This document shows, in pieces, positions 1 through 64,000 of a stretch of DNA of 64,000 bases (positions are counted from its first letter, which is position 1; each line of letters opens with the position of its first letter). Location: contig MEOQ01000022.1 of assembly GCA_001769275.1 (NCBI GenBank), positions 1-64,000 on the forward strand, read 5' to 3'. The translations under genes were made by a program, and so were the position numbers. Origin of the DNA: Bacteroidetes bacterium GWF2_43_63. GTDB taxonomy: Bacteria > Bacteroidota > Bacteroidia > Bacteroidales > DTU049. The notes beneath the pieces were generated by a model. The model worked only from the letters and a program-made list of their open reading frames with translations. It was not told the DNA's origin and made no database searches.

Positions 1-102
1 ACAAATTTCATCATTTTTTGTCACAACTAACTGATTTTCAATAGCGATTTTTCAACATGGCAACAGGGGCGGACAAGTCAGGAAAAATAATACCAAAGGT
101 AA

Positions 103-139
103 AGCATAATCCGGAACCAGCATTCATCCGGATTATGCT
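103..139 (-). terminator. Rho-independent terminator of the TonB receptor gene
   Basis: A perfect 12-bp inverted repeat (AGCATAATCCGG at 103-114 and its complement at 128-139) lies just past the receptor's stop codon. On the minus strand it is followed by a T-rich stretch. This is the expected place and form for the end of the riboswitch-controlled transcript. Confidence 0.75.
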
Positions 140-157
140 AAATATCATTTTCTCAAA

Positions 158-2527
158 TTAAAACTTCACGCTCACACTTCCAAGCCAGTTCATATAGGCC
201 TGCGGGAAATAGCCGTCCATCACATAATGCTCGCCGCCGTAGTAGTAGCGGTATATCCATGCATTCGATTCGTATTCTTCTGATAAAATATTGCGCAGAG
301 TCAGGCGGAATGCAACTTCTTTGACAAACTTCGGCTTCAGGACATATTCTGCTCCCAGGTCAAATACTTTATAAGCATCCAGCATTCTTTCCTTAGACGA
401 AGAATTGTCGATATACTGGTTGCTCACATATTTTCCGGTCAGCGTGAAACGCAGATTTTTAAGTGGATTATAACCGAAGCGTGCAGAGCCGATCATCGCT
501 GGTGAAAAGCTGATATCGCTTGTTTTGTAAAACTCAGATTGTTGCGACCATGTGTCCCAGTCATCAACAAACACGGTGAGATCTTTTATCTTATTCATTG
601 AATAGGTGGCATTTCCGGCGAAGTCGAATTTCTTGTTGATTTTCCATTCCCAGATGGCTTCGATGCCTGCGCGGAAACTTTTTGGCACGTTCACGTAAAC
701 CGGCGAACCAATGTTGTTTATTTCACCCGTCTGAACGAGCTGATCGCGATAGTTCATGTAATAGAGATTCAGATTGAAATTCCATTTGTCGGCTGCGTAT
801 TTGTAACCGGCTTCGTAATCAAAAAGAATTTCATGTGCCGGCAGTTTTCCACTATCAGCATCTACCATCATGTAGCGGTTTGGTTCACGCCCGGCGACAC
901 CGAAATAGCCATAAACCACATGTTTTCCAATGCTGTGAAATATGCTTGCTTTGGGATTGGCAAACAGGAACGACTCGTCAATGTCAAGATTTTTTTTGTC
1001 ATCTTCGTCGCCTGCAACCTGATAGCGAACATTGCGGATCTGCATATCAGCAATAATTGTTGTATGCTTTCCCATCGCATATCTCAGTTTCGCATAACCC
1101 GAAACATCGTCCTTCACTCCAGTGTTTCTGTAGTATTCATGATTTATTTCTGAATCGCCTGCATATTGCATCCAGATTACGTTTCCGATATGATCGCCGT
1201 CGTAGCGGCTGATGTTTCCACCGAAATTTAGCTGCAATTTTTTATGATTATCGTAGTTTGCTGAGATAACAGCTCCATAAAAATAATTATCCATCATTTT
1301 ACGACGAATCAGATTGGTTTCAGTAATGGTATCAGAGCCAAGAATGAAGTCGGGCAGGAGATAATCCGAAAACGATTCTCCATTTTTGTATTGCTCATAA
1401 TAGCCATTGCCGGTGATCAAAAATGCTGTTGCACTCGAGCTCCAATTCAGCGAATGCTGGTTTGAAACTACCAAATGAACATGATTTTGGTTGTAAAGAT
1501 CAATTTCATTTTCATACGAATATGGATTATACGTTCTGTTGGTTTCGAGCGAATCTTTCGGGACACCTTCCCAGGCCTGATAGGTTTTTTCTTTTCCATG
1601 CATGAGCATCAGGCGCACCAGCGTTTTATCGCCGTACCAGGCCACATTGGTTTGCAGCGACTGGATATCAGCCGAAGCTCTGTCAATATAGCCATCACTG
1701 TGCATCACTGATGCGCGGCCGTCTATGGTCCACTGACCATTTAAAAGTCCGGTTCCGAATAATGCAGTTGAACCATAAGTTCCGAATGATCCGGCCTTGA
1801 AATTCAGCGTAGCAAATGGATCCGGCTTGTAGCTGTGCGTTGAAATATTTATGGATCCTCCGAATGAGGAAGAGCCATTTGTCGACGTACCAACACCGCG
1901 CTGCACCTGAATACTTTCGCTTGATGAGGCGATGTCGGGAATATCAACCCAATAAACATTGTGCGATTCAGGATCATTGTAAGGAACCCCGTTAATGGTA
2001 ACATTGATGCGGCTTTGATCGGTTCCGCGCAGACGAAAAGCGGTATAACCTATGCCACCGCCAGCATCGCTTGATGTGGTGACGGATGGCATCGCGTCGA
2101 GCATGACTGGCATATCGGTGCCGGTGTTGATTTGTTCAATCCCAATAGGACTGAGATTGGTGCAGGTTACGGCATCCTGATCACAGATCCGGATTGCACG
2201 AATTACAATTTCGTCGCTGATAACAGCCGATGGCGACAACGAAATTTTCAGCGTTGATTCAGGCGATGCGTTCAGTGAGATGCTGTCGGTATCATATCCA
2301 ACATAGGATACAATAATAGTGAGTGGAAAAGCAGAACGCGTCGAAATTGCGAAGGTCCCGTCGTTGGAAGTGAACGTTCCGTTTAGTGTTCCGGAAATTA
2401 CAACATTGGCACCCGGCAAAGTCTTGCCAGAGCTTTTGTCAAAGACTGTTCCGCTGATTGTCAATTTTTGACTGTGCGCAGCGAACAGCATTGCGAAAGA
2501 AAATAAAAAAACAACTACCTTTTTCAT
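158..2527 (-). CDS. TonB-dependent outer-membrane receptor, probably for thiamin compounds
   Basis: The 789-residue protein has a signal peptide ending near residue 20, then a carboxypeptidase-regulatory-like beta domain (about residues 22-110). A TonB plug follows (about 130-235, with the typical 'RGTDQSRINVTINGVPYND' stretch), and then a long beta-barrel ending in an aromatic residue ('VSVKF'). This is a normal Bacteroidota receptor of the FecA/CirA kind, taking up a ligand across the outer membrane with energy from TonB-ExbBD. The ligand is inferred from regulation: the leader upstream is a clear TPP riboswitch, so the receptor should be made when thiamin pyrophosphate is low. Thiamin-regulated TonB receptors are known in Bacteroidota. 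The gene stands alone; no thiamin biosynthesis gene is adjacent, and an inner-membrane partner must lie elsewhere. Confidence 0.9.
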   Translation of the reverse strand: MKKVVVFLFSFAMLFAAHSQKLTISGTVFDKSSGKTLPGANVVISGTLNGTFTSNDGTFAISTRSAFPLTIIVSYVGYDTDSISLNASPESTLKISLSPSAVISDEIVIRAIRICDQDAVTCTNLSPIGIEQINTGTDMPVMLDAMPSVTTSSDAGGGIGYTAFRLRGTDQSRINVTINGVPYNDPESHNVYWVDIPDIASSSESIQVQRGVGTSTNGSSSFGGSINISTHSYKPDPFATLNFKAGSFGTYGSTALFGTGLLNGQWTIDGRASVMHSDGYIDRASADIQSLQTNVAWYGDKTLVRLMLMHGKEKTYQAWEGVPKDSLETNRTYNPYSYENEIDLYNQNHVHLVVSNQHSLNWSSSATAFLITGNGYYEQYKNGESFSDYLLPDFILGSDTITETNLIRRKMMDNYFYGAVISANYDNHKKLQLNFGGNISRYDGDHIGNVIWMQYAGDSEINHEYYRNTGVKDDVSGYAKLRYAMGKHTTIIADMQIRNVRYQVAGDEDDKKNLDIDESFLFANPKASIFHSIGKHVVYGYFGVAGREPNRYMMVDADSGKLPAHEILFDYEAGYKYAADKWNFNLNLYYMNYRDQLVQTGEINNIGSPVYVNVPKSFRAGIEAIWEWKINKKFDFAGNATYSMNKIKDLTVFVDDWDTWSQQSEFYKTSDISFSPAMIGSARFGYNPLKNLRFTLTGKYVSNQYIDNSSSKERMLDAYKVFDLGAEYVLKPKFVKEVAFRLTLRNILSEEYESNAWIYRYYYGGEHYVMDGYFPQAYMNWLGSVSVKF

Positions 2528-2589
2528 TTTGTAACGTTTTTAAAATTACAAATGGCAAAGGGGTGGAAAACCATTTAAAATATTGAATA

Positions 2590-2664
2590 AACCTCCCTTC
2601 GCCGGCATTACCCGGATCAGGTTATAAGGGTTTGTTCTCAGCCCCTGCGAAGGAGCACCCCTGT
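2590..2664 (-). promoter_or_regulatory. TPP (thi-box) riboswitch
   Basis: Read on the minus strand, this stretch contains the hallmark thi-box parts in order: GGGGTGCTCC, then GGGGCTGAGA, then ACCTGATCCGGGTAAT, then a closing GCGAAGGGAG that pairs with the CTCCTTCGC arm near the start. These are the conserved pyrimidine- and pyrophosphate-sensor elements of TPP riboswitches. It sits about 65 nt before the receptor's start codon, between a -7 promoter element and the gene. The mode of control (translation or transcription) is not evident; no clear terminator hairpin was seen between it and the start. Confidence 0.93.
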
Positions 2665-2675
2665 TGTGAACGCTG

Positions 2676-2683
2676 CAAAGATA
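2676..2683 (-). promoter_or_regulatory. Putative -7 promoter element before the TPP riboswitch
   Basis: The minus strand reads TATCTTTG, matching the Bacteroidota -7 consensus TAnnTTTG. It lies about 12 nt before the riboswitch, where a transcript containing the whole aptamer would start. No good -33 TTG was found at 17-23 nt. Confidence 0.5.
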
Positions 2684-2723
2684 CAAGTTTTATTTTGAAA
2701 TAGGGTTCATTTTGGCAAACATA

Positions 2724-2832
2724 ATATTCCATCGTCCGATGGCGACGAAGAAGGCAGAGGATATGGAATCGCTATGTTTGCAGCAACACCGACGATTCCA
2801 TATTCTACGATTCTCTCCGAATGATGGAATAT
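2724..2832. repeat. Inverted pair of a 48-nt interspersed repeat unit (copy 1)
   Basis: The left arm (2724-2771) runs from ATATTCCATCGTCCG to GGATATGGAATCG and is 48 nt. The right arm (about 2791-2832) is the same unit in reverse, with a diverged and shortened middle. The same unit occurs as an inverted pair at 19517-19625. Each unit itself begins with ATTCCAT and ends with ATGGAAT, so the element is a nested palindrome. The rest of the 2665-3067 gap holds no convincing gene. Confidence 0.8.
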
Positions 2833-3067
2833 CGGCTTTGCTCATTTGTTTGAATGTTAATGGTATAAGCGAGTGTGTCATTGGCAGCGTCTCCACCAGC
2901 AATCGGAACGAAGGATAGACAGCAGCGTAAACTCTGTCGATGCACGAAAAGCGAGGCATACTCAGTCGAAGTACCGATGGCGAAAATAACCAGAAGAAAG
3001 TCTGTTGAATAAGACGAGATTACGGCTCGGAGGCCGGGATATTAAAACTTCTTCTGATGATTTTCAA

Positions 3068-5122
3068 TTATCGCGCGAAATATTTCAGCGTACGGCTCAG
3101 ATCATTTCCTTTTATTGTTATCAGATAAAGACCTGCATTTTCAGAAATAAAAGGAATTTCAACACGGTCACTTGTTCCGGAAAGCTCACTCTGACTGGCA
3201 TACAAGGTGCGCCCGGTAATGTCAGTTAATTCAATAGCGTACAATCCTTCAGGAAAATGGCTGATGTTCAGTACAGGAAAATTATTTTCAACCGACAAAT
3301 ACATCGATGCATTACGGTATTCATCAAGTCCAGTGGTCACCCCGTGATAATTAAACGTAAAACCAGTCTCAGTAGTGGCTTCATTGGTTTTAAAGACTAC
3401 CATTGCTTTAGGCGAATTGATAAAGAATGATTGGGGTATAGTGTTTCCTGACAATGAATCAACCAGAATATAGGAAGGGTATTGATAAAAATACAGCACG
3501 TCGCTGCTTTGCTCAAGACTGAATTCAGTAAAGTCAATCATTATCCCGCCAGCATTTTGAGGTTCAATTCTCCACCGGCATACAGAATTGTCATTATAAG
3601 GATAGCTGTGACTGCCGTCGTTTACAGTTCCTGATGAATCGCTGCGGACATCGAGAATGCTGCAAAATGGAGGCGTATAGGCGTAATAGTCGGCATGAAA
3701 TCCGCCATCCGTAATTGCACCGTTTGATTGAAAGGTAATAAACACACGATTGCCAGGAACCTGAACGGAGAAAGTGCCGGATATTCCGCTGTAAGTTCCA
3801 AAAACAGGCGCAGCGGCATCGGTTCCCTGATAAATAGTTACAACATCGTTTACTTGCTCAGTTCTTAAATACCGGAATTCGACCGTTATGTATTCAACGC
3901 TGTCGGCAGGCTGAATAAGCCATGAACAATTTTGATTATTGGCATAACCCGACACTCCATGGCCCACTTCAAGACTTCCGCTGCGTGTGGACATCTGATA
4001 ATTTCCACAGGCCGAAGGGTAGGTGACTGCAGCCGGAAAGCAATTAATAAATGCCTGCTGTCCGGTTGAAAAATTATAACCCGGATTTAGATTGTCGATA
4101 TAGAAAAAGCCGTTGTATGAACCGCTCCAGCCCCAGTTGAAATGAAACATGTCGTCGCTGTATCCGTCACAGACAAAAGCATGTCCGGAGCTCACATCAT
4201 ATCCTGCATAGGGCAGGGGGTGTCCGGCATCGAGCTGAGCTTTCAGCAGATTTTTCCAGTCTGTTTCGGAATAACTGTCTTTATAATCCAGCGTTGCAGC
4301 AGGATTATATCCAAAATGATCTTTCATGGCATTCAGCGCATCGTCCATATATGCGCCAGATCCGTTCGGGCTGTACATCATATCCACCGCAACACCGCAG
4401 TCGTACTGAATTTTGGCGGCGTCGTAATTGGCAGATGTAAGGCTGTAAGGCATCTGTTCGTAGTTGTAATTGCTCTGAGTAAAATCAACACTGAGCTGAC
4501 CATAATCAGAATAATAGCTATGATATCCGGTTGGCTGAACTGGATAGCGGTAATAATACATGGTCATTGCCATCGCTGTTGCCACACATCCAGCGTAAAC
4601 CCGGTTGCCCGGACCTGCCGGATCGTAAGGACAAAGCGCGTTGTAAGGAGCACCCTGATCCCAAAGACAGGTTAGTAATTGGTTTACTGAATAACCTTTT
4701 TCACTTGAAATATTATCTGAAAGAATATTTCCCCATTGCGTAGAAATAGAATTACTTGCAGGAATTGAGTGCTCGCGGACATAGCCAATTTGATGCGAAA
4801 AGCTGTTTAGCATTGCAGCAAATGACGCCGGCATGTTTTCGCCGGTGAAAACTGATTCGTCAGAATATCCGAGCACGGGAGTAACTGCATCATCACCGGC
4901 AATGATAATAAAGCCGCTGTTGTTGAAATTAAAGATGTAAAATTCCGGGGTCTGGTTTTTTTGTCCAAAGCTGCAGGATTCCAACTTTGTTTTTTCTGCA
5001 ACCAATTTGTAATGTTTCAGGAAATTAAATGCTGCGGCACGTGCCTGTTCGGGTGAAATTGGCGCTGCGGCCAATGAAAGAGTCCACAGCAAAAACAGAG
5101 CAAATGTCAATACTTTGTTCAT
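3068..5122 (-). CDS. Secreted C10-family cysteine protease with two CUB domains and a T9SS-type tail
   Basis: The 684-residue protein has a signal peptide ending near residue 20, then a Spi/propeptide-like region (about 22-120). A streptopain (SpeB/interpain) catalytic domain follows, with nucleophile Cys179 in 'YAGCVATAMA' and His314 in 'SGHAFVCDGY'. Two CUB-like beta domains come next (about 370-480 and 485-595), then a beta-rich tail (about 605-684) ending 'LYLITIKGNDLSRTLKYFAR', which fits a type A T9SS sorting domain. It is expected to be exported, carried over the outer membrane by T9SS and activated by propeptide removal. It is a paralogue of the next gene upstream, 33 bp away, with the same domain order, so the pair arose by tandem duplication. 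The physiological substrate is not visible. Confidence 0.9.
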   Translation of the reverse strand: MNKVLTFALFLLWTLSLAAAPISPEQARAAAFNFLKHYKLVAEKTKLESCSFGQKNQTPEFYIFNFNNSGFIIIAGDDAVTPVLGYSDESVFTGENMPASFAAMLNSFSHQIGYVREHSIPASNSISTQWGNILSDNISSEKGYSVNQLLTCLWDQGAPYNALCPYDPAGPGNRVYAGCVATAMAMTMYYYRYPVQPTGYHSYYSDYGQLSVDFTQSNYNYEQMPYSLTSANYDAAKIQYDCGVAVDMMYSPNGSGAYMDDALNAMKDHFGYNPAATLDYKDSYSETDWKNLLKAQLDAGHPLPYAGYDVSSGHAFVCDGYSDDMFHFNWGWSGSYNGFFYIDNLNPGYNFSTGQQAFINCFPAAVTYPSACGNYQMSTRSGSLEVGHGVSGYANNQNCSWLIQPADSVEYITVEFRYLRTEQVNDVVTIYQGTDAAAPVFGTYSGISGTFSVQVPGNRVFITFQSNGAITDGGFHADYYAYTPPFCSILDVRSDSSGTVNDGSHSYPYNDNSVCRWRIEPQNAGGIMIDFTEFSLEQSSDVLYFYQYPSYILVDSLSGNTIPQSFFINSPKAMVVFKTNEATTETGFTFNYHGVTTGLDEYRNASMYLSVENNFPVLNISHFPEGLYAIELTDITGRTLYASQSELSGTSDRVEIPFISENAGLYLITIKGNDLSRTLKYFAR

Positions 5123-5155
5123 TCGAATGAAATTGGTATGTAAAGATAATCAGAT

Positions 5156-7228
5156 TTACTCAATTACCACCTTTTGCCAGACATTGCCTTTGTCGGAAAT
5201 CAGGCCTACGGAGTACAAGCCGGCAGCCAGATTATCGATCGGAATCATAAGAGTGCTGCCATCTGATGGTTGACTGAAGATGCAACGGCCACTAAAGTCA
5301 TAGATTACAATGGAGGCTCCTTCGGCATTGCTGCCTGGTACGATATTGAGCATATCACTGGCAGGATTCGGGAAGATCAGCATTGAATATCCATCTGGTT
5401 GTTCTTCAATATCAGTTGTGATTGTATAGAAAATCTCAAATCCTTCAGCTACCATAGAGGAATTGGACTGAAATATTACCTGAATTTTTGAACTGGAAGA
5501 AGTCACGGTGGTTGGGTTATCGCCTTTGTTGAATTCGCCAAGAACCGTTGATGTAACAGCATCAACAACCTTTACATAGTCGTAATCATCACCCATGTCG
5601 AAATTCAGAAAGTGAACTGTGATTGAACTTGCCCCAACAGGCTGAATATTCCAGCGGCAAAAGCTGCCATTGCCATAGGTATTGCTACCTGAGCCATCAT
5701 CAAACGTATCAGTCGGATTGGTGAGGGTAACAATTCCAAGACAACTCATGGGGATATGTCCAACATAATTGAACAGAAATCCCTTGCTTTCGTTCGACGC
5801 ATCCGTAGTAAACTGAACAAACACCTCGCTGCTGTTTGCATTGAAATAGGCTGGAACCGTATTGCCGGAAAATGCGCCTGCAAGTGGTGCTGCTGCATCA
5901 GAACCGGCATAAATCTTAACTGAATCACCGGTGGCCAGATCCAATTCTTCGAAAGTGATTCGAAAATAATCGCATTGCGGGCCGGGACTGATGAGCCAGG
6001 AGCAGTTGCCGTTGGCCTCATAGTCTGCAGTTGGACCACTCCCATCTTCAATTAATCCGAAAGTAGAGGTCAGCGTTTTTGTGCCGGTGCATCCATAAGG
6101 ATACGAAGCTGTCGGCGGATAAATGCTTTCTACAACTTGATGGTCGTCGTTGAAGTCCATGCCTGACGGATTGAGTGCGGTTAAATAGTAATTTCCGTTG
6201 GCAGCGCCATCCCAACCCCAGTCGAAATGAAAGAAATTTGTCCCTTCATACCCGTCCATCACAAAAGCATGACCGCCATCAGCGCCGGATCCGGAGTAAT
6301 AAACAGGGCGGTACAAATCGAGATTGCTTCGCATCATTGTGGCCCAGGAGGTTGAAGTATAGCTTGATCTATTTCTGTATTCAGCGCTGGCGTAGCGAAA
6401 ATGGGTCGTCAGAGCTTCAGGAACATCCCATGAATAAGCACCCGATCCATCGAAGCCATAACCCATTTCAACAGCTACTCCGCAATGATAGGATAATTCA
6501 GCTACCTCAGGCATTGGGAAACCCGGATCACCGGACATTTCAGCATAATTGTAGGTTGAGGCGCCGTAATTTACACTTTGTGTTCCATATCCATAGGCAT
6601 TGTAAGAATGTGTTCCAAAACCAGTTTGCGGATACTGATAGTAAAAAATAATCTGTGACATGGCAGTGGCAACGCAGCCCACAAGCGCTTCACCATTGGC
6701 ATCTACCGGACACTGGTCGTTGTAAACACCAGCTTGTCCCCAAATTGAGCGCAAAAACGGAAGAACTGCCTTGGTTGAATGAAATGGATTTTGTGTTGTA
6801 TTGCCGTTTAGAAGATAATCCCATTCAAGGTCAATATCGCTGGTCGATTTTGTTGCATTCTGACGATAGAACTGAATCTGATCAATTGCATTCTGCATCC
6901 ACCATGCGAAATTTGAATTCCATGAACCCGCAGGCACAGAGCCACTTGTACTATAACCAATAACAGGAGTTGCTGATTTATCACCTGAGATTATGGCAAA
7001 ACCGCCCAATGGATTATTAAAAATATAAACCTCCGGAGATGCGCTTGTAATGCCGGGAACAGCTACCGGTATGAGATCTGCCGGCGTTGCAGAAACTATT
7101 GCATTTTTGGTAGTTAGAATGCTGTAAGCTGCACTTCTGGCTGTTTTCTCAGTTACAGACTGACTAAACGACTGAATATTTAAACTGAAAATAAGAACCG
7201 AAATGGAAAAGAAACGTAAATTTTTCAT
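5156..7228 (-). CDS. Secreted C10-family cysteine protease with CUB domains and T9SS sorting domain
   Basis: The protein is a paralogue of the following gene. I chose the start at 7228 (690 residues, 'MKNLRFFSISVL...') because it gives a proper signal peptide. The longer reading from 7270 would put the start codon inside the promoter -7 element at 7268-7275. After the signal and propeptide comes the C10 domain with Cys185 ('VGCVATAMS') and His320 ('GGHAFVMDGY'). Two CUB-like domains follow (about residues 385-500 and 500-610). The tail has 'FPNPASDMLNI' and 'LAAGLYSVGL', the canonical type A T9SS sorting motifs. Expected location is the cell surface or medium. It probably shares a transcript with the second protease, 33 bp downstream. 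Confidence 0.91.
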   Translation of the reverse strand: MKNLRFFSISVLIFSLNIQSFSQSVTEKTARSAAYSILTTKNAIVSATPADLIPVAVPGITSASPEVYIFNNPLGGFAIISGDKSATPVIGYSTSGSVPAGSWNSNFAWWMQNAIDQIQFYRQNATKSTSDIDLEWDYLLNGNTTQNPFHSTKAVLPFLRSIWGQAGVYNDQCPVDANGEALVGCVATAMSQIIFYYQYPQTGFGTHSYNAYGYGTQSVNYGASTYNYAEMSGDPGFPMPEVAELSYHCGVAVEMGYGFDGSGAYSWDVPEALTTHFRYASAEYRNRSSYTSTSWATMMRSNLDLYRPVYYSGSGADGGHAFVMDGYEGTNFFHFDWGWDGAANGNYYLTALNPSGMDFNDDHQVVESIYPPTASYPYGCTGTKTLTSTFGLIEDGSGPTADYEANGNCSWLISPGPQCDYFRITFEELDLATGDSVKIYAGSDAAAPLAGAFSGNTVPAYFNANSSEVFVQFTTDASNESKGFLFNYVGHIPMSCLGIVTLTNPTDTFDDGSGSNTYGNGSFCRWNIQPVGASSITVHFLNFDMGDDYDYVKVVDAVTSTVLGEFNKGDNPTTVTSSSSKIQVIFQSNSSMVAEGFEIFYTITTDIEEQPDGYSMLIFPNPASDMLNIVPGSNAEGASIVIYDFSGRCIFSQPSDGSTLMIPIDNLAAGLYSVGLISDKGNVWQKVVIE

Positions 7229-7267
7229 CGACTTGAGGGGGTTAATGAGTGAAATGTCATATAAGGA

Positions 7268-7296
7268 CAAAAATAATTGAAAATTGTTGCAGCCAA
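7268..7296 (-). promoter_or_regulatory. Promoter of the C10 protease pair
   Basis: On the minus strand there is a -33 TTG (7294-7296), 18 nt, then TATTTTTG (7268-7275), a full match to the Bacteroidota TTG-N17-23-TAnnTTTG form. It overlaps the divergent hutI promoter and fixes the protease start at 7228. Confidence 0.6.
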
Positions 7297-7318
7297 GGGT
7301 AAAAAATAATTACTTTCG
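7287..7318 (+). promoter_or_regulatory. Putative promoter of hutI-ftcd
   Basis: A TTG at 7287-7289 is followed after 21 nt by TACTTTCG (7311-7318), one base off the TAnnTTTG consensus. The hutI start codon is 29 nt further on. The element interleaves with the oppositely directed protease promoter. Confidence 0.5.
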
Positions 7319-7347
7319 CAAAAAAATAACACCCAGAGCCGTAAACA

Positions 7348-8610
7348 ATGAAACTGATTATCAATGCCGCTGCAGTTACAGTTGTCGAAAGTGCCCCTTC
7401 GCAGAAACCTGTTGGTGGCAGTAACATGAAGCAACTGAATATTGTTGAGGACGCATATTTACTTATGGACAGCAACAGAATTCATTCTTTTGGCAACATG
7501 AAGGATGTTCCTGATCTTCGAAAAAAATTCTCAATTGATGAAGAAATAGATGCAGCAGGTGGTTTCATTTTGCCAGGCTTTTGCGATTCGCATACCCATA
7601 TAGTTTTTGCAGGATCACGCGAATCGGAGTTTGTCGATAAAATAAACGGACTCACGTATGAGGAAATAGCGCAGCGCGGCGGAGGAATACTGAATAGTGC
7701 TGAAAGACTTGGCAGAACAAGTGAGGACGAATTGTTCGAAGCAGCCAGAAAACGGGTGATTGAAGTGATTTCGCATGGCACCACGGCGCTTGAAATGAAA
7801 AGCGGCTACGGACTTACACCGGACAGCGAAATAAAAATCCTGCGCGTTATTAAACGACTTAAAGCGCATTTCCACATTCCAATAAAGAGCACCTTTCTGG
7901 GCGCTCATGCCATACCAAAGCATTTTCGCGATGATCGCCAAGCCTATATTCGTCAGATTATTGATGTGATGCTACCTCAGGTTGCTTCAGAAAATCTGGC
8001 CGATTATGTCGATGTTTTCTGTGATGAAGGATTTTTCACCATCGAAGAAACAGAAACCATTCTGAAAGCGGCTGCTGTATTTGGTCTTAAACCAAAAATG
8101 CATGCCAACGAAATGGCCAATTCCGGCGGCGTACAGCTGGGAATTGCTCACAATGCAGTTTCCGTAGACCATCTGGAACGTATTGAAAATCCAGAAATCG
8201 ATGCATTGCTGGCCAGCAATACTATGCCGGTTGCACTTCCGGGCGCCTCATTTTTTCTGCGGATTCCTTATGCTCCGATGCGTCAGATGATTGATTCAGG
8301 CTTGCCTGTGACGCTTGCATCCGATTTTAATCCCGGCTCAAGCCCAAGTGGCAACATGCAGTTTATTATGTCGCTTGCCTGCATTTACGGCCGAATGTTG
8401 CCGGAGGAGGCGTTGCATGCGGTTACCATCAATGGGGCCTTTGCCATGGAAATTCAGAACGACTTCGGATCAATCTGCCCGGGCAAAATTGCCAATATCA
8501 TCATTACAAAAGAAATTCCGTCGCTGGCATTTATGCCATATTACTACGGTTTCAATAAAATCGACCGGGTCATCCTCAATGGTGAAGTTTTCGACCCGTC
8601 CAAATACTAA
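7348..8610 (+). CDS. hutI: Imidazolonepropionase
   Basis: The enzyme hydrolyses imidazolone-5-propanoate to N-formimino-L-glutamate, the third step of histidine degradation, in the cytoplasm. The 420-residue protein is of usual length for HutI. It shows the amidohydrolase metal motif 'DSHTHIVF' (His82, His84), the substrate region 'GGGILNSAERLG', and 'LGAHAIPKHF', 'KMHANEM' and 'LASDFNPGSSPS', all typical of the family. It is 17 bp upstream of the fused formiminotransferase-cyclodeaminase, which uses its product, so the two form an operon. The urocanase and histidase genes are not in the window. Confidence 0.97.
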   Translation: MKLIINAAAVTVVESAPSQKPVGGSNMKQLNIVEDAYLLMDSNRIHSFGNMKDVPDLRKKFSIDEEIDAAGGFILPGFCDSHTHIVFAGSRESEFVDKINGLTYEEIAQRGGGILNSAERLGRTSEDELFEAARKRVIEVISHGTTALEMKSGYGLTPDSEIKILRVIKRLKAHFHIPIKSTFLGAHAIPKHFRDDRQAYIRQIIDVMLPQVASENLADYVDVFCDEGFFTIEETETILKAAAVFGLKPKMHANEMANSGGVQLGIAHNAVSVDHLERIENPEIDALLASNTMPVALPGASFFLRIPYAPMRQMIDSGLPVTLASDFNPGSSPSGNMQFIMSLACIYGRMLPEEALHAVTINGAFAMEIQNDFGSICPGKIANIIITKEIPSLAFMPYYYGFNKIDRVILNGEVFDPSKY

Positions 8611-8627
8611 ACAATAAATTTCCCGAA

Positions 8628-10322
8628 ATGAAACAGATTATTGAGTGTGTTCCCAATTTCAGCGAAGGCCGCGATCTTTCGGTCATAAAACAAATCACCG
8701 ATGTTATTGAATCATGCGAAGGTGTCCGTCTGCTTGATGTAGACCCAGGTGCAGCCACAAACCGCACTGTGGTCACGTTGGTCGGTACGCCCGACGAAGT
8801 GATTGAAGCGGCTTTTCAGGCAATCAAAAAAGCGGCATCGCTTATCGACATGTCGAAGCATTCTGGCGCGCATCCTCGCTTTGGTGCGACCGATGTCTGT
8901 CCCCTGGTACCGGTTGCAAACATTACCATGGAAGAAGTCGCTGAATATGCGCGCAAACTTGGAAAACGCATTGGAGAAGAACTGAATATTCCTGTGTATT
9001 GCTACGAAGATGCAGCCTTCACCAAAGAACGTCGCAATCTGGCTTATTGCCGCTCCGGCGAATATGAAGGTCTGAAGGAGAAAATTGTAAAACCTGAATG
9101 GAAACCGGATTTTGGTCCTGCCGAATTTAATTCCAGAAGCGGAGCAACAGCTGTTGGTGCACGTGATTTCCTGGTTGCCATCAATTATAATCTGAATACC
9201 ACCAGCACGCGTCGTGCCAACGCCATCGCATTCGATGTGCGCGAAAAAGGGCGTCCGATGCGCGAAGGAAATTCGGTTACCGGCAAAGTTGTGAAAGACG
9301 AAAACGGTAAAGATGTTATGGTTCCAGGCACACTCAAAGCCACCAAAGCCATCGGCTGGTTCATCGATGAATACGGCATTGCGCAGGTAAGTATGAACAT
9401 TACCAATATTTCAACAACACCGGTTCATGTAGCTTTTGATGAAGTTTGCCGCAAGGCTGCCGATCGCGGCGTGCGCGTATGTGGAAGCGAAATTGTTGGA
9501 CTCGTCCCGAAGAAAGTTCTTGTTGATGCCGGCAAACATTATCTGGCTAAACAACAGCGTTCGCTGGGTATTTCAGAAAGCGAACTCGTTAAAATTGCTG
9601 TCAAAAGCATGGGCCTCGACGACCTGAAACCTTTCAATCCGCAGGAAAAAATCATCGAGTATATGCTCGAGGCCGAATCGAATGAAAAGAAGCTGGTGGA
9701 TATGACTTGTGTCGGTTTTGCCGATGAAACTGCAAGTGAATCACCTGCACCTGGCGGAGGCTCCATTGCGGCTTACATGGCCGTTCTTGGCGCAGCACTT
9801 GGCACGATGGTAGCCAACCTGAGTTCGCATAAAGCCGGATGGGATGAGCGCTGGGAAGAATTCAGCAAATACGCCGAAGCCGGACAGAAACTCAAAGACG
9901 AACTGTTGCATCTGGTTGACGAAGACACCCGCTCTTTCAATAGAATTATGGATGCGCTTGGATTACCCAAAGGCACTCCCGAAGAAAAGACAGCACGCAA
10001 AGCCGCTATGCAGGCCGCAACACAATATGCAACAGAAGTTCCGTTCAAGACTATGCAGAAAGCAGCGGAGGTACTGCCCGTATGTAAAGCCATGGCTGAA
10101 ATCGGTAATCCGAATTCAGTTTCCGATGCAGGGGTAGGCGCACTCGCAGCTACAGCAGGCGTACGTGGTGCATTCCTGAATGTAAAAATCAACGCCGGCG
10201 GAATCGAAGATAAAGCCTGGGCTGCAGACATAATAGCCAAAGCACAGAAAGTGCACGATGATGCATTGAAGCTGGAAGCCGAGATCATGGCGCAGGTGGA
10301 GAAAGTGATTGCAAAAGCATAG
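8628..10322 (+). CDS. ftcD: Fused glutamate formimidoyltransferase / formiminotetrahydrofolate cyclodeaminase
   Basis: The 564-residue protein joins two enzymes, as in animal FTCD. The N-terminal part (about 1-330) is the formiminotransferase, opening with 'ECVPNFSEGRD' and carrying 'KHSGAHPRFGATDVCPLVPV'. The C-terminal part (about 355-560) is the cyclodeaminase, with 'SESPAPGGGSIAA' near residue 370 and the helical 'GNPNSVSDAGVGALAA' region. Together they move the formimino group from formiminoglutamate to tetrahydrofolate and release ammonia, giving 5,10-methenyl-THF and glutamate. That completes the histidine route begun by hutI just upstream. The fused architecture is common in Bacteroidota. 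Confidence is very high. Confidence 0.96.
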   Translation: MKQIIECVPNFSEGRDLSVIKQITDVIESCEGVRLLDVDPGAATNRTVVTLVGTPDEVIEAAFQAIKKAASLIDMSKHSGAHPRFGATDVCPLVPVANITMEEVAEYARKLGKRIGEELNIPVYCYEDAAFTKERRNLAYCRSGEYEGLKEKIVKPEWKPDFGPAEFNSRSGATAVGARDFLVAINYNLNTTSTRRANAIAFDVREKGRPMREGNSVTGKVVKDENGKDVMVPGTLKATKAIGWFIDEYGIAQVSMNITNISTTPVHVAFDEVCRKAADRGVRVCGSEIVGLVPKKVLVDAGKHYLAKQQRSLGISESELVKIAVKSMGLDDLKPFNPQEKIIEYMLEAESNEKKLVDMTCVGFADETASESPAPGGGSIAAYMAVLGAALGTMVANLSSHKAGWDERWEEFSKYAEAGQKLKDELLHLVDEDTRSFNRIMDALGLPKGTPEEKTARKAAMQAATQYATEVPFKTMQKAAEVLPVCKAMAEIGNPNSVSDAGVGALAATAGVRGAFLNVKINAGGIEDKAWAADIIAKAQKVHDDALKLEAEIMAQVEKVIAKA

Positions 10323-10469
10323 AGCATGCGGTCAATGGTTCAACGTGCAATGCTCAGAGCTCAGGGCATAAGGCACAACTCTACTTGAGTTGAAAGTTTA
10401 TTAAGTCATCAGGTTCATAAAGGTGGCGTTGATGAATGCGGCATAGGGCGCAATGCCCAGAGCAAACCC

Positions 10470-10640
10470 GCACCCAACATTTTGGCGTCCGCGCGACAGT
10501 GAATTGTGCAAGGGAGCGGACACGGAATTCCGCCAGCGGGCGGACAAGCTGTTGGGTGCCCAAGACACTAACTGCCCGACGATTCCAGGTCAGCAATGCT
10601 TTGGTGTTAACCCTATCATGCTGACGCTAAAATGTCGGGC
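10470..10640. repeat. Large inverted-repeat structures in the ftcD-ABC-F gap
   Basis: Two structures are visible. First, GCACCCAACA (10470-10479) pairs perfectly with TGTTGGGTGC (10550-10559) around a 70-nt loop. Second, a nested palindrome has GCCCGAC (10574-10580) pairing with GTCGGGC (10634-10640), enclosing GTCAGCA/TGCTGAC (10589-10595 and 10619-10625). No gene was credible in 10323-10877. The stretch near 10390-10420 (TTGAAAG...CATCAGGTTCATAAAG) recurs in inverted orientation near 55744-55790. Confidence 0.6.
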
Positions 10641-10757
10641 GAAGCACAGAGCACAGCGTACAAAGCCATAAACAAAAAGCAAACTTAGCACGGATTGCAT
10701 CCAATGATTGTCGGTACTGCGCTATTGTTGCCAAAAGGAGCATTGGTCCAGAATATT

Positions 10758-10801
10758 TCCACAACGCAGAGAGCTCGCTTCGCGAGGCACTCAGGTAGTG
10801 G
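10758..10801 (-). repeat. 44-nt hairpin repeat, copy 1
   Basis: Its reverse complement matches 15391-15434 at 42 of 44 positions. The unit is bounded by CCACNAC/GTTGTGG and has an inner CTCGC...GCGAG stem. Related, more diverged hairpins containing ACTCAGG and GCAGAGAGGTT lie at 13090-13142, 15448-15486 and 60934-60983. Confidence 0.75.
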
Positions 10802-10868
10802 AAATGTTATTTTATCAGCGAAGGCGCGTTGCTGCTCTAAAAAACCGTAGCTTTGCATCTTTTTATAA

Positions 10869-12497
<1,629 letters not shown>

Positions 12498-12519
12498 GAT
12501 TTGTATTTTACAAATTATA

Positions 12520-12546
12520 AAAGCCGCATTCGTGCGGCTTTTTTGA
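12520..12546 (+). terminator. Terminator of the ABC-F gene
   Basis: AAAGCCGCA, a short loop, then TGCGGCTTTTTT: a GC-rich stem followed by a T run, 22 bp after the ABC-F stop codon. Because the stem is flanked by A and T runs it could also serve the convergent lipoprotein gene. Confidence 0.85.
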
Positions 12547-12585
12547 ATTCTTGCTTCATGTAAAACGCTATCCCGGCCGCTTCGA

Positions 12586-12978
12586 TCAGTCTAGTGCAAC
12601 TGTGAATGATCCTGGATTTCCTGCAGTTCCGTTGAACGATTCCTGGAAAGTTCCGGTGGAGGCGCTGGTCCAGGTCAATACGTATTTGTCCGATCCACCC
12701 ATCTGAAAGGTGATTTCGGACTCATTGGTTCCCTTTTTCGAATAGCTATACGAAAAATCGTCAACGCCCGTGAGCGCGGCCATTCCGCTGCTGCTGGTGG
12801 TTGAAAAATACCATTCGTTGGTCGGACCTCCGGTTTCAGCCAAAGTCAGCGTGAGTTTCCCCCACGATGAAGAGCCGATAGCATAATCGGTAGTCTGATC
12901 ATCAGAATCTTCTTCGCAGGCGGTGAATACAAATGAAAAAGTCAGGGTTAAGGCGATTAAGAGAAGAATTTTTTTCAT
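12586..12978 (-). CDS. Small lipoprotein of unknown function
   Basis: The 130-residue protein begins with a lipoprotein signal peptide: 'MKK', a hydrophobic run, then a lipobox with Cys20 ('FTAC'). It is followed by an acidic 'EEDSDD' run that in Bacteroidota can resemble a surface lipoprotein export signal. The rest is Ser/Thr/Gly-rich and looks beta-stranded ('GKLTLTLAETGG', 'SEITFQMGGSDKYVLTW', ending 'GSFTVALD'), with no family I recognise. A TATATTTG -7 element lies at 12995-13002. Neighbouring genes give no clue; it is transcribed on its own, towards the ABC-F gene. Likely outer membrane, possibly surface exposed. Confidence 0.75.
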   Translation of the reverse strand: MKKILLLIALTLTFSFVFTACEEDSDDQTTDYAIGSSSWGKLTLTLAETGGPTNEWYFSTTSSSGMAALTGVDDFSYSYSKKGTNESEITFQMGGSDKYVLTWTSASTGTFQESFNGTAGNPGSFTVALD

Positions 12979-13089
12979 AGGCTGGCTTTTTTTGCAAATA
13001 TAAAAAGTTTTCAGAATTGTTTTTTATAACTATCAGTTGTAAGGAATCAGCATTTAGCTCTCGGAAGTGACAAAAAGATTGAGCTTCTT

Positions 13090-13142
13090 CAACGCTCACG
13101 ATAGCTATCGTGACAGGTCGCTTCGCGACGCAGAGAGGTTGA
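13090..13142. repeat. Diverged copy of the hairpin repeat with a 16-nt palindrome
   Basis: The segment starts with CAAC and ends with GTTG. It contains the perfect palindrome CACGATAGCTATCGTG (13097-13112) and a TCGC-TTC-GCGA mini-hairpin, then GCAGAGAGGTTG shared with the 44-nt repeat family. The gap 12979-13261 holds no gene. Confidence 0.6.
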
Positions 13143-13261
13143 AGGCTGACCCGTTTTTATTAATGCGTTTTCAAATTTTCACATCATATTTCGTATCTCA
13201 AACGTCTTTCTTATTCACACGCACGCGAAGCGTCATATCGCCGCAGGCGCACATCTTCACA

Positions 13262-15274
13262 TCATTTTGTCTTTCTTCTCTCATATTTCCAGCTAATCCC
13301 TCCCATCAGCATAAATCCGGGCTGTGAAACATTGGCGTGATCGATAATTTTGGTGTTGAAGAGATTTGTTGCATTCACCGTGAAGCGCAGTTGCTTCCAC
13401 TGATAAAACACACCTGCATCGGCCAGCCAGACTGGCTTATAAGGTGCTTCGGCCAGATAGACTCCTTCGGAAAAAGGCGTGTAGCCGCCTGCGCGGTCCT
13501 GCCAGCCCAGCTGCCACGTAAGGCCGGCATTGTCAGTGATTCTGTGAACAGCTCTGATATCCAGCTTGTGCTTCATATAATCGAGCACATATTGAGAAAC
13601 AAATCCTTCGCTTGATTTATCGCTCACCAAAAAAGTGTAGTTCACGCTGAAGCGCTGAATAAAAAATTTCTTTCTGAAAAAATCAGGCAACACCGAAATA
13701 CCAGCTTCTATGCCGCTTACATTCACTGCGGTCAGATTTTTACATTCCCAGACAGTGGCTGTATCGTGGCGGACCCAATCGATCATATTGATGCCGTAGC
13801 GCTGAAATCCAGCTACTTCGGCCAATATGTTTTTATGATCCCATTTTAAACCGCCTTCAATACTGATTGCTTCTTCTGGCTTCAGGAGCGGATTTCCGAT
13901 GTTGGTCGGCGATGAATAATACAGATTGGTAAAATTCGGAAGTCGCAAACTGCGGTTAGCTGTCGCAAAAATCCGAAGCGGTTTTATTATCTGATATCCC
14001 AGATCAATTCCGGGATACACGCTGATATCATTTTCAAGCTGATGGCTTAGGTAAAGAAGTGCTCCACCTGAAACACTGAATTTTTTTGCTGTATAGCTGT
14101 GTTCAGCCATGATGCTGAAACCGTTTCTCTGTGCTGATTTTGTGTAGAATGCGCTATCTGTTCCGGCAACAGCAATGGGAGAATTCATGGTTGTCCCAAG
14201 TACATTGCTGAAAATATGCTCCATGCGGAAATCGGCACCCAGCGATGTTTTGTGTTTTTTCCACGAGAATGTTTTTTCCACGCTGGCTCCTGCAACATCC
14301 GATAAATGATAATTATGATTTTTATACCATGCGGGCGGATCGTTGCGGAATAATTCAAAGCGGTCGTAGTGCCGGCGCCAGTAAACAGAGGTTTTCCATG
14401 ATTGATTGTTGAGATCGGAAAGGCCGGCTGAAGCAAAAATGGTCGAGGTCGCTTCAAACTGATTGGGGAATTTTGGCGTGTAAAAACTGTTGGCACCAAA
14501 TTCTTTCAAAATATAGCCAGCCTGCACATCGGTTTTGATTTTACCTATCTTGGCATTCATGCGGTAAAACGCATTGGCTTTCATAAAATCGGTATTGTCG
14601 GTATAGCCATCGGTGGTGTTACCGCTTAATGAGAGAACATGATAAACTTTTTTTGTCCTGAAAGGCAGATTGGTAGCCAGTTCTGCCGTGCCATACAATC
14701 CACCGCGCAATGACAGCGATGGAACTGCTTTTTCGGGCGACGATGTAATAATATTTATGGCGCCGGCAAAAGCATTCGGGCCAAAAATGCGGGCTCCGGA
14801 GCCCTGCAAAACTTCGATGCGTTCAATGGCCGTAATATCGACTGGGATATCCATATTGTGATGACCGGTCTGCGGATCGCTGATGTTTATTCCGTTAAGC
14901 AATACAAGCACCTGATCGAAGGTGCCGCCGCGCATGCTGATGTCGGATTGTGCGCCTGTAATGCCGCGCTGGCGGATATCAACACCCCGCACATATTCCA
15001 GCAGAGCTCCCAGATCACTTACCGGAGCCAATTGTATTTCTTCGGCACGGATGACATGTACCACCCGCAGCAATTCAGACTGGACCGTTGGTGCAAACTG
15101 CGCGCTGACTATGACCGAATCAAGATCTATTTTTTGAATGGTGTCTTGTTTTACCAGGATTGAATCAACCTGACCGTAGCAAGTGGCATTTGAGAAAAAG
15201 AAAAAACAGATTGAAAATAAAAGAGGAATTGTCCTGAAATATTTTAATTGGTGCGACTTTCTGAAACAAACCAT
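13262..15274 (-). CDS. TonB-dependent receptor, BtuB-like
   Basis: The 670-residue protein has an N-terminal hydrophobic signal (about residues 13-34). It lacks the carboxypeptidase-like extension of the first receptor. The plug domain (about 55-170) has 'SDISMRGGTFDQVLVLLNGI' and 'ERIEVLQGSGARIFGPNAFAGAINI', the vitamin B12/siderophore receptor pattern. A beta-barrel follows, and the end is 'GGISWKYERRKTK', slightly past the last strand. Length and plug resemble BtuB, but no cobalamin riboswitch was found upstream, so the ligand stays open. A TACCTTTG -7 element is at 15301-15308. It is transcribed alone. Confidence 0.87.
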   Translation of the reverse strand: MVCFRKSHQLKYFRTIPLLFSICFFFFSNATCYGQVDSILVKQDTIQKIDLDSVIVSAQFAPTVQSELLRVVHVIRAEEIQLAPVSDLGALLEYVRGVDIRQRGITGAQSDISMRGGTFDQVLVLLNGINISDPQTGHHNMDIPVDITAIERIEVLQGSGARIFGPNAFAGAINIITSSPEKAVPSLSLRGGLYGTAELATNLPFRTKKVYHVLSLSGNTTDGYTDNTDFMKANAFYRMNAKIGKIKTDVQAGYILKEFGANSFYTPKFPNQFEATSTIFASAGLSDLNNQSWKTSVYWRRHYDRFELFRNDPPAWYKNHNYHLSDVAGASVEKTFSWKKHKTSLGADFRMEHIFSNVLGTTMNSPIAVAGTDSAFYTKSAQRNGFSIMAEHSYTAKKFSVSGGALLYLSHQLENDISVYPGIDLGYQIIKPLRIFATANRSLRLPNFTNLYYSSPTNIGNPLLKPEEAISIEGGLKWDHKNILAEVAGFQRYGINMIDWVRHDTATVWECKNLTAVNVSGIEAGISVLPDFFRKKFFIQRFSVNYTFLVSDKSSEGFVSQYVLDYMKHKLDIRAVHRITDNAGLTWQLGWQDRAGGYTPFSEGVYLAEAPYKPVWLADAGVFYQWKQLRFTVNATNLFNTKIIDHANVSQPGFMLMGGISWKYERRKTK

Positions 15275-15390
15275 GACAAAGGGGGCTTAGAAATTTTGCG
15301 CAAAGGTAGAAATTGAAAATGAACGTTGTTTTAATTTTTTATTTTTCGCACATCAATGTTTATCAGTCAATAGTTTGCAAGAATCGGGTT

Positions 15391-15486
15391 CCACAACCTG
15401 AGTGCCTCGCGGAGCGAGCTCTCTGCGTTGTGGATTTTTCTGAGGCCAACGCACTCAGGTCGCGTTCTGCGACGCAGAGAGGTTGT
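15391..15486 (+). repeat. 44-nt hairpin repeat, copy 2, and an adjoining variant
   Basis: 15391-15434 is a 42/44 match to the inverse of 10758-10801. Immediately after, 15448-15486 is a variant: CAAC, ACTCAGG, TCGC-loop-GCGA, GCAGAGAGGTTG. The two can fold as consecutive hairpins in the gap 15275-15535, which holds no gene. Confidence 0.7.
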
Positions 15487-15535
15487 CCTGCTATCGCTGG
15501 TATACAACAGATTTTTTAGCGATTATTAAAACAAT

Positions 15536-15928
15536 TCAGCTGCCGCCGTTCATCCTTGTATTGATTCCTCTTGAATTTATCGGAGGTTTTGTTGTCGTAC
15601 ATTCAGTAATGACTACATTTCTGAACGTATAGGTGATTTTGTTTTGCGGATCTTTAGGCGCCGTCAGAATTTGCCTGATTTCGTTGGCCCTGAGCTCAAT
15701 GTATTCCGAATGCTCTTTAACGCTACTAACAACAGCGCCATTTTGGTTTTTCCCTTCTGTCACATAAGAGATGCGAAAAGTAATGCTTTGATTCCCATTG
15801 TTTTGGGCTTTCAGCATGCGCCCCTGTTCATTGGAAACAACAACTTCGCAACGAAGCTGAGTCTGTTGAGAATGACAAATCTGCGTCGTAACAAATATGT
15901 AGATAAATGCGATAAAAAGTATTTTCAT
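15536..15928 (-). CDS. Small secreted protein of unknown function
   Basis: The start at 15928 ('MKILFIAFIYIFVTTQICHSQ') gives a clean signal peptide with cleavage near residue 21 and a 130-residue product; longer in-frame starts add an unlikely prefix. The mature part has alternating hydrophobic residues ('LRCEVVVSNEQGRML', 'SITFRISYVTEGKN', 'YIELRANEIRQILTAP', 'KITYTFRNVVITEC'), suggesting a small immunoglobulin-like beta-sandwich. It ends in an Asn/Gly/Arg-rich tail. Two cysteines remain after export and could form a disulphide. No family was recognised, and neighbours are unrelated and on their own transcripts. Confidence 0.7.
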   Translation of the reverse strand: MKILFIAFIYIFVTTQICHSQQTQLRCEVVVSNEQGRMLKAQNNGNQSITFRISYVTEGKNQNGAVVSSVKEHSEYIELRANEIRQILTAPKDPQNKITYTFRNVVITECTTTKPPINSRGINTRMNGGS

Positions 15929-16206
15929 ATAGATAAAACGATTTAAAGCAAAGATAATCCCTGAGGGTAAGAAAATCAAATACTAGATGTTAATAAGCTT
16001 TGGAATTTTGTTATTTAAGAAATGCTATTCGATAAAATTGACTTTTAGTATTGCGAATATTTTAAATCGGGTCACGATTCAAAATGACAGAATTTTTATG
16101 CGATATCGATTATTTTTAATTTCTCTTCAAGAAATTAATTTCAACCCTTGCCATATCCTAAAAAGTCAGATATTTGCATCACATTTATTAACCAAAATAT
16201 ACAATC

Positions 16207-17982
16207 ATGTCCGGAAAGACATTTGCCGAAAAGATTTTCAATGCCCCTGCGGGGAGCATCGTTTTTGCGAAACCTGATATTGTGCTGTCTCACGACAACA
16301 CCGCCAGTATTGCTGGCACTTTTAAAAAAATGAACGGTGAAAAGGTTGCTTATCCCGACCAGCTTCTCATCGTGCTTGACCACAATGCACCACCTACTAC
16401 AGCGGGCCTGGCCAATGATTATCAGACCATTCGCAATATTGTGAAAGAACAGGGAATCAAAAAATTTCATGATGTCGGAAAAGGAATTTGCCATCAGCTT
16501 ATGGCGCTGCATGCCCGCCCGAAGATGATCGTGGTTGGAAGCGACAGTCACAGTTGCACTGCCGGAGCTTTCAATGCTTTTGCTGCCGGAATCGACCGTA
16601 CTGAAACTGCAGGCCTCTGGAAAGCTGGTGAAACCTGGTTCCGCGTACCAGATTCAGTGAAAATCACGTTGAACGGAAAACTGAACAAAGGCGTCTATGC
16701 AAAAGATCTCGCACTATGGATTATTGGTATGATTGGCAGTGCTGGTGCCGATTACATGTCAATTGAATACCATGGCGAAGGAGTGAAAACACTCAGCGTT
16801 GCCGACCGCATGGTGTTGGCCAATCTGGCGTCGGAAATGGGCGCAAAAAATGCCGTTTTCCCATCTGACGAAGTGCTTGAAAAATATTTTGGACAGAAAT
16901 TCGAAGGCCTTTGGGCCGATGCTGATGCCAAATATATTCGCGAAATAAACATCGATCTCGCAACTATATTCCCGGTAGTTTCCGCTCCGCATAATGTCGA
17001 TAACGTGAAGGCTGTGAGCGAAGTTCAGGGCACTGAGCTTCATCAGGCAGTGATTGGAACCTGCACCAACGGACGCATCGAAGATTTGCGCGAAGCCGCT
17101 TCCATCCTCAAAGGCAATAAAGTTCCCGAATTTTTCCAATTACTGATTATTCCGGCTTCGCTTGAGATTTATTCACAAGCTTTGAAAGAAGGTCTGATTG
17201 AAATTTTCATGGCCGCCGGCGCCAACATTCTTACTCCTTCCTGCGGTCCTTGCCTGGGAACCGGACAAGGTATTCCTGCCGATGGCTACAATGTTATTTC
17301 AACTGCCAACCGCAATTTCCTTGGCCGTATGGGAAACAAAAACGCCAATATTTATCTGGCTTCTCCCGCTACAGTAGCTGCTTCGGCACTGGCCGGGAAA
17401 ATTACGGATCCGCGCGGAATTCAGGGCAGCGACAAATTTCCGTACAGCATCGAGCAGAGTCCAACCGTATCCATTCCTGAAGGCGAAAACCGCTTATTGA
17501 GCAATGTCTGGAACTATACCGATGTGAACAACCTGAACACCGACCAGATGTTTGCCGGAAATCTGACCTACAACATCAAGAGCAGCGAAGGCGACAAGAT
17601 AATGCCGTATCTTTTTAAAGGATTCGATGAAGCTTTTGCAGAAAAAGTCGGAGCAGGGCAGCTTCTTATGGCTGGCGCCAATTTCGGTTGTGGTAGCTCG
17701 CGCGAACACCCGGCTGTAGGTCTCGCTTTTGCCGATGTGAAAGCCGTGATCTGCAAATCGGTCAACCGCATTTTCTACCGCTCGTCCATCAATCAGGGTC
17801 TTCCGATTATCGTGTTGCCCGAAGCAGTAGATGCGTACAAAGCCGGTGATAAAGTTGAACTCGATTTCACTGCCGGAAAACTGACGGTTGGCGAAAAAGT
17901 CTTTACCTTTAACCCACTGCCCGAAAAGCTGATGAACATCTTCGCCAATAAAGGTCTGGTGAATTTTTACAAGAAAAACTGA
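16207..17982 (+). CDS. Aconitase-superfamily hydro-lyase, fused LeuC/LeuD (isopropylmalate/homoaconitate dehydratase type)
   Basis: The 591-residue protein joins a large-subunit part (about 1-415) and a swivel-domain small-subunit part (about 440-591) that are separate proteins in classical LeuCD. The large part carries the three [4Fe-4S] cysteines in 'GTCTNG' and 'PSCGPCLG', plus 'SDSHSCTAGAF'. The swivel part carries 'GCGSSREHPAVGL', which binds the substrate carboxylate. The family isomerises hydroxy-acids by dehydration and rehydration. Whether the substrate here is isopropylmalate, homocitrate/homoaconitate or dimethylmalate cannot be read from the sequence. The gene is alone: no leuA, leuB or lysine-pathway gene is nearby. 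The arrangement is full length with no frameshift. Confidence 0.85.
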   Translation: MSGKTFAEKIFNAPAGSIVFAKPDIVLSHDNTASIAGTFKKMNGEKVAYPDQLLIVLDHNAPPTTAGLANDYQTIRNIVKEQGIKKFHDVGKGICHQLMALHARPKMIVVGSDSHSCTAGAFNAFAAGIDRTETAGLWKAGETWFRVPDSVKITLNGKLNKGVYAKDLALWIIGMIGSAGADYMSIEYHGEGVKTLSVADRMVLANLASEMGAKNAVFPSDEVLEKYFGQKFEGLWADADAKYIREINIDLATIFPVVSAPHNVDNVKAVSEVQGTELHQAVIGTCTNGRIEDLREAASILKGNKVPEFFQLLIIPASLEIYSQALKEGLIEIFMAAGANILTPSCGPCLGTGQGIPADGYNVISTANRNFLGRMGNKNANIYLASPATVAASALAGKITDPRGIQGSDKFPYSIEQSPTVSIPEGENRLLSNVWNYTDVNNLNTDQMFAGNLTYNIKSSEGDKIMPYLFKGFDEAFAEKVGAGQLLMAGANFGCGSSREHPAVGLAFADVKAVICKSVNRIFYRSSINQGLPIIVLPEAVDAYKAGDKVELDFTAGKLTVGEKVFTFNPLPEKLMNIFANKGLVNFYKKN

Positions 17983-18006
17983 GGATATTTTTAAACCTAT
18001 CTCCTT

Positions 18007-18127
18007 CAAGCTCGTTGTCATTCTGAGCCCCGCCTGCTTTCACACTGAACCCTGCTTCTGTCACTCTGAGCGGAGTCGAAGAGTCTACAGCAGGGCAAAC
18101 TCCGTCGAAGAACCAACAACGAGCTTG
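18007..18127. repeat. GCGGAGTCGAAG repeat element closed by a 12-bp inverted repeat
   Basis: CAAGCTCGTTGT (18007-18018) is exactly complementary to ACAACGAGCTTG (18116-18127). Between them lie GTCATTCTGAGC, then CACTCTGAGCGGAGTCGAAG and a degenerate CTCCGTCGAAG. The same core occurs near 36441-36515 and, inverted, near 49846-49858. It sits between the hydro-lyase and tatD genes. Confidence 0.75.
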
Positions 18128-18158
18128 ATGATTTTAGCTGAGTTAATATAGCATCCCG

Positions 18159-18800
18159 ATGCACTACTACGACATCCATACACACAATGAATCGAAGTCT
18201 CCATCGGTGACAGGCATACTGAATTTGATTCCGGGGCAAGCCGTTCCGGAATCATTTTTTTCTGTCGGCATTCATCCATGGTTTGCAAAAGACGCATCAA
18301 TAGCGGATTTGAATGAGTATGTCAACGCTCCGTTTTGCGTAGCCATTGGCGAATGCGGACTGGATGCGGTAAAATCTGCAATATCATTTGATGAGCAGAA
18401 AATACTCTTCCGCGCGCATCTGGAGCTGGCCGGGAAATATTCCAAACCTGTTGTATTGCATGTTGTGCAAAGCACGAATGAGCTATTTCATGTCCTAAAA
18501 GACTTTCCGGAGCTGGTGTATATCTGGCATGGATTCACAGGAAACGAAGAATTGATTAAACAATTTAGTCAATTCAATATTTACTTTTCATGTGGACCGC
18601 GAGGTTTGAAAAAGCCTGAAATCTGGCTCTCAATGCCGGAAGGCAGATTGCTATGTGAAACGGATGATTCGGAAGCTCAGATTGAGCAAGTATATGCAGA
18701 ACTGGCTGCCATCAGAAATGAATCGGTGGAGCAGCTTGCAAAAATTATTGAAAACAACGTAATCAGAATATTCGGATATGAGCTGGAACGAAAGGACTGA
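18159..18800 (+). CDS. TatD-family metal-dependent hydrolase
   Basis: The 213-residue protein starts with 'YYDIHTHN' (metal-binding HxH) and continues with 'SVGIHPWF', 'GECGLD' (metal-bridging Glu), 'VLHVVQS' and 'WHGFTG'. It ends with 'LLCETDDSE', whose Asp is the catalytic acid. These are the TatD DNase/amidohydrolase motifs. It is shorter than typical TatD (about 260), because loops are trimmed. Family members are cytoplasmic Mg-dependent nucleases or related hydrolases; the exact substrate is not known. The last 23 bp overlap the start of the tcdA-like gene, so the two are co-translated. Confidence 0.88.
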   Translation: MHYYDIHTHNESKSPSVTGILNLIPGQAVPESFFSVGIHPWFAKDASIADLNEYVNAPFCVAIGECGLDAVKSAISFDEQKILFRAHLELAGKYSKPVVLHVVQSTNELFHVLKDFPELVYIWHGFTGNEELIKQFSQFNIYFSCGPRGLKKPEIWLSMPEGRLLCETDDSEAQIEQVYAELAAIRNESVEQLAKIIENNVIRIFGYELERKD

Positions 18801-19509
18801 ACTGCTTCTTGGTGCTGCGGCTATTGAAAAGCTGAAGAACTCGCATGTGCTTATTGCCGGTCTGGGTGGCGTTGGCGGCATGGTGACCGAAATGCTGGTT
18901 CGTGCTGGTATTGGCGAGATAACAGTGGTTGATGCCGACACCATTCACAAATCGAACCGTAACAGGCAGTTGATTGCGCTGACCAGCAATGAAGGACAAA
19001 GCAAAGCTGAGGTATGGAAAAACCGGATGCTTGACATCAATCCGGAGCTGCAAATTCATGTGATTGATGAATTCATCCGCGACGAAGCCATTCCAAAATT
19101 ACTTGAAAACAAATTTGATTTTGTAGTGGATGCCATCGATACTTTAGCACCGAAAGTATTTTTTATCTACCACACCATGCAGCAGGGTTATCCACTTGTA
19201 TCTAGCCTTGGGAGCGGAAGTAAGCTTGCTCCGGAGCTGATAAAAATATGTGATATTTCTGAGTCGTACAATTGCACGCTCGGATTCTATGTGCGCAAAC
19301 GACTTCACAAACTCGGCATTCGGAGCGGCTTTGACGTAGTTTTCTCGCCTGAAAAACAAATTGAAAACACTGTTATTCCGGATGACAGCGAAAAAGCCAT
19401 CAAATCCACCATTGGCACCATTTCGTATATGCCCAATGCTTTCGGAACTTTTCTCGCAAGTGTTGTGATACGGCGGCTGTTGGGGCTGCCAATTTCTAAA
19501 AATCCGTAA
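18778..19509 (+). CDS. tcdA: tRNA threonylcarbamoyladenosine dehydratase (TcdA/CsdL, ThiF/MoeB fold)
   Basis: The 243-residue E1-like ATP-dependent enzyme has 'VLIAGLGGVGGMVTEMLVRAGIGEITVVDAD' (Rossmann nucleotide site, residues about 23-53), then 'KSNRNRQL' (the adenylation Asn-Arg pair) and 'DFVVDAIDT'. The region 'GSGSKLAPELIKICDI' is typical of TcdA. TcdA cyclises threonylcarbamoyladenosine at position 37 of ANN-decoding tRNAs to ct6A. The E. coli homologue is 268 residues, so this is slightly short at the C-terminus. It overlaps tatD by 23 bp, indicating a two-gene operon. I prefer TcdA to MoeB or ThiF because no sulphur-carrier gene is near and the TcdA-specific stretches are present. 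Confidence 0.9.
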   Translation: MSWNERTELLLGAAAIEKLKNSHVLIAGLGGVGGMVTEMLVRAGIGEITVVDADTIHKSNRNRQLIALTSNEGQSKAEVWKNRMLDINPELQIHVIDEFIRDEAIPKLLENKFDFVVDAIDTLAPKVFFIYHTMQQGYPLVSSLGSGSKLAPELIKICDISESYNCTLGFYVRKRLHKLGIRSGFDVVFSPEKQIENTVIPDDSEKAIKSTIGTISYMPNAFGTFLASVVIRRLLGLPISKNP

Positions 19510-19516
19510 TTGTTAC

Positions 19517-19625
19517 GATATTCCATCGTCCGCCGTCAGTCGGATATGGAATCGTCGTAACTTTTTCAAAAACAACGATTCCATATCCTTCAACTCCTTC
19601 GTCGTTTGCGGACGATGGAATATTG
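19517..19625. repeat. Inverted pair of the 48-nt repeat unit (copy 2)
   Basis: The right arm (inverted, about 19576-19623) is a full 48-nt unit from ATATTCCATCGTCCG to GGATATGGAATCG. The left arm (about 19519-19555) is the same unit with an 11-nt internal deletion. The structure matches the element at 2724-2832, 16.8 kb away. The rest of the gap to 19858 is AT-rich with nothing recognised. Confidence 0.8.
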
Positions 19626-19858
19626 TTTTTGAAGAGGTGCTTTGTAGTGGAATATTTAGCCAAGTGAATAAATTCAATAAAGAAACTCAACGCATTGATT
19701 ACACATTTCAAATATCCGGTTTTTAGTTATGACAGAAATAATCAATCCAAAATATACAATATCTATTCAGCTGCATTATTTCAATTACTGATGGATTGAG
19801 GGTTGACTGGATATTATGAAATTACAGAAGTTAAAGCAGCAGACTAACTTAAAAGACG

Positions 19859-20113
19859 CTATTTGTTTTTTAAAACGTAAAAATCCAAATACAAAATAAT
19901 CAATATTAAAAATGCTCCTATAACATTCCATATATTTGGATCAAATCTATTCATTAAAAACCTTAATGCAACACAAACAATTATAAGTAATAAAGAAAGA
20001 ATTCTTAAACCGCGGCTTCTATTTCTCATACTTTTTTTATTATTGCTACTCAGGTTTATTGGGTAATTGCTTAGATTAATTTCACTGAAAAACAGAAATG
20101 GATCTATGCCCAT
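19859..20113 (-). CDS. Possible small two-helix membrane protein
   Basis: The reading frame encodes 84 residues; an internal start at 20029 gives a tidier 56-residue form ('MRNRSRGLR...'). After a basic segment there are two hydrophobic helices: about residues 36-53 ('ILSLLLIIVCVALRFLM') and 63-80 ('VIGAFLILIILYLDFYV'). The end is 'LKNK'. The base composition is more AT-rich than the neighbouring genes. No family was recognised. The hydrophobic pattern argues for a real inner-membrane protein, but the reading frame is short and isolated. Confidence 0.45.
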   Translation of the reverse strand: MGIDPFLFFSEINLSNYPINLSSNNKKSMRNRSRGLRILSLLLIIVCVALRFLMNRFDPNIWNVIGAFLILIILYLDFYVLKNK

Positions 20114-20246
20114 TTTCAGACAATGCTAAAGTAGACGATTTTCTTTGATTATTGAGTGTTCCCGTTTTTTTTCGGAGTGTGCGCCGGGTAAAAATCCCGT
20201 GAACCGGTTTTCAGCTTATTCTTTAGGCAATCTTATAGTGTCCAAT

Positions 20247-20855
20247 TTAATACCGAAAATCACTGATGTTCACGGTCACCATTTTCCCGGGGCTGGTGTA
20301 GCTTTCCAGATGGGTTTTATAAACAACCGTATTATTGTCACTGAAATAAAAATCCCTTCCGGGAAATGACTCCACTTCCTTGGCCAGAAAATAATTCACA
20401 GGACAGGATATTTTTTTTGGTGGCAGTGACCCATCAATTGTTATCAGGTGGAGCGTATTCACCAATGGAATATCAGCGCCTTCGACAGGTTTTAAGCTAA
20501 GGACGAGCGCCTGGCTTGAATCGGGCGACCATGCAATTCCGCATAATGTGTTTGGTCCATTTTTTACAGTCAGAATTTCCCGTTTTGAGCGGTGAGCAAT
20601 GTCGTATTCGAAAACGGTGTCAGCATCGCTGTAGTAAAGATAATTGTTGTCGCAAAGTGAAACAAATCGAGGCGTGAACAAGCATTTTTGCACTTCGTGG
20701 GGCAGCGATATTTTCATGCCGGCTGTATCGGTAATGATATAATCGGTATAAAATGATGTTGCAACTTTTTCAAGAAAAAACTGCGCTTGGCTCGGATAAA
20801 CGCAAAGCAACAAAATTATTGAAAGCAGCACTGGTCGCAGTTTTCCGGTTGTCAT
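20247..20855 (-). CDS. Secreted protein of unknown function, partial beta-propeller-like
   Basis: The 202-residue protein has a signal peptide with cleavage after 'SQAQ' (about residue 25). It contains repeats of the kind seen in WD40/PD40 proteins: 'NNYLYYSDADTVFEYDIAHR', 'CGIAWSPDSSQALVLSL' and 'RDFYFSDNNTVVY'. That is too few for a full propeller (two or three blades), so it may be a fragment or may dimerise. No catalytic residues are recognisable. A TATATTTG -7 element is at 20904-20911. It is alone, located between unrelated genes, and probably periplasmic. Confidence 0.65.
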   Translation of the reverse strand: MTTGKLRPVLLSIILLLCVYPSQAQFFLEKVATSFYTDYIITDTAGMKISLPHEVQKCLFTPRFVSLCDNNYLYYSDADTVFEYDIAHRSKREILTVKNGPNTLCGIAWSPDSSQALVLSLKPVEGADIPLVNTLHLITIDGSLPPKKISCPVNYFLAKEVESFPGRDFYFSDNNTVVYKTHLESYTSPGKMVTVNISDFRY

Positions 20856-20986
20856 TGAGTGACTATATTTCGATTGAGATTTGATGTCGCTGAATTTTTA
20901 TACAGCAAATATACACCATCCTATTTGATTTAAATTGTTAATTGTGCTTGTTTTGTAAGTCACCTTAGGAAAACGACTTATACAAA

Positions 20987-21736
20987 CTAGAAGGAATTGC
21001 CTTCTAGCGCTTTCACGATTTTGGGAAGAACTTCTCCAGCTTTCCCTTTGATGTAAACATCGCGGGGTTCGAAGGCAAACACTTTTTTTTCGGGATTGAT
21101 TTCAACAATATATGCTCCGTGCCTGCGGGCTTCCTGTGGAATCATGTTGGCCGGCATCACTTCTCCCGAAGTGCCTACAACAATCATCAAATCGCACGAT
21201 GCAGCAATCTGAAAAGATCGTGCATAAGCTTCGGGGGGTATGCCTTCGCCAAAGAAAACAAAATCCGGTTTAAGAACAGATTTGCACTCAGGGCAATGTG
21301 GCGGAATCCGTTCAAGCATTTTTTTGTCGGCCTGATATTTTTTCTGACATTTCTCACAAAGTAAAAATGCGGTTGTTCCATGAAATTCTACGACATCGGT
21401 GTTTCCTGCCTGTTGATGAAAATGATCGATATTCTGAGTTATGATTGTTATTTTATTCTTCAACTTTTCAATAGCTGCGAGCGCATGGTGTGCAGCATTG
21501 GGCTTTGCCTCATGCATGAAATTGTAAAAAATTTCTTTGATCACTTTCCAGGATTCTTCCGGATAGCGATAGAAATAATCAAGCTCAAGAACTTCAGGGT
21601 CATATTTTTTCCACACGCCGTTTTCGCCTCGAAAAGTTGGAATCCCGCTTTCAGCTGATATACCGGCGCCTGTAAATACTGCAGGTTTCTGCGACTCACG
21701 AATGAGCCGTGCTGCTTTTGAAATGCCTTCTTCCAT
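20987..21736 (-). CDS. cobB: NAD-dependent protein deacylase (sirtuin, CobB-like)
   Basis: The 249-residue protein has the full sirtuin core: 'GAGISAESGIPTFRG' (NAD binding, 23-37), 'TQNIDHFH' (100-107) and catalytic His119 in 'EFHG'. It also has a Zn site of four cysteines (127, 130, 148, 151) and 'VVGTSGEVMPA'. It removes acyl groups from lysines using NAD, in the cytoplasm. In E. coli CobB and SIRT5 a Tyr-x-x-Arg pair binds succinyl groups. Here the aligned stretch is 'FYNFMHE' (Tyr71 kept, Arg replaced by Met74), which suggests deacetylase rather than desuccinylase preference; this is inference. A -7 element TATTTTTG is just upstream (21741-21748). Confidence 0.93.
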   Translation of the reverse strand: MEEGISKAARLIRESQKPAVFTGAGISAESGIPTFRGENGVWKKYDPEVLELDYFYRYPEESWKVIKEIFYNFMHEAKPNAAHHALAAIEKLKNKITIITQNIDHFHQQAGNTDVVEFHGTTAFLLCEKCQKKYQADKKMLERIPPHCPECKSVLKPDFVFFGEGIPPEAYARSFQIAASCDLMIVVGTSGEVMPANMIPQEARRHGAYIVEINPEKKVFAFEPRDVYIKGKAGEVLPKIVKALEGNSF

Positions 21737-21769
21737 GATTCAAAAATAGAATTTAATGATTGAAAAATA

Positions 21770-22036
21770 CTAATCTTCCTTTGGGTTATCCTGGTCACTT
21801 TCATCTCTGTTTTTATCAAACTCGGCCAGCAATTCCGATGCGCGCACAAAATCCTGTTCATCTACAAACATTTTTATTCCTCCAATGGCATTGGAAAGAA
21901 GCGGGTCAACCATAATGGTGACTTCGTCGCGCATGTTTATATTAATTCCGTTTGATTCAAGAAATGCCTGCAAAGTGTAGTATTCATGCGGCCAGACAAA
22001 ACTCCGGAGAAAAACCCAATTAATTATTTCGTCCAT
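21770..22036 (-). CDS. DUF2007-family small protein
   Basis: With the start at 22036 ('MDEIINWVFLRSFVWPHEYYTL') the protein has 88 residues; a longer frame would run into the upstream terminator, so I rejected it. It shows the DUF2007 pattern: 'FVWPHEYYTLQAFLESNGI' (one helix), 'DEVTIMVDPLLSNAIGGIKMFVDEQDFVRASELLAEF'. The fold is a small ferredoxin-like domain sometimes labelled putative signal-transducing, but no function is established. The acidic tail ('NRDESDQDNPKED') is probably disordered. It lies between sod and the sirtuin on the same strand but after a strong terminator, so it is transcribed separately. Confidence 0.8.
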   Translation of the reverse strand: MDEIINWVFLRSFVWPHEYYTLQAFLESNGININMRDEVTIMVDPLLSNAIGGIKMFVDEQDFVRASELLAEFDKNRDESDQDNPKED

Positions 22037-22051
22037 AACTTTTTTTGTAAA

Positions 22052-22082
22052 TATAAAAAAAATCCGGCGAACCGGATTTCTT
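22052..22082 (-). terminator. Strong terminator after the sod operon
   Basis: On the minus strand, AAATCCGG-TTCG-CCGGATTT followed by a T run: an 8-bp stem with a very stable TTCG tetraloop. It lies 31 bp beyond the exported SOD's stop codon and just before the DUF2007 gene. Confidence 0.88.
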
Positions 22083-22112
22083 TTCAAAATAAAACTACAT
22101 GTTGCGTCACAA

Positions 22113-22769
22113 CTACTCATCAAACCGCTTGCTCAATGCATTCCAGTCAATCACTTTAATGAAGTCGTCAATATACGCAGCTCTTTTATTCTGGTGTTTC
22201 AGATAATAGGCATGTTCCCACACATCGATCGCCAGCAGCGGATTCACGGTGCCTACAGGAACATTCATCAGCGGGTTGTCCTGAATTGGGGTTGTGACAA
22301 TTTTCAACGTGCCTTTTTCCTGAATCAGCCAAACCCATCCACTGCCAAATACCGACAGCCCGGCATTTTTAAATTCCTCAAGAAATTTTTCCATACTCCC
22401 GAATTGTGTGATGATGCGGTTTTTGAGGGCGCCGTCCGGGATTGTACTGCCTCCGGGTGTCATCGATTCCCAGAAGAATTCATGGTTCCAGTAGCCGCCA
22501 CCGTTGTTGCGCACCGCTGCCGGAAACTCATTCATGCGTGCCATTATCTCAGGCAGCGAAAGCGATTCCAGCGTGCTGTTGCCTTTTATTGCTGCCATGA
22601 ATTTATCGTAGTAACCTTGATGATGTTTCGAATAATGTATCTCCATTGTCTTTGCATCAATGTAGGGCTCCAGCGCATCGTAGGCGTAGGGCAGGGGCTT
22701 GAATACATGCGTCTGAGCATTCAGTCCTGCAAAAATCATCAATGCGAAAATGCTAACTAAAATTCTCAT
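22113..22769 (-). CDS. Exported superoxide dismutase (Mn/Fe family)
   Basis: The 218-residue protein carries an N-terminal signal peptide ('MRILVSIFALMIFAGLNAQ', cleavage near 19), which is unusual for this family. The dismutase fold follows, with metal ligands His45 ('TMEIHYSKHH'), His96 ('GGYWNHEFFW'), Asp182 and His186 ('DVWEHAYY'). Gln163 ('TPIQDNPLM') is at the second-half position typical of Mn enzymes, and Gly fills the Fe-type Gln site. It should detoxify superoxide in the periplasm or beyond. It lies 7 bp after a second sod gene encoding a form without a signal, so both are made from one transcript. A terminator follows. Confidence 0.92.
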   Translation of the reverse strand: MRILVSIFALMIFAGLNAQTHVFKPLPYAYDALEPYIDAKTMEIHYSKHHQGYYDKFMAAIKGNSTLESLSLPEIMARMNEFPAAVRNNGGGYWNHEFFWESMTPGGSTIPDGALKNRIITQFGSMEKFLEEFKNAGLSVFGSGWVWLIQEKGTLKIVTTPIQDNPLMNVPVGTVNPLLAIDVWEHAYYLKHQNKRAAYIDDFIKVIDWNALSKRFDE

Positions 22770-22776
22770 AGCTCAA

Positions 22777-23427
22777 TTATTTAATGATTGTCTGATATCT
22801 CTTTTCTACTTCTGCCCAGTTCACTACATCCCAAAATGCTTTGATGTAGTCGGCCCTGCGGTTCTGGTAATGCAGGTAGTATGCGTGTTCCCACACATCG
22901 AGTCCCAGCACCGGATAGCCGCGCTTCTCGGCAATGCTCATGAGCGGATTATCCTGGTTCGGGGTTGAACTGATGAAAAGTTTGTTTTCTTCATCGAGCG
23001 AAAGCCACGCCCAGCCGCTACCGAAACGCGATATTGCTGCTTTGGCGAATTCGTCGCGGAATTCATCATAGCTTCCAAATGTGCGCACTATGTGATTCAG
23101 TAGGTCACCCGAAGGCTTTTCGCCTTTATTGTTTTTTAGCAATTTCCAGAATAATGAATGATTGTAATGACCGCCTCCGTTGTTGCGTACGGCCGGTGCC
23201 AGTTTTTCAGTTTTGTCAAATAAATTAAGCAGTGGTTTACTGATCAGCGCATCATCGCCCAGCGCTTTGTTCAGATTATCAACATAGGCCTGGTGGTGCT
23301 TCGTGTGATGTATTTCCATGGTCCGGGCATCGATATGTGGCTCCAGTGAAGCGTATTCAAAATCCAGAACGGGGAGGGTATACGGGAAATCAAGACGAAA
23401 TTCGGGCAATATTTCAAGCTTTTTCAT
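22777..23427 (-). CDS. sodA: Superoxide dismutase, cytosolic (Mn-type residues)
   Basis: The 216-residue protein has no signal peptide, only a short extension before '[18 protein letters not shown]'. Metal ligands are His40 ('MEIHHTKHH'), His90 ('[10 protein letters not shown]'), Asp177 and His181 ('DVWEHAYY'). Gln158 in 'TPNQDNPLM' and Gly84-86 near the Fe-type Gln position point to a Mn or cambialistic enzyme. It converts superoxide to peroxide and oxygen in the cytoplasm. It is first in the two-gene operon with the exported paralogue, behind the promoter at 23459-23491. Confidence 0.94.
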
Positions 23428-23458
23428 GACTGTTGTTTTTTTGTTATTTAGAATTATT

Positions 23459-23491
23459 CAAAATTACAACAGAATCCGGCCTGCCCGACAA
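23459..23491 (-). promoter_or_regulatory. Promoter of the sod operon
   Basis: On the minus strand a -33 TTG (23489-23491) is separated by 22 nt from TAATTTTG (23459-23466). The start codon follows 31 nt later. Spacing is at the long end of the Bacteroidota range. Confidence 0.45.
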
Positions 23492-23656
23492 GGAAATCAT
23501 GACTCAAAATTGATATTAATCATGCGGATAAAAAAACCTGAACATCAGAAATTCATCATTAACCGTGTTACCCTGGATTTCTTCAAGTTCATAATGGCAG
23601 ATTGAGAAATTGTTGCATATTCTGAATAGACTTTCACCACAAATGAATTCTAATAC

Positions 23657-23884
23657 ATGGTCCACGGATTACACGGATTGCACGGAATAAATTCAAATTC
23701 CTCAGCGACCCATTCCCGATTACACTGTTGTCAACAATTATTACTGCGTAATAATCATTGACCGGATTAGTGTGCGTAACCGTCCGTGGAAATGACTTCA
23801 GTCGCAGGCTGAAGCCATTTCATCCGTTCAAAATCCAAAGATTTGCTGAGGGTTGTGAAACAGTGAAATCCGTGTAATCAGTGG
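23657..23884. repeat. CACGGATTACACGG-type short repeats in the sod-dgt gap
   Basis: TCCACGGATTACACGGATTG at 23660-23679 is met by CCGTGTAATCAGTGGA (about 23868-23883) in opposite orientation, with GTCCGTGGAAATGACTTC between. The 490-bp gap 23428-23920 holds no credible gene. A TACATTTG -7 element (23896-23903) precedes dgt. Confidence 0.5.
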
Positions 23885-23920
23885 ACAAAAAAATGTACAT
23901 TTGCTATAAGTATCATACCC

Positions 23921-25129
23921 ATGAAACGTTTTTCATCAGAAGCTATACAGCCAGGCCACGCGAAATACGAGCAATCCGTTTCACGGCAGCAGGTCATTTA
24001 TAAAAAGAGCGAAGACATCCGGTCCGAATTTTCGCGCGACTACAATCGGATTTTGCATTGCAATGCATTTCGCAGACTCAAACATAAGACGCAGGTTTTT
24101 TATGCAACTATGAACGATCATATTTGCACCCGAATTGAACATGTTCATCATGTAGAATCTGTATCAAGAACTATTTGCGACGAGTTGGGCCTGAATCCGG
24201 AACTTGCCACAGCCATAGCGCTGGGTCACGATCTCGGTCATGCACCTTTCGGTCATGAAGGAGAGAAAATCATTTCGAAGCTTTCAAAACAATATCTCAA
24301 TCACACTTTCTGGCACGAAAGAAATAGTCTTCGGGTGGTCGATTGCATCGAAAGTCTGCCGGACCTTGAAGGCAATGTGCAACTGCTGAATCTGACCTAT
24401 GCTGTTCGCGATGGCATAATTTCGCATTGCGGCGAAGTTGACCAGAACGGTTTGAAACCTAGAATGGAAGCGATTGACCTGAATTCTATCCGCTATCCGA
24501 ATGAGTATGCGCCTTATACCTGGGAAGGATGTGTTGTGAAAATAGCCGACAAAATTGCTTATTTGGGACGCGACATCGAAGATGCGCTGCGACTTGACAT
24601 ATTGAGCAAAGAGCAGGTGAAAGAGCTCAATACGATTATTCGCAACAAGTACACGTCGGTTACTGAAAGCGTTTTCACAACCTCGCTGATGCACAATTTT
24701 ATCATTGACCTATGCGAGAACAGTACCGTTCAGGACGGACTAATGCTGGATTCAGCCACATTTAGTTTAATGCGAAATATCAAGGATTTCAATTATCAGT
24801 ATATTTACAGCCACCCACGCATTAAACGATACAATCGCTACGTAGAGCTGATTCTTACAACGCTTTTCGATTTCATGCTGGAATTGTATGATGGAGAATT
24901 TACTGCAACAAACATTGATAATAAATGTGAGCATTATCCTGAATTACGGGATTCATTCGGCGACTGGATAAGGAAATACGCGTCTGCTGACAAATCGGAC
25001 AGCACTAACATTTTCGCCACATTTGACTTGAATTCCAGAGAGTCATACATCGATTCAGTGCTGACCTATCTTTCGCTCACAACCGATCAATACGCCATGC
25101 GCCTGTTTGGAGAAGTGATTCATTTTTGA
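23921..25129 (+). CDS. dgt: dGTP triphosphohydrolase
   Basis: The 402-residue HD-domain phosphohydrolase starts with 'YNRILHCNAFRRLKHKTQVF', the family's typical opening with the first metal His on 'EHVHHVESVSRTI'. Then 'ALGHDLGHAPFGHEGE' provides the HD pair, and 'ADKIAYLGRDIEDALR' the last Asp. The enzyme removes triphosphate from dGTP, shaping dNTP pools. Members of about 400-450 residues are often not strictly dGTP-specific, so broader dNTPase activity is possible. The gene is alone, cytoplasmic, and followed by repeat-filled DNA. Confidence 0.92.
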   Translation: MKRFSSEAIQPGHAKYEQSVSRQQVIYKKSEDIRSEFSRDYNRILHCNAFRRLKHKTQVFYATMNDHICTRIEHVHHVESVSRTICDELGLNPELATAIALGHDLGHAPFGHEGEKIISKLSKQYLNHTFWHERNSLRVVDCIESLPDLEGNVQLLNLTYAVRDGIISHCGEVDQNGLKPRMEAIDLNSIRYPNEYAPYTWEGCVVKIADKIAYLGRDIEDALRLDILSKEQVKELNTIIRNKYTSVTESVFTTSLMHNFIIDLCENSTVQDGLMLDSATFSLMRNIKDFNYQYIYSHPRIKRYNRYVELILTTLFDFMLELYDGEFTATNIDNKCEHYPELRDSFGDWIRKYASADKSDSTNIFATFDLNSRESYIDSVLTYLSLTTDQYAMRLFGEVIHF

Positions 25130-25134
25130 GATTA

Positions 25135-25375
25135 AGTTCGAGGTAAGGTCACGCGTCGGGAGACGCGCGCCCAGGTTTAGGTCAAGGTCAAGGACAAGGT
25201 TGAGAGGCGAAGCCGTCAAAAAAAGCTGCGGAGCTCGATCCGATGCACCGAAGGTGCTAAATATCTTAGCCATGGACGAAGTCCCGGGAACAATCGGGCG
25301 AAGCACCATTGAATTGGTAGGTCACGCGTTAGCGTAAAACGCTGCAGGCGGGAGACGCACGCCCATGTTAGTGGA
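25135..25375 (+). repeat. Composite repeat: ACGCGT element, GGTCAA tract and GATGCACC element
   Basis: In order: GGTCACGCGTCGGGAGACGC (25147-25166), a GGTCAAGGTCAAGGACAAGG tract (about 25180-25200), and GAGGCG...AAAGCTGCGGAGCTCG (about 25204-25239). Then comes GATGCACCGAAGGTGCTAAAT...CGAAGTCCCGGG...GCGAAGCACCATTGAA (about 25241-25314), then a second GGTCACGCG...GTAAAACGCTGCAGGCGGGAGACGC (25320-25355). The middle part is shared with 37755-37870 and, inverted, with 49790-49825. No gene was seen in 25130-25560. Confidence 0.7.
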
Positions 25376-25560
25376 GATAGATGCGGGAACCCAATATTTT
25401 GTTGCGATGTTACAGTCTGGAACTTCGTAGCTTTTTCACTACTCCGCCACTTCTCAAATCAAAAATCTAACGTCATCGATCTTATATCGTTCCTTCACAC
25501 TTCATCCTTCCTTGTTCCTCTTGATCCGTTAGAATACACGGATTGTTCAGTGTTCGGTCG

Positions 25561-27885
25561 TTATTTCTGCAGAATCCACAGGCCTTCGTTGCAACTCTCT
25601 GTTTTGAGGCCATCCAGCGCTTTGAGGGCTGCGTCTTTGCTGTCAAAGCTTTTGTAAGAAACGCGGTAGGATCCGGTTGAATTTTGTCCAACAATTTCCG
25701 CTGATGGATAGCCGCTGTTTCGGAGTTCATCGCGGAATTTCTCAGCATTTTTCAGGAACAGGAAACTTCCGCCGATTACATACCAACGAGGATTGTAGTC
25801 AATCAGGACATCGGAATATCTGTAGGATTCAACATTATTAGTAACATTCAAATTTGCTTCTGTCAGATAATGCCCAAGGGTGATTCCATCGCTTACAGAG
25901 CCTGCAATACGAAATTCCGTACGGCGATTCAATTGACGTCCGGCATCGGTCTCGTTTGTAGCAATTGGTTGATCGAAACCATAGCCCATATAAGTGAGTC
26001 GCTTTGAATCAATACCTGCGGCGACCAGATACTGAACAACGGCCATAGAGCGGTTTTCCGAAAGATTTTTGTTATAGGAGCGGGAACCATAATTATCGGT
26101 ATGGCCTGATAACTCAATTTTCAGATCGGGCAATGCAAATAAAAGACTTACAAGGCGGTCGAGTTCATTTTTCGATTCAGGTCGCAATGTCGATTTGTCG
26201 AAATCGAAGTACACATTTCGCAATACAAAACGGTCTCCCATGCGCTGTCCAACATTGATTCGTTCCAAAATTGTATCAGGCTCAACAAAAACCGCATTCC
26301 CAAAATAATAGGGCTTGTAGAATGCCAGTTCGTCGCTGCCAGAATATGGTACATCCAGAAAATCCTGCATTTGCAAACCGCTTGCTGTGGTAACAACAAC
26401 TTTGTATTTATGACCACTTTTCAGAGACGCACTGAAACTGCCTGTTTCTTTGTCAGATTCCGTCTGTGAATATATTTCATCGGTCACTGCATCGTAAATT
26501 ATCACTCTTGAAGCAATAGGTTCGTTCATTACAGTGTCCTTTATGAATCCACTTAAAATGGCAATCTGTTCAGCTTCGCTGATAACGAAAACCCTGTAAA
26601 TGTCAAGATCTCCGTAACAATCGCCAAATTCAGAAGCGTAATAGGCCTGTTTCCCATCGAGTGTAGGAATAAAGAAAACATCATCATTAACGGTGTTAAG
26701 CGGATAACCGATATTTCGCGGAAAATTCCAGTCACCGTTTTCAAAAATACTGTAGAAAATATCATATCCTCCCATGCATTCATGGCCTTCGGAGCTGAAA
26801 TAAAGCGTCTTCCCATCGGAAAGAATCATGGGTGAATCTTCATTATATTCAGAATTTATTCTTGGGCCAAGATTTACAGCGTTGCCCCATTTATTATGAC
26901 CAATTCTTTTTGACATCCAGATGTCTTTTCCACCGTGGCCGCCCGGGCGATCTGAAACGAAATAGAGCGTCTCTCCGTCTGGGCTTAAGCATGCATGGTT
27001 TTCGTAATACTTGGTGTTAATTTCACCGCCCAGTTTTTCAGCAGCAGACCACATCCCGTCTTCAATCTTACTCATGTAAATATTTCCGTCGCCTTTATCA
27101 TCGCGGTAAATAAACAGGGTCGATCCATCCCACGACATACTGATACTGGCTTCGTGGCCGCTGGTGTTTACACTACCAGGCAAAGACTTCATATCACTGA
27201 AAGAGCATTTTTCCTTATCACAGCTTGACATGTAGAGATCTTCGAAATATTTACCTTTCTGGTCCTTCTTCCCACCAGTCGATCCTTCACGTCTTGATGT
27301 GAAAATAAAAAAGGTCTGATCGGGTGACATCACGGGTGCGTAGTCGGGATATGCTGAATTAATGACTGGTCCCAGGTTTTCGGTCCGCACCTGAATCGGA
27401 TTTGCAATCAGATTGCGTGCATTGTATGTGATTGCGATCTGACGATTTACATCCTTGATAAGCTCTGCATCTTCAGGAGTCAGATAATACCGGAACTTGT
27501 CAAAATTTTCAAGAGCGAGTTCAAATTTTTCTTCGTAGAAATATGCTTTGCCGAGATAATAATAAGTGAATACCGGAGCCGATTTTTCATTGAAATTTCC
27601 GTAGTAATCAGTGGAAATATTCTGAGAGGCCAATTCAAGAAATTTTGATGCTTTATCTTTTTGTTTAAATGACTTGAGATAACATAAGCCGAGGTAAAAC
27701 TGAATATTCGCGTTGTTGGGAGCCATGCTGTCAAGCTTTTGAAAACAAGGGAGCGCATCCAGATAATTTTCCTGATAAATGTAGCCATCGGCCTGTTCAT
27801 ATAGTTTTTTGAAACTACTATTGAATTGAGCTTGCGACACTTGGATTAATCCGGCAAAAATTAATACAAAGATGATGTATTTCAT
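25561..27885 (-). CDS. PorE-like OmpA-family protein: TPR, PD40 propeller, regulatory domain, OmpA, SPOR
   Basis: I take 'MKYIIFVLIFAGLIQVSQAQ' (start 27885, 774 residues) as the signal peptide; an ATG 9 bp earlier is possible. Domains in order are TPR repeats (about 25-150), a PD40/WD40-like propeller (about 170-430, several 'SPDGETLYFVSDRPGG'-type blades) and a carboxypeptidase-like regulatory domain (about 445-530). These are followed by an OmpA peptidoglycan-binding domain (about 565-670, 'VYFDFDKSTLRPESKNEL', 'LSGHTDNYG', 'NRRTEF') and a SPOR-like domain (about 705-774). The first four match the layout of PorE, a T9SS-associated outer-membrane protein; the C-terminal SPOR is extra. Likely periplasmic and peptidoglycan bound. 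It has its own promoter. Confidence 0.87.
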   Translation of the reverse strand: MKYIIFVLIFAGLIQVSQAQFNSSFKKLYEQADGYIYQENYLDALPCFQKLDSMAPNNANIQFYLGLCYLKSFKQKDKASKFLELASQNISTDYYGNFNEKSAPVFTYYYLGKAYFYEEKFELALENFDKFRYYLTPEDAELIKDVNRQIAITYNARNLIANPIQVRTENLGPVINSAYPDYAPVMSPDQTFFIFTSRREGSTGGKKDQKGKYFEDLYMSSCDKEKCSFSDMKSLPGSVNTSGHEASISMSWDGSTLFIYRDDKGDGNIYMSKIEDGMWSAAEKLGGEINTKYYENHACLSPDGETLYFVSDRPGGHGGKDIWMSKRIGHNKWGNAVNLGPRINSEYNEDSPMILSDGKTLYFSSEGHECMGGYDIFYSIFENGDWNFPRNIGYPLNTVNDDVFFIPTLDGKQAYYASEFGDCYGDLDIYRVFVISEAEQIAILSGFIKDTVMNEPIASRVIIYDAVTDEIYSQTESDKETGSFSASLKSGHKYKVVVTTASGLQMQDFLDVPYSGSDELAFYKPYYFGNAVFVEPDTILERINVGQRMGDRFVLRNVYFDFDKSTLRPESKNELDRLVSLLFALPDLKIELSGHTDNYGSRSYNKNLSENRSMAVVQYLVAAGIDSKRLTYMGYGFDQPIATNETDAGRQLNRRTEFRIAGSVSDGITLGHYLTEANLNVTNNVESYRYSDVLIDYNPRWYVIGGSFLFLKNAEKFRDELRNSGYPSAEIVGQNSTGSYRVSYKSFDSKDAALKALDGLKTESCNEGLWILQK

Positions 27886-27910
27886 GATGGGCATGGTATT
27901 TTGATTCTAA

Positions 27911-27940
27911 CAAAATTACAGAAAATTATTATCAGGTCAA
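27911..27940 (-). promoter_or_regulatory. Promoter of the PorE-like gene
   Basis: On the minus strand, TTG (27938-27940), 19 nt, then TAATTTTG (27911-27918): a full consensus match with ideal spacing, 17-26 nt before the possible start codons. Confidence 0.6.
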
Positions 27941-28079
27941 AGTCATTTGGCACTTATTGTTAACAAAGAAGTGTTAAGTAATTTGAGAAAACTTATCTGA
28001 TCAGAATCAACCATTGACTGATTGACAGAAAAAAACACTTCAATTTTTCGTATCTTTGTGGGGACAATTCATATTAATC

Positions 28080-28316
28080 ATGAAACTACGTTTTGTATAT
28101 ACGCCCAAACCAAGGCAGTTTTCCTATAAACCGCAATACTTCAATCCGGAAGAAGAAAACAAAAAGCTTTTCATTTCAGACGGAACCGGGAAACTCACCC
28201 ATGAAGCTTATAGACGCTATCGCAAAGATACTGAGCGTCAGAAACGTAAGCGCAATCAAAGTATTCTGATCTCTGCAGCAATTATTCTGCTACTTTTGTA
28301 TTTCATTTTCTTTTAA
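28080..28316 (+). CDS. Small C-terminally anchored membrane protein upstream of mutL
   Basis: Starting at 28080 ('MKLRFVYTPKPRQFSYKPQYF') the product has 78 residues; the TATCTTTG -7 element at 28051-28058 rules out the longer reading frame. The N-terminal half is basic and aromatic with 'YKPQYFNPEEE'. The middle is very basic ('RRYRKDTERQKRKRNQ'), and the end is one transmembrane helix ('SILISAAIILLLLYFIFF', about 61-78). It is thus probably tail-anchored with its body in the cytoplasm. It lies 6 bp before mutL and should be co-transcribed. I know no function. Confidence 0.75.
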   Translation: MKLRFVYTPKPRQFSYKPQYFNPEEENKKLFISDGTGKLTHEAYRRYRKDTERQKRKRNQSILISAAIILLLLYFIFF

Positions 28317-28322
28317 TTTTCT

Positions 28323-30128
28323 ATGTCGGATTTCATCAAGCTCTTACCCGAATCGGTTGCCAATCAGATTGCGGCTGGCGAAGTAGTTCAGCGACCTGCT
28401 TCTGTTGTGAAGGAATTACTGGAAAACGCAGTGGATTCTGGTGCTACTTCGATCGATCTGGTAGTGAATGATTCCGGAAAATCACTGATTCAGGTAATTG
28501 ACAATGGCCGCGGGATGAGCGTTGCAGATGCCCGAATGGCCTTTGAGCGTCATGCAACTTCCAAAATAAGTCGCGCCGAAGATTTGTTTGCCATCCGCTC
28601 ATTCGGATTTCGTGGCGAGGCATTGGCATCCATTGCTTCCGTTGCCAGAGTTGAAATGAAAACGCGTGATGCAGATTCTGATGCCGGACTCAGCATTATT
28701 ATCGAAGGATCCAAATTCATTTCGCAGGAAATCTGCGCAACGCCACAAGGCACCAATATTCAGGTAAAAGATCTCTTTTTCAATATCCCTGCCCGCAGAC
28801 AATTTTTGAAAAGCGACAACGCTGAAATGCACCATATCTGGGACGAGTTCCATCGCGTAGCAATTCCCAATCACAATATCCGTTTCAGGATTTTTGAAGG
28901 CAGCCGTGTGTTATCGACTCATGAGCCTGCCAATTTGCAGCAACGGATAGTTTCTCTTTTCGGAAAACAATATCAGCAGCGGCTGATGCCGGTTTCGCAG
29001 GATACGCAATATGTACGCGTGAGTGGAGTGGTGATTCGTCCGGAATTCAGCAAAAAGACGCGGGGAGAGCAATTTTTATTTGTCAACAACCGCTTCATCC
29101 GCAGCAATTATATCAATGCGGCCATTAAAAACGCCTACCAGGGTTTGATTCAAGCCGATGCATTTCCAGGCTATTTTATTTTCATCGAAGTCGATCCGGC
29201 TGAAATAGACATCAATATTCATCCGACCAAAACGGAAATTAAATTCCGCGATGAACGCATGGTTGCGACTCTTATCACGAGCACAATCCGTCGTTCGCTG
29301 GGGACTGGCAATGCCATGCCTTCCATCGATTTCGAAGTAGAGCAGGGTATTAATTTCGCGATGGGTCCTGATCATGCAGTGAAAATTCCGCAGATAAGAG
29401 TAAATCCCGATTTCAATCCATTCAGAAACTCTGTACAGCCCATTGATTACACGAGTGCCGAACGTTCGCGCCTGCACTGGGAGAATGATACAATTCCTTC
29501 GCCGGATCCGGAAACAACGACAGCCTTACCAGGAGAATATGTGCCGGAAAATGAGGCTATCAATGGTGAAAACTATATACAGGCCGGACGCAGATATGTT
29601 TTAAGCAATGTAAAATCCGGGATGCTGCTGGTCGATCAGTATCAGGCCAGTTTGCGAATCGTTTTTGATCAGTTGCTGAATACAAACAGACATGATTCAA
29701 AAAATGCACGCCTGCTCATGTTTCCCGAAACTATTTCGCTCAGCACCGCCGACAGCGAACTGATGGCGGAAATCAGCGATGAGCTTAATGACTGCGGATT
29801 TGTCATTTCTCAGCTTGGGCGCGACATGTTTAGTGTCAGCGCTGTGCCTGATGATATTGAACTTAAAGGAATCTCAGTAACACAGCTGCTGGAGGGCGTA
29901 CTCGAAGATTATAAATCGGCGGGTGCTCTGCGGGCAGATCGCAAAGAAGCTGTCATTTTGTCAATGGCAAGAAAGTTGTCAGTGCGCCCCGGCCAGTTTT
30001 TGAGCAGCGATATGATGAAGCTAATGATCTCAAAACTCTTTGCTTCATCAAATCCTGAAATATCTCCGGAAGGAAAAAAGATTTTCACCATTATCCCTGC
30101 CGTTGACCTTGCAAAATGGCTGCATTAA
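28323..30128 (+). CDS. mutL: DNA mismatch repair protein MutL
   Basis: The 601-residue protein has the GHKL ATPase of MutL: 'IAAGEVVQRPASVVKELLENAVDSGAT', 'DNGRGM', 'RHATSKI' and 'GFRGEALASIASV', all within residues 15-105. The transducer domain ends near 330 with 'INIHPTKTEIKF'. The C-terminal dimerisation domain begins near 420 ('YIQAGRRYVLSNVKSGMLLVDQYQASLRI'). In endonuclease-type MutL that region reads DQHA-x2-E-x4-E. Here it is DQYQASLR, and the later CPHGRP motif is 'SPEGKKI', so the metal-dependent nicking site appears to be missing. The protein couples MutS recognition to downstream repair. It is part of an operon with the small anchored protein (6 bp) and probably the rhomboids (13 bp). 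Confidence 0.94.
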   Translation: MSDFIKLLPESVANQIAAGEVVQRPASVVKELLENAVDSGATSIDLVVNDSGKSLIQVIDNGRGMSVADARMAFERHATSKISRAEDLFAIRSFGFRGEALASIASVARVEMKTRDADSDAGLSIIIEGSKFISQEICATPQGTNIQVKDLFFNIPARRQFLKSDNAEMHHIWDEFHRVAIPNHNIRFRIFEGSRVLSTHEPANLQQRIVSLFGKQYQQRLMPVSQDTQYVRVSGVVIRPEFSKKTRGEQFLFVNNRFIRSNYINAAIKNAYQGLIQADAFPGYFIFIEVDPAEIDINIHPTKTEIKFRDERMVATLITSTIRRSLGTGNAMPSIDFEVEQGINFAMGPDHAVKIPQIRVNPDFNPFRNSVQPIDYTSAERSRLHWENDTIPSPDPETTTALPGEYVPENEAINGENYIQAGRRYVLSNVKSGMLLVDQYQASLRIVFDQLLNTNRHDSKNARLLMFPETISLSTADSELMAEISDELNDCGFVISQLGRDMFSVSAVPDDIELKGISVTQLLEGVLEDYKSAGALRADRKEAVILSMARKLSVRPGQFLSSDMMKLMISKLFASSNPEISPEGKKIFTIIPAVDLAKWLH

Positions 30129-30141
30129 AGCAATTGAATAA

Positions 30142-30966
30142 ATGAATGATTACTACCGCCCGGGCGGATTTTCGATGATGCCGCCTGCAGTGAAAAATCT
30201 GCTGATATTAAATGTTTTGTTTTTTGCAGCCACCTGGATCCTGCAGTCCAAGGGCATAGATCTCAACCAGATTTTGGGCCTGAGCTGGGTTGAATCTGAA
30301 TCGTTCAGACCATGGCAGTTCATCACGTATATGTTCATGCATGCCAACCCCATGCATCTTTTCTTCAACATGTTTGCACTGTGGATGTTTGGCTATCTGA
30401 TCGAAAATTTCTGGGGTCCCAAACGTTTTCTGACTTTCTATTTCATTACCGGAATTGGCGCGGCGCTGGTGCAGCTTGGAATCAACTGGTTTGAATTCAA
30501 TCAGCTGAAAGAAGTACTCGAAATATATGCTGCCAATCCGAACATTTCGGATTTCAAAGGCATTGTGCAGGATCATTTTGCCACACGTGAAAACGTTGAT
30601 ATGGCCAACGGACTATTGAAACAATGGAGTATGTCGCCTGACAACACATTATTCATCGGTCAGAGTCTGGAGCAGTTGCGGATTATGATGGAGTGGAGAA
30701 TGTCAATACCTATGGTCGGCGCATCGGGTGCTGTTTTCGGAATTTTGCTTGCTTTCGGTATGATGTTTCCGAACCAGAAGATTTATATTTATTTTCTATT
30801 TCCGATAAAAGCTAAGTTCTTTGTGATTATTTACGGAGCTCTGGAATTCTTTTTTGGCATTTCCGGCGCACAGAGCGGCGTTGCTCACTTTGCACACTTA
30901 GGTGGAATGTTGTTTGGCTTTCTGCTGATCATGTACTGGCGCAATAAACACAAATTCAAAAGGTAG
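30142..30966 (+). CDS. Rhomboid-family intramembrane serine protease
   Basis: The 274-residue membrane protein has six hydrophobic segments. 'FITYMFMHANPMHLFFNMFALWMFG' is the rhomboid HxxxN helix. The catalytic Ser lies in 'MVGASGAVFGILLAFG' (about residue 195), and the catalytic His in 'GVAHFAHLGGMLFG' (about 253). Between helices 3 and 4 there is an extra soluble insertion (about residues 120-180). It should cleave single-pass membrane proteins in the lipid bilayer. It is followed after 2 bp by a second rhomboid and preceded by mutL. Confidence 0.92.
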   Translation: MNDYYRPGGFSMMPPAVKNLLILNVLFFAATWILQSKGIDLNQILGLSWVESESFRPWQFITYMFMHANPMHLFFNMFALWMFGYLIENFWGPKRFLTFYFITGIGAALVQLGINWFEFNQLKEVLEIYAANPNISDFKGIVQDHFATRENVDMANGLLKQWSMSPDNTLFIGQSLEQLRIMMEWRMSIPMVGASGAVFGILLAFGMMFPNQKIYIYFLFPIKAKFFVIIYGALEFFFGISGAQSGVAHFAHLGGMLFGFLLIMYWRNKHKFKR

Positions 30967-30968
30967 TT

Positions 30969-31868
30969 ATGTTTAACCAGTATCAGCAGCAGGGTGGCTT
31001 TCTCAACCGCTTTTTTAGTTTTATGTTTTCGAAACAAGCTGTTTCGCGTTTGATTCTCATTAATACCTGTGTTTATTTACTTGTATTACTCAATGGGCTG
31101 AATGATTTTTTATTCAACATCAAAGATGTTTTTCCGGGCGGCCTTCCAGCATTGGTTTATTACCTGGCGCTTCCGGCCGACCTAATTCAACTTGTAGCCC
31201 GCCCCTGGACTGCTTTTACAACCATGTTTCTGCATGCATCATTCTGGCATTTCCTGCTGAATATGATGATGCTTTATTTCAGTGGAGTCATTTTCTTATC
31301 GGTGCTGAATCAAAGTAAATTGTGGATTTCGTACATCGCTGGCGGCTTTGCCGGATCGCTGGCGTTTGTGGCCGCCTATAACTTTTTCCCTGCTTTCGAA
31401 AACATTTTGCCGATAAGCTATGCCATTGGTGCCAGCGCTGCAGTCATGGCCGTTTTGTTCACCATAGCTGCCTATTCACCGAATATGTCGTTGCGGCTTT
31501 TCCTGTTTGGTCAGATTCAGTTGAAATATCTGGCGCTGGTTTTTGTGCTTATCGATGTATTGAGCATCACCGCTGCGAATCCGGGTGGTCATATTGCTCA
31601 TCTCGGCGGAGCGCTGTTTGGCGTTTTTTACGGATTGATGCTGCGCAAAAAAATCAGCTTTAGTATTTCATCTCTATTCAAACGCAAGCCGCGAATGAAA
31701 AAGAAAGTGAACAGCAATTTCCGCCCTGAAACAGATGATGATTACCGCAATCGCAAAGCTGCAGAAAACAAAAGACTGGATGCGATACTTGACAAAATAT
31801 CCAAAGGCGGATATGAATCACTGACGAAAGAAGAAAAAGATTTCCTTTTTCGGCACGGGAAGAAATGA
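30969..31868 (+). CDS. Second rhomboid-family protease with cytoplasmic C-terminal domain
   Basis: The 299-residue protein is a paralogue of the preceding gene. It has the rhomboid signatures 'TMFLHASFWHFLLNMMMLYFSG', the Ser in 'YAIGASAAVMAVLF' (about residue 158) and the His in 'GHIAHLGGALFG' (about 211). It carries an additional C-terminal soluble tail (about 235-299), with a basic stretch and then 'LDAILDKISKGGYESLTKEEKDFLFR', a short helical motif often seen in Bacteroidota rhomboids. The 2-bp spacing to the first rhomboid indicates one transcript. Substrates are unknown; the two could cleave different clients or work in series. Confidence 0.9.
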   Translation: MFNQYQQQGGFLNRFFSFMFSKQAVSRLILINTCVYLLVLLNGLNDFLFNIKDVFPGGLPALVYYLALPADLIQLVARPWTAFTTMFLHASFWHFLLNMMMLYFSGVIFLSVLNQSKLWISYIAGGFAGSLAFVAAYNFFPAFENILPISYAIGASAAVMAVLFTIAAYSPNMSLRLFLFGQIQLKYLALVFVLIDVLSITAANPGGHIAHLGGALFGVFYGLMLRKKISFSISSLFKRKPRMKKKVNSNFRPETDDDYRNRKAAENKRLDAILDKISKGGYESLTKEEKDFLFRHGKK

Positions 31869-31921
31869 TAAAAAGACCCGGCATTTATATACAAAAGCCT
31901 AAGTATATTTAAAGCGAAAAT

Positions 31922-32959
31922 TTATCTTTTCTGCGGAATGTGCCGATCGAGAAACGATTCTGCTGCAGAATTCCAAACCTCCAGATTTTTTGCCCGGTTG
32001 ACATTGAGTTCTTCGTTGACTTTGTTGTATTCGGCAATGGATGCATTATAGTCTGAAACTGCTTTGTTGTAATTATCAACATCCGTTTGTGTTCGTTTGT
32101 TTTTAGGAATCGATTCGAAAGAAACATTCTGTTTTTCGAAATTATCTTTTTTCAGATAGAAATCGAGGATTACTGGAATTTTTTCTTCTCCTTCTTTTTG
32201 ACAGAATGTCAGATATTTTTTAGAAGCACTTATAAGTGTAAGATCACTTTTGAATGATTTAGTGCTATCAAGCACCGTAAGTCCTTCTTTGGAGAATTGA
32301 ATCATAGCACTTTTATTTTGTTCAGCAGCATTGATATCCCCAGTATTAATGGCTTGCATCATGTTGAATTCCTGAATATAGGCCTTGAAGAAAATCAGAT
32401 AAACAACATTGTAGTAATCGAAAACAGGACCTGATTTTTCAAGTTTCTGATCAAGTTTTGATTGTTCATCAATCAGTGTGATTCCGAATTCAGTGGCGAA
32501 TTTTTGCTGTGCAGCAGCGACCATTTCGGCTGCTTCGTCCAATTTGTTGTTTGCGGCTTCTTTTACCATGAGGTAAGCTTCCATTGCATCGTACGATTTT
32601 TCGGCGATTTCTTCCATGTCGACGATTTTTGCAAAATCTTCTTTTAGTACGGTCGTGCAGATATCGAGATACGAACTCACCGAGTCACGGTATTCGGTAT
32701 TATCGTCCCAGTCTCTCATATTCTTAACTTTCTTCTCCGCCGCTTCCGTCGTCGAAATAAGTTCCTGTCGTTTCGACTCCACTTTGCGTGCTCCTTTTCC
32801 ATGGGCCAATGCAGCCATGTAGTTCCACAGATCTTTTTTTATCCGGGTATGCTCGTTGTTGATAAACTGCATGTATTCTCCGGCATTATTAAAACCCTGT
32901 GACATGGCTGGAATGCAGCCAAGGACCATTAAAACTGAAATAAGTAAAATTTTCTTCAT
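31922..32959 (-). CDS. Exported helical protein of unknown function
   Basis: The 345-residue protein has a signal peptide ('MKKILLISVLMVLGCIPAMSQ', cleavage near 21). The Cys at position 15 is inside the hydrophobic part and not a convincing lipobox. The mature part is highly charged and helical, with likely coiled-coil near 60-90 and 290-330 ('DNYNKAVSDYNASIAEYNKVNEE'). It resembles the 'LIC11966 family surface protein' label used for Bacteroidota and Leptospira proteins; this is from memory and uncertain. It is 6 bp after the S41 protease and on the same transcript, so it may be a partner, adaptor or substrate of that protease. Confidence 0.75.
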   Translation of the reverse strand: MKKILLISVLMVLGCIPAMSQGFNNAGEYMQFINNEHTRIKKDLWNYMAALAHGKGARKVESKRQELISTTEAAEKKVKNMRDWDDNTEYRDSVSSYLDICTTVLKEDFAKIVDMEEIAEKSYDAMEAYLMVKEAANNKLDEAAEMVAAAQQKFATEFGITLIDEQSKLDQKLEKSGPVFDYYNVVYLIFFKAYIQEFNMMQAINTGDINAAEQNKSAMIQFSKEGLTVLDSTKSFKSDLTLISASKKYLTFCQKEGEEKIPVILDFYLKKDNFEKQNVSFESIPKNKRTQTDVDNYNKAVSDYNASIAEYNKVNEELNVNRAKNLEVWNSAAESFLDRHIPQKR

Positions 32960-32965
32960 AGCGAT

Positions 32966-35083
32966 TTATTTTGCAGGTTTGATAATTCCAATAAAGTCGT
33001 TCATGATATTAACAGCTTCCTGAATCTCATAATCCCGTTGTATCTTCTTTATTGCTGCATCATTGAGCAATCTGAAATACTCGTCGGATATGGATAGCTC
33101 TATATCATAGCCATGATTAAGCACGTCAAAAGTACAACTGAAATTTTCAGTCATTTTTTTTAGCTCATCACTATTACGAATAATTTTTTGCCAGTGGGTT
33201 TTGAATGAATTCATATCAAAAAGCATGAATTCCGGATCACTGAAAGATAATACTGTGTCTGAAAGATTTGTAAGACGTTTGTAAAACTCACTTTCAATCA
33301 TCCTCGCGGAAAGAAGCTTATTCAGCGAATCGACCGGGATAATTGGAAGAGGAGTATAATAGGCTTTTTTAGGAAGGAGCCCATTGTTAAGAGAATATGG
33401 AGAACTGCTCTCTGTCTCGATTTGAGTATGAAAAAAATCAGGAAGGGCCAGATCTGGCACGACCCCCGTTTTCTGGTGACTGCTGCCGTCGATGCGATAA
33501 AGCTTCAAGCTGGTTATTTTTACAAATCCGCTTGCTTTCTTAATAAGATCCAGATTTGACAAATCGGGAAGTAACGTTGTATCGCATGGTAATACTATTT
33601 GTCCGGTTGATTTTCCGTATGTTGTCTGACCAACAATGAGCGCGCGGTTGTAATCCTGCATTGCCGCTGCAATTATTTCAGAAGCAGAGGCGCTGCCGGA
33701 ATTCACAAGCAACATCAATGGGCCATCCCATGCAATTCCACGATTCATGTCTTTTAATACTATCGGCTTTGCCGATCTGTCATTAAACATGCATATAGGA
33801 CCAGCATCGATAAAAATACCTGCCAGATCAAGTGCTTCCTGAATCGATCCACCCCCATTAAAGCGTAAATCAAGAATGACCCCTTCAATATTCTCTTTTT
33901 TTAGTTTCAGAATTTCCCGGGCGACATCATTGGCACAGCCAGGCTTGTTTTCTTCGATGTCGTTGTAGAATGCCGGAAGAATGATATAGCCGAATGTGTG
34001 CTCATCTCTGATTACGTAGCTGCGGACAATATCTCCGGTCTGACGCATTTTTTCTTTATGAAGCGTTACTTCTACTACCTGCCCGTCCGCTTTTTCAATT
34101 TCAAATACAAATGATTTATCGATGCATTTTTCAAAATAAAACTCAATTTCATCAAGCGACATCATGGTGAAATCATTTTTTTCAGCATCCTGCCAGCGTC
34201 CGCTGAGCAATACATCGCCTTTGTTAATCATTCCTGAACGCCAGGCTGGTCCACCAGGTAACAGCTTTCCAACTTTGATGTCTCCGCTCAGATTTGTTTC
34301 AAGTTCAATTCCGAACGTATATCCGGAAGCGGAAACTTCGGCTTGAAACCATTTGTTTAGTTCCAAGTTGAAATAACTTGTATGCGGATCAAAGCACGTT
34401 GTAATGATATTAAAAAGAACGACTTTCATAAACTCCGCATAGCCCATGGGTTGATCGATGAAGTGCCTCAGTGAGCGATGTTCCCTCAGAACAATTCGTG
34501 TGAGTTCTTTTTCGCTGATGGCATCAAGTTCCGATTCATTCATGCTGAATACAGCATCAGTAGCCGAATCCTTTGCGAAAAGCTGGTTCAGCACTGCATA
34601 TTTGAGATAACGGGTCCACTTTTTCTGCAATCTTGTTGAATCTGAAGCAAATTCCGGAATTTTCCCGTCATTAAAGAAAATAGTATCTTTCATCCACAAA
34701 TTCAGCGACATCCCGGCTGACCGGTCCAGAAAACGCTCAGATCTGATTACTCCGTTTTGATATATTGTAGTGAAACTATCAAAAAAGCCAGAGGATCCAT
34801 TTTTCATTTCATCATCGAGCCTGTTGCGATAACGTTTTAATGAATCATACTCTTCTTTTAAAAAAACAAGTCCCATCGGGTCGCACATTTCAATCAACTC
34901 ATCAAAAACATTTGCCGAAAGACTATCGTCAGTTTTCCGTGGTGCAACATGATGCAATTCCAGCATCACCGAAAGCTGCCTTATATCGCTCCCGAAGCTG
35001 TTTCGCTGTTGGCCTCTGATCTCATTTGGACCCAATGCAATCAGCATTGCCAAAACCCAGATTGAATATGATATTTTATGCAT
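32966..35083 (-). CDS. S41-family C-terminal processing protease (Prc/Tsp-like)
   Basis: The start at 35083 ('MHKISYSIWVLAMLIALG') gives 705 residues and a signal peptide. The longer reading frame from 35104 would overlap the TATATTTG -7 element at 35102-35109. The protein has an N-terminal helical region (to about 230), a PDZ domain (about 240-340), then the S41 catalytic domain. This shows 'GVILDLRFNGGGSIQEA', catalytic Ser in 'VNSGSASASEIIAAA' and catalytic Lys in 'QTTYGKSTGQIVL'. The C-terminal helical part (about 580-705) resembles Prc/Tsp. Such enzymes trim or degrade envelope proteins in the periplasm. It is first in a two-gene operon with the exported helical protein. Confidence 0.9.
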   Translation of the reverse strand: MHKISYSIWVLAMLIALGPNEIRGQQRNSFGSDIRQLSVMLELHHVAPRKTDDSLSANVFDELIEMCDPMGLVFLKEEYDSLKRYRNRLDDEMKNGSSGFFDSFTTIYQNGVIRSERFLDRSAGMSLNLWMKDTIFFNDGKIPEFASDSTRLQKKWTRYLKYAVLNQLFAKDSATDAVFSMNESELDAISEKELTRIVLREHRSLRHFIDQPMGYAEFMKVVLFNIITTCFDPHTSYFNLELNKWFQAEVSASGYTFGIELETNLSGDIKVGKLLPGGPAWRSGMINKGDVLLSGRWQDAEKNDFTMMSLDEIEFYFEKCIDKSFVFEIEKADGQVVEVTLHKEKMRQTGDIVRSYVIRDEHTFGYIILPAFYNDIEENKPGCANDVAREILKLKKENIEGVILDLRFNGGGSIQEALDLAGIFIDAGPICMFNDRSAKPIVLKDMNRGIAWDGPLMLLVNSGSASASEIIAAAMQDYNRALIVGQTTYGKSTGQIVLPCDTTLLPDLSNLDLIKKASGFVKITSLKLYRIDGSSHQKTGVVPDLALPDFFHTQIETESSSPYSLNNGLLPKKAYYTPLPIIPVDSLNKLLSARMIESEFYKRLTNLSDTVLSFSDPEFMLFDMNSFKTHWQKIIRNSDELKKMTENFSCTFDVLNHGYDIELSISDEYFRLLNDAAIKKIQRDYEIQEAVNIMNDFIGIIKPAK

Positions 35084-35239
35084 TCTACAATAAACAAAGT
35101 GCAAATATATTAAACATAATATTTAAAAAGCATTCTTTTTGAATCCCACGATGGTTTTTTTATTCAGTTTGGAAATACTTCTATTTGGTACCCGAAATTC
35201 GGGAAATTCCTCTATTTTTGTACAAAACAATTTATCATC

Positions 35240-36439
35240 ATGGGAAAAGTACTTATTATCGGCGCAGGTGGCGTCGGAACCGTAGTGGCAAACAAATGCG
35301 CACAGTTGCCTGAAGTATTCAGCGAAATCATGCTGGCCAGCCGTACGAAATCGAAATGCGATGCCATCGCTGCTAAAATTGGCGGAAACCGCATCCAGAC
35401 TGCAGCTGTTGATGCTGATAATGTGGAAGAACTTACAAAATTGCTCAAAGAATATAAGCCGCAACTCGTGATTAATGTTGCACTCCCATATCAGGATTTG
35501 CACATCATGGACGCTTGTCTGAATGCCGGTGTGAACTATCTCGACACTGCCAATTACGAACCCATCGACGAAGCGAAATTCGAATACAGCTGGCAGTGGG
35601 CTTATCAGGATCGCTTTAAAGCAGCCGGCTTAACTGCCATTCTCGGTTGCGGATTCGATCCGGGTGTAACAAGCATTTACACTGCATATGCGAAGAAACA
35701 TTACTTCGATGAAATGCATTATCTCGACATCGTCGATTGCAATGCCGGTGATCATGGAAAATATTTTGCAACGAATTTCAATCCTGAAATCAACATTCGC
35801 GAAATCACGCAGGATGGCCAGTATTGGGAGAATGGAAATTGGATCGAAACCAAACCGCTCGAAATTCACAAGCCGATCGAATACCCGAATATCGGACCGC
35901 GCGAATCGTATGTGATGCATCACGAAGAACTGGAATCGCTGGTGAAAAATTATCCCCATTTCAAACGTGCCCGTTTCTGGATGACCTTTGGTCAGCGCTA
36001 CATCACTGCGCTTGAGGTGTTGCAGGAAGTTGGTCTGACTTCAATCAAACCCATCAAATATCAGGGAATTGATATTGTTCCGTTGCAATTTCTTAAAGCA
36101 TTGCTGCCCGATCCGGGAAGTCTTGGCGTGAACTATAAAGGCGAAACCAGCATCGGATGTCAGATTCGAGGAATTAAAGACGGAAAAGAACGAACCTATT
36201 ACGTTTGGAACAATTGCAGCCACGAACAGGCATACAAGGAAACCGGAGCGCAGGGTGTTAGCTACACAACCGGAGTCCCGGCTATGATTGGTGCAAAAAT
36301 GTTTTTAGAAGGAAAATGGACTGGTGCAGGAGTGTTTAATGTTGAAGAATTTGATCCGGATCCGTTCATGGCTGACTTGAATAAATATGGTCTTCCATGG
36401 CAGGAAGAGATTGATAAGCCGTTGCCGGTAGAGAAATAA
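35240..36439 (+). CDS. Carboxynorspermidine/carboxyspermidine dehydrogenase (saccharopine dehydrogenase family)
   Basis: The 399-residue enzyme has the Rossmann opening 'VLIIGAGGVGTVVANKC'. Next come 'VINVALPYQDLHIMDACL' and 'NYLDTANYEP', then the active region 'GCGFDPGVTSIYTAYAKKHYFD', as in bacterial saccharopine dehydrogenase-like CANSDH. It condenses aspartate semialdehyde with a diamine (putrescine or 1,3-diaminopropane) to make the carboxy-polyamine. The next gene encodes the matching decarboxylase, which supports this over lysine metabolism. Together they give spermidine or norspermidine, the route found in many Bacteroidota in place of S-adenosylmethionine decarboxylase. A TATTTTTG -7 element lies at 35213-35220. 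Confidence 0.92.
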   Translation: MGKVLIIGAGGVGTVVANKCAQLPEVFSEIMLASRTKSKCDAIAAKIGGNRIQTAAVDADNVEELTKLLKEYKPQLVINVALPYQDLHIMDACLNAGVNYLDTANYEPIDEAKFEYSWQWAYQDRFKAAGLTAILGCGFDPGVTSIYTAYAKKHYFDEMHYLDIVDCNAGDHGKYFATNFNPEINIREITQDGQYWENGNWIETKPLEIHKPIEYPNIGPRESYVMHHEELESLVKNYPHFKRARFWMTFGQRYITALEVLQEVGLTSIKPIKYQGIDIVPLQFLKALLPDPGSLGVNYKGETSIGCQIRGIKDGKERTYYVWNNCSHEQAYKETGAQGVSYTTGVPAMIGAKMFLEGKWTGAGVFNVEEFDPDPFMADLNKYGLPWQEEIDKPLPVEK

Positions 36440-36535
36440 TTGTCACTCTGAGCGGAGTCGAAGAGCGACAATTATTGATAAAACGCTGTTGAGTCCTTCG
36501 ACTCCGCTTAGGATGACAACAGCGTTTTATTTTTC
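36437..36535. repeat. Two consecutive hairpins built from the GCGGAGTCGAAG repeat; the second is terminator-like
   Basis: Hairpin 1 pairs TAATTGTC (36437-36444, containing the stop codon) with GACAATTA (36467-36474) around GAGCGGAGTCGAAG. Hairpin 2 pairs AAAACGCTGTTG (36480-36491) perfectly with CAACAGCGTTTT (36517-36528), followed by ATTTTTC. The loop holds the inverse repeat core CTTCGACTCCGCTTAGGATG. It stands between the two polyamine genes. Confidence 0.8.
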
Positions 36536-36553
36536 AAATTAATAATTATTCAG

Positions 36554-37684
36554 ATGCATTCAAACATTCCAAGTCCTTGCTTCGTCCTCGAAGAGTCCAA
36601 ACTCCTCGCAAACCTGCAATTGATGCAGAAAGTCAGAAATGAAGCGGGTATCGATATTCTGGTTGCGCTTAAAGGAATGTCGTTCTGGCATTATTTCCCG
36701 TTGATGAAGCAATATCTCAGCGGCGCATGCGCCAGTTCGGTGAATGAAGCTAGATTAATTTTCGAGGAGATGGGCGTTAAATCGCACACCTACGCTCCGG
36801 CATACGAGGAAAATGATTTTGAACAATTGCTGCAACTGAGCCAGACCATTACTTTCAATTCACTCAACCAGTGGAAAAAATACAAAAGCAAAATGCTGCA
36901 ACATCCCGAAATTCATGCGGGACTGCGCATCAACCCTGGTTATTCGGAAATTGAAACCGATATTTACAATCCGGCGGTACCGGGCTCACGCCTTGGAATT
37001 CCGCTTGAGCAGCTGCCTGCAGAGTTGCCCGAAGGAATTTCAGGATTGCATTTTCATGTAATGTGTGAACAGGATTCCTATGTACTGGAGCGGGTTCTGA
37101 AAGTTGTTGAAGAAAAATTCGGACATCTTCTGAAACAGGCGCAGTGGCTTAATATGGGCGGTGGACATCACATCACACGCGCCGATTATCAGCCGGAGCA
37201 CCTGATAGCGTTGCTGAAAGATTTTAAATCGCGCTATCCGAATCTGCAAATCATTCTCGAGCCCGGCGAAGCCGTTGGCTGGCGCACCGGATTTTTGCTT
37301 GCAACCGTGCTCGACGTAGTTGAGAGCGGCGGAATAAAAACAGCCATACTAGATGTTTCTTTCAGCGCCCACATGCCCGATACGCTCGAAATGCCCTACA
37401 AACCTATCATTTCAGGGGCAGGGGAGTCAGATGAATTTCCTTTTAAATATCGAATGGGGGGCTCCACCTGCCTTGCCGGTGATTTCTATGGTGACTACAG
37501 TTTCCCCTATGAGCTGAAACCCGGCGACAGGATTGAGTTTGAAGATATGATTCATTATACAATGGTCAAGACAACTTTATTCAACGGCGTTCGCCATCCG
37601 CATATCGGAAAGATTGATCGTGAAGAAAAATTCACTTTGCTGCGGTCGGTTGGGTATGAGGAGTATAAGAATCGACTTTCGTAA
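36554..37684 (+). CDS. nspC: Carboxynorspermidine/carboxyspermidine decarboxylase
   Basis: The 376-residue PLP enzyme belongs to the alanine racemase-fold decarboxylases. The opening 'IPSPCFVLEESKLLANL' and the PLP lysine in 'VALKGMSFW' (about residue 40) are typical of NspC. Also typical are 'GLRINPGYSE', 'LHFHVMCEQ', 'NMGGGHHITR', 'EPGEAVGW' and the C-terminal 'GSTCLAGDFYGDY' with its catalytic Cys. It decarboxylates carboxyspermidine or carboxynorspermidine, completing triamine synthesis begun by the preceding dehydrogenase. A 113-bp spacer with two strong hairpins separates the pair, so NspC may be made at a different level or from its own promoter. Confidence 0.95.
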   Translation: MHSNIPSPCFVLEESKLLANLQLMQKVRNEAGIDILVALKGMSFWHYFPLMKQYLSGACASSVNEARLIFEEMGVKSHTYAPAYEENDFEQLLQLSQTITFNSLNQWKKYKSKMLQHPEIHAGLRINPGYSEIETDIYNPAVPGSRLGIPLEQLPAELPEGISGLHFHVMCEQDSYVLERVLKVVEEKFGHLLKQAQWLNMGGGHHITRADYQPEHLIALLKDFKSRYPNLQIILEPGEAVGWRTGFLLATVLDVVESGGIKTAILDVSFSAHMPDTLEMPYKPIISGAGESDEFPFKYRMGGSTCLAGDFYGDYSFPYELKPGDRIEFEDMIHYTMVKTTLFNGVRHPHIGKIDREEKFTLLRSVGYEEYKNRLS

Positions 37685-37734
37685 TTCGCGTTACAATCGT
37701 TACACGTTACAGTCGTTACAATGTTGACGGGCTG

Positions 37735-37890
37735 CCAAGGTCAAGGTATGGTCAAGAGCCAGAGGCGTCAAAGAAAGCTACGCAGTACCATCCGATGCGC
37801 CAACGGCGCTAAATATAAATAGCCTTGGGCTGAATGCCCCAGGGACAAGAAGACGCGAAGCACCTTTGAAGTGGGAAGTCCATAAAGTAG
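37735..37890 (+). repeat. Second copy of the composite GATGCRCC repeat
   Basis: CAAGGTCAAGGTATGGTCAAG (37737-37757) leads into GAGGCGTCAAAGAAAGCTACGCAG, GATGCGCCAACGGCGCTAAAT (37794-37814), GCCCCAGGGACAAG and GCGAAGCACCTTTGAA. This matches the order found at 25174-25314 at roughly 70% identity. The rest of the 37685-37921 gap holds no gene. Confidence 0.7.
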
Positions 37891-37921
37891 AAAGTTCATA
37901 AAGGCAACGTTTAGGCATGCC

Positions 37922-39286
37922 TTATGCCGTATGCTTGCCGCGTGCCCAGGAAAACCAGGTTCCAAGCAGCAACAGAAAAAAGAAAATTCCAAACACGTAT
38001 TGCATCACATCGACCAGCAGGAGCGCGTTTGCAGGGCTCACTCTATGAGCACCAATAATCCAGCTGATGAATAATGCAGCCATTCCCATACTGATCATTT
38101 GTCCCGAAATTCGCATGGTGCTTAGCGTTGCCGAAGCCGTCCCGAATTGCGGTGGTTCGACTGAGTTCATGACCGAATGTGTGTTTGGCGTTGAGAAAAA
38201 TCCAAAACCAAGTCCGAGTATCGCCAATGCTGCATAGAAGAATTCATGCGGTGTTTCAGCAGTTGCAAACACAAGCATTCCAACGCCGATGGCTGACAGC
38301 AACATGCCCAATGATGCAAGAATGCGGGAATCATAGGTGTCGCTCATGCGCCCGCTGATGGTTGCGGAAATGGCCATCACAACCGGTTGAATCATAAGAA
38401 TGGCTCCTGTAGCAGCAGGACTAAGGCCGCGGGTATATTGAAAATACAAACTCAACAGAAATCCAACAGCAAAAGTGGCTGCATAATTTATCAGGGCTGC
38501 CAGATTGCTGAAGGCGTAACGCCTGCTCGAAGCGAAAAACTTTACATCGAAAACCGGATGAAGCAGGCGATATTCATAGATAATAAATGCGAGGATACCG
38601 ATAGCGCCGACAGCTGTCATAATCTGTGCTTCGGGATGTATGATATTTGCAAAACCATACATCAGTAAGCTCATGAAAACGATATAAATTATGGAGCCGA
38701 TCCAGTCGAAGGGCGTATTGCGACCTGTTTTCCAGTCTTCGCCCGAATAAAACAACAGCAATCCAACGACAAGTGCAGAGTTGATAATGCTGACATAAAA
38801 CAAGGATTGCCAGTTCAGAAATTCAATAAGAAATCCGCCCAGGACCGGGGCTGCAGAAAGACCGATGTAAACAGCGGTAACATTATACCCCAGAAATTTC
38901 CCACGACTTTCCTTCGGAAAAGCGGATGTAATAATGGCTGTACCGGTTACGAAAAGCATGGATGAACCAATGCCTTGTATAAACCGCATCGAGAGGAAAA
39001 AGTAAGTTTCATGAGCAAAGATGCAGGCTGCAGATGTCAGCAACACAATATAATTGCCAGCTAAAAACACTTTGCGTCGTCCGATGCGGTCTGCCATTTT
39101 TCCGAGCGGGATGCAGAAAGCGGCTGAAGCCAGCAAAAAAGACATATTGACCCAACTAAGTTCAGCAGCGTTCATACCGAGATCGCGGCTGAGCTGTGGC
39201 AGAGCGACATTCATAGCTGCAGAAAGAAAGGGACTCAGCACACTGCTGGTAATGATGGCAACGAGAAGCAGGCGTTGATTGGACAT
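37922..39286 (-). CDS. MFS transporter, drug:H+ antiporter type (DHA2-like)
   Basis: I place the start at the ATG at 39286 ('MSNQRLLLVAIITSS', 454 residues). An upstream TTG start at 39292 is possible but lies in a TACTTTTG -7 element, so the transcript may have almost no leader. There are about 14 hydrophobic segments. Motif A is in 'GKMADRIGRRKVFLAG', and motif C-like 'GLSAAPVLGGFLIEFLNWQSLFYV' is characteristic of drug antiporters. Several small membrane segments follow to the end 'FSWARGKHTA'. It probably exports an organic compound by proton exchange; the substrate is unknown. It is transcribed alone, downstream of HU's terminator. Confidence 0.88.
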   Translation of the reverse strand: MSNQRLLLVAIITSSVLSPFLSAAMNVALPQLSRDLGMNAAELSWVNMSFLLASAAFCIPLGKMADRIGRRKVFLAGNYIVLLTSAACIFAHETYFFLSMRFIQGIGSSMLFVTGTAIITSAFPKESRGKFLGYNVTAVYIGLSAAPVLGGFLIEFLNWQSLFYVSIINSALVVGLLLFYSGEDWKTGRNTPFDWIGSIIYIVFMSLLMYGFANIIHPEAQIMTAVGAIGILAFIIYEYRLLHPVFDVKFFASSRRYAFSNLAALINYAATFAVGFLLSLYFQYTRGLSPAATGAILMIQPVVMAISATISGRMSDTYDSRILASLGMLLSAIGVGMLVFATAETPHEFFYAALAILGLGFGFFSTPNTHSVMNSVEPPQFGTASATLSTMRISGQMISMGMAALFISWIIGAHRVSPANALLLVDVMQYVFGIFFFLLLLGTWFSWARGKHTA

Positions 39287-39300
39287 GTGCAAAAGTAATA

Positions 39301-39337
39301 AAAAAAGGTCGCCTGTTTTGCAGACGACCTTTTTCTG
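39301..39337 (-). terminator. Terminator of the first HU gene
   Basis: On the minus strand, AGGTCGTCTG-loop-CAGGCGACCT followed by seven T: a 10-bp stem with one non-Watson-Crick pair and a long T run, 15 bp after the HU stop codon. Confidence 0.88.
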
Positions 39338-39351
39338 ATGCTATGAGTGAC

Positions 39352-39624
39352 TTATTTCACTTTCTTGGCGAGATCTGTACCAGCTTTGAAGCGAACAACA
39401 TTCTTAGCAGCGATTTTAATGGTTTTACCGGTGCGTGGGTTTTTACCGTTGCGGGCAGCCATTTTCTTCACTTTGAATGTTCCGAAACCAACGAGTACAA
39501 CGTTGTTTTTCTTTTTCAGAGAGCCTTTAACAACTTTCAAAAAAGCTTCGATGGCTTTCTTTGAATCAACTTTCGTCAATTTTGCTTCTGCTGCAATAGC
39601 ATCAACTAATTCTGCTTTGTTCAT
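39352..39624 (-). CDS. HU-family DNA-binding protein (paralogue 1)
   Basis: The 90-residue protein is full length for HU. It opens with 'MNKAELVDAIAAEAKLTK' and has the beta-arm 'ARNGKNPRTGKTIKIAAKNVVRFKAG', including the Arg-x-Gly-Lys-Asn-Pro-Arg-Thr-Gly DNA-intercalating loop. Such dimers bend and compact DNA in the nucleoid. The second HU gene, 580 bp upstream, is a paralogue with the same promoter type. Each has its own promoter and terminator, so they are independently transcribed and not co-regulated through one message. Which of the two dominates cannot be read from the sequence. Confidence 0.96.
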   Translation of the reverse strand: MNKAELVDAIAAEAKLTKVDSKKAIEAFLKVVKGSLKKKNNVVLVGFGTFKVKKMAARNGKNPRTGKTIKIAAKNVVRFKAGTDLAKKVK

Positions 39625-39653
39625 TTTAATTGGGTTTTAAATGATTAACAGTG

Positions 39654-39683
39654 CAAATATAGCACTATTATTCACATAGGCAA
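39654..39683 (-). promoter_or_regulatory. Promoter of HU paralogue 1
   Basis: TTG (39681-39683), 19 nt, TATATTTG (39654-39661) on the minus strand, an ideal Bacteroidota promoter. The transcript would begin around GCAC and the start codon is 29 nt downstream of the -7 box. Confidence 0.7.
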
Positions 39684-40150
39684 TGTTAAATGTTTGAGAA
39701 ATGTGATGGACACACAAATGTAGAAAACTGTATATGTCTATAATACCTCTATTAGCAGCTTCGATGTTTTCCAATGTTTGTAATTCGTTACTCCGTTTAT
39801 CGTATAGGGGAGTACTATATTTATTAGATATTTTCGGGTTTTAAAAAATGGCTAAACATTGCAAATGTCGCTTCAGATGCGGATTTCCAGAGATTTGTTG
39901 AAATTTTAAAAGAGAGTATTAAATTTACTACAGACCGCTGGTGTCGCTGAAATCTGAATGATTTTCGGATATGTATATTTTGTTATTGCCTGAAAAAATA
40001 TTTTGACACAAGAAATATTTTTCGGCTTGAGTTACATTTATTCAATATGGCTTAAAACGCATTTTTATTTGATTCAGGGTATTTTCTCCCCTCAGGTTAC
40101 ACTTGCATTTGATTAAAACACCATAGTCTATTAAATCGAATGGATTATGA
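39684..40150. other. AT-rich spacer between the two HU genes, nothing recognised
   Basis: About 470 bp with very low GC, no open frame of note and no repeat shared with the other intergenic families. It could be an AT-rich protein-binding or regulatory region, but nothing specific was seen. Confidence 0.4.
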
Positions 40151-40151
40151 A

Positions 40152-40190
40152 ATAAAAAAAAGACCGATCCAGAAGGAACGGCCTTTTCAT
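40152..40190 (-). terminator. Terminator of the second HU gene
   Basis: On the minus strand, AAGGCCGTTCC-TTCT-GGATCGGTCTT followed by a T run: a nine-position stem with one mismatch and one G-T pair, 17 bp beyond the stop codon. Confidence 0.8.
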
Positions 40191-40206
40191 CAGTCTAGCG
40201 AGTTAA

Positions 40207-40479
40207 TTACTTAACGCTGGTAGCTAAAGCTGCACCTGCTTTGAATTTAACGACTTTCTTAGCAGCGATTTTGATTTTCTTTCCAGTGCGTGGGTTAACG
40301 CCTTCACGAGCGCTTCTCTTAGCAACTGAGAATGAACCGAATCCTACGAGTGAAATTCTGTCGCCTTTTTTCAGAGCTTTTCCAGTAACTGTCATGAAAG
40401 CATCGAGAGCTTTTTTTGAATCAGCTTTTGTCATTTTGCTTGCAGCTGCAATTGCGTCAATTAATTCTGCTTTGTTCAT
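40207..40479 (-). CDS. HU-family DNA-binding protein (paralogue 2)
   Basis: The 90-residue protein opens 'MNKAELIDAIAAASKMTK' and has the beta-arm 'AREGVNPRTGKKIKIAAKKVVKFKAG', differing from paralogue 1 at Lys/Val in the Arg-x-Gly-x-Asn-Pro loop. It is full length. HU-type proteins form homo- or heterodimers, so the two paralogues may mix. It has its own strong promoter (40520-40549) and terminator. Its presence next to a nearly identical gene implies recent tandem duplication or retention for dosage. Confidence 0.96.
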   Translation of the reverse strand: MNKAELIDAIAAASKMTKADSKKALDAFMTVTGKALKKGDRISLVGFGSFSVAKRSAREGVNPRTGKKIKIAAKKVVKFKAGAALATSVK

Positions 40480-40519
40480 TTTTCTTGGGTTTTGGTTAAT
40501 AATGTAGTTTTGAACTGTG

Positions 40520-40549
40520 CAAATATAAGTCGTAAAAACGATTTGTCAA
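40520..40549 (-). promoter_or_regulatory. Promoter of HU paralogue 2
   Basis: TTG (40547-40549), 19 nt, TATATTTG (40520-40527) on the minus strand. The two HU promoters share exact -7 sequence, exact spacing and the following GCAC. Confidence 0.7.
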
Positions 40550-40654
40550 GACTTTTTCTCCAAAAACCGCATTTTTGTTGATAAAATTGCAATTTGGTTA
40601 ATAACTCCTCGATAAATTCAAGTGTTTTTATAGACAAACAGGCGCTTTATTCTA

Positions 40655-41611
40655 TTATTTCAAAAAAGCACCATCCAAAAGACCAGCGTAACCTCTTAAA
40701 AACTCGGCAGTTGACATACTACTACGTCCGGATAGTTGGAGTTTATTCACTTGCAGCTTTCCCAGTCCGCAAACAACATGGATATATGTTTTGCCATCAG
40801 TAATTATTGCTCCGGTTGACTGAGAGCCACTTTCAGTCGTATCCGGACAGCTGTCCGACACCTTCAGAAGTTGCTCATTTCCATCCTTGTCAACCAGTAT
40901 CGTCCAGGCACCGGGAAAAGGCGACAGGCCTCGTATTTTATTAAATATGTCTTTTGAATTCTGACTCCAGTCGATTCGCGTATTCTCTTTGTTTAATTTC
41001 GGAGCCGGTTTATTTTCATAGGGGAGAGTGCCCTGTGAAATCGCTTTTATTGAGCCAGATTCGATGATGTCCAGTGTGTTTAAAATAACGGCTTTTCCCA
41101 TCTCTTTCAGCCGGTCATGCAGTGTTCCAAAATTGTCAGTTTCTGATATTTCTGTAGTTTCCTGCATGATTATATCGCCTGTATCAATCGATTCGTTGAT
41201 AAAAAAGGTCGATAGGCCAGTCTGAGTCTCTCCGTTGATAATTGCCCAATTAATGGGAGCTGCTCCGCGGTATTGAGGCAGCAATGAGGCATGCAGATTA
41301 ATGGTGCCTTTCGACGGAATGCGCCAGACCGACTCCGGCAGCATGCGAAATGCAATAACAACAATCACATCGGGTTTTATACCATTTAATATACTAAGGA
41401 ACGCCGATTCTTTCAGATTGACAGGTTGAAGCAGCGGTAAATCATGCATCTCTGCAAACTTTTTCACTTCCGATGAAGAAAGCTTCCGGCCACGCCCTGC
41501 GGGTTTATCCGGTGCCGTTACTATAGCCGCTATTTCGTGCCCTGCTTTAAAAATAGCTTCAAGCGGACCGACCGCGAAATCGGGTGTCCCCATGTAAACG
41601 ATTTTCATCAT
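40655..41611 (-). CDS. fmt: Methionyl-tRNA formyltransferase
   Basis: The 318-residue enzyme shows 'IVYMGTPDFAVGPLEAI' at the start. The catalytic core 'NLHASLLPQYRGAAPINWAIINGE' (about residues 105-130) holds the Asn-His-Asp formyl-transfer site with 'SIDTGDII', and the C-terminal domain begins near 205 ('NKENTRIDW'). It formylates initiator Met-tRNA using 10-formyl-THF. It is the last gene of a minus-strand operon with ribH (13 bp) and a TPR protein. The start could also be the second Met. Length is typical. Confidence 0.96.
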   Translation of the reverse strand: MMKIVYMGTPDFAVGPLEAIFKAGHEIAAIVTAPDKPAGRGRKLSSSEVKKFAEMHDLPLLQPVNLKESAFLSILNGIKPDVIVVIAFRMLPESVWRIPSKGTINLHASLLPQYRGAAPINWAIINGETQTGLSTFFINESIDTGDIIMQETTEISETDNFGTLHDRLKEMGKAVILNTLDIIESGSIKAISQGTLPYENKPAPKLNKENTRIDWSQNSKDIFNKIRGLSPFPGAWTILVDKDGNEQLLKVSDSCPDTTESGSQSTGAIITDGKTYIHVVCGLGKLQVNKLQLSGRSSMSTAEFLRGYAGLLDGAFLK

Positions 41612-41624
41612 AAAAGGAAATGTT

Positions 41625-42113
41625 TTATCGAAGGAGTTTTTTTTGCGAAACCATCAATATGGCTGTTGCAGCAGCTTCTATACCTTTATTCCCATGCTTG
41701 CCTCCTGCCCGGGCCAGTGCCTGCTCCATGTTGTTTGTTGTCAGAACACCGAATATGACCGGCATGGCGTGATTGATTCCAATCTGTGCTATTCCGGTAG
41801 CTACTGCCTGACTGATAAAGTCAAAGTGCCTTGTCTCACCCTGAATCACACATCCAAGGCAAATGATAGCGTCGAAGCTGTTTTTACGGGCCATCCATTC
41901 GGCAGCCACACACAATTCGAAACTGCCCGGTACATGTATTGTCTGAATGTTTGCTTCTTCTGCTCCGCATTGCAGCAGCAATCCATTGGCGCCGCCGAGC
42001 AGAGCATCGGTTACATCATTGTTCCAGTCTGAAACGACAATAGCAAACCGCATTTTTTTTGCCGATGGCAAAGTAGTGCTGACATCGGACAGATTCTTCT
42101 TTTTAACCGCCAT
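41625..42113 (-). CDS. ribH: 6,7-dimethyl-8-ribityllumazine synthase
   Basis: The 162-residue enzyme makes lumazine, the riboflavin precursor, from an aminopyrimidinedione and dihydroxybutanone phosphate. Visible motifs are 'IVVSDWNNDVTDALL' (pyrimidine binding), 'VPGSFELCVAAEWMA', 'CLGCVIQGETRHFDFIS' (catalytic His) and 'ARAGGKHGNKGIEAAATAI'. Members assemble as pentamers or icosahedral capsids. It starts 1 bp beyond the stop codon of the TPR gene and is followed after 13 bp by fmt, so all three are in one operon. Other riboflavin genes are not in the window. Confidence 0.96.
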   Translation of the reverse strand: MAVKKKNLSDVSTTLPSAKKMRFAIVVSDWNNDVTDALLGGANGLLLQCGAEEANIQTIHVPGSFELCVAAEWMARKNSFDAIICLGCVIQGETRHFDFISQAVATGIAQIGINHAMPVIFGVLTTNNMEQALARAGGKHGNKGIEAAATAILMVSQKKLLR

Positions 42114-42114
42114 G

Positions 42115-42813
42115 TTATTGAGCAGAATTCTTCATTGCCGTAGCGCGGGCAATGTATTTATTTATCTCGCTGCCTTCGAAAGATTTTTTATACTCGGTTT
42201 TAATTTTCTCGTAAAGTTCAATGGCTTTGCCCCAATCGCCCATTCCTTCATAAACCCAGGCTGCACGCATCAGGTACATGGGCGAAGTGAATGAATTTTC
42301 TGATTGTTCAGAAGCTTCCAGATAGTATTCGAGTGCTTCTTCCTGATTGCCAAGTTCCATATAGGCATCGCCAATACAGCCGGTTGCCATTGGCCCGATG
42401 ATATCATCGTCACCATCGAATTTCTCAAGTTCTTCAATGGCATCTTCAAACAATCCCTGTTTGAGATAAATCATACCAACATAATAGTGTGCAAGATTTC
42501 CGGATGGAGTACCACCGAAATTATCTATAATCTCAAGAAATCCAGGATGATTTTCATCGCCGTTCAGGGCGAGAGTGAGTGAGTCCATTTCATAATACAT
42601 CTGAGCCATGTACATTTCATTTTCAGCTTTGGTCACTTTCGGGCCGTGGATGAAATTGTTGTATCCCCAGATTCCAAGAACAACAAGTGCAATACCTGCA
42701 ATCACATAAGTGATGATATTCTTGTTCTTTTCGATGAATTGCTCTGCCTTTGAAAGGGATGATCCGATGTTTTCGAGTCTCTCGTCACCTGAAGGTGTTG
42801 TTTGCTTGGCCAT
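42115..42813 (-). CDS. Membrane-anchored TPR protein
   Basis: The 232-residue protein has a cytoplasmic N-terminal tail, one transmembrane helix (about 33-51, 'NIITYVIAGIALVVLGIWGY'), then a TPR body. The repeats include 'NLAHYYVGMIYLKQGLFEDAIEELEKF', 'CIGDAYMELGNQEEALEYYLEA' and 'RAAWVYEGMGDWGKAIELYEKI'. The layout resembles YfgM, an ancillary chaperone-like partner of the SecYEG/BamB region in E. coli, but identity is only inferred from topology. It is the first gene of the operon with ribH and fmt, an arrangement that joins unrelated functions. A TAATTTTG -7 element is at 42839-42846. Confidence 0.87.
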   Translation of the reverse strand: MAKQTTPSGDERLENIGSSLSKAEQFIEKNKNIITYVIAGIALVVLGIWGYNNFIHGPKVTKAENEMYMAQMYYEMDSLTLALNGDENHPGFLEIIDNFGGTPSGNLAHYYVGMIYLKQGLFEDAIEELEKFDGDDDIIGPMATGCIGDAYMELGNQEEALEYYLEASEQSENSFTSPMYLMRAAWVYEGMGDWGKAIELYEKIKTEYKKSFEGSEINKYIARATAMKNSAQ

Positions 42814-42912
42814 AATCTTTATTTCAATGTTCGGGGTGCAAAATTAATCGTTTTTTTCAAACAACAGTCATTTTGAAACAGTTGCTGAATTATTGCGCTG
42901 CCAGATTTGTTC

Positions 42913-45483
42913 TTATTCTGTCAGATTCTTGTTTTCTGTTTCATTTTCCGGGCTTTTCGACGAAATGGTAGAAGTGATTGTCAACTCTTCATTTTCGTTG
43001 AAATAATCCATAACTATCTCTGTAGGACCAGAAAAATTATGCCTGATGAGCTCTTCGGCCAGCGAATCTTCAATGAATTTCTGAATAGCTCGTTTCAATG
43101 GACGGGCTCCGTAGTTGGGATCCCAGCCTTTTTCCACAATGAAATCACGGGCTTCATCGGTCAGCTTAAGCGTAATGCCTTTTTCGTTTAGACGCTTGAA
43201 TACACCTGCGAGCTCAATATCAATGATCTTGTGAATTTCACCTCGTTCAAGATTATTGAAGATGACAACATCGTCGATTCGGTTTAGAAATTCAGGGGCA
43301 AATGCTTTTTTCAGCGCATTTTCAAGAACACTTTTGGCATAGCCTGCTTTGGTTGACTCTTTTGAGCTGGTCGCAAATCCAACACCCGACCCAAAATCTT
43401 TCAGCTGGCGCGTCCCGATATTCGAGGTCATGATAATGATCGTATTTTTAAAATCGACTTTACGACCAAGACTGTCGGTGAGCTGGCCATCATCCAAAAC
43501 CTGCAACAGCAAATGGAATACATCGGGGTGAGCTTTCTCAATTTCATCGAGCAACACCACGCTGAATGGCTTGCGGCGCACTTTTTCGGTAAGCTGACCG
43601 CCTTCTTCGTACCCAACATATCCCGGAGGAGCTCCAATCAGGCGCGATACAGCGAATTTTTCCATATATTCGCTCATGTCAATGCGAATCAATGCATCGT
43701 CAGTATCAAAAAGATATTTCGAAAGAACTTTGGCCAGATATGTTTTACCAACACCGGTAGGACCAAGAAAAATAAAACTACCGATGGGGCGGCTTGGATC
43801 CTTGAGTCCGACACGGTTACGCCTGATGCTTTTTGCAATTTTCTTGATCGCTTCATCCTGACCAATGACTCTCCCGGCAAGCTCTGTCTCTATTTTCAGC
43901 AGGCGGTCACTTTCATTTTGGGCCACTCTGGTAACAGGGACACCCGTCATCATGGCTACAACTTCAGCTACATCCTCGTCAGTCACGATTTCGCGGTGTT
44001 TGTCTGCTTCTTCATCCCAGCGCAGGCGCGCTTTTTCAAGTTTTTCCAGCAGATTTTTTTCAAGGTCCCGATGTTTGGCGGCCTCTTCGTATTTCTGCAT
44101 TTTTATGGCCGACGTCTTATTGTTCCGGGCTTCATCTATCTGTTTTTCCAGTTCAAGAATTTCCTCAGGAACATTGAGATGCTTCAGATGGACGCGTGAT
44201 CCGGCCTCATCCAATGCGTCTATTGATTTATCAGGCAATGCGCGGTCGCTGATATAGCGTTCAGTCAGATGCACACAGGCATCGATGGCCTCGTCGGTGT
44301 AGCGCACCAGATGATGATCTTCGTAGCGTTCCTTGATGTTCTGAAGAATAATTCTGGTCTCGTCAATCGTTGTTGCATCCACCAGAATTTTCTGGAAGCG
44401 ACGTTCCAGCGCGCCATCTTTTTCAATGTAGTTGCGGTATTCATCCAGGGTTGTGGCACCGATGCATTGAATTTCACCGCGAGCGAGCGCTGGTTTGAAC
44501 ATATTTGAAGCATCCAGCGAACCACTGGCGCCGCCGGCACCCACAATAGTATGAATTTCGTCAATAAAAAGAATTACATCGCGGTTTTTTTCAAGCTCAT
44601 TAAGTAAAGCTTTCATGCGCTCTTCGAATTGTCCTCGGTATTTTGTACCAGCTACGAGCGATGCGATATCGAGCATTACAACCCGTTTATTGTGAAGTGT
44701 GCGGGGTACTTTCCTTGCCGCGATGCGTAGTGCCAGACCTTCAGCAATGGCAGATTTACCAACGCCGGGTTCTCCAATCAGCACCGGATTATTTTTCTTC
44801 CGACGACTCAGGATCTGGGCTATTCGTTCGAGTTCTTTGTCGCGGCCTACAATCGGATCCAGACGTCCTTCTTCGGCAGCTTTGGTCAGATCGCGGCCAA
44901 AATTATCCAGCACCGGGGTTTTTGATTTCGATTCGGAACCAGCACCAGCTTTTTTCGAAGAGCTACCGAAACTGCTGCGTTCATCAGCATCGTCATCATC
45001 CGACGGAAGCTCATCTTTGATTCTTTCTGAATAATTAGTGTCGTTTCCGGTGATGCTTCTGAGTTCGCTCAGCATTATTTCGTAAGTAGCGCCAGTGCGG
45101 CCGAGCAGGGTAGAAACATAATTTTTATTTTCCTTCAGAATGGCAAGCAACAGATGTTCTGTTTCAATCAGTTCGCTTTTCAGATCGCGGGCCACCAGAT
45201 AAGTGAGTTTCAGAATTTGTTCAACCTGCCTAACCAAAGGAATATCAGCCTCCGGCATGATAGCGGGGCCATCGGTCTGATTGGCAGCCTTTTCAATTGA
45301 TTTTCGAATTTCACCAAGGTTTACCCCTGCGTTGCGCAGCAAAAGAATAGCCATGCCATCTCCTTCGCGCAGCATTCCAAGGAATAAGTGTTCAACTCCT
45401 ACATAAGGACTGTTGAGACGCAGGGCTTCCTCTTTGCTGAATCCCAATACATCCATGACACGTTGTGAAAATTTAGCTTCCAT
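42913..45483 (-). CDS. clpC: Clp protease ATP-binding subunit ClpC
   Basis: The 856-residue AAA+ unfoldase has a double Clp N-terminal domain (about 1-150), AAA-1 with Walker A '[13 protein letters not shown]', and a middle coiled-coil with a UVR-type motif ('[25 protein letters not shown]'). AAA-2 follows with '[14 protein letters not shown]' and '[14 protein letters not shown]'. The C-terminal D2 region carries a ClpP-docking tripeptide 'VGF' in '[10 protein letters not shown]', so it should feed substrates into ClpP. The UVR motif and length mark it as ClpC rather than ClpA or ClpB. It stands alone; a TAATTTTG -7 element is at 45506-45513. Its adaptor is not in the window. Confidence 0.95.
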
Positions 45484-45764
45484 ATCTGAGTTCCGGTATT
45501 AATCACAAAATTACGAATACAGGCCCAAAGATATTGTTATTCTTTCATGTGAAAAATGATATATATCGGTTTTTTTAAACAACAGACTGTTATTAAATGC
45601 AATTCAAGAGAACAATTTATTAATCAAACAATTGAGTAGGGATGTAGGTATTTATCAATAATTGTGGAAAACTATTTTCGTTCGTTCAGTAATTTTTCGT
45701 AATTTCGCGTGCTATTAAAATGCATCGACAATATTGTCAAAATAGTTGATAAAGAGAAATTTAC

Positions 45765-48314
45765 ATGAGCGAATTTGAGAACACAGGAGAAAGAATTGTC
45801 AAGGTCAATATAGAAGACCAGATGAAGTCGGCCTACATTGACTACTCAATGTCGGTTATTGTATCCAGAGCGCTGCCTGATGTCAGAGACGGAATGAAAC
45901 CTGTTCACCGCCGCGTATTGTTCGGAATGCACGAACTTGGCGTGTTTTCAAATCGCCCAACCAAGAAATCCGCCCGTATTGTCGGGGAAGTGCTTGGTAA
46001 ATATCACCCACATGGTGACACATCTGTCTATGATGCGATGGTTCGAATGGCACAGGAATGGTCGCTCCGCTATCCGCTGGTTGAAGGTCAGGGAAACTTT
46101 GGCTCTATCGACGGTGACAGCGCTGCTGCCATGCGATATACCGAAGCTCGTTTGCGTAAAATTGCTGAAGAAATTCTGGCTGATATCGACAAGGAAACTG
46201 TTGACATGCAGCTCAATTTCGACGATTCACTCGAAGAGCCGACAGTTTTGCCGGCCAAAGTCCCAAATCTCTTACTCAATGGCGCCAGCGGTATTGCTGT
46301 AGGTATGGCCACCAACATGGCTCCGCATAACCTTAAGGAAGTTGTTGACGGTATTGTGGCTTATATTGATGATAACGAAATTACCATCGAAGGCCTGATG
46401 AAATACATCAAAGCACCTGATTTCCCAACCGGTGGTATTATTTACGGTTACGACGGTGTAAAAGAAGCTTATGAAACTGGTCGCGGTCGTGTTGTAATGC
46501 GCGGTGAAGCTAACGTTGAAGTCAATGAGAAGCACACTCAAATCATTATAAAGTCAATTCCTTATCAGGTTAATAAGTCTGAACTTCTTAAGAAATTTGC
46601 AGATCTCGTTAATGAAAAAATTATTGATGGCGTTACTGATTTGCGCGACGAATCGGACCGTGACGGAATGCGGATTGTACTTGATCTGCGCCGCGACGCT
46701 GTTCCAAATGTCATTATAAATCAACTTTATCAGCATTCGCCTTTTCAAAGTGCGTTTAATGTAAACAACATTGCGCTTGTTCATGGACGCCCGATGATGC
46801 TGAATCTAAAGGATCTGATTCGTCATTTTGTCGACCATCGTCATGTAGTAGTTGTCCGCAGAACTCAATTTGAATTGCGCGAAGCTGAAAAACGCGCTCA
46901 CATTCTTGAGGGATTACTGATTGCGCTGGATAATATTGACGAAGTTGTTGATATTCTCCGGTCAAGTAAATCTGTTGATCAGGCGCGCGAACGCTTGATG
47001 GAGCGTTTTTCCCTGTCCGATATTCAATCAAGGGCTATTGTCGACATGCGTCTCCGGTCTCTTATTGGACTTGAGCGGGATAAACTCAGAGCTGAGTATG
47101 ATGAGCTGATGCAGCGCATTGAGTATTTCAAAAAAATACTTGATGATCTATCATTGCGCATGCAGATTATTAAAGATGAATTGCTTGAGATAAAGGAAAA
47201 ATTCGGCGATGAACCCCGCACTGACATTGTTTATCAGGGCAAAAACTTCCGGATCGAAGATACAATTGCCAACGACAGCGTTGTAATCACAATTAGCCGC
47301 ATGGGCTATATCAAGCGCACGCTGCTTTCGGAATACCGCACTCAGAACCGCGGTGGAAAAGGGTTTAAAGCAAGCAATGTCCGTGAAGAAGATATTCTTG
47401 AGAATCTGTACATCGCATCGAATCATGATTATCTGCTGGTGTTTACCAAAAAAGGAAAAGTTTTCTGGATCAGGGTTTATGAAATACCTGAAGGAGCCCG
47501 AGCAAGCAAAGGCCGTCCGATTCAGAATCTTCTGTCCATTGAAAACGATGATAAAATTCAAACCGTTATCAATGTTGCTGATCTTACCAATACGGAATAT
47601 GTTGAAAACAATTTCATTATTCTCTGTACTGAGCATGGAGTTATAAAGAAAACCAGCCTCGAGGCATACAGCCGCCCGCGTCAGAATGGTATCAACGCTA
47701 TTGGCATCCGCGAAGGCGATACACTTATCCAGGCCAGTCTCACCAACGGAAAGAACGAAGTTCTGATTGCATTACGTTCAGGCAGGGCCATTCGTTTTCC
47801 GGAAGAAAAAGTTCGTCCGATGGGACGTAATGCCAGTGGTGTGCGTGGCGTAACACTCGCCGGTGCCGATGACCGGGTTGTTGGCATGGTTTGCATCGAA
47901 GACAAGTTGGATCAGATTCTCGTGGTTTCTGAAAAAGGCTTTGGTAAGCGCTCCGATATTGAGGATTATCGCGTCACCAACCGTGGCGGTAAAGGGGTTA
48001 AGACCATCAATGTTACCGAAAAAACCGGTAAACTTGTAGCAGCCATGTCGGTAAAAGACGGCGATGAACTTATGATCATTAATGTAAGCGGTATTGCCAT
48101 TCGCATGTCGGTAAGTGATCTCCGCGTAGTGGGCCGTGCTACTCAGGGTGTCAAACTGATCAATCTGTCGGGCAAAGACAGCATTGCTTCAGTTGCCAAG
48201 ATTGCATCCGATTTTGTGGAAATTGAAGAAATAGTGGAAGAAAACGTGGAAGAAAACGAACAGAATCCCACCGAAAACGAATCTGCAGAACCCACCGACG
48301 AAGTCAAGGAGTAA
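45765..48314 (+). CDS. gyrA: DNA gyrase subunit A
   Basis: The 849-residue protein has the breakage-reunion domain with '[24 protein letters not shown]' and catalytic Tyr125 in '[11 protein letters not shown]'. The quinolone region is '[13 protein letters not shown]' (Thr at the E. coli Ser83 position, Ser at the Ala84 position, Asp87 kept). The C-terminal beta-pinwheel begins near 500. Its GyrA box reads 'QNRGGKG' rather than the usual QRRGGKG, and an acidic tail ends the protein. It introduces negative supercoils together with GyrB, which is not in the window. The GyrA-box and six-bladed tail favour GyrA over ParC. A TAATTTCG -7 element is at 45700-45707. Confidence 0.94.
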
Positions 48315-48329
48315 ATTCCCGGCAAAGTC

Positions 48330-48359
48330 TTTGATAAACCGACCGAAATCGTAAATTTG
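48330..48359 (+). promoter_or_regulatory. Promoter of the exported TPR gene
   Basis: TTTG (48330-48333), 18 nt, then TAAATTTG (48352-48359), 25 bp before the start codon; full consensus match. Confidence 0.6.
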
Positions 48360-48384
48360 TGAACTTTTAAAACAAACCAATATC

Positions 48385-49581
48385 ATGAAAAAGTTAGCAT
48401 TGTTTGTTGTTGCTCTTGTTTTGTCCGGAGTTGTTTTCTCTCAGAATAATCAGGTTGTAAGTGCATTCAACTGGTTAAAAGAAAATAAGCTTGATAAAGC
48501 TCTGGCGGCCATTGAGCCAGCAACAAAACACCCTCAGACCATGTCGAGTGCCAAAACCTGGCTTTACAGAGGAAACATCTATTTGAATATTGCTCTGACT
48601 GACAACGAAAGTTTCAAGGCATTATGCAGCAATCCGCTCGATTCTGCTTACAACTCCTATCAAAGATCCATTGTTTTGGATAAAGATTACGTTGCTACTT
48701 CGGCCAATCCAAATACTGCAAAGTTGGGCCTTTACTATCTGGGAGACCAGTATTTTAATGTAGGTGCCAATTATTACAACAAAAAGGAATGGGCCGAATC
48801 GCGAAAGTATTTTGAACGCACCAAACAGATTAAAAACACTTTTGGGGATAGAGATTCACTGGCTACTTTCTATGCTACCAACTGCGCTTTGCAAATGGGA
48901 GATAAAGAAACTGCCATGAAATATCTGAAAGAGCTTATTAATATGGAATATAATAAACCTGACATTTATTCCATGCTTGGCAATCTTTACAAAGAATCCG
49001 GCGACACAACAAAAATGTTGAACACCATTGCAATGGGTCGTAAAAGATTTCCTTCAGATCTTGGTCTCATTATCACCGAAACCAACTATTATCTGGGCAA
49101 AGGCGATTTGGCAAAAGCCCAGGATTTACTGAAAGTGGCTGTTGAAAAAGACCCAAACAATCCGATTCTTCATTTTACCATTGGCAGCAACTACGACAGA
49201 TTATCGCTCGACACCACAGTTGCTGAAGCCGAAAAAGAATCAATGTTGGCTGAAGCCGAAAAATCCTATCTGAAAGCCATAGAGCTGAAACCGGATTATT
49301 TCGATGCATACTATAATCTTGGAGCATTGTTCTTCAATAAAGGGGTTGAATTGTTTGAATTAGCTAACAAGATTCCTGCTGATCAGTTCGATGCTTACGA
49401 AAAAGCTAAGACGAAATATATGGAATACTGGAATAAATCAGTTCCTTATCTTGAAAAAGCCAGCGAGCTGATGCCGGATGACATGCCAACCCTCCAGGCC
49501 CTTAAATCGCTCTATGCTCGTTTGAACATGCCTGAAAAAATGAAAATTGTTACAGACAAAATCAATACTTTGAAAAAGTAA
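48385..49581 (+). CDS. Exported TPR protein
   Basis: The 398-residue protein has a signal peptide ('MKKLALFVVALVLSGVVFSQ', cleavage near 20) and then TPR repeats to the end. Examples are 'AKTWLYRGNIYLNIAL', 'GLYYLGDQYFNVGANYYNKKEWAESRKYFERT', 'PDIYSMLGNLYKESGDTTKML' and 'PDYFDAYYNLGALFFNKGVELF'. Such proteins are periplasmic or outer-membrane scaffolds; no partner is visible nearby. It has its own promoter and terminator, so it is a single-gene unit. Nothing unusual in length or composition was seen. Confidence 0.87.
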   Translation: MKKLALFVVALVLSGVVFSQNNQVVSAFNWLKENKLDKALAAIEPATKHPQTMSSAKTWLYRGNIYLNIALTDNESFKALCSNPLDSAYNSYQRSIVLDKDYVATSANPNTAKLGLYYLGDQYFNVGANYYNKKEWAESRKYFERTKQIKNTFGDRDSLATFYATNCALQMGDKETAMKYLKELINMEYNKPDIYSMLGNLYKESGDTTKMLNTIAMGRKRFPSDLGLIITETNYYLGKGDLAKAQDLLKVAVEKDPNNPILHFTIGSNYDRLSLDTTVAEAEKESMLAEAEKSYLKAIELKPDYFDAYYNLGALFFNKGVELFELANKIPADQFDAYEKAKTKYMEYWNKSVPYLEKASELMPDDMPTLQALKSLYARLNMPEKMKIVTDKINTLKK

Positions 49582-49599
49582 TTATTTGATAATTCCAAA

Positions 49600-49633
49600 A
49601 AATCCGGATTCTGAAAAGATCCGGATTTTTTTT
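49600..49633 (+). terminator. Terminator of the exported TPR gene
   Basis: AAATCCGGAT (49600-49609), 9-nt loop, ATCCGGATTT (49619-49628), then T run to 49633. It is a perfect 10-bp stem 18 bp past the stop codon. Confidence 0.9.
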
Positions 49634-49639
49634 GCACAA

Positions 49640-50129
49640 CAAGAAGCGCATAGGGCATGCGGTTAAACCTCCATGGCGCGGATATGCCATCCGTGACATG
49701 GCCATTCTCAATTTGGGCGCGCATCTCTTGCTTGCAACCACGTAAAACGTGGCAAGCTGTTTTAACGGTGACGCGTTACCTTCCTTCTTAATTGGTGCTT
49801 CGCTCAAATCGTCCCCGGGACGGAGTTTATCCCGCTGTTGACATTTCGACTCCGCTCAATGTGACAGCGGCGGGGCTCAGCGTGACAGCAGCTTTTGTGT
49901 CATTTTTTATTTAGGTTGCAAAACGCGTTTTGCAGGTGCCTGTCGCGTAATGTCAGGATTACTGCACGCGGGTCTCAGTATGGCAGCGACAAGGTTCATG
50001 GCTGCCAATATTGGACTGCGCTGCAGTCCCCTCAAAGGAACTACGTAGCTTTTTTTTAATGCCTTCACGTAAAACGTGACAAGGTCGGCTCTCAACCTCA
50101 ACCTCAACCTTAACCTCGACCTTAACCTA
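49640..50129. repeat. Mosaic of several repeat families between the TPR gene and xdh
   Basis: It contains, inverted relative to other copies, the CCATGGCGCGGATATGCCATCC segment (about 49671-49692; near copy at 55690-55740) and the ACGCGT/GTAAAACGTGGCAAG element (49739-49777). It also contains the GGTGCTTCGC...CCCGGGAC element (49795-49822), a CCGCTGT...ACAGCGG hairpin around TTTCGACTCCGCTC (about 49832-49870), and a CTCAACCTCAACC / CTTAACC array (50090-50129) running to the xdh stop codon. No gene is credible here. Confidence 0.7.
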
Positions 50130-52466
50130 TTCAGCCCCCGCTCTCAACCTTTGCACAGCCAGAACAACTTCTTCATTGGTAGCCGGAATGCTTAGCAGTG
50201 GCTCAGTTTCATTATTTTTTACTGAAGCAATGGCGTATTTTATGGCGAGCCAGGCCGAAACAGCCAGCGGAAGTGGTGGTTCACCAACAGCTTTGCTCCC
50301 GAGTATGGTGTTTTCGTTGAATGCATTTTCAAGAAGCTCCACATTTATTTCAACCGGCACATCGGTTATGGTTGGAATTTTATAAGTATCCGGTGATGCA
50401 TTGAGCAACTTACCGTCTTTATTCCATTTAAGATCTTCGGTGGTAACCCAGCCAAGACCCTGCACGAATCCGCCAATCACCTGACCTTTGTCGATCATTG
50501 GATTAATGCTTTTCCCGGCATCTTCGACCAGATCGGCGCGCAGCAGTTTTACCCGGCCGGTGAGCAGATTCACTTCAACTTCGCTTACCGCCATGCCATA
50601 AGTATAATAATGAAATGGTTTTCCAACGCCTTTCGCACGATCGAACCAGATGTCGGGCGTGCGATAATACCCTGCTGAACTCAGATGCGTTTGTTTAAGA
50701 TAGGCCATACTGCAAAACTCTTCAAAGCCGCATGAAATTTCACTTTGCGTATTATCAAAAACAGTATCGTTTTCAATAGTCACATTTTCAGATTCCACTT
50801 TTTTACCCGGATATTTTTCTTCAAGAATTTCCGGGGCCACTGTTTTTATGCGCGCTTTCAGCTGATCCATTGCATTTTTAATGGCCATGCCATTCAGGTC
50901 GGAACCCGACGAAGCCGCTGTGGCAGAGGTATTCGGAACTTTCGAAGTATTGGTTGGAGTGACGATTATTCTCTCGAAACTTACGCCAAGCTCAGCAGCA
51001 GACACCTGCAGCATTTTCAGATTAAGTCCCTGACCCATTTCGATTCCACCATGATTGACCTGAACAGTACCATCTGCATAAATATGAACCAGCGCTCCAG
51101 CCTGATTCAGAAATGCGGTAGTGAACGAAATACCAAATTTGACCGGAACAAGCGCAATTCCTCGCTTGACATCGCGATTGTTTGAATTGAACTCATCGGC
51201 CTGTTTTTTACGATTAAAATAGTCTGAAGTCTGAATTATTTTTTCATACACCAGCCCGAGCCGGTTTTCCGAAATAGTCGCGCCATAAGGGGCTGTGTTT
51301 CGATCATGAATTCCATAAAAATTCAGTTGCCGGATTACATTGGGATCTTTTTTCAGAAAACGAGCCATAACATCGATGGCGTTTTCGATAACTGCCATGC
51401 CTTGTGGCTGGCCGAAACCGCGGAAAGCCACGTTGCTCGGAAGATTTGTTTTCCAGGTGTTTCCAATAATCCGGATATTGGGAATGTAGTAAGCGTTTTC
51501 GGCGTGCAGCATGGCCCTTTCAAGAATAGCCATGGTGAGGTCGGTGGCATAACCGGCATCTGAATTAAAAATGACGGTATAAGCTTCAATGCGTCCTTCG
51601 CTGTCAAAACCGATTTTCCAGTCCGATTGAAAGCGGTGACGTTTTCCGGTAATACTTTGGTCCATATCGCGCGTGAGACGCAGGCGCACCGGCTTTCTGG
51701 TTCTGGCTGCCAAAAGCGAAGTCCATGCAGCCAGGTGATTGCCCGATGTTTCTTTACCACCGAAAGCACCGCCTAAACGCCGTGTTTCAACCACTACCTG
51801 ATTTCGTCCGATCCCCAGCACTTCTGCGACAACGGCTTGTGTTTCGGTCGGATGCTGTGTACTGCTGTAGCAGGTCATTTCATCGTTTTCGCCCGGAACG
51901 GCCAGACAGATTTGTGTCTCGAGATACCAGTGTTCCTGCCCGCCTGAATGAAACTGACCATGCAACACATGCGCACTTTTATGTATTACACCATCCGGAT
52001 CTCCGCGCTCAATGCGGCGTTCAGGTTGCATTCGGGAGTTGTGCTGAATGGCATCTTCAATAGTGAGTATTGGTGTTTCCGGCTCTATATCAAGCTTTAC
52101 AAGTGAAGCTGCTTTATATGCAATTTCAAACGAGTCAGCTGCAATCAGCGCAATAGCCTGTCCGATGCATTGAACCTGGCTTTCAGCCAGACAGGGCTCG
52201 TCGTGAAAAACGGGTCCCATTTGATTGTCGCCAGGAATATCATTAGCTGTCATTATGCAGCGGACACCAGGCAGATTTTTCGCTGCTGAAATGTCTACAC
52301 TTTTCAGTTTACCTTTTGCAACCGGTGACGTAACAATATATCCATGTAATTCACCGCTGCGAAGTGGTATGTCGTCGATGTAAACTGTTGTTCCCTGCAC
52401 ATGTTTGATGGCACTGTCGTGAACGGGATCCTGTTGGCTGATCGTGTGTTTCAGTTGCTTTTTCAT
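50127..52466 (-). CDS. xdhB: Xanthine dehydrogenase molybdenum-binding subunit
   Basis: The 779-residue protein is the large Mo-pterin subunit of the bacterial (separate-subunit) xanthine dehydrogenase. It opens 'DPVHDSAIKHVQGTTVYIDDIP', and has 'GGAFGGKE' and 'RGFGQPQG' for cofactor binding and 'GIEMGQGLN'. The catalytic Glu is in 'GSKAVGEPPLPLAV' (about residue 730). It oxidises hypoxanthine and xanthine to uric acid. It lies 2 bp after the small subunit and is last in the order XdhC, XdhA, XdhB. The stop codon lies within a short tandem array of GGTTAA-like sequence. Confidence 0.94.
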   Translation of the reverse strand: MKKQLKHTISQQDPVHDSAIKHVQGTTVYIDDIPLRSGELHGYIVTSPVAKGKLKSVDISAAKNLPGVRCIMTANDIPGDNQMGPVFHDEPCLAESQVQCIGQAIALIAADSFEIAYKAASLVKLDIEPETPILTIEDAIQHNSRMQPERRIERGDPDGVIHKSAHVLHGQFHSGGQEHWYLETQICLAVPGENDEMTCYSSTQHPTETQAVVAEVLGIGRNQVVVETRRLGGAFGGKETSGNHLAAWTSLLAARTRKPVRLRLTRDMDQSITGKRHRFQSDWKIGFDSEGRIEAYTVIFNSDAGYATDLTMAILERAMLHAENAYYIPNIRIIGNTWKTNLPSNVAFRGFGQPQGMAVIENAIDVMARFLKKDPNVIRQLNFYGIHDRNTAPYGATISENRLGLVYEKIIQTSDYFNRKKQADEFNSNNRDVKRGIALVPVKFGISFTTAFLNQAGALVHIYADGTVQVNHGGIEMGQGLNLKMLQVSAAELGVSFERIIVTPTNTSKVPNTSATAASSGSDLNGMAIKNAMDQLKARIKTVAPEILEEKYPGKKVESENVTIENDTVFDNTQSEISCGFEEFCSMAYLKQTHLSSAGYYRTPDIWFDRAKGVGKPFHYYTYGMAVSEVEVNLLTGRVKLLRADLVEDAGKSINPMIDKGQVIGGFVQGLGWVTTEDLKWNKDGKLLNASPDTYKIPTITDVPVEINVELLENAFNENTILGSKAVGEPPLPLAVSAWLAIKYAIASVKNNETEPLLSIPATNEEVVLAVQRLRAGAE

Positions 52467-52468
52467 GG

Positions 52469-53923
52469 TCAGGAAATTTTCGTATCATTGAAAAACTGCA
52501 GCAGTAAATTTGCAGCGGCAATATTGCGGAATTCCGCACCACTGCGTGCATCGGATAAAGGAGTAAAGGTTGTTTTCACCATTTCCATGGCAGCTGAAAT
52601 ATTTTGTTCACTCCATTCCTTTCCGTTGAGAAAGGCTTCAACAGCGGGAACTGGCAAGGTCATGGCGGCCATTCCACCGTAATACATGCAAATATCTGAA
52701 ACGACATTATTGTCAAGAGTAAGTCTGAAGGCGGCACTTACGGTTGAAATATCCATATCATGCCGCTTGCTCACTTTGTACATTTTTACGATTTCATTTT
52801 TCTGCGGAATGGCAAGATATATTTCAGCAATTAATTCATTGGCCTCTAAAACTGTTTTGCGATAGGAAACAACAAAGTCCCTGATTGGAACAATGCGGGA
52901 ACCTTTTTCGGAAACCAGCTTTAAATCAGCATTGCATGCCATCAGCAGTGGTGCTGTATCTCCGATTGGCGATGCTGAACCGATGTTTCCGCCCAACGTA
53001 GCAACCTGTCGGATCTGGCGTGAAGCAAAGACCGATAAAATGTCATGAAATGCTGGAAAAAGATTTTGTAAAGCTGTGCGGATGCTTTCAAGAGATAGTC
53101 CGGCGCCTATTTTCAGCTCATTTCCATCGCGTTCGAATGTTTTTAATTCAGCAACTCCCGAAATATCGAGAATGGCCGGAATGTGCCTGAAATGCTTGCT
53201 TTGTTGTAATGCGATATCCGAAGATCCGTTAATCACTATTGCTTCGGGATGATTGTGCCGAGCAGCCAGTGCCTGATCCAATGTTAAAGGACGGACGTAA
53301 TATTGTTCCATAGCCAGCACCTCGAGTTTTGCATCCGGCTTGATGATATTGAGCTTTTCGATTAACACTTTCTCTTCTTTATCAAACAAGTCAGGTATTC
53401 GGTTTTGCATAACAGCTTTAGCCGCTTTGCGAATGCTGTCGTAGCCTGTGCAGCGACAAAGATTACCGGCAAGCGCGTTGTTGATTTCGGCATCGTCGGC
53501 TGGAGCAGGGTTGTGGTACTGAGCAAAAAGACTCATGATAAACCCTGGTGTGCAAAATCCGCACTGGGTGGCGTGTTCATCAACAACCGCTTTTTGCACC
53601 GGATGCAATTCTTCGCTGAACGTTGTTTCGGGCGACAGTCCGCGCGATGTGATGAGCAGTTTTCCATCGATGGCCGGAAGGAACAACAGGCAGGCATTCA
53701 CAGCTTTATATTCAAGCGCTTTTCCCGATGCATCGGGGCTGGCCATTACGACCGTACATGCTCCACAATCGCCTTCGGCGCAGCCTTCCTTAACTTCGGT
53801 GTGATGTTTATCTTTACGAAGCCAGTTCAGGACCGTAGTTGACGGTTTGATTTTTTCGGCACCAAAGTCAATGGTAACGGGCTCTCCGTTGAGCAGAAAT
53901 GAAATATTCTGTTTGGTTTTCAT
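52469..53923 (-). CDS. xdhA: Xanthine dehydrogenase iron-sulphur and FAD subunit
   Basis: The 484-residue protein combines a plant-type [2Fe-2S] domain (Cys in 'VKEGCAEGDCGACTVV'), a second helical [2Fe-2S] domain ('GFCTPGF' and 'CRCTGYD', to about residue 165), and a FAD domain (about 195-480). The FAD domain carries 'NGSSDIAL' and 'LGGNIGSASPIGD'. It passes electrons from the molybdenum site to NAD. It overlaps the upstream XdhC gene by 4 bp and is followed by XdhB after 2 bp, a tight operon. The subunit layout is that of E. coli-like and Rhodobacter-like enzymes rather than the one-chain animal type. Confidence 0.95.
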   Translation of the reverse strand: MKTKQNISFLLNGEPVTIDFGAEKIKPSTTVLNWLRKDKHHTEVKEGCAEGDCGACTVVMASPDASGKALEYKAVNACLLFLPAIDGKLLITSRGLSPETTFSEELHPVQKAVVDEHATQCGFCTPGFIMSLFAQYHNPAPADDAEINNALAGNLCRCTGYDSIRKAAKAVMQNRIPDLFDKEEKVLIEKLNIIKPDAKLEVLAMEQYYVRPLTLDQALAARHNHPEAIVINGSSDIALQQSKHFRHIPAILDISGVAELKTFERDGNELKIGAGLSLESIRTALQNLFPAFHDILSVFASRQIRQVATLGGNIGSASPIGDTAPLLMACNADLKLVSEKGSRIVPIRDFVVSYRKTVLEANELIAEIYLAIPQKNEIVKMYKVSKRHDMDISTVSAAFRLTLDNNVVSDICMYYGGMAAMTLPVPAVEAFLNGKEWSEQNISAAMEMVKTTFTPLSDARSGAEFRNIAAANLLLQFFNDTKIS

Positions 53924-54684
53924 CCGATATTTCTGTTTTTTACATCAATTAGTTTTGCCAGAATCGACACAGCAATATCTTCCGGTGTTTCGCAGGCAAT
54001 GTCAACACCGATGGGCATGTCGATACATTCTATTTGTTCCTTTGTCATTCCAAATTCTTCGGCAAATTGTTTTCTGGCAAGTTCAACTTTGCGTTTTGAA
54101 CCGATCATGCCAATATATTTTTTCGGTTTATTTTTTAGCAGGGCCACTACTTCGCTGTCGAATGAGTGTTTGTAGGTAGTCACCACAATATATGAATTGC
54201 TGTGAAATTTTATTTTTTCAGAGGATTCTTCAAAAGGCATTTCATAGGTTGCAGCGAGCCCCTGGGGCCAGGTGGCGCATATTCCTTCGCGGTTATCGGC
54301 CACAATAATTTTATAGCCGGCTACTGAAGCCAGCTTTGCAAGGGCTTTTCCGACATGTCCGGCACCGAAAATAACCAATTCGGGTTGTTGCAGCAGTGGT
54401 TCAAAATACACAGTCATCCGGCCACCGCAGTGCATTTCGAGGTCGTTGGCAAGATTATATGATTTTACAACCGGCGTGTCGGTATTCATCTTTTTAACGG
54501 CCTCGGCAATGGCTTCTTTTTCGATGCTGCCACCGCCGATGGTGCCTTTGATAGAGCCATCGGCAAAGACCATCATTTTCGATCCGGGCTTGCGCGGAGT
54601 GGAGCCTTCAGCTCCGATGATAATGCATAAAACCGCAGCAACATTGTTGTTGATGGTTTCAGAAATGTCGTTGAAAAAATTCAT
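53920..54684 (-). CDS. xdhC: XdhC-family molybdenum cofactor insertion protein
   Basis: The start at 54684 ('MNFFNDISETI', 254 residues) is preferred over a longer frame with an odd hydrophobic prefix. XdhC proteins bind molybdopterin, help sulphurate it and insert it into xanthine dehydrogenase. The N-terminal domain has 'GSTPRKPGSKMMVF' and 'GGSIEKEAI'. The middle 'MHCGGRM' holds the conserved Cys, and the C-terminal Rossmann domain opens 'LVIFGAGHVGKALAKLA' and includes 'GMIGSKRKVELA'. It is the first gene of the xdh operon and overlaps xdhA by 4 bp, consistent with a dedicated maturation factor. Confidence 0.92.
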   Translation of the reverse strand: MNFFNDISETINNNVAAVLCIIIGAEGSTPRKPGSKMMVFADGSIKGTIGGGSIEKEAIAEAVKKMNTDTPVVKSYNLANDLEMHCGGRMTVYFEPLLQQPELVIFGAGHVGKALAKLASVAGYKIIVADNREGICATWPQGLAATYEMPFEESSEKIKFHSNSYIVVTTYKHSFDSEVVALLKNKPKKYIGMIGSKRKVELARKQFAEEFGMTKEQIECIDMPIGVDIACETPEDIAVSILAKLIDVKNRNIG

Positions 54685-54761
54685 GATGCTAATATTTGCA
54701 AGGTAAAAGTACAAAATATATTTTAGTGGCGAGTTGTGAATGGTCAGTAGTCAGTTAGATT

Positions 54762-54797
54762 AAGGTTAATAACGAGGTTAAGGTTTTGAGGTTGAAT
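54762..54797. repeat. GGTTAA-like short tandem array
   Basis: The segment TTAAGGTTAATAACGAGGTTAAGGTTTTGAGGTTGAATT is composed of drifting GGTTAA/GAGGTT units. Like-built arrays occur at 25180-25205 (GGTCAA), 37735-37757 and 50090-50129 (inverted). Confidence 0.55.
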
Positions 54798-54874
54798 TAA
54801 GCAGGAAAATAGAAATTAAAAAACAGTTATCTTTGAATCCGGAAGGAAATTGCCATGATTAATTAACCAGATTT

Positions 54875-55531
54875 ATGATTCGCAAATTAATTACTACCAG
54901 CATTTTATTTGTTTTCATTTTTTCTGTCAATTGCCAGAACTGCAGAATAGATTTCGCGTCGGCTTTCTTATATGCGAATTGCGATAACGTTTTTGTCATT
55001 TTTGTAAAAAGCAGCCATGACGGAAAAATTACGACCACTATTGATAATGGCACAATTGAACTTTCATCGATTGAAGACGATTCTGTTTTTAGATATTATG
55101 CCCGTCCTAAGGGCAGTATAAATGCAACAATTTCAGTTTATGAAGTCAATGGAAGAGATTCAACTTTATTGGCAAAAGAAAAATACCGGGTGAGACCTTT
55201 GCCGCTGCCTTGGGCTAGGTTGTCGACTCAATTATGCAACCCATGCAGGCTTGATGTTCGGGCACTCAAATCTGCGTTCGGGATTCAGGCTTACCTTGTT
55301 AATGTGGGACCTGAAATTTCATATCCCATAGTTTCCTTTACTGTCATTGCATTACGCGATTCCACGATGATTTTTACCGAAGAAGTGTCAGGCGGTGATT
55401 TTACCGAATCATTGCTTGAAAAATTCGACTTATTGGGGAGAGGCGACAGAGTAATTTTCACATCCATTCAAGCCCAGATTTCAGAGGGATATGATGCTGT
55501 GTTGAATTCAATTGAAATAGTGATTGAATAA
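54875..55531 (+). CDS. Stand-alone GldM/PorM C-terminal-domain protein, exported
   Basis: The 218-residue protein has a signal peptide ('MIRKLITTSILFVFIFSVNC'), then regions that match the last two domains of GldM/PorM. The first (about 25-105) has 'YANCDNVFVIFVKSS', 'ITTTIDNGTI' and 'GSINATISVYEVNG'. The second (about 108-218) has 'YRVRPLPLPWARL', 'ALKSAFGIQAYL' and 'PIVSFTVI', and ends 'GRGDRVIFTSIQAQISEGYDAVLNSIEIVI'. GldM is part of the T9SS motor and normally has an N-terminal transmembrane helix and four periplasmic domains; here only domains D3 and D4 remain, without the anchor. It could bind the GldK/N ring or act as a decoy or adaptor. A TATCTTTG -7 element is at 54828-54835. It stands alone. 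Confidence 0.75.
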   Translation: MIRKLITTSILFVFIFSVNCQNCRIDFASAFLYANCDNVFVIFVKSSHDGKITTTIDNGTIELSSIEDDSVFRYYARPKGSINATISVYEVNGRDSTLLAKEKYRVRPLPLPWARLSTQLCNPCRLDVRALKSAFGIQAYLVNVGPEISYPIVSFTVIALRDSTMIFTEEVSGGDFTESLLEKFDLLGRGDRVIFTSIQAQISEGYDAVLNSIEIVIE

Positions 55532-55570
55532 ACATTTTTATTGTTGCAAGATATACATGCAGAATATTAT

Positions 55571-55745
55571 AGGTCACGCGTCAACGTAAAACGTTGCAAG
55601 CAGGAGACGCGCGCCCAAGTGTCAATGTCACGCGTCAACGTAAAACAGCTTGCCGCATTTTAGGTGATTGCAGGCTGGAGACGCGCTCCCAGGTTGAGAA
55701 TGACCATGTCACGGATGACATATCCGCGCCATGGATGTATATGTC
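55571..55745. repeat. Tandem ACGCGT elements plus the CCATGTCACGGAT segment
   Basis: GGTCACGCGTCAACGTAAAACG (55572-55593) occurs, then the same start again at 55627, each followed by GGAGACGCGC. Next comes GAGAATGACCATGTCACGGATGACATATCCGCGCCATGGA (about 55696-55734), which is close to the inverse of about 49671-49710. A translated reading frame shares 'HVTDxISAPW' in both places, which makes the small frames here repeat artefacts, not genes. Confidence 0.75.
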
Positions 55746-55856
55746 ACTTTTCAACTTTATGAACCTGATGAACTTTCAACTGCATATGCGTTGTGCAAAA
55801 AATTCCTTACAACCCACTACTCACAACTGACCACTATTATGTATCTTTGCACCGCA

Positions 55857-57263
55857 ATGTTTAAGGAGTTTTTACTGCATAAAGTTTTCGGCATCATTCA
55901 TCAGCGGGCGGTTGAAAAGGCGCTTCGATGCTATGTTGTAGGAGGTTATGTGCGCGACATCATTCTTGAACGGCCTTCGTGGGATGTGGACATTGTGGTT
56001 GAAGGCGACGGTATTGAGCTTGCCGAATATGTTGCCTCCCAACTAAAGCCACGCCCGAAAGTTTCGGTTTTCAAAAATTTTGGAACAGCACATTTTGTAT
56101 ATGATGATACGGAATGGGAATTTGTGGGTGCGCGCAGCGAAAGCTATAGTCGCGGCAGCCGCAATCCCGAAGTAATGCCCGCTACCATCGAAGAAGATAT
56201 GCTAAGGCGCGATTTCACCATCAATGCCATGGCCGTTAGTCTCGGAGCGGATTTTGGTGAATTGTTGGACATGTTTGGCGGTCAGACCGATTTACAAAAG
56301 GGCCTTATTCGAACACCGCGTGATCCGCAAATCACATTTTCGGATGACCCGCTTCGTATGCTGCGAGCTGTACGATTCGCATCGCGCTTCGGTTTTGAAA
56401 TTGCAAAAGAAGCTTTTAGCTCAATCAAAGAAAACATCAGTCGCATCGGAATCATAGCTCCTGAGCGCATTTCGGAGGAGCTCAATAAAATGCTGATGCA
56501 TAAAAAGCCATCAGCCGGATTTTTCCTGCTTGACAAATGTGACCTTTTGCAGCCTATACTTCCTGAGCTTTTCGCGCTGAAAGGTGTTGAAAGCATGCAT
56601 GGTGTAATGCATAAGGAAAACTTTACCCATACGCTGATGGTTGTTGACAACGTAGCGAAGGTCTCTGACTCGCTCTGGCTGCGCTGGGCCGCATTGTTGC
56701 ATGACATCGGGAAAGCGCCGACCAAAAAATTTGACAAAGTGCGCGGCTGGACATTTCACGGACACGATGCTGTTGGGCAGCGCATGGTACTGAAACTATT
56801 CAAGCGATTGCATCTGCCGCAGAATGAAAAAATGCATTATGTTGCAAAAATTGTAGGGTTGCATCTGCGCCCCATCAGTCTGGTTGAAGAAGGTGTTACC
56901 GACAGTGCTTTGCGTCGTTTGATTTTCGAAGCCGGTGATGATCTGGATGATTTGCTCATGCATGCCGAAGCAGATATTACTTCAGCCAATAAACAAAAGG
57001 TGAAATTATATCTTTCTAATTTTTCCGATTTACGCATGAAGCTTGCTGAAACTGAAGATAATGATCGCATTCGGAATTTTCAGCCGCCGGTTAGTGGCGA
57101 AGAGATCATGGAAGTCTTTGGTATTGAGCCTTCACGAGAGGTTGGCCTCATTAAAAATGCAATTAAGGATGCCATTCTCGACGGTGAAATTCACAATAAC
57201 CGCGAAGAGGCATGGCAGCTGATGCTGGATCAGGGGAAAAAGCTTGGTTTGAAGCCAGTGTAA
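55857..57263 (+). CDS. CCA-adding tRNA nucleotidyltransferase with HD domain
   Basis: The start at 55857 ('MFKEFLLHKVFGIIHQRAVEKALRCYVVGGYVRD') gives 468 residues. A longer reading runs through repeat DNA, and a TATCTTTG -7 element (55842-55849) lies in it. The nucleotidyltransferase head has 'VVGGYVRDIILERPSWDVDIVV' (GG and DxD) and 'RRDFTINAMA'. The tail is an HD phosphohydrolase domain ('HTLMVVDNV...LLHDIGKAPTKKF', about 245-290). It adds or repairs the 3' CCA of tRNAs. The HD part may remove 2',3'-cyclic phosphate ends, as in E. coli CCA; that is inference. It is transcribed in the same direction as the following gene. Confidence 0.93.
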   Translation: MFKEFLLHKVFGIIHQRAVEKALRCYVVGGYVRDIILERPSWDVDIVVEGDGIELAEYVASQLKPRPKVSVFKNFGTAHFVYDDTEWEFVGARSESYSRGSRNPEVMPATIEEDMLRRDFTINAMAVSLGADFGELLDMFGGQTDLQKGLIRTPRDPQITFSDDPLRMLRAVRFASRFGFEIAKEAFSSIKENISRIGIIAPERISEELNKMLMHKKPSAGFFLLDKCDLLQPILPELFALKGVESMHGVMHKENFTHTLMVVDNVAKVSDSLWLRWAALLHDIGKAPTKKFDKVRGWTFHGHDAVGQRMVLKLFKRLHLPQNEKMHYVAKIVGLHLRPISLVEEGVTDSALRRLIFEAGDDLDDLLMHAEADITSANKQKVKLYLSNFSDLRMKLAETEDNDRIRNFQPPVSGEEIMEVFGIEPSREVGLIKNAIKDAILDGEIHNNREEAWQLMLDQGKKLGLKPV

Positions 57264-57325
57264 AATTTTATTAATCGCCCTTTACGCTTCATATTTTTTG
57301 TATCTTCGTACAAAATTTTTACAGT

Positions 57326-57889
57326 ATGCATGCCTATAAATTCAGAATCACATCTGACGAAAATGATGAATTTCTGCGTGAAATAGATGTTCTGGCCAAT
57401 CAGACTTTTGAGGATTTTCATAAATGCCTTGTCAGAACCTGTAAATTGGCCGGGAACGAATTGGCTTCTTTTTATCTCTGTGATAATCAGTGGAGAAAAC
57501 GTCGTGAAATTACGCTGGTGGATATGTCGATGGATGATGACGAAGAAAAATCTGCGGAATCAAACATCATCATGAAAGATGGTAAGCTGAATCAGGTAAT
57601 TAACGACCCTCATCAAAAGTTGATTTATGTGTATGATTATCTGAGCATGTACACGCTTTACATCGAGTTGATGAAAATCGGGACTGCTGACCTCACCATG
57701 CATTTTCCACTGATTTCCAAAGAAATTTCAGATATTATTGCACCACCTTCAAAAATCAATAAAATTCTGGAGGAAGAAGAAGTTGTTTTTGATGAAGATG
57801 AATTGGTGGGAAGTGCGGAAGAGAAGGAAGAAGATGATGAAAATTTGACTGAAGAACAGTTCTACAACGACGATTCCGCTGAGGTTTAA
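57326..57889 (+). CDS. Plasmid pRiA4b ORF-3-like protein
   Basis: The 187-residue protein starts 'HAYKFRITSDENDEFLREIDVLANQTFEDFHKCLVRTCKLAGNELASFYLCDN', matching the pRiA4b ORF-3-like (IS1096 TnpR-type) domain, which reads like a small wHTH or dimer fold. The second half is acidic ('EEEEVVFDEDELVG...EEKEEDDENLTEEQFYND'). Family members are widespread in bacteria, often near mobile elements, without a known role. Here nothing else mobile was seen. It precedes a TPR gene by 23 bp and probably shares its transcript. A TATCTTCG near-consensus -7 element is at 57301-57308. Confidence 0.8.
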   Translation: MHAYKFRITSDENDEFLREIDVLANQTFEDFHKCLVRTCKLAGNELASFYLCDNQWRKRREITLVDMSMDDDEEKSAESNIIMKDGKLNQVINDPHQKLIYVYDYLSMYTLYIELMKIGTADLTMHFPLISKEISDIIAPPSKINKILEEEEVVFDEDELVGSAEEKEEDDENLTEEQFYNDDSAEV

Positions 57890-57912
57890 TTATTTTTTTG
57901 AGACAACTAGCA

Positions 57913-59322
57913 ATGGATTCTTCTGACAATTATTTTAGCGAAGAAGACTTGGACGCGCTTGTATCGCGCTTCCGGAATGCTGTTGAACAGGACGAATCAG
58001 AATATTTCGAACCCGATGAGCTTGAAGCAATAGCTGATGTGCTACTGAAAAACGACGAACTTATTCTTGCAAAATCAGCCATAGACTACGGGTTGAAAAT
58101 GTTTCCGGATAATGAAGATTTTCAGATCCTGGATATTCATTATCATGTTCTTGACAACAGGTCGGATGCCGCTGAGATTTTGGCAAGACGATTCATTGAA
58201 ACATTTACCGATAATGTTGAAGTGCGCTTAGTGCTGGCTTCTATAATGAGCGACCGGGGAAATCACCGCGAAGCGCTCGATTTGCTTGAACAGGCCCGGG
58301 AAATGGATCCGGAATCGGAGCACGCTATTACTGCACTCAGCATGGAGTATCAGGTTTTGGGTCAGCACCGGAAGGCCATCGAACTTTACCGTGAAATTCT
58401 TGAAAATAATCCGACGGACGAATTTGCACTCAATGAGTTGATTTTTGTTTTCGAAGTTGCCAATGAAATAAACGAAGCCATTCGCTTTTTAACTGATTTT
58501 GCCGATCGTTACCCCTTCAATCAGCAGGCGTGGTTTCATCTTGCAAATACGCATAATATCAACAATGAACCAATGAAAGCCATTGAGGCCTACGATTTTG
58601 CGCTGGCCATTGATCCTGCTTTTATGCCGGCAATGTTTGGCAAAGGTCATTCATACATGTTTGCCGGTGATCACCTTAAAGCCATTGACTGTTTCAGGGA
58701 AACGGCCGAATCGGATGGATTTAAGGCAGCCTCATATCTTTCACTTGGCGAAGCATATTCTCAAATGAACAATTACGGGCTGGCATCCGAATACTATCTG
58801 AAAAGCATCGAAGCAGACGCAACGTACAATGAATCACGCATGGGGCTTGCCTATTGCCTGTACATGATGAATCTGGATGAAGAAGCTTTACGACATGTAA
58901 ACGAAGCGATTCTGAACGAGCCGGAACGCACCGATACCTATCAGTTGAAAGGAACTATTCTGATGAATATGGAAAATTATCCTGATGCTGTAACGGAATT
59001 TCGGAACGCAATCCGTGCCGATAAGGAAAATGAAGAAGCGTGGCTCGATTTAAGTGAAGCGCATCATTTTTTGACAGGCTTTGAGGATGCAATTAAAATA
59101 TTGCATGAAGCGGAAGAGGTACTGGAAGCTGAAAATGCAATGATTACTTTTCGTAAGGCGGCCTTGCTTTTCGAAGCGGGCAAAAACCAGGAGGCTGTTT
59201 CGCAGTTATTGACGGGATTGTCGATCAATGCTGAGTTGTACACCACAATTTACAGTTACAACAAAGAGCTCGAAAACAACGAGATTATTCAGGAAATTGT
59301 TACAATGTTTTTAAATCAATGA
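57913..59322 (+). CDS. TPR protein, cytoplasmic
   Basis: I take the ATG at 57913 ('MDSSDNYFSEEDLDALVSRFRNAV', 469 residues) rather than an upstream TTG. There is no signal peptide. About ten TPR units follow, for example 'ALDLLEQAREMDPESEHAITALSMEYQVLGQHRKAIELYREIL' and 'AWFHLANTHNINNEPMKAIEAYDFALAIDPAFMPAMFGKGHSYMFAGDHLKAIDCFRE'. Such proteins are interaction scaffolds. It is followed after 4 bp by the ComA-like gene and preceded by the pRiA4b-like gene, so a four-gene operon including aroE is likely. Its partner in this group is unknown. Confidence 0.87.
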   Translation: MDSSDNYFSEEDLDALVSRFRNAVEQDESEYFEPDELEAIADVLLKNDELILAKSAIDYGLKMFPDNEDFQILDIHYHVLDNRSDAAEILARRFIETFTDNVEVRLVLASIMSDRGNHREALDLLEQAREMDPESEHAITALSMEYQVLGQHRKAIELYREILENNPTDEFALNELIFVFEVANEINEAIRFLTDFADRYPFNQQAWFHLANTHNINNEPMKAIEAYDFALAIDPAFMPAMFGKGHSYMFAGDHLKAIDCFRETAESDGFKAASYLSLGEAYSQMNNYGLASEYYLKSIEADATYNESRMGLAYCLYMMNLDEEALRHVNEAILNEPERTDTYQLKGTILMNMENYPDAVTEFRNAIRADKENEEAWLDLSEAHHFLTGFEDAIKILHEAEEVLEAENAMITFRKAALLFEAGKNQEAVSQLLTGLSINAELYTTIYSYNKELENNEIIQEIVTMFLNQ

Positions 59323-59326
59323 TATT

Positions 59327-60106
59327 ATGATGAACTTTGAAATGTCGCATTTACCGGAAAGAACAAATAAGCCGAGAGCTTATGGTGTGAATATGATAAT
59401 GGATAAAGGGATGTGTTTGCAAGAAGCAGAAAACATGCTTCAATCAGCCGGACATTTGGTAGATTTTGTAAAGCTGGGCTTTGGAACATCAATTATTACC
59501 GGCGGACTTGAAAAAAAAATAAAATTCTATCGCAATGCCGGAATTCGATTGTATTTTGGCGGAACCTTGTTTGAGGCGTTCCTGATCCGCAACGATGTGG
59601 ATGGTTACAAACGCGTGCTCGATAAATACAAAATGGATACGGTCGAAATCAGTGACGGCTCCATGGATATGGATCACGACCTGAAATGTCGCTATATTAG
59701 CGAGTTTGCAAAGAATTTTACTGTGCTGAGCGAAGTAGGATCAAAACGGGTCGATGTAAATTTATCGGATGAAGATTGGTTGAAAGAAATGCAGACCGAG
59801 CATCAGGCGGGATCTTCGTTTGTGATTGCCGAAGCGCGTGAGGCCGGAAATATCGGAATTTACGACAGCACCGGTGCCGCAAAAAAAGGTCTGATACAGC
59901 TGATAACTGAGAATTTCGACGTGAATAAAATACTTTGGGAAGCGCCTCAGAAAAATCAACAACTTTATTTTATCAAGGAATTCGGAACGAATGTGAATCT
60001 TGGAAATATAGCTCCAAATGACATAATTCCGCTTGAAACCATTCGTTTAGGTTTGCGCGGCGACACCTTCTTTCATTTTTTGCCCGACGCGATGAAACAA
60101 AATTAA
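59327..60106 (+). CDS. comA: Phosphosulfolactate synthase (ComA family)
   Basis: The 259-residue TIM-barrel protein has 'YGVNMIMDKGMCL' near the start, 'VDFVKLGFGTSIITG' and 'LYFGGTLFEAFLIRNDV'. Next is 'TVEISDGSMDMDHDLKCRYI', then 'VLSEVGSKRVDVNLSDEDW' and 'VIAEAREAGNIGIYD', which fit the ComA family throughout. ComA adds sulphite to phosphoenolpyruvate to make phosphosulfolactate, the first step of coenzyme M synthesis in methanogens. Bacteroidota do not make methane, so the product more likely enters a sulfolactate, cysteate or sulfonolipid route; this is inference. The other enzymes (ComB, ComC and so on) are not in the window. It starts 4 bp after the TPR gene. Confidence 0.88.
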   Translation: MMNFEMSHLPERTNKPRAYGVNMIMDKGMCLQEAENMLQSAGHLVDFVKLGFGTSIITGGLEKKIKFYRNAGIRLYFGGTLFEAFLIRNDVDGYKRVLDKYKMDTVEISDGSMDMDHDLKCRYISEFAKNFTVLSEVGSKRVDVNLSDEDWLKEMQTEHQAGSSFVIAEAREAGNIGIYDSTGAAKKGLIQLITENFDVNKILWEAPQKNQQLYFIKEFGTNVNLGNIAPNDIIPLETIRLGLRGDTFFHFLPDAMKQN

Positions 60107-60157
60107 TAACTGATTATTTTCATCTAAAACATATTCCGGCTAAAAATAAATTTCATC

Positions 60158-60901
60158 ATGAAGCATTACGCAATTATTGGAAGACCAATTTCGCATTCAA
60201 TAGCCGGACAATGGTTTTCGAAACGCTTTCGCGAATTGTCTATCGACGCTGATTTCAGAATGATTATACCTGCGGAGACCGAAATGAAAGATTTTCGCAC
60301 GTGGGTCCTTGACAATAAATTTGACGGGCTGCTTGTCACCATTCCTTTGAAAATGGATGTGATGCGCTTTCTCGATGAAATCGATGAGCAGGCGAAAGAA
60401 ATTCATGCCGTAAATATGATAAGTGTGACGGATGGAAAACTGAAAGGGTACAATACTGATCATGTTGCATTTGAATCGCAAATAAAACGGGTAAGACCGG
60501 ATGGATTCAAAAAAGCCATCATCATGGGCATTGGCGGCGCCGCAGCTGCAGTGATTTACGCGCTTAAAAGAAATGGCATTGAATTCATCAAAGTGTCGCG
60601 CCGCAAAGAGTTCGGAGACATTTTATACAACGAGCTCACTGAGAGCGATTTCAAGGATGCAGATTTGATCATCAATACAACGCCACTTGGGATGGCCGCG
60701 TATAAAAATGACTTTCCTCCTTTAAATTATTCTCTGATAAATAATAACGCGCTTGCGTTTGATTTGATTTATAATCCAGAGCAAACCGTGTTTCTGAAAA
60801 AATGCGCTGAAATTGGCTGCCAGACAGAGAATGGAATGGGCATGGTGGAATTTGTCTATGAGCGTGCGATGGAGACATGGGGTTTGACGCATGAGGCATG
60901 A
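60158..60901 (+). CDS. aroE: Shikimate dehydrogenase
   Basis: The 247-residue protein reduces dehydroshikimate to shikimate in the aromatic amino-acid route. Visible are 'IIGRPISHSIAGQWFSKRF' (normally a SHSxSP pattern), 'VTIPLKMDVMRFLDEID' (catalytic Lys), 'GYNTDH', 'IMGIGGAAAAVIYAL' (NADP fold) and 'NTTPLGM'. The end 'FDLIYNPEQTVFLKKCAEIGCQTENGMGMVEFVYERA' fits, with the usual Gln-Ala pair replaced. It is on the same strand 51 bp after the ComA-like gene and is the last gene before repeat-filled DNA. The family assignment is safe; the small first-motif change is mild. Confidence 0.93.
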   Translation: MKHYAIIGRPISHSIAGQWFSKRFRELSIDADFRMIIPAETEMKDFRTWVLDNKFDGLLVTIPLKMDVMRFLDEIDEQAKEIHAVNMISVTDGKLKGYNTDHVAFESQIKRVRPDGFKKAIIMGIGGAAAAVIYALKRNGIEFIKVSRRKEFGDILYNELTESDFKDADLIINTTPLGMAAYKNDFPPLNYSLINNNALAFDLIYNPEQTVFLKKCAEIGCQTENGMGMVEFVYERAMETWGLTHEA

Positions 60902-60933
60902 GGCATGCGGTGCTCAATGCACATTGCGCGATT

Positions 60934-60983
60934 GACGACGCACTCAGATCGTGTCGCTCCGCGCCCCGATGCAGAGAGGTCAT
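60934..60983. repeat. Diverged copy of the hairpin repeat after aroE
   Basis: CACTCAGATC, GTGTCGCTCCGCGCC, then GATGCAGAGAGGTCATC: the ACTCAGG/GCAGAGAGGTT signature in weakened form. The flanks carry GGCATGCGG and GCTCAACGCTC, also found in the 10323-10400 stretch. The gap 60902-61138 holds no other feature. Confidence 0.45.
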
Positions 60984-61138
60984 CAATGCTCAACGCTCAA
61001 AGCACAGAGCAAAACGATTGAGCATGGTGCATAAAGTATGCAATGCAAATCCTTTATGAATTTTCCAAAAAGATTCATCTGTATCAGAATTCTTTCTATT
61101 TTTATGGTTTGAATATCGTTCACTGAGTTTGCTGTTTC

Positions 61139-61384
61139 ATGAAAAAACTTCGAATACTTAAACTTTTGCAGGTTGTTTTGATGCTTGCCGTGATTATAAC
61201 GACGGCGCAGTCATGCAATGCCGTAAAACAATGGTTTGGCAACAGTGGCGATTTTGACAAGAAGCATGTCAGGGCTGAGCGAAAAGCGTTGCGTGAGCAA
61301 ATGGAAGAAGACGAGTTGTGGGGCGGTGATGACGAATACAATTCGTGGGAAGAAAGTGACGAGTATGACAAGGATCGCTGGTAA
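61139..61384 (+). CDS. Small lipoprotein-like peptide A of the radical SAM cluster
   Basis: The 81-residue peptide has the leader 'MKKLRILKLLQVVLMLAVIITTAQSC' with a lipobox-like Cys26. The part after it differs from the other five: no Cys-Tyr motif, but an acidic and aromatic tail ('WGGDDEYNSWEESDEY'). The leader ('KKLRILKLL') is close to that of peptide B ('KRLRTVKLLL'), so the two come from one ancestor. It is first in a row of six small genes that ends in a radical SAM/SPASM enzyme. It could be a partner or a diverged substrate; I cannot tell which. Spacing to peptide B is 11 bp. Confidence 0.72.
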   Translation: MKKLRILKLLQVVLMLAVIITTAQSCNAVKQWFGNSGDFDKKHVRAERKALREQMEEDELWGGDDEYNSWEESDEYDKDRW

Positions 61385-61395
61385 AATTGTTTCTG

Positions 61396-61611
61396 ATGAA
61401 AAGACTTCGCACCGTAAAACTTCTGCTGGGCGCAACACTGCTCACTTTGATTGGTGCCGTAGTTCAATCATGCCGGCCGGTAATCAATACTTGCTATAAA
61501 CCGGCACCACCCGATGACCGTGATTCATCCGAATACAAAACAATCCGCAATTCGTGTTATGATATGCCCGCAGAGCCGACAGACACAATGCCGCGAAATG
61601 AAAAAGAGTAA
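61396..61611 (+). CDS. Cys-Tyr repeat lipoprotein precursor B of the radical SAM cluster
   Basis: The 71-residue peptide starts at the ATG at 61396 (a TTG lies 9 bp before). The leader 'KRLRTVKLLLGATLLTLIG' ends at a lipobox-like 'VVQSC' (Cys26). The short mature part holds two copies of the repeated motif: 'CYKPAPPDD' (Cys33) and 'CYDMPAEPTD' (Cys54). Neighbouring genes C to F carry further copies. The 3' end overlaps the start of C by 14 bp in another frame, so the genes are translationally linked. Predicted role: lipid-anchored peptide modified at its Cys-Tyr sites by the radical SAM enzyme 1.3 kb downstream. Confidence 0.78.
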   Translation: MKRLRTVKLLLGATLLTLIGAVVQSCRPVINTCYKPAPPDDRDSSEYKTIRNSCYDMPAEPTDTMPRNEKE

Positions 61612-61891
61612 AGTCTTTTTATATCGCTCACTTTATCTCACCGGAAGGATTTTTTCCTGGCGGCGTCTGATACTGTTTGCAGGAGCCTCGCTGCTGGCGG
61701 CTTCGCAGGCATGTAAATCAACTCCGAAAATGTGCTACGAGATTGCGGTGCCTGACGATACCATTCAAAGTCAGACACAGACACAGAAACAGGATTCGCT
61801 TTATTTGCAGATTGACTGCTACGAAATTGCTGCACCGCCCGATTCATCGGTGTTTGAGGAACAACAAAACATTCCCGATAAAACAGAATAA
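61598..61891 (+). CDS. Cys-Tyr repeat lipoprotein precursor C
   Basis: The 97-residue product starts at 61598 ('MKKSKVFLYRSLYLTGRIFSWRR'); the longer open frame upstream reads through gene B out of frame. A hydrophobic leader ('LILFAGASLLAASQAC') ends at Cys39. The mature peptide has two copies of the motif, 'MCYEIAVPDD' (Cys46) and 'DCYEIAAPPD' (Cys74), 28 residues apart and separated by a Gln/Thr-rich linker. The pre-lipobox 'SWRRLILFAG' resembles the 'HWKWLTLWTG' and 'GWRWLSLMAG' of peptides D and E. It is separated from D by 8 bp. Confidence 0.78.
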   Translation: MKKSKVFLYRSLYLTGRIFSWRRLILFAGASLLAASQACKSTPKMCYEIAVPDDTIQSQTQTQKQDSLYLQIDCYEIAAPPDSSVFEEQQNIPDKTE

Positions 61892-61899
61892 ACTTTCCA

Positions 61900-62160
61900 T
61901 TGAAAAAACTGGTGCTTGTCATATTAACCCGATTCGGATCCTTCATACACTGGAAATGGCTGACGCTTTGGACAGGCGCTTTATTGCTGATGTTTATGCA
62001 ATCATGCCGGACAAAAGTTCAGAAAAACAGCCCCGACATAACACCAAATGACACAACAAATGCAGATATACAAATGTGTTATTTACCTGTTATTGATATT
62101 GAGCTCTCTGAGGAGCCTGTTATTGCTTTCCCTGACTCAAATAAGATTGATAAAAAATAA
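61900..62160 (+). CDS. Cys-Tyr repeat lipoprotein precursor D (TTG start)
   Basis: The 86-residue product appears to use TTG at 61900. The next in-frame ATG is only five residues before the lipobox Cys36, too late to leave a leader. The leader is 'KKLVLVILTRFGSFIHWKWLTLWTGALLLMFMQSC' (quoted in part elsewhere), then one motif copy, 'MCYLPVIDIE' (Cys60), and an acidic tail. The leader's 'HWKWLTLWTG' aligns with those of C and E. It is flanked by C (8 bp) and E (7 bp), so it belongs to the same row. The TTG start may lower its dose relative to the others. Confidence 0.7.
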   Translation: MKKLVLVILTRFGSFIHWKWLTLWTGALLLMFMQSCRTKVQKNSPDITPNDTTNADIQMCYLPVIDIELSEEPVIAFPDSNKIDKK

Positions 62161-62167
62161 TACAGGT

Positions 62168-62482
62168 ATGAATATAGTCATTCAGCGTTTTTTATACGGC
62201 ATCGGAAAAATCACCGGCTGGCGCTGGCTTTCGCTGATGGCTGGCGTGGCACTGATTACTGCCTGCAGTGGTAAGACCGATAAAAACAAGGTGAGCACCG
62301 ACACTGTAAATGATACTGAAAGAGTCACATGCTATGAGCCGGTTGCCGATACCTCGCGAAAAACCGCTGTATATCCGGACAGTGCAGTTGATAACAACTC
62401 TCAACCAGGGAAGGATAGTGTTGAAAAAGAGAAAATGGTACCGCTGCACCCCTGTTATGTTCCGGTAAAACCAAAAGAATAA
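62168..62482 (+). CDS. Cys-Tyr repeat lipoprotein precursor E
   Basis: The 104-residue product starts at 62168 ('MNIVIQRFLYGIGKITGWRW'), 7 bp after gene D's stop codon; a longer frame overlapping D is not credible. The leader 'WLSLMAGVALITAC' gives a good lipobox at Cys33. The mature part has 'TCYEPVADTS' (Cys55) and, at the very end, 'PCYVPVKPKE' (Cys96), joined by a charged, disordered linker ('NNSQPGKDSVEKEK'). The motif copies lie at the membrane-near and far ends of the peptide. It is followed after 1 bp by F. Confidence 0.78.
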   Translation: MNIVIQRFLYGIGKITGWRWLSLMAGVALITACSGKTDKNKVSTDTVNDTERVTCYEPVADTSRKTAVYPDSAVDNNSQPGKDSVEKEKMVPLHPCYVPVKPKE

Positions 62483-62483
62483 A

Positions 62484-62861
62484 ATGAAGAAAGGATTGAA
62501 CAGAATAGCCGTTCGTATGTTGCTGGGCTTTATCAGTGTGATTCCGCCCCGCACGGCTTTTTCCGTTTTTCTGTTTGGCATTGCAACCATGCTGATGACG
62601 ACCACTACCTCGTGCGGGCCGCGTGTCAGCTGCTATGAGGCGGCTGTGGATTCAACAGGCACCGTTCAGATGGACTCGGCTGTGAAAAAGGACAGTACTG
62701 TTCAATCGTCTGTGAACAATCAAGCGAACAGCAACAACGTTACCGACTGCTATGATATCGCCATTCCGATTGACCAGGTGGAGATTGACTCAAATATTAA
62801 TGTAAACAGGCCGGATAATCCGCCCAAAACGTGCTATGCGCCTGTCCGGAATCCTGAATAA
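62484..62861 (+). CDS. Cys-Tyr repeat lipoprotein precursor F
   Basis: The 125-residue product has a longer leader ('GLNRIAVRMLLGF...FSVFLFGIATMLMTTTTSC', lipobox-like Cys44) and three motif copies: 'SCYEAAVDST' (Cys50), 'DCYDIAIPID' (Cys89) and 'TCYAPVRNPE' (Cys117). The linkers are rich in Ser, Asn and Asp and probably unstructured. It is the last precursor and lies 8 bp before the radical SAM gene, which supports a direct enzyme-substrate link. The three-motif build is an expanded version of peptides B, C and E. Confidence 0.8.
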   Translation: MKKGLNRIAVRMLLGFISVIPPRTAFSVFLFGIATMLMTTTTSCGPRVSCYEAAVDSTGTVQMDSAVKKDSTVQSSVNNQANSNNVTDCYDIAIPIDQVEIDSNINVNRPDNPPKTCYAPVRNPE

Positions 62862-62869
62862 TCCAATTG

Positions 62870-63916
62870 ATGAAAAAAGATAAGACAGCCCTTCCGCATA
62901 TTTCGTTCGAAACCGAAACACGCTGCAACCTGCAGTGTCGCTACTGCTACAATATATGGAAAATGCCGGGTGGGGAATTTCCGGGCGAGGTTACTTATCG
63001 CAAAGCAAAAAAAGTTTTAAAGAAATTGTATCGTCGGGCGAAAGTCGATCACTTCACTTTCACAGGTGGAGAGCCGCTTCTGTTCGATCGTCTGGCCGAG
63101 CTGGTTTTATTTGTCCGCTTGAAAGGAAGTACTGTGACATTGATCAGCAACGGCAACGCCGGTACTGAAGCCGATTTCAAGATGCTGATAAAATTGGGTG
63201 TGGGACTTTTTGAATTTCCTTTTCACAGCATTGATCCTGAAATACACGACCGGATGGCCGGTGTAGAAGGTGCGCATGAAAAATCGAAAGCGACCATCGA
63301 CATGGTGCAGCGCCTTGGCGGCCGTGTGGTGGCTGTGATTGTGCTGACGAAACACAATATCCCGACATTAAAGGAAACCTTGCTGCGACTGAAAGAAATG
63401 AAGGTTGCATCGATTATGCTCAACCGTTTCAATATTGGCGGAGCCGGCATTCAGTGGGCCGAAGATCTGATGCCTTCGCTGCAGGAACTGCGCGATGCAT
63501 TTGCGTTGGTGGAGAAAACCATTGTTGAACATAAAATATCTTTGACATCGAATGTGTGTACCCCAATCTGTGTGCTGAATCCCAAAGATTATCCACATAT
63601 CGGATTCGGACATTGCAGCTCGGATCCGAAGCTGAAACCCATCACACTCGATCATCACGGGAATATTCGCTTGTGCAATCACAGTCCGGTATATGCGGGA
63701 AACATCATGGAGAACAGTTTCGAGGAAATATTCTCCAACGATTATGTAAAAAGCTGGGATGAGAAAGAGCCCGAATTCTGCACCGGATGTGCCCTGTATG
63801 CCGATTGCTTTGCCGGCTGCCGCGCAGCTGCCGAGCAGATGGGACGTACGATTCGCGGCGCCGATCCTGTGCTGGAGATGGTTGGAGCGGAGCGGCCGGT
63901 AGAATATTTAATTTGA
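62870..63916 (+). CDS. Radical SAM/SPASM peptide-modifying enzyme
   Basis: The 348-residue enzyme begins at the ATG at 62870 (a TTG lies 3 bp before). It has the radical SAM core with Cys19, Cys23 and Cys26 ('TRCNLQCRYC'), 'FTGGEPLLF' (about 64-72) for SAM binding, and a TIM-barrel to about residue 200. The SPASM-type C-terminal part holds eight cysteines (230, 234, 249, 269, 304, 307, 313, 317) that fit two auxiliary iron-sulphur clusters. SPASM enzymes typically modify ribosomal peptides. The six small lipoprotein genes directly upstream are the obvious substrates. It resembles the radical SAM enzyme of the Bacteroidota 'radical SAM/lipoprotein' systems; the reaction is unknown. No transporter or protease gene is adjacent in the 84 bp left in the window. 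Confidence 0.9.
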   Translation: MKKDKTALPHISFETETRCNLQCRYCYNIWKMPGGEFPGEVTYRKAKKVLKKLYRRAKVDHFTFTGGEPLLFDRLAELVLFVRLKGSTVTLISNGNAGTEADFKMLIKLGVGLFEFPFHSIDPEIHDRMAGVEGAHEKSKATIDMVQRLGGRVVAVIVLTKHNIPTLKETLLRLKEMKVASIMLNRFNIGGAGIQWAEDLMPSLQELRDAFALVEKTIVEHKISLTSNVCTPICVLNPKDYPHIGFGHCSSDPKLKPITLDHHGNIRLCNHSPVYAGNIMENSFEEIFSNDYVKSWDEKEPEFCTGCALYADCFAGCRAAAEQMGRTIRGADPVLEMVGAERPVEYLI

Positions 63917-64000
63917 AATTTGAGTCGCGACCAGTATCGCGTTGTGGTTTTCGAAATACACGTACTTTACCACCTTGCGTTTTCGTTCATATAATATTCA

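Follow-up and report, generated by a model that had tools for sequence, protein, structure and literature searches.

A free-standing GldM D3-D4 protein in a Bacteroidales genome and its candidate GldN-type partners

The closest described relatives of the protein treated here are GldM and PorM of the T9SS motor. As described in parts of PMC5790014, the D3 domain of PorM pairs by strand swapping, D4 alone is sufficient for PorN binding in a bacterial two-hybrid assay, and the PorM-PorN KD is about 1 uM. In the modelling and cross-linking parts of PMC12421860, PorM D4 is placed in the cavity that separates two adjacent PorN copies of the PorKN ring, and PorM S460C cross-links to PorN A241C. Track contacts can be disulfide-linked, according to a passage in PMC12635249.

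The DNA analysed (the window) is a stretch of 64,000 nucleotides from Bacteroidetes bacterium GWF2_43_63, of the order Bacteroidales. It encodes a short, probably exported protein whose only GldM domains are D3 and D4 and which is called the tip below.

The tip gene and its product

The tip gene is open and complete. Its features are as follows.

54828..54835, forward strand: TATCTTTG, a TAnnTTTG box 39 bases before the tip ATG
54875..55531, forward strand: free-standing GldM D3-D4 (tip) gene, ATG start, 218 aa
54875..54934, forward strand: signal-peptide-like segment, residues 1-20, from sequence and hydrophobicity
54935..55195, forward strand: D3-like Ig-type domain, residues 21-107, from a GldM_3rd match below cut-off, the PorM alignment and the predicted model
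55235..55246, forward strand: CNPC motif, residues 121-124, in the D3-D4 linker, absent from the five other rows of a 6-row alignment
55247..55525, forward strand: D4 domain, residues 125-217, from GldM_4th (37.1 bits), ending at the natural C-terminus of GldM
55358..55363, forward strand: Asp162-Ser163, aligned by phmmer with PorM Asp459-Ser460 (PorM numbering taken from the chain ends)

The Pfam model GldM_4th matches residues 125-217 above its cut-off (E 5.6e-9, 37.1 bits against 24.6), which identifies D4. GldM_3rd matches residues 31-107 below its cut-off (E 3.4e-4, 21.3 bits against 25.2), and the D3 region is also covered by the PorM alignment and the predicted model. PDB PorM chains align over residues 31-217 with phmmer E values of 3.2e-10 to 5.8e-10, far above chance. 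The tip is not a full-length GldM: TIGR03517, the NCBIfam equivalog model for that protein, gives 41.6 bits against a cut-off of 180 and aligns only at model positions 334-523 of 524. The GldL-inserting N-terminal helix and D1-D2 are absent from the 218-aa ORF, in which a signal-like segment leads directly into D3.

The N-terminus, MIRKLITTSILFVFIFSVNC|Q, resembles a signal peptide, and we infer type I cleavage before Gln21, because S-V-N-C does not fit the standard lipobox. All six rows of an alignment of the window tip with five other free-standing tips have Gln21. In this 6-row alignment the mature chain starts at the first strand of D3, and the boundary therefore fits a domain edge rather than a random break. 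A second membrane helix is not apparent, since the most hydrophobic stretches are located at the N-terminus and the best 19-residue stretch starting past residue 22 averages 1.29. The original prediction, made from the sequence of the locus, described a protein with a signal peptide, only the last two periplasmic domains of GldM/PorM and no transmembrane helix. The domain content and the lack of a later helix hold, and the start of the protein is signal-peptide-like by sequence and hydrophobicity. A disulfide role for CNPC or for Cys23/Cys36 was also considered; CNPC is not conserved in the 6-row alignment, and therefore no such role is claimed.

An AlphaFold2 model of the tip, built with 80 GldM D3-D4 alignment rows, has a mean pLDDT of 85.8. 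Compared with the PDB, four PorM/GldM entries match it best (Z 14.5-15.3, against at most 9.1 for the next protein), and seven PorM/GldM chains rank first in Foldseek. The predicted fold thus agrees with the GldM periplasmic structure, the comparison that the original prediction had proposed, and not with the mismatch that it named as counter-evidence. The fold evidence is partly circular, because the alignment behind the model held GldM, and a model from the single sequence is poor (mean pLDDT 48.6). The sequence match to the PorM chains is independent of that alignment.

The Asp-Ser pair of the tip lies at the position of the PorM residue that cross-links to PorN. Contact of the tip with GldN is plausible, because PorM D4 alone binds PorN. 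A P[DN]G motif near the end of D4 is found in 88 of the 135 long GldM frames versus 12 of the 39 exported D3-D4 frames of the order (19 of all 52 short frames); the Fisher p of 0.0002 is only rough, because the rows are related. The window tip does not have this motif, and its loss speaks against a contact identical to that of GldM.

To the left of the tip gene are xdhC, xdhA and xdhB, pointing away from it, and to the right are genes for a CCA-type nucleotidyltransferase, a PRiA4-ORF3-like protein, a TPR protein and a ComA-family enzyme. None of these seven neighbours is a T9SS protein. The tip gene lies neither between gldL and gldN nor next to a gldN-like gene. Contig C14 carries the true gldM (C14:1292-2935), with GldL and GldN adjoining; this GldM has 547 aa, and the tip is 24% identical to it over 128 residues. 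The tip gene has a G+C content of 0.388 versus 0.438 for the window, and its codon-position pattern is weak. The TAnnTTTG box, which is of the Bacteroidota promoter type, is no evidence by itself, because it is equally common in shuffles (52 observed, 53.3 expected). Short repeats lie downstream of the tip gene and before the CCA gene, at 55574-55690, with TCACGCGTCAACGTAAAAC twice and GGAGACGCGC twice. Molybdenum-hydroxylase genes lie near a tip gene in three loci (window 50127-54714, L079:2-3717 and L066:165-2714), and XdhB of the window and of L079 are 69% identical. This association may be chance, because gene order and orientation differ among the three loci.

Distribution and relatives of free-standing tips

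The free-standing tip of the window is not a one-off. GldM_4th matches in 348 of the 393 genomes of the order, about 54 of which have more than one match. The genomes rechecked were 53 of the multi-match genomes and one other, along with 30 that have a weak or short single match. This gave an initial 52 short frames, 46 of them with a signal-like start. Among the 46, 39 are exported D3-D4 frames of less than 300 aa, counted after removing frames cut by contig ends or gaps; they are found in 25 of the 393 genomes, with the window's included. The other 7 are exported frames with D4 only. This sorting used our own HMM, and the D3-D4 set includes poor D3 matches such as that at L099. A lipobox-like motif was flagged in 9 of the 46, with the one at L081 probably false. 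Of the six short frames that have no signal-like start, four (L012, L059, L114 and L123) are truncated by contig ends or by N, one (L104) is broken in two frames and one (L109) is a fragment. Some of the exported D3-D4 frames are in tandem, and in the five loci measured (L070, L079, L080, L081 and L085) the copies are 15-30 bases apart, stop codon included. A wider hand list of 41 genomes includes forms of 340-370 aa, D4-only forms, one fusion (G100) and fragments; it was reduced to 40 when G058 was removed, where a GldM-like sequence is cut by N.

GldL is above cut-off in 42 of the 45 short-form genomes examined. Three genomes with the longer short forms (G269, G337 and G339) have a full-length GldM and only weak GldL matches. 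Three other short-form genomes (G167, G091 and G031) have no full-length GldM above cut-off, yet all three have GldL. In a class-wide search 311 of 395 genomes match, mostly with full-length GldM among the frames listed, and a few short frames are found in other orders. A search with the window protein found no close relatives in named genomes. Nine of the 11 other genomes of the genus and family matched, with GldM frames only except for a frame in G010 that is cut by a contig end, and two had no match.

In a 128-row tree the window tip joins five other free-standing tips (support 96/90 and 83/91, in a bootstrap that had not settled). In a 37-row tree the support for this grouping falls to 52/29, and both trees have long branches. 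With the 37 rows, a link of the window tip to the GldM of its own family is not rejected (AU p 0.157). No origin is claimed for the tip, because the 37-row support falls and the own-family link is not rejected.

Several other contexts of these domains were seen in the order. At L112:4678-5058, on contig C12 of the window's own genome, a 127-aa exported protein has only a D4-like domain (19.0 bits, under the cut-off of 24.6), and similar D4-only frames occur at L085, L103, L107 (two), L108 and L120. At L106:4879-8129 and L114:2-787, GldM D3-D4 follow a membrane helix and a coiled-coil-like stretch. The L106 gene lies downstream of NTPase-like frames that by eye look nSTAND-like, and a TPR-like frame then follows in both loci. 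The 340-370 aa family has a conserved N-terminal part before D3-D4 (L090, L091, L093, L095, L096, L098, L110 and L111), and the four of its neighbours that were scanned (at L091, L098, L095 and L110) have plug-like or plug and VWA domains. The tip genes at L081 and L121 adjoin genes for WD40 or caspase-domain proteins. At L122:3499-7104 in G340, a gldL-like gene (174 aa) precedes two divergent gldM-like genes (510 and 508 aa); the main gldL match lies on another contig.

GldN-like proteins as candidate partners

In two genomes of different families (G314 contig C59, family f13, and G151 contig C135, family f28), the tip gene starts inside the stop of the preceding gene, with an ATGA overlap in both. 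In both, the preceding region is GldN-like and double. A double GldN-like protein is also encoded in the window's own genome.

L071:4673-6420 (G314): cassette of a double GldN-like gene and a tip gene, with a 363-aa frame that has two GldN stretches
L102:4926-6812 (G151): cassette of a double GldN-like region and a tip gene, with the region split in two frames, one of them above the Pfam cut-off
L280:5181-6203 (contig C40 of the window's genome): double GldN-like protein, 341 aa, two GldN stretches, 43.8 bits against a cut-off of 23

The tips of the two cassettes share 38% identity, so the arrangement has persisted while the sequences diverged considerably. With the L071 GldN-like protein as query, 81 of the 393 genomes of the order match at E <= 1e-6. 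These matches are ordinary GldN of about 290 aa along with many frames that are either about 180-225 aa or about 340-375 aa long, which suggests that GldN-like proteins, both single and double, form a wide family in the order.

The C40 protein has a lipobox-like start (by eye); its gene adjoins that of a CHU_C-tailed protein, and a PorP/SprF gene is two genes away. The tip had been predicted to be alone and not in a gld operon. This is correct for the locus, with its xdh and CCA neighbours, and not for the genome, which also encodes the D4-only protein on C12 and the double GldN-like protein on C40.

Apart from the two ATGA cassettes, no free-standing GldN-like frame was seen beside a tip gene. 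Sixty-eight genomes have non-standard (short, double or other) GldN-like frames, in a hand list by frame length that includes a few very long frames. Tips and these frames co-occur weakly in the 393 genomes, with 12 shared in lists made by hand (Fisher p 0.047, or 0.044 without G058). With strict tips only, 8 of the 25 genomes have such frames (p 0.056). GldN is found among 2 of 56 tip neighbours versus 0 of 80 controls (p 0.17). Beside tips there is no enrichment of T9SS sorting tails, with 6 of the 56 neighbours versus 5 of the 80 controls (p 0.36). The set of 56 is the 72 drawn less the 16 that flank eight loci with the 340-370 aa family, and the controls come from 40 regions, chosen by hand, which lie on 33 contigs of these tip-bearing genomes.

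Possible functions and relation to known systems

Our tentative preference, held at somewhat less than an even chance, is that the protein is a soluble periplasmic copy of the outer tip of the T9SS motor rod that works off the motor and docks on a GldN-type surface without transmitting force. After export to the periplasm the tip would dimerise by strand swapping in D3, in the manner of GldM, and would dock on the GldN-type surface with D4. It would be a passive clamp or adaptor, and could not carry torque because the motor (GldL-binding) half is lacking. It may bind the GldN ring itself, although we consider a free-standing GldN-like protein the likelier partner; one candidate is the double protein on C40, which could present two neighbouring PorN-type subunits in one chain. 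Consistent with this are the D3-D4 of natural length behind a signal-like start, the kept Asp-Ser pair, a host genome with GldL, full-length GldM and GldN, the recurrence in 25 of 393 genomes, the two ATGA cassettes and the genome's own C40 protein. The absence of P[DN]G, the lack of an adjoining gldN-like gene in the window and the weak co-occurrence argue against such docking. Tuning of the ring and service to a separate GldN-like protein would look alike at the level of sequence. A broader and doubtful proposal is that some Bacteroidales keep a second, motorless T9SS set, in which loose tips and single or double GldN-like proteins make a periplasmic clamp or adaptor and the double protein mimics the ring-subunit pocket gripped by the tip.

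The plug or competitor of the original prediction is one variant of this off-motor reading. The soluble tip would fill the GldN sites of the ring, lower motor coupling and so brake secretion or gliding. We regard this as improbable. PorM D4 alone does bind PorN in two-hybrid tests, as parts of PMC5790014 report, and the motor is present in most short-form genomes, with GldL above cut-off in 42 of 45. This co-occurrence says little, because GldM_4th is matched anyway in 348 of the order's 393 genomes; G269, G337 and G339 have only weak GldL matches, and the window tip has lost the D4 end motif. A brake by itself also leaves the double GldN-like partners and the tandem copies unexplained.

It is also possible, and on balance unlikely, that D3-D4 are here a repurposed Ig-type binding module for partners outside the T9SS, the sequence having drifted from the GldN contact. 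The domains do occur behind a membrane helix near an NTPase frame (L106, L114), in the 340-370 aa family, whose neighbours include plug-like and VWA-domain proteins, and in tips beside WD40 or caspase-domain proteins. The window tip itself is very divergent, with its low identity to its own GldM, a long branch and no D4 end motif. However, the fold and the Asp-Ser site are kept, and two cassettes pair a tip with GldN-like proteins. A decaying or functionless gldM duplicate is very improbable. It would fit the finding of GldM frames only in the other genomes of the genus and family (nine with a match, the G010 frame being cut), the low G+C with a weak codon-position pattern, and the own-family GldM link that is not rejected. 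Against it, the frame is intact, with a signal-like start in place of the N-terminal half of GldM and a natural C-terminus, and the same architecture is found in 24 other genomes.

A natural soluble protein of D3-D4 only is a ready reagent for studying how the T9SS motor grips and moves the GldK-GldN ring or track. Were tips and matching double GldN-like proteins to form a natural family, this contact would have found a second use away from the motor, where it might also be regulated. In the open-access literature searched, no paper on free-standing GldM tips was found by title or by the start of the abstract; one clause of PMC5790014 mentions extra porM relatives in F. johnsoniae.

In the free-standing tip, one part of a known machine has been rearranged. 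The tip resembles GldM/PorM (TIGR03517; PDB 6EY4, 6EY5, 6EY6 and 7CMG) in its D3-D4 sequence, predicted fold, natural C-terminus and the Asp-Ser at the PorN contact. It differs from GldM/PorM in that the GldL-binding helix and both D1 and D2 are missing, the start is signal-like, the gene lies outside a gld operon and the TIGR03517 score is far under the cut-off. GldN/PorN and the free-standing GldN-like proteins belong to a different family and are the expected type of partner, with genes that overlap the tip gene in G314 and G151. Another counterpart is the crystallised D3-D4 fragment of PorM (residues 315-516, PDB 6EY6), which has the same two domains folded without the rest. As the crystallisation part of PMC5790014 describes, that fragment arose by proteolysis during crystallisation, whereas the tip of the window is a gene product.
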